Shown: positions 1-64,000 of the stretch, piece after piece
Position numbering within the stretch: position 1 is the first letter of the stretch
Layout: each line of letters opens with the position of its first letter
DNA from: Echinarachnius parma
Lineage: Eukaryota; Echinodermata; Echinoidea; Clypeasteroida; Echinarachniidae
Assembly: GCA_037951105.1 (NCBI GenBank)
Contig: JBAMJV010002920.1
Location: forward strand, 186,001 to 250,000
DNA: 64,000 nucleotides
Direction: 5' to 3'
The notes under the pieces: model-generated
The model's database searches: none
Told to the model about the DNA's origin: nothing
What the model saw: the letters and a program-made list of their open reading frames with translations, nothing else
Program-made: the position numbers and the translations under genes

Positions 1-540
1 ATCTAGCTATAATTTCTTATTTCAATTTGCTATTTTGATATTACCTGAGTAAAATGGTGAAAAGGGGGGCACATGTTACGTACCTTTTTATTATGACCAT
101 CACTAGAGTTCTTACTGTACAATGAAACCCTTGGGCAAATAATCAAGATTGCTATACAAATTTGTATGCATTATCAACCTGGAAGAAAACATGAAATTGT
201 ATTACAAGGGCTACTTCACAAGCCTGTGAAAAAAAAAGGATTCTAAAATAATTCCTGCATGGTGGCTCTCATGATTTGTGGGCTTCTTTGAGGCATTTTG
301 GGAGCTAAAAACATCCTGATCCCAGGATTACAAAATTGCAAGTTGAACTTAACTCTTAAGTTGAACCTAACTTTTATGGAAAGCCATTAGTTTCTTTGCA
401 AAATTGTTGAAACACTTCTTTTTAAAAAGGCATACATTTGATAAAAATTCCAAGGCTAAAAATGGCTTGCCATAATTGTTAGGTTCAACTTAGAATTGAA
501 GTTCAACTTAGTGTCTTTGTGAAACATCCCCAGGTTATTT
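1..540. other. Rasgrp intron sequence, no feature seen
   Basis: AT-rich sequence downstream of exon 12 in transcript order. No next Rasgrp exon (rest of EF-hand 2, C1 domain), structural RNA or clear repeat was found. A short repeated phrase built on TTAAGTTGAACCTAAC occurs near 345-380 and 480-510. Confidence 0.6.
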
Positions 541-561
541 TGTGTTCACTGTTGTACATAC

Positions 562-677
562 CGGTCAGCATCCAGCACACAGAAGGAGTCCATGAAGGGG
601 AAGTTACTTGCAATGCTCTGGAACTCAGAGTAGGTGATGTAGCCGTCTTTATCGTGGTCATAGTTCTTGAACACCGC
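562..677 (-). CDS. Rasgrp: Rasgrp coding exon 12 (EF-hand 1 and start of EF-hand 2)
   Basis: Acceptor ATCTTGCAG, donor CG|GTATGT (phase 2). Encodes [35 protein letters not shown] and DAD. The loop [12 protein letters not shown] has D1, D3, D5, G6, I8 and E12, a complete calcium-binding pattern. The second hand starts at VLDAD and continues in an exon left of the window. A decayed tandem copy lies at 775-861. Confidence 0.95.
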
Positions 678-3600
678 CTGCAAGATGTTGATACAGAATA
701 GGAACGGTGTTTTGAATTTGGTAATGTGAATTTAAAATCAAACAAAATAACCAATTAATCTCAAATAATGTCCCCATGGAGGGGAAGTTACTTGCAATGC
801 TCTGGAACTCAGAGAAGGTGATGTAGCCATCTTTGTCGTGGTTATGGTTCTAAAACACTGCCTAATAGACACAAGTCGATATGGCAACACTGATAAAGGG
901 TAGGAACAGTACTTTTTTATATTCAGGAATGTGAACAAAATCAAACAAAAGAACCAACTAATCTCAAATTATGTTTCTTTTATATTTTGAATGCGAGTGC
1001 CTTAACTCCTTGCCTATGGAAACCAGGTTGTCTATTTGATTTTAAAATCTCAAAGGGAACAGGTTAATATGTGATATACCCATACTTGTCATGGTCATAG
1101 TTCTTAACCCAATTAAGGACTAGGGTCTATGGAGAATACATGTTATAGCAAAATCAGTCCTGAATGGGTTAAACACAGGCTAGCATCAGTGCACGCACTT
1201 CTGTTTCAAACACAGCTGCATCTAATATCAAAATAATAAATAACTAAGCATAATTTAGCGTCCCTCCCTGACGTGCTTCTCTGGTAAGGTGAACCATGCT
1301 GAATATGACCCACTTTTGGTTAAAATCCTTGAAGAATCGCTAACTGACAGTGGCCTGGGACAAATAAAAACAACACAGTCAAATATTATCATAAAACCTC
1401 ATTTGTTTTGATATTTCATACAAAGAAACATTTGCAAAAATGTTGATAATAATGTCTGGGACAAATAAAATCAACATAGTTGAATATTTAAGCATGAAAG
1501 CTCATCTGTTTTGATATTTCATAAGGAGAAACATATTTGTAAAAACTTTTTCTCAAAGTACATATATTTACCCCATCCGAAAATGTTTGAGATAAATATT
1601 TGTGCAGTTTGACAGTTTTTTTTAAATAATGCTATATAGCTCCCTCTTGTGTTTCTCTCATAAAAAATGACCCACTTAATATGGTTCAAATCCCATGAGG
1701 ACTTGTTACCGAGGTGAATATGAAAGCACATACTTTTCACTTCATTGCACTTCATAAACATGATGACTTGTTACCGAGGTGAATATGAAAGCACATACTT
1801 TTCACTTCATTGCACTTCATAAACATGAGGACTTGTTACCGAGGTGAATATGAAAGCACATACTTTTCACTTCATTGCACTTCATAAACATGATACATTA
1901 TCTCCCAGACAATGGCCTAGCCGGGACCAATCAAATGTACATGGTGATTTATTTTCCCCAAACGCACTTGTTTAACTTCAACACTGTATTTTCTTAAGTC
2001 TTATTACGCACAGAACTGAATATGTAAATGCGCATGTGTTCAACTTAAACCTGATCAGGTTTGGATTTGTATATCAGATGCGCGGTGCCATATAGCGGAC
2101 ACCTTGCACACAGTCCGTAATGCACACTGGCTCAGTGTTACATGTTACGTAGTGCGCACAAACTAGCCTAGTTCAATATAGCAATCTGCAATGTACCATC
2201 CCGACGCTTGACAATCTCTATGTACTGTATTAGCAGTCATCACATCACATCAGGGTACGGAAAAAAAGGATGACTCCTGTAGACTTTCCGGTATTCTCTA
2301 GGTTGATTGTTGCTACTGTACGTCTATTATAAACTTCAGCTGCGCATGCATTGAGGATCGGCTGTTTTGAATCTTTGATTCCACCAATGTTTATCCAAAA
2401 GATTCTTTAAATTATCAACAGTTTTTGCTTCAACGACTTTCTCTGGCAAGCTATTCCTACTGATGAAGATCACTATAAAGCGCAATGAAGTGACAAGTTC
2501 CCCACCAGTTGATTTATTCTTACCTCGACCATGGCTGCGACATGTTTGTTGATGGTTTCTTGGTCTGTGATTCGTGAGACGCCTGCTGCCCATTCGGCAA
2601 ACACAGCCGGCTTGGTAGGGGTAGGGGGCTAGAATAATAACAGTAATAATAATAATAATAATAATGATAATACTAATAATAAATTGCATATATACACTTA
2701 ATACAGGGTTTCTAAACCCTACAGTTCAAGTTGGAAGTCAAGCACTTTTACGATCATGTCACACACAAATATTGATTGCATCCCTTGATGTTTACAGACC
2801 AAAACATTTATGAAAATTGTTTAAGAGCAAAGGATGTTTATTACAAAATGAGCAACTTTTGATCCACAGATGTATGCAAACTAAAACATTGGTAAAAATT
2901 GTTCAAAGGTTGTTTATTAATAAAAATGAACAAATTAGGATCCACAGATGTGTTAAATGGTTATTTCAAGCAAACATGGAAACAAAAGTCATGGTGTTAC
3001 CACAAAACAATGCATTTCGCCATTTGAATCCTTCACATATGTATGTCCACATTATGATAAATACTATACAGGGTGGCCCAAAAAAAACGGAACGGGGCAC
3101 TTCCCAAAATATAGTAACAACTGTATTATGTCCATCGGATAGGGTGTCTTTTCAAATGAACAACGATACCAAGAACAGTCAATTTGGTTGTGTAGTTTTT
3201 TTTTTAGGGCGCTGGGAGTGACACCATGTCAGGTTCTCTTCTTTGTCAATTTTTACCGTGCCAGTGCTTGATACATCGCACGTACCGCCGTTCATACAGT
3301 TGAACCATGGACCCTAAGGCGTGCCATTGTTAGTGTGCACTCGGCCGTGTGCCGAGAGAATGGACAAGTTCGCTGAATGGTATTACGGGCATGGAGTGCA
3401 ATTTAACTGGCATTGACTAGGTAAAAATTTACAAAAATGGGCACCTGACATGGTCTCACTCACTGCGTCCTTAAACAAAAACTACACGACCAAAATTACT
3501 GTTCTTGGTATCGTTGTTCATTGGAAAAGACACCCTATCCGATAGACATAAATATTTTGGTACTTTATTTTGGGAAGTGCCCCGTTCCGTTTTTTGTGGG

Positions 3601-6600
3601 CCACCCTGTATTACTCACAGTTTGCCATATAAATATCGGCAGGATTCAAATGGCAATGGGGTGAATTGTTGGTAACAATGACGCTTTGCTTTAAATTGCC
3701 TGAAATATTAGGACCACATTGTGTATTATACTCACAGTACTGGTAGAATTTCTTGGTTCCCTGGCAAGGGAGAGCTCGTAGATTTCATCCTCTGTGTATT
3801 GCAGGTCTAGCGACGCCTGACAAAATACAAAATATGGTTCAGAAGTATAATAGTCTCAATCAGTAGATCAAATTATTATTAAAGTAAAAGGGTGATTAGT
3901 ATGCTCTCAATTTCATCATTAAACAAATATTTTGGCTGATAATTATTGCTGTTTAGTATCTGAAATGTGCTTTATCTCAAATTATATATTTAAGCTTGTG
4001 TTCTTTTGTTCTGGCGGAGAAGGGAGATAGATGATCGGGGCAGTTCTATTTGTTTGATGCATTCTCCATTGACTCAAGCCAAGTCAGGCCTAGGCCTTGA
4101 GATATTAACCCATTCAAGATGATTTGATTTTGATATAACATTCATTCTCCAAACATCACAGCCCAAACAAATTATATTGGGAGTCTAGGACCAGTCTTAA
4201 ATAGGTTAATAAGCTTTCAGCTTTATGGTGACCGCAAGTAATACATGAGAAGATAGGGAGTAGGAAGAGGAATTGGGGAGTTAGAAACATGTGAGAGTGA
4301 AAGTGTATGTGGTGTCAGGTACAGGTGCAGAGTATCCGGTGGTAGGTGCGGGACGAGGGCTGATGGGTGTGGGATGTGGGGTTGAGGTGTGGGTTGCTGG
4401 GTTGCTGGGTATAGGGTGTGGGTTGCTGGGTATAGGGTGTGGGGTTCTGGGTACGGGGCATGGGGTGTTGGGTATGGGGTGTGGAGCATTGGGTGTGGGG
4501 TGTTAGGTGTGTGGTGATGGTTGTGGTGTGATGGGTATGGGATATGGAGTGATTGGTATGGGGTATTGGGTGTTGGATGTGGGGTATGGGGTAATGGGTA
4601 TGGGGTGTGGAGTATTGGATGTGGGGTGATGGATATGGAGTATTGGGTGTTGGATGTGGGGTGTGTGGTATTGGGTATGGGGTGTGGAGTATTGGATATG
4701 GGGAGTGGGGTGATGAGTGTGGATGGTTGGATGTGGAGTGATGGATATGGGTACGTATTGGATGATGGATGTGGGGTGTGTGTGGTATTGGGTATGGGCA
4801 GAACTGCCAAGTTCCATTTGAGCATTTCAGTATACCCTTCATGAGCACGTTCATATAAAAGTTGGTTCTGTCGATCACATCAGCATTTTTATGATTTTTT
4901 TTGTATTTGTGTTATATTTTAAATATGTATCATGTATCTTTAGAAATAGTTTATCAGGGTTGAACGTGAATTGTGTTGCCATTGTCAGATCGTTACTATT
5001 AAAAGAAAGAAAGGAGAAGAACAAAATATATATATTTTATTTATTTTTTGCTTTTTTCTTCTTTTTTTTTTTGTTTTCTTTTTTTTTCTTTCCGTATTTA
5101 TTCTTTACAAATCGTACTTCCGTATTTACATCAAAAAATCGTACTAAATACGGAAAATCTGTACTACTTGGCAGCTATGTATGGGGTGTGGAGTATTGGA
5201 TGTGGGTTGATGGGTGTGGGGAAATGGGTATGGGATGTGGAGTGTTGGGTGTAGGATGATAGGTATGGGGTATTGGGTGTCGGATGTGCGGTGTGCACTT
5301 GTGGGTATGGGTGTGGAGTATTGGATGCGGGGTGAGGGGTGTGGAGTATTGCATGTGGGGTGATGAGTGTTGAGTATTGGGTGAGGGGGTGTGGAGTGTT
5401 GGGTGAGAGGGTATGGAGTGTTGGGTGTTGGGTATGGGGTGTGGAGTATTGCATGTGGGGTGATAAGTGTTGAGTATTGCATGTGGGGTGATGAGTGTTG
5501 AGTATTGGGTGAGGGGGTGTGGAGTGTTGGGTGAGGGATGTGGAGTATTGCATGTGGGGTGATGAGTGTTGAGTATTGGGAGAGGGGGTGTGGAGTGTTG
5601 GGTGAGGGATGTTGAGTGAGGGATGTGGAGTATTGCATGTGGGGTGATAAGTGTTGAGTATTGCATGTGGGGTGATGAGTGTTGAGTATTGGGTGAGGGG
5701 GTGTGGAGTGTTGGGTGTGGAGTGTTGGGTGAGGGATGTGGAGTATTGCATGTGGGGTGATGAGTGTTGAGTATTGGGTGAGGGGGTGTGGAGTGTTGGG
5801 TGAGGGAAGTGGAGTATTGCATGTGGGGTGATGAGTGTTGAGTATTGGGTGAGGGGGTGTGGAGTGTTGGGTGTTGGGTGTGGGATGCAAAGACAGAGAA
5901 TGAGTGACTCACCCTCAGCATATTGACTAGGTCCATGTTGGCAGCGAGTGGAGGTTTAACGTTCTGAAGCTGCATCAACTCAGCGAACGTGACAGAGAGC
6001 TGCGCCATCTTGCGCATGTTGAGCTGGCCATCCTCCGTCCTGTCAGGTAGCGCTGTGTGCAGCAGGATCAGGTCCTTCATATGTACCCCTGCAGGGAAAT
6101 CAAGCAATCAATCAATTCAACCATTGATTACAGGAACATTGTGGGCCCTGAGTTAACCATATGGGGAATGTAGCATTTAGTTATTAAGAGATTAAGTTTT
6201 TTCATCTTTTTGCACAAGAATACAATTGTTTAACTTGCATTATGGCTTGAAAATATTATGGGAAAATGCTGAAAATCAATCAGCCTATTTCATCACTTAT
6301 ATTATGTACCCAAAAATAATGACTGGTTATATAGTTCTGAAAAAAGCATGGTTAAATAATATACTGAAAGCTGTAAATCCACTATAAAATATTACATATT
6401 AATATTACAGTTGAGTAGATACCATACATGTATATACAATCCTAACTGCAAATATGCATACATTTTGTGCTCAAACAGAGCAAAAGGAAACGTTAGGCAT
6501 CTCTATCAACTTGATATGGTGGGAGCTATTTAAACTTTCAACAGCAGGCAAATGTTATTCTCAAAAACATTCTAATAAACATGAGCGAATGGGACAGAAT

Positions 6601-9600
6601 CTAGCATAAATGTTATAAATATGGATTGTTAAGTACTTTTGCGAGAGCATTTAGTACTAGATTACATATATTTATTGTATGGTGTCATTATGGCGCTTTC
6701 CAGTGATGTGTGCAATTCTGACAAACATTTCTTAATCATCGAGATATTAACCCTCAAACTTGGGTTTCGTTTTTTGGGGGTACACTTTGTATATTGTTGA
6801 AACTTTGTTGGGAATGAAAATTATATGAATTGAGTTGAATTTAATCCGCTGACATGAAATTGTATTAAGACTGGACCTTGACTGCAGCGCTGGGTGTTGA
6901 TAAATATTGTATATACTTTAATACTGAAATAGCAAAGTGGATTGGAAAAAAATGACTAAAGAAGACTTACCTCTACATGTGTGTAAATGGCAGCAGAGTT
7001 ATTAGGGAGGATAAATAAGGAAGTGATAGAAAGAAAAGAGAGGGAAGATAGTTAGTTTTGCTCTTTTCCCATTTATGTAAAGATTAAGATATAATTGCAT
7101 ATTTAAGAGATTAGTATAAATACAAAGTAGTCAACCCATTCAGGACTGATTGATTTGCTATAACATGTATTCTTCACAGAACCAGGCCCCGAGTATCTTC
7201 AGGACCAGTCCTCAATGGGTTAATACTTTTGCAAATTTACAGAAATGGCTTTGTACAAGTCATGTAGAATTGTTAATGCAATGCATAGTTTGCAATTGTT
7301 GATCACAAATGTTAGTCACGTAAATAGAAGTTAAAGTTGTTGAACTATTGCATATACTACTGTAACACAAAGTTTACAAACTGTTATGAAACAAACAAAG
7401 TTAGTGAGCTCCGACCATGAACAGCACATACCATTGAGAATGATGAGAGTTACAGTTTATATCAATGTACCCATACATACTTAATATATTTGATAACTAT
7501 TCCTTCACAGAATATCAATCACGAGGGAGTGGACAGGTTTCCGGACGTAAGTAATCAATACCTAATCCATATTTAAAACAAATGTGACAAAATAATGTTA
7601 AGGATTCTCTTTCCATGCAATAAATAACAAATTTGATTCAGTGTCTGATTTGGTTTCATTGCTATAAATCAGAAAACATTTTTCTACAGGGCTCTGGCAA
7701 CGTTACAACATAAAGGTATTTGAACAAATAAGATTATATCAAACTAATAGCGATTGAACTGATTCAATGTAGACTGATGCATCACATAGAGGAAGTGGTA
7801 GACTAGGAAAACTTGTCAACAGATTAAAGGGGAAGGAAACGCTGGAAATTTCGCTTGCTGTTAACAAAAACGGGGTACTTAACCACTGACATAGCAGCAG
7901 ATTCTACAATAGCGGTTACATAACCCGTTTTTGTTAGTGCACGCTCAAATGACGTTTCGTATAGAACCGTTGGAAAACATGGGAGCCTCCAGTGCTCAGT
8001 CAAAACAGTTGATAGTGGTTTAAAAAACATTGATTATTTCCATTACAAGTGATACCCAAGAGGAAATATATGAATAAAAGTGACAGGAATTATGCACTTA
8101 TCAGTAACAACAAGCGAACATTTCAGCGTTTCCTTCCCCTTTAATTTTACAATGTTACCTTTGGCCTACAAATCTATTTACAAAATCTCTACTTTCACAA
8201 ATGAGTCTAAAAATATATGTGTAGGTCAGACAATGATGAAGAGTGGCGAGTCTCTTTTTAATTATCTATTACATGGGTAAATAAAAACAGACACTTAATC
8301 GAATTAATCTCAGGATGTCCAAGAATCAATTAAATGAATGCTAACTGAGGTTTGTTTATGCTGGTCCTTTTTTCACGTTGTCAAGGTTACCCGAGAAAGT
8401 AAAATGCAGGTACTATCAATAGATAGATAGTATGACTTTTTTGTCTCGTTTTTCCTCCTAGATATGCAGATATTCACACATAAGCAAAGTCTAGAATGTT
8501 CTTGTTTAAAGTGATCCAATAACTTTATATTTTTCACCCAAAATTATATTTGAGACTTCATTCATAAACCAAAATCATTGTAAGATTCTTGAGAATGATA
8601 TGCAAGATTTTCATAGAAAAAGAATAATGTTTAGTTTACCTAGTGGAAAAAAGAGTAAATTGATGTCTGATTTTATCCTGATCGTTCACGTGAAGTATCC
8701 CAATTCAGATACTATGGAGGATTTAGTATCCAAAATTTGGATACTCTTGACGGACGCTTTCAAATTCAGTCTTAAATATCTCCATAATTAAGGAGACATT
8801 TGAAAAAATTAAAACCCATCTCATTCTTCTGTTACCATAATAATAATAATAATAATAATAATAATGTATTTATAATGCGCATATCACATATGTCTCTATG
8901 CGCTGTAAGAAATAAGCCAAACAAATATGTACAAGAGAAGTGTATAAAAGCTACAAGTGATTTTGGTTGAATTTTACAAAGTTAATGGATCACTTTAATC
9001 CTCACAACTAATAGGTCATATTAGTTTTTACTTGGCACTGTGCCGAGAAAGCAGCAGAAAACAAGCTATGATGACTATCAGGTGTAAAACAACCTTTTCC
9101 TCTTGTTTACCAGCGGGCCATCATTTATTCATGGCTTGCTTTAATAGCTAGGCTCCTTTTCATTTGACGTGGAGTCTCCTTTCATCTCTCTTTTTAAACT
9201 CTCTTTTGAAAAACATTGCATCTGTATGCATCATATTCAACTCTTAAAATGCCAGGGATTTTAATGCTCTATGACATTTGTATGAATTGTAACTCGCAAA
9301 AATGCAAGCTTGGCACTCAAGGTATGTGCACAAAGAATGTATGGTTAATTATATGTATATGATCGTGCACATTTTGAATTTAAAAATACAGAAATAAAAC
9401 TAAACAATCAAAAATAATTTGCAGCTGAATGTAAAACTAACATTTCTTTATATTTTTTATTGAGTATATGCAAGATACTTTGCACACATTTTACCTTTTT
9501 AAAATTTCTGATGAAATATGAGAGGTTTATAATAGTGGCTACAGTAAATATTAGAAGACACAACATGAGTTAAGTATCTTTTCTATTGTATCAGCTTGTA

Positions 9601-12600
9601 TCAAACTACTTGCAGCACGAGCATTATAGGTAAATGGAATCTGCACAGCTGTAGTTACTGATGGTAATAAACTAAACAAAAGAGAAATAAGAACACTCAC
9701 TAGTTCCTTTCATTATAAGCAGAACATTATAGACGATGTTAATTAAAATGTGGGAAGTTTTTCATTATAGTTTTATTGAGAAAAAAAAAACTATAATAAA
9801 ATAAGAAAACAACAAGATCAATTAGATAGAAAACTTTAACTTACACACACTCAACCACCAATTTGTATCCTTTTAATTGTAAACTAGAAGCAGATATTTG
9901 ACTCACAAGATTGGGATTTTGAACCCCCTTGCCTCTGCTAGCGCCTTGCGGTAGTTGCTGAAGTTGCACCCAGATGAGAGTAGTTCTGTCATCTCAGATA
10001 TCATCTGGCACAGACAAATCAAACCAAAGCAAATTTAAATAAAAGTTTATATTTCATATCTCATGCATAGAAAAAAAATGTAAAAAATAAAAATTAGCAC
10101 TGCGCTTGGTAAGCCATTACTTAAGGTTAATTTTGAAGTTTTAATTATCGTTTTATTGTGGGGAAAGAAAATTAAAAGAAAACAGAAAAAAAAGATTAAT
10201 TAGATAGAAAACTTTAATTTACACACACTCAATCAATGTGTTTTCACTGTGTTTCACAGATTAAGCCTTGGTTTAAGTTAACTAAATGTAGAAAAGTTAT
10301 TTGTCTAGCAGGAAAAAGGTTAAGCATGACCTCGTTGCTTAAATCATAGTTACCTTCATATATTATATGAGTAAGACAAGCCCACGGCCCAAATTGCCCC
10401 CAAGTTCTCACTATACAGCATAATACATAGTAGTAGACCAGTGTCATGGTTTATTGGTTCAGGCCTTTGTCTTTCAATACGAGGGTCATGGGTTCGATTC
10501 CCAACCATGGCACGTGTGTTCTTCAGCAATGCAGTTTATCAACACTCGCTGATCTTATCCCAGGTGTAGTAAATGGGTTCCTGGCCGGAATTTATTCTTT
10601 GAAATGCTTGATGCGCCAGTAAGGCAGCTCGGCTACAGCCTGGTAATTTTATGCTGTACAGGTATAATGCGCATCAGAATAGAATCTCTAGACTGATGGC
10701 TCAATATAAATGCTAGTTTATTATTATAATTATAATTATAATGATTAATTATTAATTACTATTTATATAATTATTATTATTACTATTATTATTACTATTA
10801 TTATCATTACCTTTTGCATTTCTGATGAGACATGCGCGTACGTCTGTCGTAATCTCGCTAACGAGCTGTGACTAAGACCGCCGACGACCGCCATTAGCGT
10901 GTTGAAGTTGTTGACTTGCTGTAACCTCTGTACAGCATCATGAAATATGGATTAAATATATAAATTAAAAGGGTGAACTACAATGTATATATACAGGTTG
11001 ATAGATAATGTGCACAAATTTTGTTCTGAATAAAGTTGTTCATCCTTGAGATTGTTGGCGTATATTGTTTCTCTATAAAACATGACAATTACTCAACAAA
11101 ATATTTGATTTATATTACGCAAGTACATGTAGCATCTAGTTAAACTTCATGATGAAATGCTCATCATTTTTTTTTTTTTAAACAAGGAAATATCTTTTAT
11201 CTAGCCCCACATTGTCATAAACCCAGAATGGTCTTTTCATTAAATAGGGCTGATCATTCTTAGCCACACAACATTTGCTCTATATATATATATATGGCTA
11301 CAGTAGCTCTGTAGGTTTAATTCCTAGTTATTGTTATAGTGAAAGTAAAGGCTAGATTTAGGGTTAGTCAGCTAGGGCTCAACACTAGCACTTACCCTAT
11401 TGCCCGGGGAAAGTCAAAATGTATGTTGGGCAAAGTAAAATTTCCTAAATGGCCTTGTTTGGTTTCCCAATTGGGCAACTAAATTATTGGTCAACTAAGT
11501 TAGAAAAAAGGAATTCCTTATGTGTAAATATAATCTAGAAGTAGAGACAATAGAGAAAAAAGGTTAGTGTAGAGGCTTAAGTTAGTTATGGGGTTTGATA
11601 TAGGGTTAAGAATCTTTGTAGGATAATGAACTGTCCATAGCGGAGCAAGTGTTACAGCGGATGACTACAGCAAATGACTTGGAGCTGCATCCTCACCTTC
11701 GCCACATGAACAAACTTCATGATGACCTCTGCCCTCTGCTTGGGGGTGTGTCTACTCAGCACCATACACTGTATCCATAGCGACAGGCCGTTGAACAGAC
11801 CAATGGAACGCTCCAGCTTCAGGTTGTCCTTCAGCTGGCCAGAGAGGGCGTAGCTCTTCAGATCTGCAAACTAATGACAACAGGTTGCGTTCGGTAATAA
11901 TAAACACCATTTATGAAAAATGCTTCACTACTGCATTCTTATGTTTTCCATGACATTCTCCTATCTTCTATTAGTTTATTGAACTTTATTGTTGATTTAT
12001 GCACAATTAAGGCACCTAGAAAGTGAGAACAAACATTTTTTGTTACAGATATGACATTTGACCACAACAGAATCAATCAACATTGAGCGCTGCAGGTGAA
12101 AGATCCAAGCGAGAAAGAGAGTAGGGTGCTAAGTATTGATAAGAAATGGAGAGCGAAGCGTAATACAGGCCCGTAGAAAACATTGCAAGATAACTAAAAT
12201 AGGTTTCCTTTTAGTTTTAAAGGCAAATGAATAATACTTAATTGATGCAATCAAACCTGTCCTAGTATAGCAGCCAACCTGCCTATAGTGGCCACCACAT
12301 TTTGTTTCCCCTTGCAGAAAAAAAAACAGTGTCATGGAACCTGTCTTTAGAGGTCATCTGTCTACAGTGGCCAATTTTCTGGTTTCCTTTGGGTGGTCAC
12401 TATACACAGGCTGGACTGTAAATGAAAAAAAAAGGCAACAGGACCTTTTCTTCCCTAAACACTTGCACAATTGGGAATTAATGGAACTATCCTGTGGACA
12501 CTGATCGGTACCCAGAGATAATGCTGTCATGCATGCCTCATTGTAGGAGTGAAATGCTCCCAGGGTGTTCAATGAGGGACAATGCAGTCAAAGGAGTACG

Positions 12601-15600
12601 TACATTCCCAGGGAATAGGGAACAAGATATTACATGCACACACCTGCTTATCAGATTGCCCTGTAGGAACCAGCCTGGCCATACTCTGGATACAAACCTA
12701 ACCGGTGGCATAGCGTGGACCAACTGATGGAGGGGGGGGGGGGGGCACACACATCATTATGGGGGCCCTGGGGGAAGGCTTTTTGCTTTCTTTATTTGGG
12801 GGAATTTGTGTATGTTTTTTTAAATTGTGAATTTATGTTTTTTTAAATTGTATTTATGTTTTATTTTTTAAATTTCATTCATGCTTTTAAAAAGAAATGT
12901 ATGTTTTTTTAGCATTTTGTCAAATTATTGCCAGGGGAACATGTGAACCCCATGTCCCCTAGCTGTACCACTGAACCTCACAGCACACAGCCTACATCGT
13001 AGACCTAATCAGTCGACTACGTCATTATAGAAATTCATGCTACAAGGGGAAAATAAGCAAAATGCTTTAAATAGGTCTCTGAACTATGGTAAACTGAGTC
13101 TTGTTATCGTTGAGATACACATGCCCTAACAGTCATACAAAGCCCTTGTCAGATATCACCGAATAGCATTGGGTAGGGATAGGGGTGGTACAGTTTTGGT
13201 AAAACTGAATTTTAGTGACCAAAACCTGCACCATAACATTACAAACTAATAGTTATAACACCGCCATGCTCAAAAGGTATACAAAATACGACTAAGTAAA
13301 AAAGCCTGTTATCATTACAAAAGATCCATTAAGACACAAGAGGGTGCTCTCTAAGAAACAGGGATGCCAGTGGCAAATGGGCCTGAAAATGTGTGGAGAC
13401 TTAAAATAATACAAGCGCATAGAGACATGCTTCTGCAATGTGATATGCGCTATATAAGAACTGTTTATTATTATTATTATTATCACAAGCGCGAAGCGCA
13501 CATCACAAGCGCGAAGCGCGAAGTCACTTTAGTCGGGGTCCAGGGCCCGCTTTAGGGCCCTGGAAGCTCTGGGGTTCCAGATGCTCTCTGGTGCAATCTG
13601 AGCCTATTTTGGGGATCATATCCCTTTTTAAAAATATGTTAAAAAAAAAAATTTAAAACAAATCGTTTTTAAATTTTTTTTTTATAGCTGGAATTTGTGT
13701 TAAAAAAAACGGAAAAGCCGGAATTCCGGCTATAGCCGGAACTCTGGCATCCCTGAAAAAAGCATTGGTTTCAACCATTAAAACAAATGTGCATGTGATG
13801 CTTTGTTAAAATAATGATTACATTTTTGAAAAAGTGGAAGCATTTTGATAGTTTTTCTTAAATTATTGAATAAATGTGGGATCCCACAGAAGTAGAAAGA
13901 GAAGGATAAGGAGGATGAGGAGGAGGAGGATGTTGGGAGAATAAGAGGCATTATTTCAAACTCACATTCAATCTCCTGAAAATCTTGTACTCGAGGAATG
14001 TTAGATGATCTGCCAGTTCTTTGGGTTCTAGATGGTTGAAGACGAGAGACACTTTGCGGTTGGTTCTCACCGATGGGTTCCGCACAGAGATAACTCGCAT
14101 CCAGTCATATGACGGTCTGTAGGTTTTCATTATCAGCAAAAGGGGTTGATACAAGTATTACAAAAAACACATTTGGACAGTTTGTAATACCATAGGGCCA
14201 GTCGGATGATGGTCTGTAAATTATCATTAACATCAAATGGTTTGGCTCAAGTAACAGTTTAAGCATTTAAGCATTTAAGCATTTAAGCCTTTTCGGACTA
14301 GTCACAAAATATATGAGCTCTGGTCTGTGAAAATGCAATTTACATGAACCATGATTATCATTGATTAAAAAGAGAATTCAAACATATAAAAGAAACTGAC
14401 TAGAAATATTTTAATGATTGAAGATGAGCAAAGAAAAATAGGCTTCGCTGGGAATCAAACCCGAGACCTCCGGATAGCTAGACTGGTGCTCAATCCATTG
14501 AGCCACAAAGACCCTTGAATGGGGGACGTTCCCATGAAACCCTTTTCATTGCTTGATTAGTCAGAAGCTATATAAACCAGGCACTAACCCAAGGATAATT
14601 AAATCAACTTTTCTAGAGAAAGTGCGAAGTGATGCAGCTTTTTATTAAATAAATTCAAACATAGAGAGGAACTGACGAGAAATATTTTAATGATTGAAAA
14701 TGAGCAAAGAAAAATAGGCTTCTCCGGGAGTCGAACCTGAGACCTCCGGATCGCTAAAGATTTCAAGGGTCTTTATGGCTCAATGGGTTGAGCACCAGTC
14801 TATTAATCCGGAGGTCTCGGGTTCAATTCCCGGTGAAGTATATTCTTCTTTGCTCATTTTCAATAATTAAAAAGAGAACGAATATCAAAAAGAAGAAAGT
14901 CATATTGTTTTGTTTTTCAATATCAATAATTGAAAGAAAAAACTTACACATTGGAAATGTCAACGACATGTTTGAGATGAGTATTGCCTTCTGATTGGAT
15001 GACCTTTTGAAGTTGCCCCATGACCCCCGCCAAACCCTGGTCAAGGTCAAAGTGCATGGGGAAGTTGATAATCCAGTACCTGGTAAAGAGTCAACAACAA
15101 TAATAATAACAATAACAATAACAATAGCAATATCAATGTTGAAATGATCACATGATATAATTAAATGACTTTTTGAAGTTGCCCCATGACCTGTGCACAG
15201 TGCCTTGGGAGGTTGATAATCCAGTACCTGGTAAAGAGTCAACAATAATAATTTTTAAATTATTACATTAAATTATGGGATGACTTTTAAAGTAGACCCA
15301 TGACCCCGCAAACCCTTGGTCAAGGTCAAAGTGCATGGGGAAGTTGATAATCCAAGACCTGGTAGAGAGTCAACAATGATAATAATGTTTAAAAATATAA
15401 CATTTCTTTTGTCAGAAAATAAAACTCACAGGTGGATTCGTTGGGGATCAAACCCATGATCTCCTGATTACTAGACAGGCATCATAACCACTAGACCCCC
15501 AACAACAACGATAATACTGATAATAATATAATGCATTCATAATAAAGTCAGCATATAAGGGGCTTGAAGAATACATATTTACAGTTTGTGTTCAAGTTAC

Positions 15601-18600
15601 ATGTACGTGTATGGCTGATCATACAGTTTAAAGAGAAATTATTCCACCCTTTGTGTGTGTTAGAAAGTGATCCAGTTTGTAGGAAGAAGGTTGCAAAAAA
15701 AGGACACATGTTTGCGAGAAAATTATACTCCCCTCAATTACGAATTTAAATTGCAATCAATTTATCGTCCATAATGCAAATGTACAAAACAATATGGCTC
15801 ATTATAATGTAAAGAGAACAGAAATGCTCGTAAACATGCACATCATACATTAATGAAGAAGTTCACAATTGAAGGGTCGGTACCTCGTATGAGAGAGAGA
15901 CGGAGGGGAGTGAACAATGGTTTCAGAAATATATGTTATTCACTTTAATTCAGAATCAATACAAATCTATACATTGTCCAAAATATAAATGAACAACATA
16001 ATTTGGCTCATTTTTAGCTAGACAATGATATTAATTATATTAAGAAAACGGGAATGCTCACAAACATTTGAATAATACAATAATTATCCAAGTTTCAATC
16101 GCAATTTATCATTTTCTGTTTAAAAATATCACTCATAATTTGGGATTGAAACTCATAATCAAACATATACATATAAACCTAAACTCACTAGAGCCTTGCT
16201 TTGTGGAGAAAAAAAAACAGGCCTTAAGGTTTAAGTTTGAGATATCAACAACATTTGGCATGACATTTAGTTTACATTAAGTATGATCGATAATTCCAAT
16301 AAGAGTTTGGCTGTTGTATCTCAACCTGCCAGTATAAAATATAAATTGATTTCAAATTATGCCAATCATGCCAATAATTCTACAACTAGATGGCTAGTTA
16401 GCTTCAATGGCCATTCAAACCCTTAAAAAAAAAAATCATCAACAAGAACAATGACAATAAAGACAACAACAACAACAACATACAGATAAGTAAAAAGGAT
16501 CGAAGATGTTTCCCTTCATGATTCCATCCTTCACAAACCCATAAGATGCATAGAATCCCCTCATCTGTCTTACTATGAGACTGCACAAATGTGATTTATG
16601 GCCCTCATGTATGGAGGGGGAAAATGTGTGTCTCTGTCTAAAGTAAAAAATGCATTTCACTACTTAGACAAAAAGAAGAGTGCTGTGTTGGGGAGGGGGT
16701 GGGGAATGTAAAAAGCAAACACATTTAACTGACATCCAGGGACCATCTATGTGCTAGCAGTGTATTAAAGGGATCTAGTAACTTTGTTGACAATTGATAT
16801 GTGCCAAAACTGATGAAGAGTTGATAACAATTTGTATTTCTGCGATATGATATGTCTACAGAGTGATGTGTTCAGATTCCAGGTTAATGAGCGTCATATA
16901 ATAATAACAATATGACCGAGTAATGAGCAAACAAGCAATGTGGTATTTGCCAACTCCCTGCAATGACATCGTACACAGTACAAGGTATATGAGAATGAAA
17001 AGAGTTCTAAGTAACTTTTGTGGATTTTGACAATTTTACTAGAGCCCTTTAAGGGGGTAAAAAAAAAGACTTTTTGAGGGAAAAAAAACCTTGGCTTTGA
17101 CGTCAATGCAAAGCTAATGGTGTATGTTTTATGTACTCTGAGTAGTTTGGTCTTCTTCTCCTGCTTATTTAAGTCAATCTCTCCAGCCAAGTTGGCTAGT
17201 ATTTCAAATGTCTCTAGAATTACTTAGTTTGTACAATATACAAAGCCATTTAAAAGGGTCCCAGAATTAATCAAAGGAATGGTGAGAATTGTTGATTTCA
17301 GTATCTTTGCATTTGTTTGCATTGATTAAGTTCTTATATTGTTTATCATCAAACATACATTTGCATTTTGTGACAAAAATAGAGTTCATGAAACCAAAAA
17401 CTCAACAAAAATAGAAAGTGATTTGCTCAAGGTGAATAAGATATACATGTAGGCTACCAAAAACCTGAATGTAACTTCAGGTTCAAATGCATCAGTGAGA
17501 CAGGGGGGGGGGGGGGGGGGGGGGGTGCAACTTTACAAAGTCACCTGCATGAGGGGAGGGGGGGGGGGGTGCTACTTTAAAAATTCACCTGCATGAAAAA
17601 AGCCCACTAAAATTTGTATTGCATTGAACTCTTTGCAAAATTAAAGGGGCACTTATATGATTTTGAAGGACTCCTTTTTTAAAAAAGCATTTGGGGCGGG
17701 GGTAAATCGCCCTGAGCCCCCAGTGTAGTTTTTCAATGCAGAGAGCACTGCAAGAAGGAGGTGTTTGTTTAAACATATGACGCACAGCTCAGTGTGTTTT
17801 AGACCATTTGAACACACAATTCTACTGCTGAACTAAAACAAAATTTAAAAAGCCTCCACCATGGGTGAGGAACGGACAGAAATATTCTAATTCCCTCATT
17901 TTATAATACTTTTTATGCAGTAAAATTATGCATAGCTATCAAGCCTATCAGATTGAAGAAATTCTTAGTCCTAGTAGTGCTACTTAGGATTAAATATTTA
18001 AACAAATTGTGAGTAAATAGGAATCAATATTAAGAATATAATAGTGAAAAGGATTTTACACCACACTGCTGCATAGATCCCCCTATTTCTATATATTTCG
18101 CAACAGTCATTTCAAAGTTTAATTTCAATCATTTTAATTCTTCATCACTTTCTGAATTTCATAAACCAAATCGGTTACTTATGTTATCTTTCCACTCCAT
18201 AACATCTGCTACATGTATGTGCAGCCAATTTAAGTCGCTATTTTTTCAGCGCAAAAAGCCTATTGGTTGTCAGGCTTACTCTAAAAAGGCTCTGGTCGGT
18301 TATACAAACCAGTTCATATTTTGGCGTTTCTTATAAAACTCATTTACTGTAAATTGATATCGCTGATGGTTGTATGTTGATATGCACCCTCGTGCGCTGC
18401 GTGCTAATCCTATGGCAAATGCGCACAAACAATTGTTTGTACTATTTCAAAATGATTTTTTTTCTTTGTAGAGAATTTATATCAATCCAAAGCTCATTTT
18501 TTAAATTTCATTTATAAAAAACTACAGATTTAATAAAGTACAATTAGTCACATAAAACATCAAGAAAGTTCTTATTCACATAGACTCAATTTAGATGAGA

Positions 18601-21600
18601 AAATGTAAATCATGCAAATCATGGCTCTCAGATTTATTTTCCTTTAACTTTGCGTAACCAATAAAAAGTGAATTTGTGTATATTACTACAAAAATATACA
18701 AACCTTTTAATTCAATCATAATTTATCAAAATCTATACAAAGTTACTCTTCAGTGTGTCTCTATTTGATGATTTGTAGGCACTGTAGTACCAACAATAAT
18801 TTAAAATCATTAGCAAGTATAAATGTGTAAGAGTACATGTTGAAAGACAAAACAGCAGATGTAATATGATGCATATATATATATATGTTAAGTGATCACT
18901 TCACTATGCTCCCTTTTGCCTATTGTTTGCATGTTGAAAACAAATTGTAGCTAAAAATAGAATCATCATGAATGAGATGGGGTTGGGAGGAGAAGAGGAA
19001 AGAAACTGAGAGAGAGAAAGAGAGATGAACAGAAGGAGAAAGAAAGACAGAAATATTAGGAGAAAATAGAGACAGAGAAATAACACAAACAAATAGTTAG
19101 GAATATATAAAGAAAAAAGGAGACAGAGATATAAAGAGAAAAAGAGACAGGACTAGAAGAGAAAAACGATAAAAAAGGAAAAATAGAGAAAGACGAGAAA
19201 GGCAGCGGGAAGAAAATAAAAGATAGGTCCATCAATTAGATTTGCAAGCCTTTCACCGCATCGCTTGAATAAAGAACCAGGCGGAAAGCTTGCGTGTCAA
19301 TGCTTTTCACTGCATGGTGCCTTTGAATTCAGAAATACAGAATTCCCAGTTTCTGTGGACGCTAACGCACACAACTTGACTTCACTCAGACAAATTGCAA
19401 TTTGCCGCATCTGATCTTTTCTTTAACTCTCCAAGTGCCAAATTAAATTGGAAGAATCCACCTTGAACCCAATCCTTAGAAAAAGTTGATGTGAATAGCA
19501 TAGAATCCCCCATGCGTCTATGATACAGTGTCTAAACAATTCATTTCGCAGAAGTATTTTAAGAAAAAAATCAATATATATATATAAAACGCTATAATTC
19601 CATGGTACGTTTTTTTTATTCAATCACTTCTAACATTTCTGATTCTTGTGAGTATTGTGACTAGAGTTCACTATGACACTCAAAGGGTTAGTACTGAAAG
19701 AAATAGATAATAGGGAGGTATAAGCTTAATGCACATTATGACATACATGACCTTAAATGTAGTGTTTTGGAGATATATCATCATGCCAAATATTTGTTGG
19801 TCAAGAAGTTTTTAAAAAATACGACTTGCCATCATTATCACCTTCTTAATGTCTTACTCAATTCAGTAACAGTATGAAGATTTTTCTTCAAGCTAAGAAG
19901 GAATTAATGCCAACAGATCTGATGTCAACAGTTTTACAGAAAAGATAAATGTCTCTACTTACAAGCAAATTTGTATTATAACTATATATTTGCGGTTAAA
20001 AAAACAACTACAGGTACATGTATCGCAAAAAACAAAAATCTGTTAACTGAACCATACTGAATTCAGTGGACAGTCTGTTGTAATTCAATTTGTAAGTCAT
20101 TCCAGTTTACATCGGACTGTCCAAATATTCATGATTCCAACAAGCTCCCCTCTCCACACACACAAGAGTTTGTGTTGCCTTCTTGTTTTTTAATGTCTAT
20201 CCTTGTTTGATTTATTGTGGATTTGCACTGCTTTTAATGCGATTCTGCTTGAATGTACTATACATTTGAATACAATCTCCTTAATGTCCTGATTTTCAAA
20301 TATAAAAAAGTATAGGGAGGTGCATGAGCTACCTGTAGGCCAGTAAAATAAAGATTTATGATTAACCATTTATTGATTCTACAATTAATTTATTGGTTGT
20401 TTGATAATTCATGTTTGCATATTTTTTCAGCGAGATAAACATTGAGAACAATGTTGAGATGTTGAGATGTTGGGATTTTTTGAGGAATGCATGAGTTTTC
20501 AATGATCAAGTGCTCTGGGGCAAATTACTGAACACTCTAGTTGAGCACAGCACGACCAAAATAAACTGAGCGCAAGCTAAACAATAAAGAAACTTCTAAC
20601 AGATCCAAGCGAATCTAAATTTTATAGTGATATCTCGCAATGTCATCTTCTCACCTTTAACCTGTTCATCATAATCATACTTTGGTGTTATAACATGCAT
20701 TCCCAATTGACCCCAGCCTGATATTTTTTAATGAATCTTGCATTGGTCATAAATTTGCTAACGACCATTTTTTAAAGGTAAATTTCTATATCAAAAACCG
20801 TAATAGGCAAAGCATATAACCCACTTCAGTTTAACAAACTCACTTCAATCAAGAACATACAAACACACAGACAATGTACAGCCCCATATTTTCTCTCACT
20901 CGCCTACAAACAAAGAGACAGACACACATACAACCATACATACGATTCAGGAGTTAGCACTCAACCGATACATGCAAGCAGCACCCAATAACAACGGGTC
21001 GCAATAAAAGATGCCGGCAAATAAGTTTAGAATCAAAACCTAATCAAGGAGAAGCCCCTTTTAACCTTTCCTGCACGGAGCAGACACAATGCAATCAATG
21101 TATTTATTCCTAGTCTCTTAGCAAGCCAATAAAGGGTCAATTCGATTCTACTTTGGGAGATGGCACTTACGAGCAATCACCCAACCACAAGGCCTTTATA
21201 CAGACACAAGCACACGCACAAAAAACGTACGCCGCTCACGATTTGCTTTCGTGTTTGTGCATTTTTTCCCCCCCTGACTTTGTGATGAAGCTAGTGGGAT
21301 ATCACGGGGGTGAGGCAGGGCCGCTAGAAGGGATGAAGTTAGGTCAGGATAAAATTTCACCCCATCCACCCACGCGTGGGTTCATGAAGGCAAATTACAG
21401 CCAGTTACCTAAAATGCAAACATGCTAGGATGTACATAGTGTTCTTTGGTTACACTGTGACATCAGTTTTAAGTGCTAGAAGACTGTAAATACATAATAA
21501 CACATGAAAGAAGACTGCAAATGCGTATAGCACATGTGAAAACAGCTAACAACACTAACAAACGGTGACAAATCATAAAGATTTTCTTTATAATTTTCTA

Positions 21601-24600
21601 CAAAACTGTCTCAATTATATTTGTCAGAATACCTTTAAGGGGAATATGCTTTATATAACCCGTTGCTTACGGGAACAGGGTGGGCTATGTACAAAGTCTA
21701 TGGGAATTTCAGAATGTCGAAAGTAATGGGTTAATTATAATGATAATAATGGTGGCTACTTATTTAGCGCACTAATAGATGCTAAATATATGACCAGTTA
21801 ATATTATTCTCTGTTCAAACTTGTATTCAATTTGCTGATTTGAACAAATCAGTTCACATCTACAGAAGATTACTATTACTTGACCCATTCAAGACAGTTT
21901 GACATGGTATAGCATAGAGCCCTAAATGAGCATTGTCGGGACCAGTCCTGAATGGGTTTATTGTATTAAGCCGATATCTCCTACCAGAAACTAACTTTTC
22001 TGTTCAACTACGAGAGATTAATGCAATTCCTTGCATGTCAATAATAAGAATCTCATCTAGGAACAAAAGATACATTTTCTAAGCAAATTGAGCTACCTAG
22101 CACAAATAATTGTTAATTCCTCCGAACATTTTATTTATTTATTTTTTATTTTTTTTGGGGGGGGGGGGGGGGGGGGGCAAGGGTATATTCTATTCGGGCA
22201 AATCGACTTTGAAAATTCCTGATTTTACTTGCCCAAATAAACAAAATTTACTGTGGAGGCTTGGTATAGCACACTTTCTCCATAGACCTCTACATTGAGC
22301 ATTGTCGGGACCAGTCCTGAAAGGGTATATGGTTTTAACCTGATATCTCCTTCATATTGAAATACATACATATTACATAGTTAAAGGGATTTAGTAACTT
22401 TGCTGACAAGTTCAAAATCTGGTGAATGGTTGAAGAAATGAGTATTTTCGTGAGCTGATATGTCACTTGAAATATCAACATGAAATTTTCACACATAACT
22501 TAAATAAAAAACAAAAATACACATTTTATCAACCATTCACCACTTTTTGCACGATCCCTTTAAAAGGAAGATACACTATATTTATATTAATTATTGCCTC
22601 CGGGAATAGACTGGAATTTTTTCACCACGAATGTGACATCACACATGATGGCGGAGAGCAGCTCTCTGATATTATTCAACAAATTATATTTAGATGAATT
22701 ATTCCCATAATAGACGGGGACCCAACCACATGAATTGGACATCAAACATGGCAAAATGCAAGCAATTTTAATTATTCAAAGACACGATGATCAAAATAGA
22801 AAGAAAGTCTTGGAAAAATATTCATTTGCTATCTGGAAGACACACTGGCTAGCCTTCAGTCTATTATGGGATGCAATAATTTATCTTTGTAAATGGGCCC
22901 CTGGGGAAAAGCTGTTCAATCATTCCATGACAAAAACTGTGATGCTAACCAAGTAAACAGAGTAATCTATTCACTATGCACTTGGGGGACATTCAGAGAA
23001 AGAAAACTTTCCAAATATATACATTTGCAATATTCATGCAGAGGCATGCTTAAACCAAACTCCTTCAAATACATTTGACAAACCTCTTATTTTTTACTAC
23101 CAATCCATTTTAAACATAGAACATATCTTGAAGTTCAAAAAATACTAAATGTACTATTAAAAAAAGTGCCGTATGATATGAATGTGAAGAAAGTAACAAA
23201 TCAAAATCACATAAAATACATTTTTTTCTTCAAATATTCATGCACAAACATACTTAAATATCACAATCTACCTAATAAAGACAATCTCACAACCATAAGT
23301 TTTACACTCCATATCCGTGTGCACTAACATAGTAAAAATGTCATAATGAATAACGTGTTGAAGAAAGTTCTAAAAACAAGAAAACATTCCAGTCATATTA
23401 TATCAAACTAATATCCATAAGATTGAACCAGAAGAATAATCTAAAGTGGACTTACTTGAGTGCGTGGCATATTCTCCTCTTCTGAATGTTAATGTCACAT
23501 TCGTTGTCCTCGGCGGAGTGGGAACATTCCTCCTGGATACATACTGACTTGGTGCAATTCTGGTACGTACTTAGGAGTCAAGGAAAAGCAACATCAAATA
23601 GAACAGGTGGGACAAGAGGTTTTTTGAAATTTTAACATAGATACTTATGAAGAAAGGATATTTGCTTATATCATACTTGATGTACAAAGGCAGACATTAG
23701 TATTGGGGTACCGTAATCACACATACATGTATTGGAAACACAATTTATAAGACTAATGCAATGTCATACCTTGACAACAAATTGTCACCAAAATGATGAT
23801 TGATTAGGGAAATTTGGAAAATCACATTATTGCCACGCTATTAAAACTAGTGACACATTTCAAGCAAAGTTCATTTTTTAAAAATGCAGATTGTATAACT
23901 ACACTAATTTTACATCTACCTTAGATTTCAATCATGCAGCATATGTTTTCATCATAAAAAATAGAAGTAATTTGTAGAAAATAAGAAATTCTGACATTAT
24001 ACAATAAACTACTGTATAGGCCATATATTTCGCTGATATATACTTTCGACTTTACGTCAATTTTGAGAGTGGTTAGATTCGCGTTCGGCTGTTACCAACA
24101 CGCATTCATGACTGTCTTGAGAGAGAGATGCTAGTGCAGTAATGCATGCAATAAAGGTACGTGTATTACTTTGCATTTGGTGTAAATTTTGAGATTCGCA
24201 AGTGATTCACAAATGTGATTCGCCAAAATAAAAAATCCTTGCGAAATATATGGCGTATACAGTAACTGATTCCGGAATTTCAAAATCATACATGAAGTGT
24301 ACAGTAAGTCTTCATACAATATCTACATGAAACAAACACACAAAAAAAAACTGGGAAAATCATACTGCCATGTAAAGTGTTTAGTAGCCTATATATATTA
24401 CAGAAAAGCTATGGTTAGGGGCACATTTCAATTTCTAAACACTGGCCGTAAACGAGTGTATATGGGTCATATGACAGCTTCACCATTCTACTGTGAATGT
24501 CAATTCTTCCAGCTAGATTGCTGGGAGGAACAGAACAAGAAGCATGCTTCTCTCTCTATGCCTGTTAGATTGGACTTGGCTAATTCTTTGTGGCGTAGCA

Positions 24601-27600
24601 AGGGGGAGGGGGGGGGGGGGGGCTCCCGGGCCTGAGCCATCCCCCCCCCCCTCCCCCCTCCTCCTCAGGTCCAGCTAGATTGCTGGGAGGAACAGAACAA
24701 GAAGCATGCTTCTCTCTCTATGCCTGTTAGATTGGACTTGGCTAATTCTCTTTGGCGTAGCAAGGGGGAGGGGGGGGGGGCTCTTGGGCCTGAGCCATCC
24801 CCCCCCCCCCTCCTCAGGTCCGGCATTTGTTGGGGAATTTTTAAATATTTGTTTTAATAGAACGTATTATATTGCTTGCGTCCTTGTTAGCCAATAGAAC
24901 TTATAGAAGGGGGCATTTTTTTCTTCATTTTCATTGTTGAAGCCCCCCTCCCCCTCACCCATTGCAGATTTCCTGGCTATGCCACTACTAATTCTATAGT
25001 TGCTTTCCAAGGTCAGCCCAGCTCTCTTGTGAGCCTGTACGCTTTGATTAATGCTCCTCAAATCAATGAGATGAATACACCTTCTCTATCCCTATTCAAC
25101 ACAACCACCAAAGGAACGAACATGCATGCGAGCCACATATAATGTCACCACTATACTTCTGCTCATAAAAGCCCCACAAATAGCTTGAAAGACACGGTGA
25201 CTCACCCACACACACACACATGCATACACATGCACACACAATTGTACATACAAACAATAAATTCACAAATGAGTTCAAAATCACACACCAATTTGTACGC
25301 AGTGAGTTTTTTTAAACACACTGCATACACAAAGGGAAAGACACACCGTCAAGTTATAACATAATTATCAATGTGCAATAAAGGAGTCATGCAACATTTT
25401 AAATTCAAAACAGACACACATACATACAGCATACACACAAACAGATCCAACATAACAAACATGACACATAGGTATGTAACACTACATGCCATGTACAATG
25501 GGAAAGGCTTTTGGAGGGAGAATTCTGGAATTATCTAGATCTTTGAATAATGTACCTAGTTAATGTCTCTCTGTGAATTATCTCCCTTGCAAAGAGAGTA
25601 CGAATCTGGAAATATTTAAACTGTCCTAAAAATACAGGTGGTGGATGTTTTTTGTTGAATCATTGCCCTTGCAAAGACTGTGAGCATTTAAAAATATCTA
25701 GATTTTCCTCAAAATACCGCAAGATAATGTTTTTCTTTGAATAATCGCCCTTGAAAAGAGTATAAATTCGGAAATATCTAGCTTACCTTGAATAGTGGTA
25801 GTCAATGTTTTTATGTGAATTACTGCCCTTGCAAAGAGAGTGAGAACTTGTGATAAGAGTGAAAATTCAGAACTTTCTTGATTGTCCTTAAAATGCTGGT
25901 AGTTGATGTTTTTCTCTGAATCATTTCCCTTTCAATGGGAAGGAAAGTTTAAAAATATCTAGCTTGTCCTTAAAATACCTGTAGTTAGTACATTTCTTTG
26001 AATAATCGCCCTTGCGATGAGAGTGAGAATTAATAACCATCTAGATTGTCCTCTAAATACCGGTAGTTAACGTTTTTCTCTGAATCATCGCCCTCGCAAT
26101 GAGAGTGAGAATTAAGAAATATGTCAATCGTCCTTAAAATACTGGCAGTTGATGTTATTCTTTGAAACCTTGCCCTTGTGGACTGCATGTTTCCCACCCC
26201 CTCATTCTGTAAGTGTGAAATTGGCCAGTTACTCTTCTGACAAGGAGTTAGGGGTAATCAATTAAGAGCACAACTTGGCTGTTTCCTGCGAGAGCAATTC
26301 TGTAAATGACATGAGCAGATGACATACTCTTACTTAACCCCTTGACTACGGGAACCGGGTGGGTTATGTACAAAGTCTATGGGGATTTCAGAAAGTCAAA
26401 GGGAATGGGTTAAAGTGATCCATTAAATTTGTAAGAATTTTTCAAAAGAGGTATTTGAGACTTCATTCATACACTTAATATCACTCTAGGATTCTTCTGA
26501 ATGATGTGTGACAGTTTCATAGAAAAGGAGTGCCATTTACCTTGAGACGAAAAGTTAAAATTAAGGTAAAATGTTATCATACTTTGCCGAACGATGTTTA
26601 CTACAATCAACGCTTTTAATTTAAATAATCATAAATATCTCCATAATCAGGTTGACATTTGAAAAATTGAAAAACCTATTTCATTCTTCTATTACTAGAA
26701 GCCAAACAGCAAGGTACAATAGAAATGTTAAAAAAAAGAAGTAAAACATGAATGGATCGCTTTAAGTGATGAACCAAAATATGTCAGAAGATGACAAGAT
26801 CCTTCATTAAGTTCCTCCAATTGTGCAACATTCAAAGAAATCTCAATTTAGTCTGAAGACTCAAGGTCTAATGATAAATTTCTTAGAATAATACCATGTG
26901 CATGTATAAGATTAACTTTCAGGAATGCATGCTCGAATAAATCTTGTCCAATTAAGTTAATATTTCCTTTGCCATCATCCCTATTTTTGTTTACATTTTT
27001 CAGGGCTTTTTTTCCCTAATAATTGAATTAATATTTTAACAAGAGCATGAGCAGCGCCATTCTAGAATTATCCTTCATTTATTATTTAAATGTATTTGTA
27101 TAATATAATGTTTTTTTGATTGAATTTCAAAGAATCCTCAACTACGGCAATGAATCAATCAAATGGCAGTTTGCATGATTGTTCATTAGTTATATCACAT
27201 TTGCTACTATTACACATCACTCAGTGGGCGTATCGCATCACAGTAATATAATATCATTATCAATTTACTAACCCTACATATCGGCGGGTGAGAGTGATAA
27301 GGGCGTTAAGTCAGTTTTCAGCAAAATTGAATCATTTCGTTTATTTCCATTTATTTGAATAAAAAACATACAAAAATGACAAAATCAGCACAATATAAAT
27401 ACAAACAAATGTACAATATAATAATGCTATTACCATCTTGTAGATTGAGGCTTCCCCAATGTAAAGCCACATTCTTTTGATAATCATTATTTCAAATCTT
27501 TGAAAGAATTAAAGAGAGCTACATTTGGTTTCTACAGGGCTCCCAAACCTTGAACATGATTATCTCCGTAGTACAAAACAGGAGTAAGCCTCCTTCTCTT

Positions 27601-30600
27601 TCTCAACCAACGATATGTCACATGGAGGTCACATGGAGGTCACATGGAGGTCACATGGAGGTCAAGTACCAACAAAGTTACCAATGTCCTTCAACACATA
27701 TTCTATGTGTACTACTTGTGTAGCATCTTCATTTCATACTTGACAGAAACAACTACAAAATTCACAGGTCCACGCTATTTCTAATAGAGTGGAAAACAGC
27801 TGAGGTTGTTTTTGGTTTGAGGGTGAACAAATAACTTGTTAAATAAACCTTTCTCTGTAACAAAGTCTCAGCTGACATAGGATTAAGCCTTTAATGAAAT
27901 ACTCCCCCCTTAATATCACTTGTCAATCACACAAATCCAGTTAAGTGAAGGTGTCCTCCAGCAATGTAAATGCACTTCAACTAGACACAGGACACTGTAA
28001 AGAATTTGCAAACCAATCATTATTATTACCCTGCTGTGTTGCCCACACAAAGCTGACATCTAATGCATAAACTACGAAGTACTTTGATAAAATGGTATTA
28101 AAAGATGTATTACATTAATTATTTAAAACATATATGCAAGACCACTTAATAGTAGTTTTGTACAATTGCATTTTGTATTTCTTGTACATTGTTAATATCT
28201 TAATGTAATTTTCAAAAGTGAAATTGTTATGATACAACTTGTAAACAAAAATCACTGTAAATGATTATTAAATGTAGTTAGCACTTTGTTATTTGTCATT
28301 TGTCATTTTGGTGAGCTCTAAACATTGTCTCATAGATAACTACGCTTACATGCAAAATCTAACCACCAAGATGAAAACAAGAGCCCTCACATTTCAGCAA
28401 TGATTTTCCTATCAAATGGATTGAAAATATTAAAGTTTTTATCTTATTTATATTTTGTAGGGAACCTGGATAGTGAGCATCAAATGAGGGCTAAGTTTCT
28501 TGCCAAAGGACACGTGTGATGAGTCGGGTATTGAACCCATGACCTTATGATATAATGATGAAGGCCAACCAAGATACCATGCCTGGAAGAGGGGAGAGAA
28601 AATGGAAAGAGAGAGAGAGGTGATGGTGAAGAGAGGAATCCAATGAACCAGTGGCCTAGTGTGGTCGTACTGATTGGGGGCATGTAAAATATTGCTGGGG
28701 GGCACACCATGTTTAGTTCTTTATTTTCCCAGATTTTGCACTCAAATGTTTTCTATTTTTTTTGTCAAATTATTGGGGCCACATGCACCCCCCCCCCCCC
28801 CCCCCCCAGCTGTGCCGAAGTCCACTCGCACCATTGTGTCACATAAGAGGTCATTGACACATTATTTTAGCCCAGTAGACCAGACATAACCCATAAAACA
28901 AATTTTAACAAATATTTAATTTGTAAACCCTTTTTTTCTTTATTTATAGATTCATATGAACCTCACTCTTTGTATCGTTCAAAACTGCAATTATGGATGA
29001 GACTTGTCATTAAACAAAGTATTTTATTTTCTCATTCTGTTATTTCAGTTTGAAAATCTAGTTCAAACCACCAAATTGTTATTTCTAAACTGTTTTACTG
29101 GCCTGACACCAAATTGTACTGACCCTAGACCAGCCCTGCACATAATTTTACTCAGGGCTCAACACTATAGCACTTGCTCGCTTTCCAAGGGAAAGTTAAA
29201 ATTGAAGTTGGGCAAGCAACATTTCGGTCAAATATCCAAAATTTGATTTTTCAATGATACTATATATAGAGATCTTATTATGCACCAATTCTGTATTTGA
29301 AAAGGTGATACTGAGGGTTTAAATCATTCTTTTTAGGCAGTGAAAGAATGTGTGATACACATACAGTATATCATCAATAAACCTAACATTGCCAAGGACA
29401 GAAATTGAAAGATAAAGGAATCAGATGAGCGTAGAAGAATTTCACATTCAAGTGACAGAGAGTGAACCATGGAAAGAAGAAGATTCAATAACCAAGTATG
29501 TTGCCATGGCAACCACATTGTCCTATATCTCGAGGGAAGATTTATTCCCAACAAAATTAATAGCATCGATGAATTAACTCTGTCTTGTGAAGACTTGTTC
29601 CACTCATTATGCCCACGGCCCCCTTCCCCTCCAATCTCGGGTAGAAGGAATGGTTGAGCCACGAGACGTGAAAACAGATATATTGGTTCCCGAGAAGCAC
29701 TGCTACATTTAGAAGGGGAAATCTAAAATAGGAAACTTCCATCACAACTACGATATAAATACACATTTAATTGCATGAATATAGAAGGTTGGCATAACAA
29801 GGTGCAAAATTTGCCACTCTGCGATATTTTGTAGTTGTTGCTGTTATTATCGTACTTGGTAGTATTTAATTGTTGTTGCCGTCACTATCATATAACATCT
29901 AGCTTATGTTGCCTGCAGAAAGCACTTTCCATATTAGGCATAGTTGTCAATAGTAGGAAAAGGTTAACAAATAACATGCCCTTTCTGTTCAAGTGAAACC
30001 GGCATTGCATCCCTCCAAAATATTTCCCCATCTCGACCTTTCCCGAAATAGACTTACATATTTAAAATATACACATTCACACATGCACAACCACAACATA
30101 ATTCACTCTTTCAATATTTCTCCTTGCATCCTCTCTTTCTCCTCCCTCCCCCTCCCCCTCTCTCTATCTCCCTCAGTCCAGCTCTAGTAGCCTGTTCTCT
30201 CAGCCCCCTCTCTCCCCTTTACCCCCTCTTGCTCCCTATATCTTCCTCAGTCTGAGCTATTGTAGCCTGTGCCCTCCTCTCTCCATCCGTCCTTCACCCC
30301 TCCCCCTCTCTATATCTCTAGTAGCCTGTGCTCTCCCCCCCACCCCTCCCTCCTCTCCTCATCCCTCCCCATCCCCCCCCCCCCCCCCCGTCTTCCTCAA
30401 TCAGAGCTCTAGTAGCCTGTGCTCTCCCCCCCTCCCCCTCATCCCTCTCCCTCCCCATCCCCCCCCCCCCTGTCTTCTTCAATCAGAGCTCTAGTAGCCT
30501 GTGCTCTGAGAAGGTCAAGGATCAATTGCTGTGTGCTCGGCTTAGCAGGGGCTCAGCCGCACGCCCCAATGCACCGCAAAATGGGGCGAGCTAGCACCAC

Positions 30601-33600
30601 GGCCTCACGGGCCAGCGAAAAGATCGAACGGATTAGCAGCAACGAGGAAAGAAAAGAAGGCCAGAGTATGAGAAAATATGCCTCCACAGTCATCTCACCC
30701 CCCCCCCCCCCCTCAGAGACTCTGTCCAGGGCAAAGAGGCAAAATATTTGATTGTGACTAATATAAAGCGCACCTTAATCTGTGGTTATGTCAATAATTG
30801 AGTTGCTATTTTTAGAACACCAATCAGCACATCCCCACCTTGGCAGAGGGGTGAAATCGATTGCCTCAAAATGTATGCAATGGTCTCTTCGTTGGGGAGG
30901 AAGAGTGAGAGATTTCTTCACTATGCAGCGAATACTCAACTTCTGGATCATCATCTACAGAGACCACTTAAACAAAATTTAAATGGTATTAGATGTATTC
31001 AGTACTGCATTTTAAACTCAATTTAATTTATCGTCAACTATTAAAATAAAATCATGAACAAAATAAACCAAGGATATTCAAATATTGTTTATGAAATAAA
31101 ATAAATCTAAGAAATAGAACATCACAATAAATGTACAGTTCATCTAAGTGAAAATATAAAATCTGTTTGAGTCAGAAAAGCATAACAAATGTTTTTCAAA
31201 TATTACTGCAATGCGCTTGAAATACGATTGAAATGAGAGCATTTAATGTTAACAAGAATTTTTGTATTCACAGATATCAATTTAATGCACCAAAAATAGA
31301 AATGGAATGATGGCATTGAGGCACAATGTGACCATGGCATTCTCATTGGGATATGACAAGATGTGAGGATTGAGGAATGAGGATTGCCTGATTCACCAAC
31401 CCCGGGCAATCCAATTCTCAAAACTATTTTAGCAACAGTTCTATTTCCATCACACTTGATTAATTCTCCAGAAACACGACCTGGGATAAACTTTAATAGA
31501 ATCACGGTACTACAGTAGCTGCATTTCTTTTGGTGTAATATTAAACTTGACATATACAGTCAAACCTGTGTATAATGACCAGTGACCACCCAAATGAAAT
31601 GTGAACATTGGCAATTGTAGACTGGTAGTCTCATTAGACAGGTTCCAAAACACTGTTTTCTCTGCAGGGGAGCACTATTGGTGGCCACTATAGGCAGGTT
31701 GGCTGCTATAGACAGGTGGCCACTAAGACAGGTTTGACTGTATTCAAACAGGTCAGGCACCACTTCAAGAATACACAGTCCATTAACTCATGAATGACTG
31801 GCTCTCAGAATACTTCGGGAGGGATCTGTTATGCAGAATCTCATAATTCATAAAATCTCATAATTTGTGATTAGTGATTTTACAATGCAATATAAAGCCT
31901 GCTAGATGAATTATTGCTTTGCATTGAAATGCAAATAACATTACGTTTTTTCCTCAAATAATTGTAATAAAAATAATAATATAAAAATGCAAATAAACTG
32001 ATTAATTTAAATACATGAAAAATGTTACCACCTTCCATCATGGTCAACATTTGCCTATGTAAAGAACTACCTATTAAATATAGAATAAAATCAATGTTTT
32101 CTTTAATAGACAATGTTTCTTGCAGTAAACAAATTTATTTATAGATCTGCGCCCAGAAGTATATATGTTATTTTGGGAAAATGTACCCTTTGAAAATCAG
32201 AACTGTTCATTAATGTAGGCTCAATATTTAGGATTCTCTGGGAATTAAATCGGCAACATAATTTCCAAACCAATTCATCAAAACACATTTCAAATATGAG
32301 ACATTAATAGAAAATTATCATAATTTTCTCTTATTTCTTAAAAAGCAGGTCACCCTTTTCTGAAAGAAATGGGGTAAGATATTGCCATGGAAACCATGTC
32401 TCCCTTGAAAGCATGGCATGTTTGCTTCTGTGGGGAAATGTCACTGGGATACAGAAGAGATACACAACATACATGTAAGTACTGTAAGGTTCTGCCATAG
32501 AGGGCTCTGTTTTTCTGTCTTAGTAATTTAGGAAGGAGGTCGGTCTGGAGGAGCAAGCAAGTTGTATTCTATAGATAAATGTCACTTCAGTCTCACCCTT
32601 ACGAATATGTTAAGAGAATTTTCATAAAGAAAACAAAATAATAATGTGTGTACGCATTCGCGGCCGTGTATGGGTGTTGCGAACATTAGGAACATGCTCT
32701 TAAAATTTGCATGGAAAGCATATATATTCTCATTGTTTTCTCAACATTTTTGTAAGCAATTGCAAGGCATTTGTAGTGATTGTATATAACATTTGTAAGA
32801 TTCACAAGGGCATTCGTAATCAATGAGTGGTGTCACCAGGGTAGCCCAAATGGTATAAAAATACCCACCTTCCCTTGTTGGTGTCAACCATGCATGAGCT
32901 GTTTAGTTGTGTAGTTGTTGCAAGGGCAGAACCAGACAGCAAGGTGGATGGTGGGAGGGGGTGGAGAAGGTGTTTTTTAGGGGAGGGGGGTAGGGGAGGT
33001 GGTGGGGGAGGGGGAGGGGGGAGGGGAGGGGTAAAAGAAGAGGTTGATAGGAATGGTTATTACATGGCATACCATATATTGGACGTCAACAAAAATATAA
33101 TGAGGGAAGAACAAGAGAGCATGTTGGTTTGAGGGAGGCGATGGGGGGGGGGGGGGGGGGGTTGGAGAGGAGGGGGGGGTTTCTTTTTTTCCTTCGGCGC
33201 TCACTATACACAGGTTTGACTGTATATCTAATGGGGTGGAAGAGCCAGGAGAGCATGGTGGATGGTGGATGAGGAGGGGGGGGTGGGGGGGGGGGGGGGG
33301 TTGAGAGACAGGGAGCTGGATGGATACTAAGGCACTAGAAGATGATGAATGATAGAAGAGACTGAACCGACCTACATTTTGTCCGTAAGTTGTCCCAGGT
33401 TCCAACATGAGCACATGTATGCTTTGTTTGCTCAGCACTCACTGTAGAGTGTAGTGAAACCAGCTGCCATCCAGGGCTCACCAACCATTAACATTTATTA
33501 TGCCTCATGGCTGGTTAACCAACACACCCTTTTTTATGTTTTATTTTGTTTACCCTAACATTCAGTTAGCACTTAAAGGGATCTAGTAACTTTGTATATG

Positions 33601-36600
33601 CAAAAACTTATGGAGGGTTGATAGAAATGTTTTTTCTGTGATCTGATTTGTCCACTAAGCCATGTGTGAAAATTCCATGGTAAATGAATGTCATATGACC
33701 AAGTATGAGCAAAATTCAAAGTGATGTTCGCTAACTCATTGCACTGACTTTGCACTGACTGTACAGTCATAATTTTTCATAGACCAGAAGCGAAATTTGG
33801 ACACAACGAAAGCTATTCCACCATGCTTCTATTAGTAATATGCATACATTGGGGCGTGTGAGAACCACTAGAGTTCCAAGTAAGTTTTGAGGATTTCGAC
33901 AATGTTACTCGATCCCTTTAATGTTCTGTCTACAAAAGCAGCAGTTACATCCTTCGAACACTCCATTGACGACATACAAATGGGCAAATAAATATTGCAG
34001 ACAAACACAGTATGCACATACAGATTCAAAACATACATTTATGCAATCATGTAATTTAAGATTACGTACCAGTGTATATAAAAGAATAATGGGTAATGCT
34101 ATAAAGCATGCATGGTAATTTGATTATTTGTTGTATTGTAGACTAGAACTAGTAATACAATACAGCAATTATGTTCTTCTCAGCAACTTTGGAGAAAAAA
34201 AAACAATGTCTAAGCCTCTGTGGAGATGCTTTGGGCACAAACAAATAGCAGTAGTTTTGTGAGAAAAAGTATCTTCTAGAAGAATTGTACGTGTTGGCGG
34301 TGCAAAAAAAATGTGCATGTGGATGACGACTGAATACATCATGGTACATCGCCAATAATATAAGAAGATTCTAAATGGGAGCGAGGTAAATCATTGTTGA
34401 TACGTTTGTATTTAGTTCAATACAGAAATATGAAAATAAAAAGGGTTATACCAATATCTTGCATCTTATTAATAATAATAGTAATATATATTGTATGTAT
34501 ACCGTGCATATCACATATATCTCTATGCGCTGATAAAAATGGAAAATTAAAATAAAAGAGCAGTATATTACGAAAAGATGATTAAATTCACTTCTATACT
34601 TTGAAGACAATTATTTTAAATTTACACTGGAAAAAAGGATGACCTACATAAACCAGTAAGCATAGTCACTACCAACTGTTCATTTATTCTGACTGAAAAG
34701 AAGAAAAAAATAACAACTGCATCAATGATAGCTATAGTGGACTCAAAATATCACTGAATGCACAATACAAATTGATACATATGCTCTTAATAATTTTGAA
34801 CAAAGTAAGAAAGCAATATCAGTTTGAGAGTCCTCTAGGTGTAGAGATTTGTAATGTTTCATCAAGTTGTTATCCATAAGAAATTCTCTGACCTTTGATT
34901 TGGATGAGGTAAGTGTAATGAGCAACAAGACAGACGCAGTCATATCAAGGATGCTACAGAGTTAAAGGGACGAAAACAAAATTGGGGGCGCTACTTTTCA
35001 AGCTCACTGCAATTAAAAAGCACTTTAAAATTTGTTTGCATTCAAGTCTAACAATTTACGGGGCTTTTTTTATAATTTTCGGGGGCTCTTTAGGGCATTT
35101 TGGGTGCTACTTCACCCCTGGGCCCACACCCCCCCATGTATTTTTGTCACCGATAGAAATACCAGTCTCGGTCCAATAGCAATGGGGAAGAGAAGTCAGA
35201 AATGGGAAGTGTTTTGTTTGTGATTTGGCATTTGCCAATGAAGAGGTTAGTAGCCCCTGGCTTGGGGTCAATGGTTGTTGGGATCTTAAATACCACTGTG
35301 CTCCCTCCGCCAGGAAGGAAACAAACATTCCACATTCAACAACAACAACTCGTTGGTTGGGAAGGAGAAGGGCGCTATGTCACTTTTTTTGTACTTTGGA
35401 GATAACTTTGTTTCAAGTTTGAGAGCCCTGTAGAAATCAAATGTAGCTAGCTCTTTTAATTTTTTTGAATATTTCAAAAATTTGAAATACTTATCAGCTA
35501 AAAATGTGGCTTCACATAGAGGATGCCCGGGTCTACAAGATTGTTTGCATTAATCAATTAAGCCCCAAACTGTGTTAACGCCCTTATAACTCTCACCCAA
35601 CAAACTCAGAACTGCACGAGGGTTTATAGGGCAAATGCAAAACTACATTAAAAAATAGCAGTAAATGCGTAGTGCTAGTACAGATTGCAAAACTACATTA
35701 AAAATAGCAGTAAATGTGTAGCGCTGGTACAAATTGCAATACTACATTTAAAATAGCAGTAAATGTGTAGCGCTTGTAAAAATTGCAATACTACATTTAA
35801 AATAGCAGTAAATGCATAGTACACATTGCAAGACTACATTAAAAATAGCAATAATGTTTTAGCACTTAGTACAGATTGCAAAACTACATTAACAATAGCA
35901 GCAATCTAGGGCATGATGCAAAACTAAATTCATAATAAAGTAGACCTTAATTATAACCTGGAGCTTGGGACCATAACAATTGCCTCATTATATCAGGTAT
36001 CTCGTAATATCAAGGCAAAACAAAATATAAAAGAATATAAAGAGCTCATACCAGTAAAATAACCTTGTAGCGAGAGGATTTTGTTATACATTTATGTAAG
36101 CATTTAATTTCACAAGGTTCCACTATATCAATGATAATCAATCACTTTTTGGCATAACGAACAATTTACATTAAAAATAGCACCGACTGGGAGGTCCATG
36201 TACATTTCTTTCATAATTCTAGATCCATAGACTATATTTTGTAAAACACTTAAAAAACTCAATATATAGTCAAGTTCACTATGAAGACTAGAAATACTTC
36301 ATTCACACTTTAAGATAACCAATTGTCCCTAAATGCTACAGAATTAATGGGAACATATTTAAGGTATTCAGCATGAGATTGAATAATATTAAAAGTACAA
36401 TAAGTGCTTACAAAAAATGCATCTAGTTTTGTGAAACTCCCAAAAATGTTAAATAAAAGAAAAGAAAATTAAAACATGGTTTCTCATTGACTGAAGGCTC
36501 CATCATTTGATTTAACTCTCTCTCTCTCTCTCTAACCCTATATATCCCCTCTTCCTCCACCCCCCTCTGTCTTTCTGTATGGCTGCTCTTGGCTAGTATG

Positions 36601-38816
36601 CTCCCCGGGGAGTTGAAATGGTGCGCAAGATAATTGTTATTTAATTCAATTATTCAATTTTATTTCACATTTTCACAAAAAACATTGTTTACACAAATAT
36701 ACATTTCAGCAAATTGCATGTACATATAATACAAATAATACATTTGGTGCGGGTTTGAACTGTACCAGTAATAACAGGGTAATATAATACAAGCGCATAG
36801 GGATGTGTATTCACAACGTCTTATGCACTATACACAAACTGTGTATTATCATTATTTATTAATCTCTCTCTCTCTCTCTCTCATTTTTTCTAAATGTACA
36901 TTTCATGGCAATTTTCTACTTCATGATTTTCTTGCAAAGGATATAATAGTTTGAACTGCTTGGCGAGCTCCTCCGATGTCATAAACCACTTGTGCATGAG
37001 GAAGAGCACTCTGGGAAATGAAGTGTCCACAACCAACGTTCCATGTTCATCTAAACAAGCAAGGAGAAAAAAACAAATATATTATAGAAATGGAATTCAA
37101 AATCATAGCAAGTACACAACATATATTGTCAGCAAGGAATTCACTATATTAGCATCTAGAGGTGATACATGTATGTATTTATAACATAAATGGAGTGTTC
37201 TTAACAAATGTTTCATGTTCATCTAAACAAGGAAGAAGAGAACAAATATTTTATAGAAATATAATTCAAAACCAGAGCAAATACACAACATATATTGTCA
37301 GTAAGTTGTTTGCTATAATCATAGTTAAGGTTAATGTTTCTACATGTATTTATTCAGAACATGTAAATGAAGTGTCCACGGCCAATGTTCCATGTTCATC
37401 TTAAACAAGCAAAGAGAACAAATATTTTAAAATATATTAAAAATACATGTATATAATAACAAATAATTAAAAATCAAAGCAAATACACAACATATATATT
37501 GTTAGCAAGGAGTTTGCTATAATCATATCTGAAGTTAATGTTTCTACATTCATGTATTCAGAATATAAATGAAGTGTCCTCAACAGACATTTCATGTTCA
37601 TATAAACAAGCAAGAACAACAAAAAAGGACAACATCAAAAAAAGAAAAATCATCATCTATTAAAACAAGCAAGAACAAAATAGAAATATAATTAAAAATC
37701 GTAGTAGATACACAACATACAGTTTATACAATAAAACCTGTATAGTAACCCACCAAGGGAAACAAGGAAGGTGACCACTGTTTACAGGTGACCTCTATAA
37801 ACATGTTCAATACATTGATATATCTGCGTGGGATCATTTGTGGTGGCCTATTTAGGCAGGTGGCCGCTATGACAGGTTTGACTGTAAATGTATTCAGAAC
37901 ATAATGTCATTATTTCTCCTTCATTGTGAACCAGCTTACCTAAAACATGAAAATTAAAGACATGTTTTATTCAGAACATTATGGCATCATGTCTCCCCTT
38001 ATATGAACTAAAACGTTTATCCCGAACCCGAACATTACAAAAAAATGCTTCTATTGAGAACACAATGACATTATTTCTGAACTCTCTCAATGGTTGCATA
38101 ATGAAAAATATTCAACAATAACGACTTTGCATTATATAAGACATCAGGCTAATTAACACCAACCATGATATCCATTTATCCATACTCCAGGGTACCTTAT
38201 ACTCCAGGGTAGAGAGAAGCCATGTGAGCTGATTGTCTTGCCAAAGGACACACTTCCCAGGGCATCGAACGCTTATTAAAATCTTCACGCTTGAGTCTCT
38301 TATTACAGGTTACTTACATAACACCATAGACAATATAATCAATGATTAAAATACAATCCTGTAAATGAGACCATGCAGGCTTGTTCTGTTGTCATGAACA
38401 CTTCATTACCCAGATCACAATCTAACAATCTAATTGCAGTGGTCAGGTTAATTGACCATCAATTACTACATCAATGAAGGGTCAATTCTTACAGTGACTG
38501 AGATTAATTGCAGCTCACAAGCGGTGTGGCTAGTGGCTGGATAATTGACCAAATGACCGGTCATCTATTACTATTATTACTGGTCAGAGAGCTAGACAGC
38601 CATCAATACGTTCATTTTTTTTTCTTACCTCAGCATTGCGATCTTCAAAAACACAAATATAATATATTACAATCATTCTGCACTGAAGTGTGTTACTGAA
38701 TGTAACACACTTTCCCCCCCAAATAATAAGGTGTATAATCTTGAAGATGGAGAAATATTGTTGAATAATCAAATTAAAAAGTTACAGTTGCATGATTCAG
38801 TCTTTAAATGTTTGTG

Positions 38817-38848
<32 letters not shown>

Positions 38849-41223
38849 AAGCCACACTCTTGACCTAATGAACATTACTGGGCAGCAAAATGGACACTGC
38901 CGTTCATACCGCTACTCGCCCATACACACACATAATACTGCTGTCTTGCTTTGAACAGACCGTACCTGTACCATGACTTGTGTACTTCAATAGCAACAAA
39001 TTTCACACGGTGTTGGTTTGACAAAAGACAGATTTCGACAAGCAATGCAAGCTGTAATTGTATGGTGTTATGAACCAACAATGAGAAGTCCATAAACATC
39101 TTTTTTAGCAATTTTGACAAGCAGATTTAATGTCCCTTGCCGGTTATGGAAAGGTATCAGAGCCCGCAGTAAGGTTCTCGTAGCTAGCTAGGTTCGTTGA
39201 GAAAGAGTTTTAAATTAGTTTTAAATCAAAATTTCACACATATGTGAGCAATTGGAAGGGAATCATGCTTAATTTAGAAGTCCTTAATAAGTGTACTTCC
39301 ACATGAATTTTTAACCAAACACAAATCTCAAAACAAAATGTTCATATTAGAACCAATTTTCAAATATCTCTTTAAAATGAAAATGAAAATGAAAATGAAA
39401 ATGATGGGGATTGGCCTGATATGAAAACCAAATGTCTTCACTCATATACTCCGTACGCAGGGAGGGGTGATGCACTTTACCAGGAGTATATGATCTTCCC
39501 AGGTATCATACTATCATGCATGTTATTATTATACATGTATTCATGATGCATTTTGCAGTGCAGCAACTGGTGTGTTATTGCCTGACAGCCTGGCCAGCAA
39601 ATTGGATAATAGGTGCACCCATGCATGCGTATTAACCCATTCAAGTCTATAGATATAGACCCATATCAACTTGAGCTGTGGTCCATATGGCAATCAATGC
39701 TGGATATTAGCACAGGCCTGTTGGCCCAGGTCCGCTCAAAATTAGCTTTGGGCCATCAAAGTTTATTGATGCTCAATTCCAGTGGCCCAAACAAATAACA
39801 ACATAATCTGTAATGTTTTTCTTTGTTTGAGGTGACCAAATGCAGATTTGGGGCCACTAGGCTTGGAAAAATTGTGTTTTTACTTGCCAAACTGGGCCAC
39901 AAGGCAAAAAAGTTAATTTCTATCATTGTCTATGGAGAAGCCCTCTTTAAAGAGTTAACCTTCAGTGGCCTTCAGTGGCAAAGTACAGAGAAGTTTAATT
40001 AAAATATTGCAAAGCATAATCATCAACCGACTGTGACCTACATGTAATTTGAGCATGCTAAGACTTAATTTTCTTTATAATCCAGATTCCAGACTGATCC
40101 AAATTAGATATGAACCTATTGGGAATTGATGGTACCTGGGTGTACAAAAAAATATATATATATTAACCCGTTCAGGACTGGTCCCAAAAATAATCGGGCT
40201 AGGGCTTATGGAGAAAACGTGTTATAGAAAAATCAATCAGTCCTGAACGGGTTAACACTATGCTAGGGTAAGTACACTTGCACATTTTTTGTTTCATGCA
40301 GATCACCCTTTCCGTTCATATATGTAATCCTTTAAAATGTTTACACACTTTATGTGAAATCATTCTCTGCCATCAAGATTCAGCATTCCTTATCCAGTTT
40401 TTATTCTAATGTACATGAATCATCTTTTGGTGTAATCTGTTTCATCAACTGGAATAAAGACTTAAACAAAAACGGAGTATTATGCATGGGAAAAAGTTAT
40501 CACTGAGATTGGTTATCATCAGAAAATCAGAAGCAGCACAAAATTGCATGTTATCTGTTAAGTCAGGGATTGCCTAAGGCACTGGACAGAAATTGTATCA
40601 TTATGGTGAATTTCATTCTAGAGGCTATAATGATTTCTAAGATTTAGCTGATGATACTTCTAAAAGATCTGCCATTTTGTCCCAGGTACTGCTGTGATCA
40701 TCAATGCACACTTAGTTTGTTAAATGCTTTTCATGAGTATGAGAAATGGAAATCTCAAGTAGCATTGTTCAGAAAATTAGTTCATCAGGTAGAAAATGAA
40801 GTAGTTTGAATATGATTGTTCAAAATCTAATGGATGATACTCTATGAATTCTAATTCTAAGAAAAACTATTCTTATTATTCTGGTTTGTGTCACGTGTTA
40901 AATAGGTTCTGACCATGACAAGCATTGAAGGGGTTTTAGGGATGAGCAACCAACATTCTAGCTCAGTTGGTAGAGCACAGGTCTAGCAACCCAGAGGTCT
41001 AGGGTTGAAATAATGGGGGAACTCTATTTTCTTTGCTCATTTTCATTTGAATTGATTATGAATCTCTCACCGAAGCAGCTGATGCAGGTCTCTGATAGTT
41101 TGTCTGTGGGCACGCTGCGAATGCTGTTCACTGGGAAGGCGACCTTATCCTCCTCGATGTGGTCAAACGTAGGGGACAGGGGCTTCTTACGACGAGGGCT
41201 ACTCGCCTCCTGCGTCATCGTTC
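562..41223 (-). CDS. Rasgrp: RasGRP-family Ras/Rap guanine nucleotide exchange factor, 12 exons, 3' end off-window
   Basis: Family role: a diacylglycerol- and calcium-responsive exchange factor that loads GTP onto Ras or Rap at membranes. Twelve minus-strand exons encode about 505 residues colinear with RasGRP1/3. REM domain spans residues ~40-165 (KHVVDISNV and PSYDWMR at its end). CDC25 RasGEF domain spans ~195-425 ([58 protein letters not shown]). A Pro-rich linker follows (~432-466), then a canonical EF-hand loop [12 protein letters not shown]. The second EF-hand is cut at an intron and the C1 domain must lie left of position 1. Start chosen at ATG 41218, 5 nt inside its exon; 5' UTR exons upstream are likely but unseen. 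Odd points: one AT-AC intron, tandem decoy copies of three exons, and a frame mismatch between exons 8 and 9. The RasGRP call is firm; the exact paralogue is not assigned. Confidence 0.94.
775..861 (-). pseudogene. decayed tandem copy of Rasgrp exon 12 (EF-hand)
   Basis: Minus-strand reading shows an AG acceptor (CTATTAG), then Ala-Val-Phe, a TAG stop, and [14 protein letters not shown] plus [10 protein letters not shown], clearly exon 12. The stop in codon 4 and loss of the donor side show it is not a usable alternative exon. Flanking intron is duplicated too (AATCAAACAAAA and AATCTCAAAT motifs recur near 737-765 and 930-975), so the unit is ~220-230 bp. Confidence 0.88.
1104..1172. mobile_element. 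TTAA-flanked hairpin MITE, family F1
   Basis: Begins TTAACCCAATTAAGGACT and ends AGTCCTGAATGGGTTAA, a near-perfect inverted repeat with a ~35-nt loop. Same family as 4105, 7131, 21881, 40163, 45305, 48700 and 56949. TTAA ends followed by CCC are typical of piggyBac-type elements (established knowledge); the assignment is inferred. Confidence 0.75.
1696..1890. repeat. 65-bp tandem repeat, three copies
   Basis: GACTTGTTACCGAGGTGAAT recurs at 1700, 1765 and 1830 with essentially no divergence, so the duplication is recent. Confidence 0.95.
2150..2515 (-). mobile_element. non-LTR retrotransposon (LINE) 3' fragment
   Basis: Minus-strand frame reads [19 protein letters not shown] then [13 protein letters not shown]. 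This matches the C-terminal tail of many LINE reverse transcriptases (WNSLP..VV.A.TV..FK..LD..W), followed by 3'-UTR-like sequence. It is heavily 5' truncated, with the RT core absent. It lies close to the exon 11 donor, in the same orientation as Rasgrp. Confidence 0.7.
2524..2628 (-). CDS. Rasgrp: Rasgrp coding exon 11 (Pro-rich linker before EF-hands)
   Basis: Acceptor TATTCTAG, donor GAG|GTAAGA, 35 codons. Encodes [18 protein letters not shown], then [17 protein letters not shown]. Matches LTPSKPPVVVDWASGVS.KPD..TI.KHV..MV of RASGRP1; in the family this linker contributes to autoinhibition. A LINE 3' fragment starts about 10-50 bp past the donor. Confidence 0.93.
2643..2685. repeat. (AAT)n microsatellite
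   Basis: Simple trinucleotide repeat immediately upstream of the exon 11 acceptor. Confidence 0.9.
3069..3608. mobile_element. 540-bp TA-flanked MITE with ~140-bp terminal inverted repeats (family F8)
   Basis: Left end CAGGGTGGCCCAAAA, right end TTTTGTGGGCCACCCTG, each bordered by TA. The inverted repeats extend about 140 bp at high identity, reaching the CGATACCAAGAACAGT block. The interior has no intact transposase. TA target and CAGGGTGG-type ends point to the Tc1/mariner superfamily. Confidence 0.88.
3736..3816 (-). CDS. Rasgrp: Rasgrp coding exon 10 (RasGEF C-terminus)
   Basis: Acceptor TTTGTCAG, donor ACT|GTGAGT, 27 codons in phase 0. Encodes [17 protein letters not shown], then [30 protein letters not shown] is a RasGRP hallmark at the end of the catalytic domain. 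Confidence 0.95.
4105..4209. mobile_element. TTAA-flanked hairpin MITE, family F1
   Basis: TTAACCCATTCAAGATG at the left; GGACCAGTCTTAAATAGGTTAA at the right, more diverged than other copies. Internal CATTCTCCA matches other family members. Confidence 0.7.
4290..4800. repeat. GT-rich minisatellite block 1
   Basis: Degenerate repeats of GGGTATGGGGTGTGGAG and TATTGGGTGTTGGATG. Translations in several frames are stop-free and His/Thr/Pro-rich because of composition only. G-runs on the plus strand could form quadruplexes. Confidence 0.93.
4800..5175. other. spacer between minisatellite blocks, T-rich
   Basis: Non-repetitive AT-rich sequence with a ~60-nt T-rich run near 5040-5100 and a local inverted phrase built on CGTATTTA / TAAATACG. 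No gene seen. Confidence 0.6.
5180..5887. repeat. GT-rich minisatellite block 2, adjacent to exon 9 donor
   Basis: Higher-order units combining GTGTGGAGTATTGCATG, GGGGTGATGAGTGTTGAG and TATTGGGTGAGGGGGTG, repeated with small length changes. In Rasgrp sense orientation the tract is C/A/T-rich. It ends about 25 bp from the splice donor at 5912, so expansions could affect splicing (inference). Confidence 0.95.
5913..6088 (-). CDS. Rasgrp: Rasgrp coding exon 9 (end of RasGEF domain)
   Basis: Acceptor CCCTGCAG, donor AGG|GTGAGT. Encodes (G)[51 protein letters not shown] and VNMLR. Matches GVHLKDL, the LSEL..LQ block and L..N.DL.NLL of RasGRP. A GT-rich minisatellite begins about 25 bp into the following intron. 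The long ORF running through exon and minisatellite is an artefact of the repeat having no stops. Confidence 0.95.
7131..7223. mobile_element. hairpin MITE, family F1
   Basis: CAACCCATTCAGGACTG ... CCAGTCCTCAATGGGTTAA with internal TGCTATAACATGTATTCT. The left TTAA is altered to TCAA. Confidence 0.75.
7824..8144. mobile_element. TTAA-flanked 321-bp MITE, family F4
   Basis: Ends TTAAAGGGGAAGGAAACGCT and AGCGTTTCCTTCCCCTTTAA form a perfect terminal inverted repeat, followed by further paired sequence (TCGCTTG / CAAGCGA). A second, 5'-truncated copy ends at 60254. The short reading frames inside are non-coding. Confidence 0.9.
8506..8998. mobile_element. TTAA-flanked MITE, family F6, with nested insertion
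   Basis: Left TTAAAGTGATCCAATAAC, right GTTAATGGATCACTTTAA. Shares internal blocks (TTTGAGACTTCATTCATA, TAAATATCTCCATAAT) with 26410-26765. An (AAT)n plus GCGCATATCACATATGTC module at about 8837-8925 is extra relative to the other copy and is a younger insertion. Confidence 0.88.
9765..10240. repeat. ~95-bp intronic duplicate flanking exon 8
   Basis: ATTAGATAGAAAACTTTAA followed by TTACACACACTCAA occurs at ~9815-9855 and ~10197-10235, about 372-380 bp apart with exon 8 between. It suggests another local tandem duplication; no second exon 8 copy is visible. Confidence 0.7.
9907..10004 (-). CDS. Rasgrp: Rasgrp coding exon 8 (RasGEF, helical hairpin region); donor out of frame with exon 9
   Basis: Acceptor GTGCCAG; encodes [18 protein letters not shown], then [15 protein letters not shown], matching NEMTELVSS..NY.NYRKA....GFKIPIL. 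The only good donor is ATC TT|GTGAGT (phase 2). Exon 9 begins GG GTA CAT and needs phase 1, so the join is two bases short of the family's PILG-VHLKDL. No in-frame extension is possible because TGA follows directly. Possible explanations are a two-base assembly error, a broken allele or non-canonical splicing. Confidence 0.9.
10441..10740 (+). mobile_element. tRNA-derived SINE
   Basis: tRNA-like head with box B GGGTTCGATTCCC near 10491-10503, then a core containing CCCAGGTGTAGTAAATGGGT and GGCAGCTCGGCTACAGCC, ending TATAATGCGCATCAGAAT and an AT-rich tail. No cloverleaf with paired acceptor stem, so not a tRNA gene. Similar heads with a GCGCAT tail are common in marine invertebrate SINEs. Confidence 0.8.
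10811..10927 (-). CDS. Rasgrp: Rasgrp coding exon 7 (RasGEF core)
   Basis: Acceptor TGTACAG, donor AAG|GTAATG, 39 codons. Encodes [18 protein letters not shown], then [16 protein letters not shown] and [22 protein letters not shown] is the most conserved block of CDC25 domains and contributes to the Ras-binding face. Confidence 0.96.
11374..11580. mobile_element. hAT-like MITE, family F9, diverged copy
   Basis: Left end AGGGCTCAACACTAGCAC, right end GTTAGTGTAGAGGCTTAA, with internal TTGGGCAAAGTAAAATTTCC and CCAATTGGGCAAC blocks shared with 29153, 61789 and 63640. Confidence 0.65.
11697..11870 (-). CDS. Rasgrp: Rasgrp coding exon 6 (RasGEF domain)
   Basis: Acceptor CATTAG, donor AAG|GTGAGG, 58 codons in phase 0. 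Encodes [32 protein letters not shown] and [18 protein letters not shown], then VHVAK. Matches FTDYQSYV, LERSIALFNGIS and LSKPTPQQRAEVI.KFI.VAK of RasGRP. An alternative TTTGCAG acceptor 7 nt inside would break phase 0 and was not used. Confidence 0.95.
11871..13158. other. intron 5-6, right part: repeats only
   Basis: Holds an F7 MITE (12246-12419), a poly-G tract at ~12731 and T-rich sequence with a repeated TTTTTTTAAATTGTG phrase at 12815-12850. No coding segment supported. Confidence 0.55.
12246..12419. mobile_element. TA-type MITE, family F7 (CAGTCAAACCTG ends), diverged
   Basis: AATCAAACCTGTCCTAGTAT...CACTATACACAGGCTGGACTG with GTGGCCACC blocks; same family as 31557-31740, 37727-37888 and 41609-41770. 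Confidence 0.8.
13159..13358. mobile_element. partial MITE, family F5
   Basis: Shares CAGTTTTGGTAAAACTGAAT, ACCAAAACCTGCACCAT and AACTAATAGTTATAACACC with the inverse of the right half of 47376-47946. The outer TTAA end is missing. Confidence 0.75.
13359..13755. mobile_element. 397-bp hAT-like MITE
   Basis: Ends CAGGGATGCCAG and CTGGCATCCCTG are perfectly inverted, with GCCGGAATTCCGGCTATAGC near the right end. CAGGG termini are hAT-like. A GCGCATAGAGACATG...GATATGCGCTATATAAG module with (TTA)n lies inside (~13405-13482). Confidence 0.82.
13966..14116 (-). CDS. Rasgrp: Rasgrp coding exon 5 (entry to RasGEF catalytic domain)
   Basis: Acceptor CCTACAG; donor AAT|GTGAGT (phase 0). Encodes [34 protein letters not shown] and [12 protein letters not shown]. 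The HLEP.ELA.HLTFLE..FRR signature opens the CDC25 RasGEF domain and is nearly identical to RASGRP3. Confidence 0.95.
14120..14370. other. intron 4-5, left part
   Basis: AT-rich; a second CAGTCGGATGATGGTCTGTA phrase at ~14198 echoes exon 5 sequence near 14104 (CAGTCATATGACGGTCTGTA) and may be another remnant of exon-scale duplication. GCATTTAA is repeated four times near 14268-14288. Confidence 0.5.
14370..14515 (-). mobile_element. tRNA-derived SINE copy
   Basis: Minus strand reads GGCTCAATGGATTGAGCACC, then CTCGGGTTTGATTCCCAG (box B), then CTATTTTTCTTTGCTCATC and an AATCATTAAAA tail. The cloverleaf is incomplete. Confidence 0.8.
14650..14765 (-). mobile_element. truncated SINE copy, inverted relative to its neighbour
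   Basis: Same family: CTCAGGTTCGACTCCCGG on the minus strand with the CTATTTTTCTTTGCTCATTT tail. It abuts the plus-strand copy at ~14766 head to head. Confidence 0.75.
14766..14875 (+). mobile_element. tRNA-derived SINE copy
   Basis: GGCTCAATGGGTTGAGCACC, box B CTCGGGTTCAATTCCCGG, then TTCTTCTTTGCTCATTTTC. Lies in the intron just downstream of exon 4. Confidence 0.8.
14948..15079 (-). CDS. Rasgrp: Rasgrp coding exon 4 (REM domain C-terminal half)
   Basis: Acceptor TTTACCAG; donor GT|GTAAGT. Encodes [31 protein letters not shown] and KHVVDISNV, matching YWI.KFPAEFNLDLGL...EEFREV...VSLIDIS of RasGRP. Two degenerate copies of its first ~65-80 nt with intact acceptors lie immediately upstream in transcript order (15165-15227 and 15281-15358). 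Confidence 0.93.
15165..15227 (-). pseudogene. decayed copy 1 of Rasgrp exon 4 start
   Basis: Same acceptor (TTTACCAG) and YWIINLP opening, then ...[10 protein letters not shown] and a stop, no donor. An internal deletion removes the MHFDLDQG part. Followed by the same TCAACAATAATAA intron sequence as the true exon. Confidence 0.88.
15281..15358 (-). pseudogene. decayed copy 2 of Rasgrp exon 4 start
   Basis: Acceptor CTCTACCAG then (S)[17 protein letters not shown], after which a one-base deletion shifts the frame. No donor. Closer to the true exon than copy 1. Confidence 0.88.
15430..15502 (-). mobile_element. tRNA-like SINE head
   Basis: Minus strand: GGTCTAGTGGTTATGATGCC, anticodon-like TCTAGTAAT, box B ATGGGTTTGATCCCC. 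Acceptor-stem strands do not pair, so a SINE head rather than a functional tRNA gene. Confidence 0.65.
15510..16760. other. intron 3-4, right part: no gene seen
   Basis: AT-rich sequence with loosely repeated phrases (AATTGCAATCAATTTATC, TGGCTCATTATAA) near 15750-15850 and 15960-16110, perhaps an old ~250-bp duplication. No coding similarity. Confidence 0.5.
16765..17052. mobile_element. TTAA-flanked MITE, family F3
   Basis: TTAAAGGGATCTAGTAAC at left; ATTTTACTAGAGCCCTTTAA at right. Internal TACACAGTACAAGG and GAGTTCTAAGTAAC blocks match the copies at 33573, 57451 and 61618. Confidence 0.85.
18975..19215 (+). repeat. polypurine (GA-rich) tract
   Basis: About 240 bp almost free of pyrimidine runs on the plus strand (GAGAGAGAAAGAGAGATGAA and similar). 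Long purine tracts can form triplexes; no other function inferred. Confidence 0.85.
21655..21734. mobile_element. TTAA-type hairpin MITE, family F2
   Basis: AACCCGTTGCTTACGGGAAC ... GTACAAAGTCTATGGG ... GTAATGGGTTAA. Same family as 26334-26413, 43608-43670 and 45384-45463. Confidence 0.75.
21881..21960. mobile_element. hairpin MITE, family F1
   Basis: GACCCATTCAAGACAG ... GGGACCAGTCCTGAATGGGTT; the TTAA ends are mutated. Confidence 0.7.
23456..23566 (-). CDS. Rasgrp: Rasgrp coding exon 3 (REM domain)
   Basis: Begins directly after AC at 23568-23567. The codon TT|G restores Leu and the reading continues [18 protein letters not shown], then [23 protein letters not shown] matches the CMYRN of RasGRP without an indel when the AC acceptor is used. 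The segment up to the ICHALKYW motif is longer and more Cys-rich than in vertebrate RasGRPs. Donor is AA|GTAAGT. Confidence 0.85.
24511..24830. repeat. 162-bp tandem duplication with poly-G/poly-C tracts
   Basis: AGCTAGATTGCTGGGAGGAA starts at 24511 and again at 24673. Both copies run through GGCGTAGCAAGGGGGAGG and a C-run, about 95% alike; length changes are in the homopolymers. Confidence 0.93.
25500..26175. repeat. degenerate ~105-110 bp tandem repeat, about six copies
   Basis: Recurrent core: TTTTTCTTTGAATAATCGCC, CTTGCAAAGAGAGTGAGAA, ATCTAGATTGTCCT, AAAATAC.GGTAGTT. Copies differ substantially, so this is an old array. Confidence 0.85.
26334..26413. mobile_element. TTAA-flanked hairpin MITE, family F2
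   Basis: TTAACCCCTTGACTACGGGA ... GTACAAAGTCTATGGGG ... GGGAATGGGTTAA. Its right TTAA (26410-26413) is also the left TTAA of the next element. Confidence 0.82.
26410..26765. mobile_element. TTAA-flanked MITE, family F6
   Basis: TTAAAGTGATCCATTAA ... GAATGGATCGCTTTAA. Internal blocks match 8506-8998 without the nested insertion seen there. Confidence 0.88.
26766..29150. other. U12 intron body, no gene seen
   Basis: AT-rich. Contains an 11-bp repeat (27617-27663), a CT/GA-rich stretch near 28590-28620 and a poly-C tract (28790-28807) preceded by a tract of mobile-element-like sequence. No exon or structural RNA identified. Confidence 0.5.
27617..27663. repeat. 11-bp microsatellite (GTCACATGGAG)4
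   Basis: Four perfect copies in tandem. Confidence 0.95.
29153..29260. mobile_element. hAT-like MITE fragment, family F9
   Basis: CAGGGCTCAACACTATAGCA end with TTGGGCAAGCAACATTT; the other end is not recognisable. Confidence 0.6.
30120..30510. repeat. pyrimidine-rich tract with a repeated GCTCTAGTAGCCTGTGCTCT motif
   Basis: The motif appears five times (near 30180, 30252, 30317, 30404 and 30487), spaced 64-87 bp by variable C/T runs. Open frames here are compositional. Confidence 0.9.
31557..31740. mobile_element. TA-flanked MITE, family F7
   Basis: CAGTCAAACCTGTGTAT ... AAGACAGGTTTGACTG, bordered by TA on both sides, with internal GTGGCCACTATAGGCAGG. TA target and length suggest a Tc1/mariner-derived MITE. 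Confidence 0.88.
32940..33320. repeat. G-rich low-complexity tract
   Basis: Long G runs separated by A/T, interrupted by a short F7 fragment (ACAGGTTTGACTGTA near 33210-33225). Multiple G4-capable runs; the reading frames across it are compositional. Confidence 0.88.
33573..33921. mobile_element. TTAA-flanked MITE, family F3
   Basis: TTAAAGGGATCTAGTAAC ... CAATGTTACTCGATCCCTTTAA. Contains GAACCACTAGAGTTCCAAG, shared with 57451-57810. Confidence 0.9.
33922..36780. other. U12 intron, 5' part: no gene seen
   Basis: AT-rich with a GCGCATATCACA-type module near 34495-34530, a repeat fragment at 34985-35120 and the tandem repeat at 35625-35940. (CT)n at 36516-36532 and 36864-36882. No exon supported. 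Confidence 0.5.
35625..35940. repeat. ~60-bp tandem repeat, five to six copies
   Basis: AAAACTACATTAAAAATAGC, AGTAAATGTGTAGCGCT and TACAAATTGCAA recur with a ~60-bp period; the last copies are degenerate. Confidence 0.9.
36945..37050 (-). CDS. Rasgrp: Rasgrp coding exon 2 (REM domain), ends at an AT-AC donor
   Basis: Acceptor TTGTTTAG precedes 37050; the split codon G|AT gives Asp. Encodes [17 protein letters not shown] then [16 protein letters not shown], matching the LPRVLLLMHRWYISSTELA segment of RasGRP. The last codon is split after TT, followed by ATATCCTTT, a textbook U12 donor. A GT donor further on (GAA|GTAGAA) would add residues with no family counterpart. The acceptor and first ~35 nt are repeated three more times just upstream in transcript order. 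Confidence 0.9.
37188..37222 (-). pseudogene. decoy copy 1 of exon 2 start
   Basis: Acceptor TTGTTTAG followed by ATGAACATGAAACATTTG, resembling the exon 2 start. No donor follows. Confidence 0.82.
37366..37399 (-). pseudogene. decoy copy 2 of exon 2 start
   Basis: Acceptor TTGTTTAAG followed by a frame reading [12 protein letters not shown], only one residue different from exon 2, then Thr-Cys-Ser-Glu and a stop. The best preserved copy. Confidence 0.87.
37566..37600 (-). pseudogene. decoy copy 3 of exon 2 start, acceptor lost
   Basis: ATGAACATGAAATGTCTG preceded by TTTAT instead of TTTAG, so the acceptor is gone. Confidence 0.78.
37727..37888. mobile_element. TA-type MITE, family F7
   Basis: ACAATAAAACCTGTATAG ... 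GACAGGTTTGACTGTA, with GTGGCCTATTTAGGCAGG. Confidence 0.82.
37889..40954. other. intron 1-2: repeats and unique sequence
   Basis: Contains (ATGAAA)n-like repeats (39377-39403), a poly-C/poly-A junction (38819-38848), an F9-like segment (~39710-39965, with TTGGCCCAGG and GGGCCATCAA), and an F1 hairpin (40163-40255). No exon seen. Confidence 0.5.
40163..40255. mobile_element. TTAA-flanked hairpin MITE, family F1
   Basis: TTAACCCGTTCAGGACTGGT ... AATCAGTCCTGAACGGGTTAA; compensating change CCCGTT/AACGGG keeps both arms paired. Best preserved copy. Confidence 0.87.
40955..41050 (+). mobile_element. tRNA-derived SINE next to exon 1 donor
   Basis: TCTAGCTCAGTTGGTAGAGC (box A region), GAGGTCTAGGGTTGAAAT (box B region), then TTTTCTTTGCTCATTTTC tail shared with the 14.4-14.9 kb SINEs. 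Its tail ends ~20 bp from the Rasgrp exon 1 donor, in opposite orientation. Confidence 0.8.
41071..41223 (-). CDS. Rasgrp: Rasgrp coding exon 1 (N-terminus, start of REM)
   Basis: Acceptor ATCCAG before 41223, then 5 nt and ATG (41218). Encodes [16 protein letters not shown]..., ending [12 protein letters not shown] plus one base (phase 1) before donor [18 protein letters not shown] aligns with the LDELI..CI..FD start of RasGRP REM domains. The Arg/Lys-rich N-terminus has no recognised domain. Because an acceptor precedes the ATG, at least one non-coding exon must lie further right. A tRNA-type SINE ends about 20 bp beyond the donor. Confidence 0.9.
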
Positions 41224-41608
41224 CTGGATTAACAAGAAAACAGTGGGAAGTACATTATTATTATATTAACACTAGATTATGCATTAAGATCTCTTAAAGG
41301 GGGAATACAACTTTAGAATGGTTTTACACATCAACAATTTGTTTGTAAATGTATGCATCACAATCTTGTGAGTGCCTGTAATTTTAGAGTCTCCACCTGG
41401 TGAAACATGGGTGTTAGGGGCTCCATAAAATGGGAAGCTCCCTAAATGAGGGATACTCCCCTGATGGGTCAAAGTGTGAAACAAACAAATTGTTTCACTT
41501 CATCCTCCTGCTAAAACATTCCTGGACAAGAAGAAAACAATACAATGGGTTTACACATCAACATTTTGGGGGGTTAAATTTATGCATCATGATTTTGCGA
41601 TTGCTTGT

Positions 41609-41770
41609 ACAATCAAACCGTCTATAAAGACCTCCAAGGGAGACAAAAAAGATGGTGGTTATAATCAGATGGTCTCTATAGACAGGTTCATGTACATGTA
41701 AACTGCATTAAAGGGGGACAAGATTAGTGGTCTCTATAGCCAGGTGGTCGCTGCAGCAGGTTTGACTGTA
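41609..41770. mobile_element. TA-type MITE, family F7
   Basis: TACAATCAAACCGTCTATAA ... GCAGCAGGTTTGACTGTA, with TGGTCTCTATAGCCAGGTGG. Confidence 0.82.
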
Positions 41771-42596
41771 TATTGATTGTTCTCCATACGGTCAAAATAT
41801 ATGGGTGTAAGGGGCTTGTTCAATTAGGGCTCCTTAAATAGGGGCTCCATCAATGAGGGCTACTCCCCTCCCATCATTAGGATGGGCGAAACAAACATAT
41901 AGTTTCAATTTATATATCTCTCCTCATATGAACAAACCTACATAGTGTGCAAATGTGTTTCATAACCGAACCCTGGGTGTATGATTCTCGTTTGCTACAT
42001 ATTCTTATTCTTTTATTAAAGTAATTCCTTTGACTTATATATATGCATACTGCCTCCTTCAACTCAGAAGATTCTTGCAGTATTGACTTGGTTGTAATTT
42101 GCGTATTTTCATATTAAATCATAACAGTTTTTATACATTGTTTGCTTCTCGTATTACTTATTTTTTTTAATTGATTACGGGTCATTTTCTCACTTTTCTA
42201 ATGGCCCAAACCACAGGACACTGTATCCTCAATTTGGAAATCATTCATTTGTAATGTTATTTAATTGTTGAACGAACTGAAATGAAATGACATTAATGAC
42301 CATGATATCTCATGACATGTTTACAAATTATCTGTATACATGTACAGAAATGCATGCGAAATTGTATACTGCAGTACCAGCCCTGTAACAACGGAGGTGA
42401 TAGAAAGTCAGACCGTACTGGCCTGCCTGCATATCACATGACCTAACCATGGTCAAGGGATGCTCAACATGCGGTTGACCTGGACTTGAACGACTGATTA
42501 TTATTTAATTGAAAGTGTTAGTGGCTGTGTGACAAAAATACACATCATACAATCTCTATGAGTGAACATCGTACTATCATCCTTCCTCACATAAGC

Positions 42597-42830
42597 ACAC
42601 ACACACATACACTCAGACATAAATATACACATATATACATACACTAACAAACAACAGACACACACATAAACACATACATATATCCCACCACACATTAACT
42701 ACAACACCCCATTAACAAAGATTTACACACACACACACACCAAGACGCAGATACAGACACAGCCCCAGATACACACGCACGCACACATACACACAAACAA
42801 TTTCACACACAAACAGACACACAAAGATAC
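42597..42830. repeat. CA-rich microsatellite region
   Basis: Interrupted (CA)n with TA and GA variants. Confidence 0.9.
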
Positions 42831-43179
42831 TCAAATACAAATATCATGCAGCAAACATGTGTACATAAATGGATCTACATCGTGTACTTTTATACAAACT
42901 ACAAGGCCACATCACTGATACGCACAAACACATTATAAAAACAGAGCCTTTACATAACAGATTGATCAGAGTACTAGACTAGAGTATAATCAAAAGAATG
43001 AAACAAAGTTACAAAAGAGAGGGAGAGAGAGAGACCTTTGTAGACTTCTTTGTTGTAAATGTAAAGTGGTGGGTAACATGTGGCGGCCCAAGGCGCATCC
43101 AATTAAGCAATTCATGGCCACGCACTCCTGTCTCCTTTACTTGAATCCAGGTCACATGACCAGCTTCTCTCTCATCCCT

Positions 43180-43735
43180 CTCACTGTGGTGATTTACAAA
43201 ATGACATTCAACATTTTCTCTTTATGCACATTTTTAATGTTACTTCCACACCCCCCCCCCCCTCCCTCCACCGCAAAGTTGCGTGTTCAGATTTAAACAT
43301 GATTACAATGATGTGATATTTCCTGTGAAAGTATTTTCTGTAGAGTAAAATAGAGTTTGTGCATTAATTTGCCACAATCTTAAATGAAAAACTTGAACAT
43401 GCAGAGAGTAAATTTTCCCCCTGACGGTGATTTACAAATTGACATTGAACATTTTCTCTTTATGCACATTCGTAATGTTACTTTTTTTTTCTGTCACAAA
43501 TTTGAGTGTTCAGATAAAACCATGGGGTTACGATGCTGTGATATGCAGCTCATATTTGAACCACAGTTAATTATTTCTTGTAAAAGAGTTCAGTAGAGTT
43601 TGTGCTTTAACCGATTGCCTGCGGGAACCTGGTGGGCCCTTTATCATATATATTGGGATTGCAAAATCTAGAAATAAATGTGTTTATTTGCTACAATATC
43701 AAATGAAATGTGCAACCAAGTAGAGAGTGGATCTT
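43180..43735. repeat. two-copy tandem duplication (~245 bp)
   Basis: GGTGATTTACAAAATGACAT and TTTTCTCTTTATGCACATT at 43188-43234 recur at 43426-43471, with further shared blocks (AGAGTTTGTGC, CAACCAAGTAGAGAG / CATGCAGAGAG). A partial F2 hairpin (~43608-43670) interrupts copy 2. Confidence 0.82.
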
Positions 43736-45304
43736 CCCTCCACTTCCCCTCCTCCCTCTCTACAATACTAGTGCACAGTTCATCACTAACAATACATGGT
43801 GCAAGGGAAGAGGTGTTTGTGTGGGGGCATGTGTGTGTGTGTATGTGCATTTGTGTGTGTACAACCATGCATTCATGCATGCATAATAACAGTGATTAAC
43901 GGATGTCAACAAAGAACTGTTACACGCTTAATCACAGGGAGACTTTATCATCCATGTCGAGAGGACACAATCACTGACATTTCACAATTCCAAGAAAGCT
44001 GCCTGAGTCTGGACGTGACAAACATAGCAAGATAAATCTACCACTTCAGCACTATGGAGATTGGACAATCCAGAAGTCATCCTCTTAATTAGAATCGCAA
44101 TGCATTACATCCCTGTGTCTACATTGAAATCAAAATGTGTAATAACAGGAAGCTTTCTTCCAATCAAGATAGGAAAAAGGCATCAAGCGTGGAGATGATA
44201 TCTCCTGCTGGTCGTAGTTTTGAACAAGGCTAGTTTGTGCATACTGCCTAACACTGTGCCAATGTGTAGCAACATGCCCAAGGGGTTCACAAGAAGGCAT
44301 CGTGCATCTGGTTCACAAATCCCAACTACCGTTAAGACTAGAACATAGTCAAACATTTATGATTGTTTGAATGCATGATGGGCCCATTGCAGAAAGAGTT
44401 GCAAATAATTGTTATGTTGCAATTAATTACCCGTCAGTATATTAAGCACATATGAACCAATCAGATTTGCGAATTTAGTAACATGATCTGACTTGCAATT
44501 AATCGCAACTTTACAGTAGATTGCAAGTCTTTCTGCAACAGGGATAAGGCCTGGCTAGACTGCTCCTCAGGGAGTGGAAGACATGCTCACTGAAATACAT
44601 GTCTCTGAATTACAATGGGTAATTTAAATGGAAATTGGTATTAGAGGAGTAATAAATAAAAACATGATATTGGTTCATAGACTATCATTAATAGTTTGTA
44701 ACATGCTACACATGCCTAGGTCATCAGTTTGAAGCTAGTGTCACCTATTTCTAAAGAATCTTTAAAGGGATCTCTCATACCGTGCTGTATTTGTATTACC
44801 AATATAAGCATAGAACAGTTTGCAGTTTTTCAAATTTCCCTTTTGTTAAAAAGATATTTACGATTGAAGTGTTCTGTTTTTTAATTATCCACTGGAAGTC
44901 AGTGCGATGAGTAAGCGAATACCAAAGACAATACTATAAAAGATACTCATTTCACAGATTTATAGAAACAACTCATCACCCTATTAACACCAACATCTGT
45001 TGCTAAACTATGGTTTGCACTTTTGTCTAAATCTGCAGTGTTTCACCAGACACCAAATCAACAGCACTGAAATGATGAAGTTTTCAAGGCAAAGAGAAAC
45101 AAAAAGTTAACCCACTGCCAATGGGCACCTGGCAATCAAGGTATAAATTCAATCAGAATTCCTATACCTAGGCTAGGAGCAAGTGGATTAAACGATCGCA
45201 GATATCGCTATTATTTCTCACTCTTTAACGGATGTGTTGAGGATCAATACCAATGGTGTCAACATTAAAGCACATGACATCCACAACTAGCGATGGTAAC
45301 GATT
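43736..45304. other. no gene seen
   Basis: Unique AT-rich sequence with a (GT)n patch (43818-43860), a MITE (44383-44543) and a TTAAAGGGATCTCTCATAC half-element (44763-44900) related to family F3. Confidence 0.5.
44383..44543. mobile_element. ~160-bp MITE with CCCATTGCAGAAAG ends
   Basis: CCCATTGCAGAAAGAGTTGC at the left pairs with GCAAGTCTTTCTGCAACAGGG at the right; internal GCAATTAAT blocks also pair. Superfamily not assigned. Confidence 0.78.
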
Positions 45305-45387
45305 TTAACCAATTGAAGACTATCTGATATTCTTGCATTCAATGTGCATTCTCAATTCTATTTTCAGGACCACCCCTAACAAGTTAA
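45305..45387. mobile_element. TTAA-flanked hairpin MITE, family F1 (diverged)
   Basis: TTAACCAATTGAAGAC ... CAGGACCACCCCTAACAAGTTAA. Shares its right TTAA with the next element. Confidence 0.68.
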
Positions 45388-45463
45388 CCCACTCCCTTCC
45401 AGATTCTGACATCACCATAGACTTTGTACACAACCCATCTAGCTCCTGTAGACAAGCGGTTTA
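45384..45463. mobile_element. TTAA-type hairpin MITE, family F2 (inverted)
   Basis: TTAACCCACTCCCTTCCAG ... CATAGACTTTGTACACAACC ... GACAAGCGGTTTA, the reverse orientation of the 26334 copy. Confidence 0.7.
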
Positions 45464-47375
45464 CAGCATTAGTAAATTACATACAGGTAACCTCTTCAAA
45501 TGAGGTGTTGGATACACATAAAACTTCTATTTCTGTCAAGTCAGACACAATGTATTTTTAGGAATGTGATGTATTCAAAAGAAATGAACTAAGCTCAAGG
45601 CATGTAGCATTATGACTTCCCTGAAAGTTTAAATAAAGACAATCTAAATCCACTTGACAGAGGAAAAATCTTTGTGTAAAATTGTGCTCATTGCCCTTTA
45701 AAAAAAGAAAATCCTATCAAACGAAAACTAGATACTGTGCTTAGACAGTGATCTCCCCTCCAGTGTTTGGTGAGTAAGGCTTCACGCTCAATTATGTAGC
45801 GATTTTGTTTATTTTTTCATCCTCCTTCTGATCACTTCATTGTCAAAACAAAATCCAATCAAACAGTAGCTAGATCCAGCAAGCTGAGAGCCCCTACGAG
45901 GCTGCAGCCCCAGCACCCCCCCCCCCCCCCCATTTCACGATTGCCCAATACATATAACGAGGGAGAAAATCTATGATTAATTATTAATGTTGTGTGAATT
46001 ATTAATAGCTTATTTTGTTTGCATTTTTAATGTATTTATTTATTTATATATATTTCAGTTTTAAAATGAATTTATTTTTTTTATTTTATTTTTTTTTTGG
46101 GGGGGGGGGGGGGGGGACCTAAGTTTATATGAACAAAATGAGAAAATGAGTCCATACATATTTTACTGCATGCCAAGGATGTTCACATCATCTCTTTCTA
46201 AAAGGGGTAGCTGGCTAGCTGCTTTAGGAGCCAGAACAAACACACCAAGCATTTACGTCATTCTTTCAAAAACGACGAGTGCCACCAAAGCTCAGAATCG
46301 GAGTAAAAAAACAAATAAACATTCCAAGAGTAGGGGGTTATATTTGACTGCATAGCTTCTTCCCATTTATTAGGATGATTCTTCATACAGTTCACTCCTT
46401 CCCCTCTCATTCTCCTCTCTTTTTTCCCCTCTTTCTCCTCTTTTTCCTTCTCTTTTTATTTTGCCCAGAGTCATTTTTATTTTAGCTGAAATGTATTTCT
46501 TTCTGATCACAAGGTCAATTTTGTGACAAGGCGAGTGAATTAAACCGCCTCCTTTTCATGACAAGAAAAGAATGATGGGTTTCTACGCATTGAGCTAAGT
46601 GAGATGCCGTCTATACTGTCCATGTGTGGTGTTGCAGGCATATGTCCATGAATAGGCCGCAGTCTATATTCTATCTTGCAATTCTCAAACGAAAATGATT
46701 TTTTTTTTCTTTTTTTTTTCCCTTACCGCATTGCAATCGAGAAAGACCCTTAAAATAAATCTATTATTCCTGCAGAATCAAAATGAAAGCAATAGTATAT
46801 TTTTGTTTAGAATGACCTTTATGAAATCATTGTTTTGAGGTAATGGAAAACTGAGTGTAATATTGAATTTTCTAATACATTTTCATTGTTGAAAAAGAGT
46901 TCTAAAATGTCAGAAATATCCATACAATTTTAATTTTAACATTAATGGTGAGTCACACCTTTTGTTTGATAACTTGAAAACAATATTTATAAAGCCTACA
47001 ACTTAGCCTACCCATTTGTTAAATCAAATATTTTAAACATATTTACAATTTTCTCTATATTGAATTTTCATTAAAACAAATTTTAAAAAGTGAAAATAAA
47101 GGCTGAAACTTTCACATATCTAAAGGGAGCCCTCTCTAATAAACGACTGCTATCTATTTGAATGAAAACGGCCTCCTAACTTAACTGTGAAGATTTCTTT
47201 CTACAGTATTTCAATCAAGGTTGAATAATAACTTTCAAGTTTGATTAAGTCAATAAAACTTGGTCTGACAATAATGCTTTATTTGCTTACTTTTCAAAAT
47301 AACAATTCTGCCCACAACTAAAATTTGATTGAAGATATTAATTAGAATATTGTGTAAAAAGTGTCAATTTATAAT
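45464..47375. other. no gene seen
   Basis: AT-rich; poly-C at ~45919-45933, T/G-rich homopolymer junction at ~46076-46117, and T-rich runs near 46700. A ~100-bp segment at 46850-46960 resembles part of family F5. No coding feature. Confidence 0.5.
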
Positions 47376-47946
47376 TTAAAGGGATAGTTGAGTTTTGGTA
47401 GAGAGGGCGCTACACAAAATAATTTTTTTGTAAGATAATGAAAAACTGAGTGTCAAATTTGAAAGAGCATACAATTTTAATAGCAGAAGAAACTTTATTT
47501 GATCAAAATCGGTTCAGAAACGGCTGAAATATCCATAAACATAACCATTTGTAATAAATGTGGGGCCCACAAGTATTCGATAATTTTGAACCAGCCGTTA
47601 AAATTTGTTTTAAAATGCTTCCTCTTTTCAAAAATGTTCAAAAGAGGTTTTTAGATAGTTGTTGATTATCTCTCTATCTAATCACTATTACAAAACATCA
47701 CATGCACAATATTTTATTTTAAATGGTTTAAACAAATGCGTTTTTTGAAAGCGTCCTCTTTAGTTTAAAAAGCTCTTTTTGAATGATAACAGGTTTTTTA
47801 CTTAGTCGTTTGTAATTTTTGTATTCCTTTTGAGCATGGTGGAGTTATAACTATTAGTTTGTAATGTAATGGTGCAGGTTTTGGATACTAAAATTCAGTT
47901 TGACTAAAACTGTACTCTCTCTACCAGAACTCAACTATCCCTTTAA
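47376..47946. mobile_element. TTAA-flanked 571-bp MITE, family F5
   Basis: TTAAAGGGATAGTTGAGTTT at the left, AACTCAACTATCCCTTTAA at the right; TGGTAGAGAG and CTCTCTACCA also pair. No transposase inside. Confidence 0.9.
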
Positions 47947-48199
47947 ATTCAAATGACACTAAATAACCTTACTGAATATATCCACATAATATAAAAAGAA
48001 AAATGAAAACGAATGATGATTTACCTACTAAAAAAACTTTTTTGTACCTTTGCTTTCAGTCTCAATAAATGATTAATCAATCCTATCAAATTAAATGTAT
48101 TTGCTGTTTAGTTCTGTAAATTTGTAATTGAGTTTTGTTTTTACATCTATATGTATCTCATTTTGTTCTCAGCGTGTTACATTGTGTACAATATTATCA

Positions 48200-48700
48200 T
48201 TAAGCCGTTAGAACTCTACACCCAGGCCAGATCACAAACAAAAAACATTTCTGTGAAGATCCTTTTCTTACAACTCCTTCCATTCCCAATCAATCATTAA
48301 GCAGTTAGAATCCTACACACAGGCCTGATCACAAACAAACAAAACATAACTGGGATAACAATTTGTATTACATTTGTATTCATACTCGATGAATGATTAA
48401 GCAGTCGCAATAAATATTCTACACCCAGACCTGATCACAAATGAAAAACCATGCCTAAGCTAACCCTTTTCTTACATCTTCTTTCATTCCAAATGAATCA
48501 TTAAGCAGTTAGAATCCTACAACCAGGCCTGATCACAAAACACACATAATTGTGATAACAATTTTATTACATTTGTAGTCATGCTCGATGAATGATTAAG
48601 CAGTGGCAATAAATATTCTACACCTAGACCTGATCACAAACGAAAAACACGCCTGAGCTAACCCTTTTCTTACATTTGTTTTCATTCTCAATAAATGAAT
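48200..48700. repeat. degenerate higher-order tandem repeat (~95-bp subunits)
   Basis: CATTAAGCAGTTAGAATCCTA, CCAGGCCTGATCACAAA and ACCCTTTTCTTACAT recur at ~48200, 48295, 48395, 48490 and 48590, alternating two subunit types (~190-bp period). A further fragment (TTCTACACCCAGACCTGATC) at 48811-48830 lies beyond an F1 insertion. Confidence 0.88.
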
Positions 48701-48795
48701 AACCCATTCAGGACTGATTGATTTTGCTATATATATATGACATGTATTCTCCATAGACCCTAGTATGTTTTCGGGACCAGTCCTGAAGCAGTTAA
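48700..48795. mobile_element. TTAA-type hairpin MITE, family F1
   Basis: AACCCATTCAGGACTGATTG ... GGGACCAGTCCTGAAGCAGTTAA, interrupting the 48.2-48.8 kb tandem repeat. Confidence 0.8.
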
Positions 48796-49206
48796 GCCGT
48801 TAGAATATGTATTCTACACCCAGACCTGATCGCAAAAAACATGGCTGCTTTGAATGAGAGGGGAAGGCCTCGGAAGCGCCCTAGACCTGTAAATCAATCA
48901 TCTCCAATCATCTGCATTATTACAGTGAAGTGATCAATATGGCAGCCCTAGTTTTGACCTTGTAATGAATAGAACATGTATACAGGGCAAATGAGTCCAA
49001 CTGCACCAAAAATAAACACGTCATCATCTTGAATGTACTTTCCAGAATATGCAGACTTTTTAAAATATTCATAAATGATTTGTCACTGTCTTCATACAAT
49101 GGCAAATTAGAGCACAATGTATGCTGTTGATGAAAATATGAATAAGAGAACATTTTAGATATATATTAAAAGCCTTACATAGAGTTTAAAGACTGGTTGG
49201 TTAAAC

Positions 49207-49217
49207 AATGAGTATTT
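49207..49217. repeat. left target-site duplication of array 1
   Basis: AATGAGTATTT, identical to 51144-51154 at the other end of the array. Confidence 0.88.
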
Positions 49218-49311
49218 AATAGTAAATATATAATCCATTGCGGATATAGTATCGGAAATAATATCGCTAATGATATTCGCTTGTCTCGCAATGTAAAACT
49301 AGGAATCTAAA

Positions 49312-49354
49312 CGATCACGACGTTTCGTATGCTACTGCAATACTTTGTCAAATG
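49312..49354 (-). ncRNA. degenerate hammerhead-like motif (first of four in array 1)
   Basis: Minus strand: TTGACAA, a bulged hairpin GTATTGC-AGTA-GCATAC, then GAAA, then CGTC. This is the order of a type I hammerhead core (CUGANGA, stem II, GAAA, stem III). ATCAT upstream can pair with GTGAT downstream as stem I. C3 and G8 of the consensus are T and A here, so cleavage is doubtful. Further copies at 49774, 50236 and 50698. Confidence 0.4.
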
Positions 49355-49378
49355 ATAATATCGAATGTAGACACTCGG

Positions 49379-49388
49379 CTTTTATGCT
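49379..49388 (-). promoter_or_regulatory. TATA-like box of the array monomer
   Basis: Minus strand GAGCATAAAAGCC, with CCAATCAGCGG about 80 bp upstream and a second CCAAT box (opposite strand) nearby. The hammerhead-like motif begins ~25-65 bp downstream. This spacing suggests a Pol II promoter in each monomer; inference only. Confidence 0.35.
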
Positions 49389-51143
49389 CTACCGTGGCTC
49401 CCAACATCACAATCTCGCATGAGCGATTGCGTTCCTGATAGGTCAACAACGGAACCCGCTGATTGGCCGGTGCACACGGGCAAACAACCAATCAACGGAA
49501 CACTGGATCGGCCCGCCTAACGAAACAGCGTACGATACGTCGCCACGACACTACCCCGAACAACCGGCCCACAACGGTTGATGCCAAACCCACGGCAGAA
49601 CCCCCCTAGCCACCTTCTCGCTACAACGCTCATATCTACGTATCAATTTCAGGGCAGGGTGCCCGTATGTTCAATCAATAATAGTAAATATATAATCCAT
49701 TGCGGATATAGTATCGGAAATAATATCGCTAATGATATTCGCTTGTCTCGCAATGTAAAACTAGGAATCTAAACGATCACGACGTTTCGTATGCTACTGC
49801 AATACTTTGTCAAATGATAATATCGAATGTAGACACTCGGCTTTTATGCTCTACCGTGGCTCCCAACATCACAATCTCGCATGAGCGATTGCGTTCCTGA
49901 TAGGTCAACAACGGAACCCGCTGATTGGCCGGTGCACACGGGCAAACAACCAATCAACGGAACACTGGATCGGCCCGCCTAACGAAACAGCGTACGATAC
50001 GTCGCCACGACACTACCCCGAACAACCGGCCCACAACGGTTGATGCCAAACCCACGGCAGAACCCCCCTAGCCACCTTCTCGCTACAACGCTCATATCTA
50101 CGTATCAATTTCAGGGCAGGGTGCCCGTATGTTCAATCAATAATAGTAAATATATAATCCATTGCGGATATAGTATCGGAAATAATATCGCTAATGATAT
50201 TCGCTTGTCTCGCAATGTAAAACTAGGAATCTAAACGATCACGACGTTTCGTATGCTACTGCAATACTTTGTCAAATGATAATATCGAATGTAGACACTC
50301 GGCTTTTATGCTCTACCGTGGCTCCCAACATCACAATCTCGCATGAGCGATTGCGTTCCTGATAGGTCAACAACGGAACCCGCTGATTGGCCGGTGCACA
50401 CGGGCAAACAACCAATCAACGGAACACTGGATCGGCCCGCCTAACGAAACAGCGTACGATACGTCGCCACGACACTACCCCGAACAACCGGCCCACAACG
50501 GTTGATGCCAAACCCACGGCAGAACCCCCCTAGCCACCTTCTCGCTACAACGCTCATATCTACGTATCAATTTCAGGGCAGGGTGCCCGTATGTTCAATC
50601 AATAATAGTAAATATATAATCCATTGCGGATATAGTATCGGAAATAATATCGCTAATGATATTCGCTTGTCTCGCAATGTAAAACTAGGAATCTAAACGA
50701 TCACGACGTTTCGTATGCTACTGCAATACTTTGTCAAATGATAATATCGAATGTAGACACTCGGCTTTTATGCTCTACCGTGGCTCCCAACATCACAATC
50801 TCGCATGAGCGATTGCGTTCCTGATAGGTCAACAACGGAACCCGCTGATTGGCCGGTGCACACGGGCAAACAACCAATCAACGGAACACTGGATCGGCCC
50901 GCCTAACGAAACAGCGTACGATACGTCGCCACGACACTACCCCGAACAACCGGCCCACAACGGTTGATGCCAAACCCACGGCAGAACCCCCCTAGCCACC
51001 TTCTCGCTACAACGCTCATATCTACGTATCAATTTCAGGGCAGGGTGCCCGTATGTTCAATCAATAATAGTAAATATATAATCCATTGCGGATATAGTAT
51101 CGGAAATAATATCGCTAATGATATTCGCTTGTCTCGCAATGTA

Positions 51144-51154
51144 AATGAGTATTT
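51144..51154. repeat. right target-site duplication of array 1
   Basis: AATGAGTATTT, matching 49207-49217. Confidence 0.88.
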
Positions 51155-51629
51155 GTTTCTTGTTTTTAGCCAATATGTCATAAATGTATTTAACATGTCT
51201 GAAGCCTGTACTGTGTAAATAAATTAATGTGAAGTTTGAAACTGGTTTGTTATGTCTTATTTAAATTAGTGCAGAGTTATTCCCTTTATTTCACTAAATG
51301 TTTAAACGTTTAAAAGTTATAAAAACAAATCAATAATTAACGTTTTTAAAACTACATGTACTACTAAATGTTCGACTCGGCCTTAACGTGTATGATTTCT
51401 TTTTTAAAAACCCTGTTGTTCTTGTTATTTAAATGTACATTTGAAACTAAAATATATATTATCAATCTACTGAAGATATGAAGATGTCTGATGCAATCAA
51501 ACTATAACAACACCATTAGATATCAAAGCAAGATGGATCGTGAAATGCACCTAGTACAAAATTATTCCTCTGCCTGCCATTGCGCGATTATTGTATCAAG
51601 CTCAAATTAATTTATATAATTTTTATTAA
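51155..51629. other. no gene seen
   Basis: AT-rich unique sequence between array 1 and the TGACCT repeat. Confidence 0.5.
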
Positions 51630-52170
51630 TACAAAATGTGTAAGCTCCCCAAAATACATAGAGGTACCAAGTTTGAAGGTATTACGTCAGCCGGTTCTTG
51701 AAATATCGCAATTACGAGCTATTTCTGCATATATATATATATATAATGAACCCTGTGACCTTGACCTATGATCTCATGACCCCAAAATCTACTCAGTTCA
51801 TTAGCTCCCCAAGATACGTACAGGTACCAATACAGGTATCAATGGTATCTGTCATCAGGATCTTGAGATATTGTGCTTACACAAGCTATAATTGAATATA
51901 TTTAATGAGCTCTGTGACCTTGACCTTTGATTTCATGACCCCAAAATTTAATCAGCTCATTGGCACCCCAAGATACATATATATGAACCAAATTCAGATC
52001 ATTGTTACCCTGTTATTTTCACACATACCAAGCTTCAAATTGATCCATCAATTGGTTCTAGAGATATCGCGTGAAAGATAACGGATTAACAGGACAGACG
52101 AACATACGTACGGACGGATGAACAACCCAAAAACATAATGCCTATCTATGGCCACTTCGTTGGCGGAGGT
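51630..52170. repeat. interspersed repeat with TGACCTTGACCT boxes
   Basis: Two ~150-bp subunits (AGCTCCCCAAAATACAT ... CTGTGACCTTGACCTATG ... CATGACCCCAAAATCTA) followed by ACAGGACAGACGAAC...AAACATAATGCC and CCACTTCGTTGGCGGAGG. The same phrases are widespread in marine invertebrate genomes from memory. The TGACCT repeats resemble nuclear-receptor half sites. Confidence 0.75.
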
Positions 52171-53438
52171 ATAACTATAATATCACTTGATATATCATTA
52201 TAACACATCATTCTCATGATCTGACTCTCTCTCTCGTCCTATCTACAAGGTCACATATCTGGTGCCTGGGATGGTGCAGATAATTAAAACAGAAACAATT
52301 AGCTAATTACACACAGGGGCACTATCACTCATAATAGCCCACCAAGGAGACGTGCTGAGAATACATCCCTCAATTTGGGTTTCTTGGCAAGCGGCCGGCC
52401 GTCTCACACCAGAAGCATTCCATGTGCATAGCCAAGCATCCTCATACAAGCTCAGAGACAACGTCGCCATAGCAGCGAGATATTGATTTATCCCCATCTA
52501 TTAATCGTTAATGGCAATCCAATGTCATTGTATGGACATGTGAATGATGGGTTTGGGGTTGGTGTTGGGGAAATATGTACAGTAGGTAGTGGCAGTGGTA
52601 GTGCCGGCCATGATAAAGATTAGATATGAGAAGAGAAAGACCTGGGGTAAGTATAAAGAAACATGACATTTTCATTTGCAACACAGATTTGGGTGTTATT
52701 TTTCTAACCCTTACCCTAACCCTAATCATAACTCAAATATCTAATCATAAACCCAAACCTATCTTTCACTAAAAATGATACCATGGCAAACCCTGGGTTT
52801 GATTACCGATAGAGGAAATGTTGTTTCACTGGCAGATTGATCCATGGTTCATTTTAGAGCACTGATCCATGATCACTTGTTTATGGCAACCAGACAAAGG
52901 TTGCGCTCATTGTGAGGGGGGAGATCGAGCGCTTAAACAATGCCCCTCCATCTTCGACATCGTTGATCTATGGCAGAGATCTCATTACAGGGAAAGGTTG
53001 TGAGAATAAAAACATGGTTGACTAACTGAATTCCCCTCTCACAGTAAAGTACAGAGTGTGACCTTCATATGAGTGAGCCTGGGAGATGGAAAATTATAAT
53101 GAGAATTTCTTCGTGCCTACACCAAGGTAGAAATTATAGCCCCCATTATTGCTTCACATGCCTCTATATGAACTGCAATTTTCTCCCGTCATCATTATTC
53201 TCCCTCTCATCATGTTTTCAGCACTTTCTCTCCACCATTTTACCTCGCTCCTTTTCTCTCTCTCTCTGATATACATCAATAAATGGTTTTAAATATGCTC
53301 TGGAACTGCATCTTTCTTTCTTTCTCTCCTTGCGAGGAAGTATATAATTCTCATAATTGCTCTTCCACTTCTTTTTTCATCACTTTCTCTTAACCATCTC
53401 TCTCTCTGATAAACATGTATATCCATATACTGTACATC
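52171..53438. other. no gene seen; possible conserved non-coding patch
   Basis: 52290-52520 is compositionally richer than its surroundings and contains TTAGCTAATTA and GATTTATCCCC motifs but no repeat or coding pattern. (TAACCC)-like phrases at 52708-52725 are short. CT-rich sequence at 53240-53400. Confidence 0.45.
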
Positions 53439-53450
53439 TATTCACTTTCT
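53439..53450. repeat. left target-site duplication of array 2
   Basis: TATTCACTTTCT, identical to 56284-56295. Confidence 0.82.
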
Positions 53451-56283
53451 ATCGGAAATAATATCGCTAATGATATTCGCTTGTCTCGCAATGTAAAACT
53501 AGGAATCTAAACGATCACGACGTTTCGTATGCTACTGCAATACTTTGTCAAATGATAATATCGAATGTAGACACTCGGCTTTTTATGCTCTACCGTGGCT
53601 CCCAACATCACAATCTCGCATGAGCGATTGCGTTCCTGATAGGTCAACAACGGAACCCGCTGATTGGCCGGTGCACACGGGCAAACAACCAATCAACGGA
53701 ACACTGAATCGGCCCGCCTAACGAAACAGCGTACGGTACGTCGCCACGACACTACCCCGAACAACCGGCCCACAACGGTTGATGCCAAACCCACGGCAGA
53801 ACCCCCCTAGCCACCTTCTCGCTACAACGCTCATATCTACGTATCAATTTGAGGGCAGGGTGCCCGTATGTTCAATCAATAATAGTAAATATATAATCCA
53901 TTGCGGATATAGTATCGGAAATAATATCGCTAATGATATTCGCTTGTCTCGCAATGTAAAACTAGGAATCTAAACGATCACGACGTTTCGTATGCTACTG
54001 CAATACTTTGTCAAATGATAATATTGAATGTAGACACTCGGCTTTTTATGCTCTACCGTGGCTCCCAACATCACAATCTCGCATGAGCGATTGCGTTCCT
54101 GATAGGTCAACAACGGAACCCGCTGATTGGCCGGTGCACACGGGCAAACAACCAATCAACGGAACACTGAATCGGCCCGCCTAACGAAACAGCGTACGGT
54201 ACGTCGCCACGACACTACCCCGAACAACCGGCCCACAACGGTTGATGCCAAACCCACGGCAGAACCCCCCTAGCCACCTTCTCGCTACAACGCTCATATC
54301 TACGTATCAATTTGAGGGCAGGGTGCCCGTATGTTCAATCAATAATAGTAAATATATAATCCATTGCGGATATAGTATCGGAAATAATATCGCTAATGAT
54401 ATTCGCTTGTCTCGCAATGTAAAACTAGGAATCTAAACGATCACGACGTTTCGTATGCTACTGCAATACTTTGTCAAATGATAATATCGAATGTAGACAC
54501 TCGGCTTTTTATGCTCTACCGTGGCTCCCAACATCACAATCTCGCATGAGCGATTGCGTTCCTGATAGGTCAACAACGGAACCCGCTGATTGGCCGGTGC
54601 ACACGGGCAAACAACCAATCAACGGAACACTGAATCGGCCCGCCTAACGAAACAGCGTACGGTACGTCGCCACGACACTACCCCGAACAACCGGCCCACA
54701 ACGGTTGATGCCAAACCCACGGCAGAACCCCCCTAGCCACCTTCTCGCTACAACGCTCATATCTACGTATCAATTTGAGGGCAGGGTGCCCGTATGTTCA
54801 ATCAATAATAGTAAATATATAATCCATTGCGGATATAGTATCGGAAATAATATCGCTAATGATATTCGCTTGTCTCGCAATGTAAAACTAGGAATCTAAA
54901 CGATCACGACGTTTCGTATGCTACTGCAATACTTTGTCAAATGATAATATCGAATGTAGACACTCGGCTTTTTATGCTCTACCGTGGCTCCCAACATCAC
55001 AATCTCGCATGAGCGATTGCGTTCCTGATAGGTCAACAACGGAACCCGCTGATTGGCCGGTGCACACGGGCAAACAACCAATCAACGGAACACTGAATCG
55101 GCCCGCCTAACGAAACAGCGTTTCGTTGTTGACCTATCAGGAACGCAATCGCTCATGCGAGATTGTGATGTTGGGAGCCACGGTAGAGCATAAAAAGCCG
55201 AGTGTCTACATTCGATATTATCATTTGACAAAGTATTGCAGTAGCATACGAAACGTCGTGATCGTTTAGATTCCTAGTTTTACATTGCGAGACAAGCGAA
55301 TATCATTAGCGATATTATTTCCGATACTATATCCGCAATGGATTATATATTTACTATTATTGATTGAACATACGGGCACCCTGCCCTCAAATTGATACGT
55401 AGATATGAGCGTTGTAGCGAGAAGGTGGCTAGGGGGGTTCTGCCGTGGGTTTGGCATCAACCGTTGTGGGCCGGTTGTTCGGGGTAGTGTCGTGGCGACG
55501 TACCGTACGCTGTTTCGTTAGGCGGGCCGATTCAGTGTTCCGTTGATTGGTTGTTTGCCCGTGTGCACCGGCCAATCAGCGGGTTCCGTTGTTGACCTAT
55601 CAGGAACGCAATCGCTCATGCGAGATTGTGATGTTGGGAGCCACGGTAGAGCATAAAAAGCCGAGTGTCTACATTCGATATTATCATTTGACAAAGTATT
55701 GCAGTAGCATACGAAACGTCGTGATCGTTTAGATTCCTAGTTTTACATTGCGAGACAAGCGAATATCATTAGCGATATTATTTCCGATACTATATCCGCA
55801 ATGGATTATATATTTACTATTATTGATTGAACATACGGGCACCCTGCCCTCAAATTGATACGTAGATATGAGCGTTGTAGCGAGAAGGTGGCTAGGGGGG
55901 TTCTGCCGTGGGTTTGGCATCAACCGTTGTGGGCCGGTTGTTCGGGGTAGTGTCGTGGCGACGTACCGTACGCTGTTTCGTTAGGCGGGCCGATTCAGTG
56001 TTCCGTTGATTGGTTGTTTGCCCGTGTGCACCGGCCAATCAGCGGGTTCCGTTGTTGACCTATCAGGAACGCAATCGCTCATGCGAGATTGTGATGTTGG
56101 GAGCCACGGTAGAGCATAAAAAGCCGAGTGTCTACATTCGATATTATCATTTGACAAAGTATTGCAGTAGCATACGAAACGTCGTGATCGTTTAGATTCC
56201 TAGTTTTACATTGCGAGACAAGCGAATATCATTAGCGATATTATTTCCGATACTATATCCGCAATGGATTATATATTTACTAT
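53451..56283. mobile_element. array 2: fold-back tandem multimer of the same 463-bp element
   Basis: Direct arm 53451-~55120 (3.6 monomers, ribozyme sense on the minus strand) joins an inverted arm ~55121-56283 (2.5 monomers, sense on the plus strand). The join AACGAAACAGCGTTTCGTT is itself palindromic, and about 110 bp of monomer is skipped there. The right end, read inverted, finishes at the same AATAGTAAATATAT terminus as the left end of array 1; the left end is truncated (ATCGGAAATAAT). Flanked by a 12-bp duplication. Hammerhead-like motifs occur on the minus strand at 53512, 53975, 54438 and 54901, and on the plus strand at 55222, 55685 and 56148. Confidence 0.6.
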
Positions 56284-56295
56284 TATTCACTTTCT
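56284..56295. repeat. right target-site duplication of array 2
   Basis: TATTCACTTTCT. Its first two bases overlap the possible element end, so the boundary is good to 1-2 bp. Confidence 0.8.
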
Positions 56296-57450
56296 CTTAA
56301 CCATCTCTCTCTCTGATAAACATGTATATCCATTTTTCAAAAATATATATATATAAGTGAAAAGGGGACCAATACATACAGCTTCGGCTTCTTCCTATAT
56401 ATAAATAAATATTTTGCAAAGAATAATCATAAAGACAGTTTTTCGACCTGTGCCTTTTATCATTTGGAGGAGCCAAGGGAGGAACATTGTTTAAAGCAAA
56501 GCTATTATTTCTTCCTTTTCAATTATTTATGATTATTCTTTGCAAATTATCACAAACTCTCCCTCTTTCTCTTCAAAGATCTCTTTTATTTGAAGTTATT
56601 TCAATCTCATTCTACAATATTCTCTCTCCCCCTCCCTCTCTCTGCCGAGCTCTCCAACTCTCTCGCTGGTAGGCTGGTATTCCTACGAGCACCACGCAAA
56701 TTACATGTACAAGCATATCAATGACACGGTGCAATGCCTTGCTGCGGACTGATTGCAATAAATCAGGCGACTAATAAAAGCGTTTATCACAGCCAGGACT
56801 TATCTTATTTGTCATCTGTCTCCTCATATTTACCTCTTGTCACGCTCAGGTGTCTGTCACACATTCTACTTTTTTTTTTTTTCACTTTCTATTTTTTTTT
56901 TTACCACTACTAGTATTTGTATCCTATCATCCAGTTACAAGTATGCCTTTTAACACATTCAAGGCGACTTGACTTTGGTTATGACATGCAATCTCCATAC
57001 ATCCCAGCACAAGTATTTTCTAGTGTAGTCCAGAATTGGTTTACATATTGATTTTGGTTTTACACACAATGACTAATCAGGCCTGAATGTGTTAATAAGG
57101 TAGGAATAAAGTATAGAGAATGAAAATGGAAATATCTGCAAATACTTTTTTTAATATTTGAATCACTATTAAATTTTCAAAAAATTGTATATTATCAATA
57201 TTCCTTTTTTATCCATACTAAACCCCTTGAACTGATATTTCAAGATAATTGCCTATGAGTTTGATTGGCATGTTCAAATACTGCTGTCTATTGAAAAACC
57301 CAAGTCAATTAATTTCATTACAATATTTGAATCTATTTTCACTTGACTGCTGTAAAGCATTTTTAATGAACGTTCAATAAATAATTGGCAGGCTACTGTA
57401 ATAGACAGCAATATTTGAACATGCCAATCAAACTCAAATGCACTCTTATC
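56296..57450. other. no gene seen
   Basis: CT-rich tracts (56530-56660), a complex unique stretch (56690-56830) with GATA-like motifs (CTTATCTTA), and a long F1-type hairpin (56949-57095). A ~90-bp inverted pair (CCTATGAGTTTGATTGGCAT near 57253 and ATGCCAATCAAACTCAAAT near 57420) suggests a further palindromic MITE. Confidence 0.5.
56949..57095. mobile_element. diverged hairpin MITE, family F1
   Basis: TTAACACATTCAAGGCGAC ... CAGGCCTGAATGTGTTAA; the matched ACACATT/AATGTGT change is present in both arms. Confidence 0.7.
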
Positions 57451-57810
57451 TTAAAGGGATCATGTAACTTTGTTGACATGTGCACAAAATGAAAATGGTT
57501 GATAAAAAGTGTATTGTTGTGATCTACAAATATGTCCTCTGAATAATGTATAAATTTGTGATGAGCAAAAATGCAATGTGATATTCGCTAATCCATTGCA
57601 CTGACTTTGTACACAGTTATAACTTTCCAGTGGATATTTAAAAATTCAAGCACTTCAATCATAAATGTCTTTTTAACGAAAGAGAAATTTGAAAAAGCAG
57701 AAAGCTGTTCCATACTTCTATTGGTAATAAGATTACAACAGAGTATCAGAGAACCACTAGAGTTCCAAGTAAGATTTGTGGATTTGGACAATGTTACTAG
57801 ATCCCTTTAA
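57451..57810. mobile_element. TTAA-flanked MITE, family F3
   Basis: TTAAAGGGATCATGTAACTT ... ATGTTACTAGATCCCTTTAA, 360 bp, internal GAACCACTAGAGTTCCAAG. Confidence 0.9.
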
Positions 57811-58450
57811 AATAATGATAACAGTACAGGTGGTTCAAATGGATTATAAGGAACACTGATAGTTTATATAACTTATAAGTGTAAATCATATCTAGAAACA
57901 AGAAAGTTTGTCAAGCAGATTGAGCAACGAATCACAACTGATTGTTCCGTCTTTTTTTTCTTTCTTTTTTTTTTCTTTTCTTTTTGGACAAGTGAAATGA
58001 GAAAATTCACAATTTGACTTGCCTGAATGGGCAATTCAAACAAAGTTAGTGTGGAGGCTTGTATTATCTATTGTACATCCTGTAATTAAGATTCATTTGA
58101 TATGAGACAGTTGAGAACGTAAGTAGCATCAGAGGGAAAAATGATTTGGCATTTATTTACGCGCAGCATAATGTACTTACAGTGGTATTCCCTTTACTTT
58201 CCAAGTTCAAACGGATCTATCCTTCAGATTCAAAGAAAGTGGTGTCTCTTCTTGTAGCTACACAAAACCACAGTGTTTCTTTTCATACTACATCAGCTTG
58301 TATGCATCACTTCCAAGAAAACAGATAAAAGAGCAACTCATCATTTAGCATTTCTTACAAAATGCTATTAATCCACATAACCGTTGTTGATGTCCCTTCT
58401 TCCACGATCTGTGAAGTCCAGTATTTCACAACTAACAATTAAAACAAAAT

Positions 58451-58660
58451 ATTTCCAAGCAGTCTTTAAAGAAATGTACATCAATGTCACCACTTAAATA
58501 ATTATTCACAATGATCAAAAGAGAGAGATAGAATAATGTGTAAACAGATTTTCCAAGTAGCCTTTAAAGAAGTGTACGGTGATGTCACCACTTAAATAAT
58601 TATGCACAAAGATCACATGAGCAAGATAGAATATGTGCATGAACACATATTTAACACACT
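58451..58660. repeat. 107-bp tandem duplication
   Basis: TTTCCAAGCAGTCTTTAAAG ... CACCACTTAAATAATTATTC at 58451, repeated with ~10% change at 58550. Confidence 0.9.
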
Positions 58661-59004
58661 GACTAAAGAGCCTTAATTCATTATGGTTGTTCAATGCAGT
58701 TACCAGTAAAAGACATCTAGCAACCAACCAAGCTAGCCATGGAACACCACGCAAGCTAGCAGTATTTACAACAGACAAGGTATTTACAACCAAGCAAGCG
58801 TGGTCGATGCCAGAGACGCAATTCGGTTAGACTACCCCTTCCTTGGGTACACGCTTCCTTATTATCACTGCCACGGCTGCCGTCTCCGCTATGACCAAAT
58901 GACTGAATGACGACAACGCATTAGCAGCGCCAGGGCGACCAATATTGGCAGCTCGTGTCACTCACCAATGCATGACAATAGTAAACCTACACTGCCCTGG
59001 ATTG

Positions 59005-59175
59005 GGCGAGAGAGAGAGGGAGAGAGAGAGGGGGAGATAGTGAGGGGGGATAGAGGGAGTGTTAGTGAAAAGGGAAAGGAGGGGGAGGGGTAGAGGGGAG
59101 GGGGAGGGGGAGAGAGGGGTGAGTGGGGGAGGGGAAAAGAGTGGGAGAGGGAAAGATGGAGAAGGGTGAGAGAGG
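59005..59175 (+). repeat. polypurine GA/GGGA tract
   Basis: Almost uninterrupted purines on the plus strand; frames on the opposite strand are Ser/Pro/Leu-rich by composition. Confidence 0.9.
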
Positions 59176-60044
59176 AGGATGTACATCAATGGTAGACCAT
59201 AGAGCTCTTACAAACCATTCTGTTTGGTGAAATACAGTGTAAGTGTTACAGTGCCAGTGGTGCAAATTTGCACTAGATAAAACCCACTAGGAAATAAGAG
59301 CTTAAATATTTCCTGTCTGCTAAGTGTTAAATGGGGGCATGTATTAAAGCTTACTTAGAAAACTAAAACAATAAGAAAAAATACAAATACATTTCTCTGA
59401 CATGTGCTAGATGTGTGAGGAATAGAATTTTTTTTGAAAGAACATGTTTCACACATGATAAATAAGAAAGAACGTTGACAAAGCCTACATGTTAAAGACT
59501 TAAAAATCACAGAAACAGTGAATTTAGCCCTGTGTATCATAAATGATAATTGGGGCATATAATGCTAATAACACCAGGGAAGATCTAGAACAGGAAAACA
59601 AAATATTTTTCAGGGCTACTGTTTAAGCTTGCCTGCATGAAAATAACACTATAAAATTTGTTTTGCATTGAAATCTATGCAAATTTACTGGGGTTCTTTT
59701 AAGCTTTTCGAGGGCTCTTATTGGCATTTTGGGGGAGAATTTTCCCAGGCCCCCACTCTCTCATTATGATATTTTGTCACACTTGCAGGTACTTTAAGTC
59801 CATAAACACCCTAAGTATCGGTTTCCATGAATCCAAAGCCAGTACCAGCTCAATCAATTCAATTTAGATCTTACATCTTACATGTATAATGTATATATGT
59901 GACAAGCTCAAGTGGTACTGCATAAACACACTGGAACAGGGAATACACCTAAACATTGAAGTAATTCATAAACTTTGTCAAATCAATTAAAATAACTTGG
60001 AGCTGACATATTTATCTTATAATTGGAGATATTTATGATTGAAT

Positions 60045-60254
60045 AAAACACGTTTTGAATGCTTTTGTAGTTTTAAAAAATGGCAGCCTCCACTGCTCAG
60101 CCAAAACAGTTGATAGTGGTTCCAAAAACATTGACTATATCCATTATTATTGATACCCAAGACCCAAGAGGAACTATACGACTTGAAGTGACAGGAATTC
60201 TGCACTTATCAGTAACAACAAGTAACACAAATCCAGCGTTTCCTTCCCCTTTAA
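60045..60254. mobile_element. 5'-truncated MITE, family F4
   Basis: Shares CAGTTGATAGTGGTT, CTTATCAGTAACAACAAG and GCGTTTCCTTCCCCTTTAA with the right part of 7824-8144. The opposite end is missing. The LINE segment begins within ~20 bp of its TTAA. Confidence 0.8.
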
Positions 60255-60261
60255 AGCTTTT

Positions 60262-61617
60262 GGCTTGTTTTTAGACTTGAGTAAAGCATTTGATACTCTA
60301 GATCATGTTATTTTGTTAAAGAAATGATATTATTATGGTATATGTGGAGTAATTTTACAATGGTTTACAAGTTATTTAGATAATAGAACTCAATTTGTAC
60401 TAATAAACGATGCAAAGTCTGACAACAACAAACTTAGATGTGGTGTGCCCTAGGGGTCCATCCTTGGACCTCTCTTATTTATTATTTATATTAATGACAT
60501 ATGCAATATGTCAGAAGAATTAAAATTTATTTTATTTGCTGACAATACAACTGTTTTTATGTCTTATTCTGATATTCAAGTTTTACAAAATGTCTTTCAT
60601 CAGTAGTAATTTTAAAACTTTTAAATTGGTTTTTATATAACAAATTGGTTGTAAAACTTTGTTTAAACAAAGTTTATGGTTTTTACAGATAGAAATATTG
60701 ATTTTAATAATGTTAATTTAAGGGTAAATGATTATTCTTTTGAACGTGTAGATATTTTAGGTGTTGTAATTAATCATAAACTGAAATGGCATGAGCATAT
60801 AAATGCAATGTGCAATAAAATTGCTAAAAATATTGGTGTTTTATATAAAGTTCAATTTCATCTTAAAGTTGAATATTCAAAAAATGTTATATTATACTTT
60901 AATCACGCCATATTTTAATTATTGTATATTTGTATGGGTGATTTTTTTAATAAAAGTGATATGGAAAGGCTACTTAAACTTAAAAAGAAAGCAATATGCA
61001 TTATTACTCATTTGCAATATTATGCTCATTCCAATCCTTTATTGTATGAACTTCGAATATTGAATGTTAATGATATGGGAATTTTTTCTATTGCATTTTT
61101 CATGTTTTTATGTTTTAAAAGATTATTGCCAAACTTTGTATTAACGTGTTTTGATTTAAATCTTGAAGTGCAGTTACAATACTAGAAATGCCTCTAATTA
61201 TCATCTTCCAAAAATATGAACTACATGTATGAAAAATTCTTTCTTTTTTAAAGGACCAATAATATGCAATAGTATACTTCCCGAAATTGAAACAAGCAAA
61301 ACTCTCAATCTTTTTAAAATGAAATATAAACAGTTCTATTAGAAAAATATAGTAATCTGTAAAGGTAACTTTTTCAGCGTAGTTTGTTATTGCATGTAAA
61401 TTTGTGTTAACTAAGTGCTTTCCTATTCTTGTAATATAGTATTTTCTGTACTTAGGGGTAGGCTTTCATATAAGGAATCCCTCCTTTCTGCCTACCCCAA
61501 ACGCTCTCTCATATAATTTTGTGTTTTTTACTTCTCTCATGTAATGTATTTGTATTATGTATATTATAATTTGGAATTTTTATAAAGAGTGTTGAATAAA
61601 TTAGAAAAATTGAAATT
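60262..61617 (+). mobile_element. decayed LINE (non-LTR retrotransposon) reverse transcriptase segment and 3' UTR
   Basis: Reads LDLSKAFDTLDHVILLKK (RT motif with the first catalytic Asp), then YLDNRTQFVLIN, GVP*GSILGPLLFIIYIND (Gln changed to stop), FADNTTVF (normally FADDT, second Asp lost), VDILGVVINHKLKWHEHI and NIGVLYKVQ. At least seven in-frame stops or frameshifts are visible between 60325 and 60910. The N-terminal endonuclease half is missing (5' truncation). An AATAAA-bearing AT-rich 3' tail runs to ~61617. Jockey/CR1-like clade is a guess. Confidence 0.85.
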
Positions 61618-62304
61618 TAGTAACATTGTCAAAATCTTAAAAACTAACTTGGAACTTTAGCAGTTCTCACATACCTTGTTGTATTTGTATTACCAATAGA
61701 AGCATCGAACAGCTTTCGGTTTTCTGAATTTCTCTTCCATTATAAACATATGTATGATTGAAGTGTTTAGATTTATAATTACCTACTGCAGGGCTTGACA
61801 CTCGCACTGGCCCGATGGCCCAGGGCCAGTGAAATTGCACTTTGGGCCAGCAAAAATGTATAAAAGTCATATTTTGGTGGCTCGATCGGGCAAGCAGATT
61901 TTCAACACAACCCAACAAAATTTGAAAAATCTTGTTTTCTTCCATGTTTTCTTCATCTGTAATCACAGTTTTAATCAGGAAAGAATAATATTTTGAATAG
62001 TAAAAAGTTTACTCATGAAATAAAATTTGGGGGCCAGTAAATGTTTCTTTCGGGCCACCAGAAAAGGGGAAGAAATTATTTCACTGGTCCAACCGGGCTA
62101 CTGACAAAAAAGGTAAGTGTGGAGCCCTGCCTACTGGATAATTATAACTGTGTACAAAGTCAGAGCAATGAATTAGTGAATATCACTTTGCATTTTAGCT
62201 CATTACTCTGTCATATGACACTCATTTACTATGGCATTTGCACACAAGTTATCAACCGTTTGCCAGTTTTTGCACATGTCAACAAAGTTACTAGATCCCT
62301 TTAA
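61618..62304. mobile_element. MITE family F3 (inverted) interrupted by a younger insertion
   Basis: TAGTAACATTGTCAAAATC at the left (outer ~12 bp lost at the LINE join) and AAGTTACTAGATCCCTTTAA at the right. Split by the 341-bp element at 61789-62129. Confidence 0.85.
61789..62129. mobile_element. hAT-like MITE, family F9, nested with 7-bp TSD
   Basis: CAGGGCTTGACACTCGCACT ... GTAAGTGTGGAGCCCTG, flanked by CCTACTG on both sides (61782-61788 and 62130-62136). CAGGG ends and a 7-8-bp duplication fit hAT. Internal GGCCCAGGGCCAGTG and CGGGCTACTG blocks match other copies. Confidence 0.88.
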
Positions 62305-63640
62305 ACAAAATTGACAACAGTGAATATACCTGTTAACCCAATGTCTATGACAACGCAGTGGTTCCTATATCAACTCTATGGGGACTGCAACATCAAGTAG
62401 GGAGCAGGATAACAATGAAGTGACAACAGAATGCCTAATACTCAATCAAAAGCAAATCTTGTATTTCATCATGTCCACCACATCATGTCGAACATGACTT
62501 TCAACACAATACGTATGCACTTTCATCATTGTACTGCATCATCTTACAGCTTTCACCCCAGCCATATCCCTACCCCCCCCCCCCCCCCCCCTCCCCACCC
62601 CCAAATAAAATAATAAACATCACCACATCATAATTGCACTGTCTAGATGTTCAGCAGAGACCCAAATGGGCTTTGTTGTCCTTTGACTGGCCCGCCACGC
62701 ACACACGCCGTTTCATTAAAACACATATGGCTCCGTCGTGGCAGATTTGCACAAGTGTGTGCATGTCCGCTTTGTGCGCTATATTGGAAATCATTAGAGA
62801 GTAAGGGATTGTGGGGAAGAAAGGGGTTATCAATAATGACAAAGGCATACATCGCACAATGTAATTCCATAAATTTAATAAAATGATCTCCAGATAAATA
62901 ACAGACCATTAAATTAAATATAGTTTAGATAGAAATGAAAAAGAGAGAGACTATTGAAACTTGTAAGATGTAAGTATAGAAAGCAAAGACCCTGGTAATA
63001 TGGGCAATCAAGTACAGACCTTTATGCACAAATGATATATATATATATATACAAAGAGTGCATAGTGCACCGAGAAAAAAAAACAATCATGCTATTTCTT
63101 TATGGTGTGATTACATCTTTTGTCCAAATCAAATGGTTATTGCAAAGCCCATTACTGACGTCAATTAGAATACCCTCAGGCAAGCAATTTGAGTGTACCT
63201 ATTAACCCCGGGCAGTATCACAATAATAGCTCTGCATACCCAAGATTGACTTTTAAAAACACTTATGGTACTCTCTTCAACCCATTTCTCTATGTTGTCA
63301 TCCTTTCGCTTCACTCACTTAGCTCATTTACAAGTTCTCCTCCTATTTATAAATAAGGTTTCTCTCTTTCTGTCACTCGTTCTTAAAGACCCCTCTAAAT
63401 TGATTGTCCTCACATCTGCTTGTATTTTTTTCCCTTTAGCCAGTTTATTTATTTTATGTCAAACACACGCACACATACCCAGAAAGTAACTCACACACAC
63501 ACATACGCGCACGCTCGCATGTTGCGCTCACACACACAACCACATATCCATGTGCGCACACCTATTCGCAAACTAACTCGCCCACACAAACACACTATCA
63601 CTCATATAGCAACATTTATTATCCATAAAGCCATCTTCTA
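62305..63640. other. no gene seen; one complex non-repetitive patch
   Basis: F2-like hairpin remnant (62333-62410), poly-C (~62573-62592), then 62645-62890, which is unique, non-repetitive and richer in motifs (CTTTGTTGTCC, AATAATGACAAAGG, CCATAAATTTAATAAAAT). (AT)n at 63033-63050 and a CA-rich tract at 63465-63600. Confidence 0.45.
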
Positions 63641-63937
63641 CACAAAGTTGGCCCTTTCAGGCAAGTAAAATCATGAATTTTCAAATTCTACTTGCCTGAA
63701 AGGAAAATTTACTTGCCATTGAAGAAATAATGTGAAACAAATAATTCCTGCTTTCTTTTATTAAAGAATAAAGACTGACATGTACTTAAGGGATTACATC
63801 AGTTATCTCGTAGTATAGAATAGTATTTTAGTAGCCAGATCAGGCAACCAAACTAGACCATTTTTCAAATTGTACTTGCCCGACATCAGTTTTTCATTGC
63901 CCCTTACAATTGGACAAGTTCTTGTGTTGAGCCCTGC
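63640..63937. mobile_element. hAT-like MITE, family F9 copy
   Basis: Right end CTTGTGTTGAGCCCTGCA, internal TTGCCCGACATCAG and CTACTTGCCTGAAAGG; the left end is indistinct. Confidence 0.65.
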
Positions 63938-64000
63938 ATAAAGATTGTATAATTCCCAGTCACCTATCACCGGATAGCGTAAATGGATGACCAACAAAGA

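Follow-up and report, generated by a model that had tools for sequence, protein, structure and literature searches.

The origin of new satellite arrays is an old question, and the array of 462-bp units analysed here raises it: did the array grow where it now stands, or did it arrive as a ready multimer? In the window, by which we mean the whole 64-kb stretch of DNA that was analysed, a sequence-only reading had described four 462-bp units plus 78 bp at 49218-51143, enclosed by an 11-bp direct repeat, and both observations were confirmed. All of the full units (4/4) are identical, the trailing 78 bp repeat the beginning of the unit without a difference, and the flanking match, AATGAGTATTT, is perfect and exactly 11 bp long (Table 1). 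When both strands of the 64 kb were searched, only one exact copy of AATGAGTATTT was found beyond these flanks, at 22437. The duplication can be counted as 8-11 bp, because the element could equally own one base on the left and two on the right. A 199-bp tandem repeat (48215-48687, 2.4 copies, 85% match) stops approximately 500 bp before this insertion, and no 14-mer is common to that repeat and the 462-bp unit.

The same monomer, in a 463-bp form, makes up a second insertion at 53451-56284, which the sequence-only reading had missed. Tandem Repeats Finder reported the monomer at 53450-55121 and, in the opposite orientation, at 55120-56287, such that the two arrays abut head to head. The 11-mer ATTCACTTTCT occurs only twice in the window, and both copies flank this insertion; the duplication is 11 bp, 12 bp with one extra T, or approximately 8 bp if the element takes the shared bases. 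Because the target of insertion 2 contains a 47-bp direct repeat on either side (53380-53426 and 56287-56333), this duplication is less clean than that of insertion 1, and the simplest reading is that the two-copy 47-bp repeat predates the insertion, which fell at the start of the second copy. An 84-bp motif (GTGACCTTGACC...) is present twice between the two insertions, at 51737-51979; its copies lie 159 bp apart, have diverged (87%) and look older.

Table 1. Positions of the two insertions, their target-site duplications and the head-to-head junction in the window
Feature	Start	End	Strand	Remarks
Target-site duplication 1, left copy, AATGAGTATTT	49207	49217	n/a	
Insertion 1	49218	51143	-	Four 462-bp units, all identical, and a further 78 bp; strand is that of the putative RNA sense, with the putative RNA 3' end at 49218 (presumed polarity)
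Target-site duplication 1, right copy, AATGAGTATTT	51144	51154	n/a	
Target-site duplication 2, left copy, ATTCACTTTCT	53440	53450	n/a	12 bp counting the T at 53439
Insertion 2, forward arm	53451	55119	+	~3.6 units of the 463-bp form, beginning at unit position 34; inner limit uncertain by a few bases
Head-to-head junction	55109	55127	n/a	AACGAAAC-AGC-GTTTCGTT, perfect inverted repeat (arms 8 bp, loop 3 nt)
Insertion 2, reverse arm	55120	56284	-	~2.5 units, ending at unit position 1
Target-site duplication 2, right copy, ATTCACTTTCT	56285	56295	n/a	

As a control for the flanking matches, pairs of positions were drawn at random, with 3 nt of slack at the boundaries, and match length was scored to at most 20. 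Across the window, a match of 11 or more was found for 16 of 20,000 pairs, 8 of the 16 at the maximum of 20 and presumably in tandem repeats, and among pairs drawn around the arrays it was found for none of 18,765, the best match being 10. Flanking matches of 11 and 12 bp at two arrays are very unlikely to have arisen by chance. We are confident that staggered cuts of approximately 11 bp received multimers that were either preformed or freshly copied. To this extent the sequence-only reading, which had proposed the insertion of a ready multimer in the manner described for retrozymes, is well supported, and the second block with its own duplication strengthens it.

The units themselves indicate how each block was formed. 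When the 11 full or partial units of both insertions were aligned, four fixed differences separated insertion 1 from insertion 2, one extra T and three substitutions, which were present in every insertion 2 unit covering them, and the variation inside insertion 2 was restricted to one C-to-T change at a CpG in one unit and one difference at the head-to-head junction. Given this near-identity within the blocks and the fixed differences between them, each insertion therefore traces back to a single monomer and has since accumulated few changes, and both insertions appear young. Homogenisation within each block after arrival may alternatively have been a source of the unit identity. The monomer (462/463 bp, GC 47.4%, in arrays of 4.2, 3.6 and 2.5 copies) has an observed/expected CpG ratio of 1.43, compared with 0.53 in the window, and none of the 244 same-size windows outside the region reached this value, the highest being 1.20. 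Such a high CpG content would fit a recent arrival or an unmethylated source.

When 49218 is taken as unit position 1, the outer ends of insertion 1 are at positions 1 and 78 and those of insertion 2 at positions 34 and 1, position 1 being the end that both share. Under random ends, the agreement of same-direction outer ends within 3 nt (n = 2 insertions) has P = 0.030 and the placement of all four outer ends inside 78 nt has P = 0.020, and since the two tests are non-independent and were picked after inspection of the data, they provide moderate evidence. The four outer junctions show microhomology of no more than 1-3 nt. When the outer termini were compared as inverted repeats, they matched at only 7/30 and 10/30 positions, which disfavours a transposase needing terminal inverted repeats, and ends made by a transposase were rejected for lack of inverted termini. 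Inspection of the sequence revealed no poly(A) or simple-repeat tail at either insertion. A tail of this type is common, and not universal, in target-primed retroposed (SINE-like) copies, and the target-site duplications of 11 and 11-12 bp are of the kind such copies carry.

The account that we tentatively favour is that a small, non-coding mobile repeat, which moves as a multimer, was recently inserted twice, independently, with an RNA template the more likely one. One 462/463-bp monomer would be copied repeatedly off a circular or multimeric template, resulting in a string of units, and this string would enter a staggered nick or break of approximately 11 bp, the repair of which would leave the duplication. 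Insertion 1 would be a plain head-to-tail string, and the head-to-head form of insertion 2 would have arisen because the string turned back on itself or because priming occurred on both sides of the target. RNA is a likelier template than DNA, and we suggest, with some reserve, that reverse transcription at the target copied a circular or multimeric RNA. The transcript would come from the reverse strand of the unit, priming at the target would take place at or close to unit position 1 of this transcript, and synthesis would halt at variable points; the machinery may have been borrowed from a LINE or a Penelope-like element. The remaining ends vary (78 and 34), as expected of incomplete copying, which counts for this account; the presence of only two copies, the lack of a known ribozyme for circle-making, the lack of a tail, the short microhomology at the outer junctions, the lack of a reverse transcriptase in the motif scan of the window and the less clean duplication of insertion 2 count against it. 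A TATA-like motif, [CT]ATAAA, is found only on the reverse strand of the monomer, the putative sense strand, and CCAAT is found once on each monomer strand. A reverse-strand promoter would agree with position 1 as the RNA 3' end, which is a weak indication, motifs this short proving little. Multimeric cDNA made off circles is the published retrozyme model, as set out in passages of PMC7761336. A more specific form of our account, which is rather doubtful, is that of a hammerhead-free, retrozyme-like animal element, whose 462-nt circle, made by a ribozyme of a new type or by a host route, would be reverse-transcribed for several rounds at a nicked target, inserting short arrays head to tail or, with both target ends priming, head to head.

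The structure of insertion 2 bears on the manner of copying. Its forward arm is approximately 1,670 bp long and its reverse arm approximately 1,165 bp, the perfectly complementary long arms have 74 nt in between, and an inverted repeat with 7-bp arms and a loop of up to 8 is absent at all 463 start positions of the monomer. The junction looks like a strand that folded back on itself and resumed on the reverse copy, which can be produced by reverse transcription or by DNA repair. Of the two arms, the one with its outer end at position 1 (reverse) is the shorter and the one with its outer end at position 34 (forward) the longer; a simple snap-back begun at position 1 would not give that, and this counts against the favoured account. 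For L1, twin and dual priming are described as sources of an inverted copy enclosed by a single pair of duplications, and dual priming from two RNAs has been proposed (PMC2837659). Priming from both sides would fit a head-to-head copy with its two outer ends no more than 34 nt from position 1. For insertion 2, simple twin priming on a single linear RNA was considered and rejected. Because the outer ends (34) and the inner end (approximately 238) demand of one linear RNA a gap of approximately 259 nt or an overlap of approximately 204 nt, two templates or a circle fit insertion 2 better.

The main rival is a DNA route, in which extrachromosomal circles of the monomer would be amplified by rolling-circle replication and the linear concatemers captured at staggered double-strand breaks, where fill-in of the overhangs would generate the duplications. 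Every block being traceable to one monomer is consistent with this route, as is the absence of a tail, and the head-to-head fold-back is of a kind reported in DNA break repair, there as very short inserts (PMC11724301). Circle excision and rolling-circle amplification have also been put forward for satellites of Tribolium, the homogeneous multimers of which are regarded there as recent insertions (PMC5844308). However, captured concatemers are expected to have random ends, yet here one end is shared (P ~0.03) and the ends are clustered (P ~0.02), and the near-equal lengths of the duplications at both insertions suit a fixed stagger. We consider the DNA route somewhat unlikely.

Mutator-like elements make duplications of 8-11 bp, and the duplications observed here, 11 and 11-12 bp and shorter when the shared bases are given to the element, agree with those of a foldback or Mutator-like element. 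The two blocks could accordingly be read as copies of a non-autonomous DNA transposon of this type, with inverted arms made of tandem repeats, insertion 1 being a one-armed derivative. The long inverted tandem arms of insertion 2 point in this direction, and such arms are possessed by Tetris and Tm1, the duplications of which are mostly 8-10 bp (in passages of PMC4079207 and PMC3169594). This reading is nevertheless improbable, as the outer ends fail as inverted repeats in both insertions and insertion 1, which is without an inverted arm, has a perfect duplication nonetheless. Since matching inverted ends were looked for and were not found, the insertions were not classified as a foldback transposon.

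The other part of the sequence-only reading, the hammerhead of a retrozyme, did not survive. Short tandem monomers, a GC content below 50% and a duplication longer than 4 bp, all of which recall the elements described in PMC7229834, would be accounted for by a genuine metazoan retrozyme whose hammerhead is degenerate or unrecognised. However, the hammerhead core CTGANGA is absent from both strands of both insertions, and the one single-mismatch candidate, a plus-strand site with GAAC 34 nt further on, was judged not credible. A search of insertion 1 against Rfam with E values up to 10 gave no match, and at the gathering threshold no match was found in the arrays, insertion 2 included, the only hits in the whole window being two tRNAs outside the arrays. 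In the positive control for Rfam, loci with a tighter hammerhead pattern yielded a type I hammerhead in 1 of the 12 scanned (from at least 80 loci), the remaining 12 Rfam matches being 11 tRNAs and a twister, and loci with a looser pattern yielded none in the 10 scanned (again from at least 80). The sensitivity of Rfam is therefore weakly controlled, and the missing core letters are the stronger evidence against a hammerhead. The RNA of metazoan retrozymes is strongly self-paired and expressed in circular form, and excess folding as a circular RNA was not observed for the two monomers on either strand (z = -0.17, -0.5, -0.44 and -1.5, 100 shuffles each). Because the hammerhead was looked for and was not found, the insertions were not classified as a retrozyme, and we consider this identity very improbable. 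Least probable of all is that the flanking matches are accidental and that the blocks are an assembly artefact or a satellite grown locally through unequal crossing-over. Homogenisation or a collapsed or misjoined assembly might also yield identical units, but there are two separate blocks with a flanking match of 11-12 bp each and no 14-mer of the unit occurs anywhere else in the 64-kb window.

The monomer has little coding potential. Stop-free runs in the repeated monomer reach at most 83 codons (plus strand) and 61 codons (minus strand), and an endless reading frame through the monomer was rejected on this basis. A Pfam search with a 79-residue piece, up to E = 1, found nothing, and no reverse transcriptase came to light when the six frames of the window were crudely scanned for motifs. 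No relatives of the monomer were detected by exact patterns in viral contigs and prokaryote genomes or by blastn of the dimer in phages and plasmids, and these non-animal collections carry little weight. Neither the monomer nor hammerhead-free tandem insertions with duplications were recognised in word searches of open papers, which is weak evidence of absence.

Elsewhere in the window, the frame at 5175-6107 on the minus strand resembles RAS guanyl-releasing protein 1 over part of its length (PDB 4l9m, E 1.7e-14) and was given no Pfam family; long degenerate minisatellites of the GTGGGG/TATGGG type lie in and beside it (4398-5884). Together with the low CpG of the window, this similarity suggests an animal source. 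The two Rfam tRNA matches, at 14771-14838 (+) and 15433-15499 (-), are in opposite orientation approximately 600 bp apart, one of them clear (43.1 bits) and the other at the threshold (29.5 bits). A perfect 11-bp tandem repeat, GTCACATGGAG, is present in 4.4 copies at 27617-27664.

The two young-looking blocks suggest that a single insertion can bring in a whole satellite array at once and leave the landing site still readable. If the template was a circle that does not need a hammerhead, circle-borne elements would be a broader group than is visible to the ribozyme search behind retrozymes, and a check for flanking duplications could then be made on many short arrays that are filed as satellites.

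Several known systems resemble these insertions in part. The dispersed satellite multimers of Tribolium are likewise homogeneous, short and thought to have been inserted into euchromatin, whereas their duplications are mostly 3 bp, in elements of probable transposon origin (PMC5844308). The W-elements of Schistosoma are satellite-like tandem repeats thought to be mobile, with duplications in an exemplary case, but some of those families bear type I hammerheads with functional evidence (PMC8490949). Tetris and Tm1, which are Foldback or Mutator-like, share inverted arms of tandem repeats and duplications of 8-10 bp (PMC4079207, PMC3169594), in contrast to the insertions described here, which have no matching inverted ends and of which the first runs in a single direction. 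Twin- and dual-primed L1 insertions are similar in having an inverted copy between one pair of duplications and in their truncation (PMC2837659), and differ in that here there is no poly(A), the monomers are in tandem and the internal junction is a fold-back. Compared with metazoan non-LTR retrozymes, our element has no hammerhead core, no excess RNA structure, one head-to-head copy and a monomer of 462-463 bp, slightly above the 150-450 bp of animal repeats with type I hammerheads (PMC7229834). It resembles them in its short non-coding monomers, head-to-tail multimers, GC content below 50% and duplications, which are longer than 4 bp in retrozymes when present (PMC7229834). At the level of DNA structure the element works like a retrozyme, without this being proof that it is one, and the published retrozyme model, in which circles are copied into multimers (PMC7229834), is like the account that we favour here.
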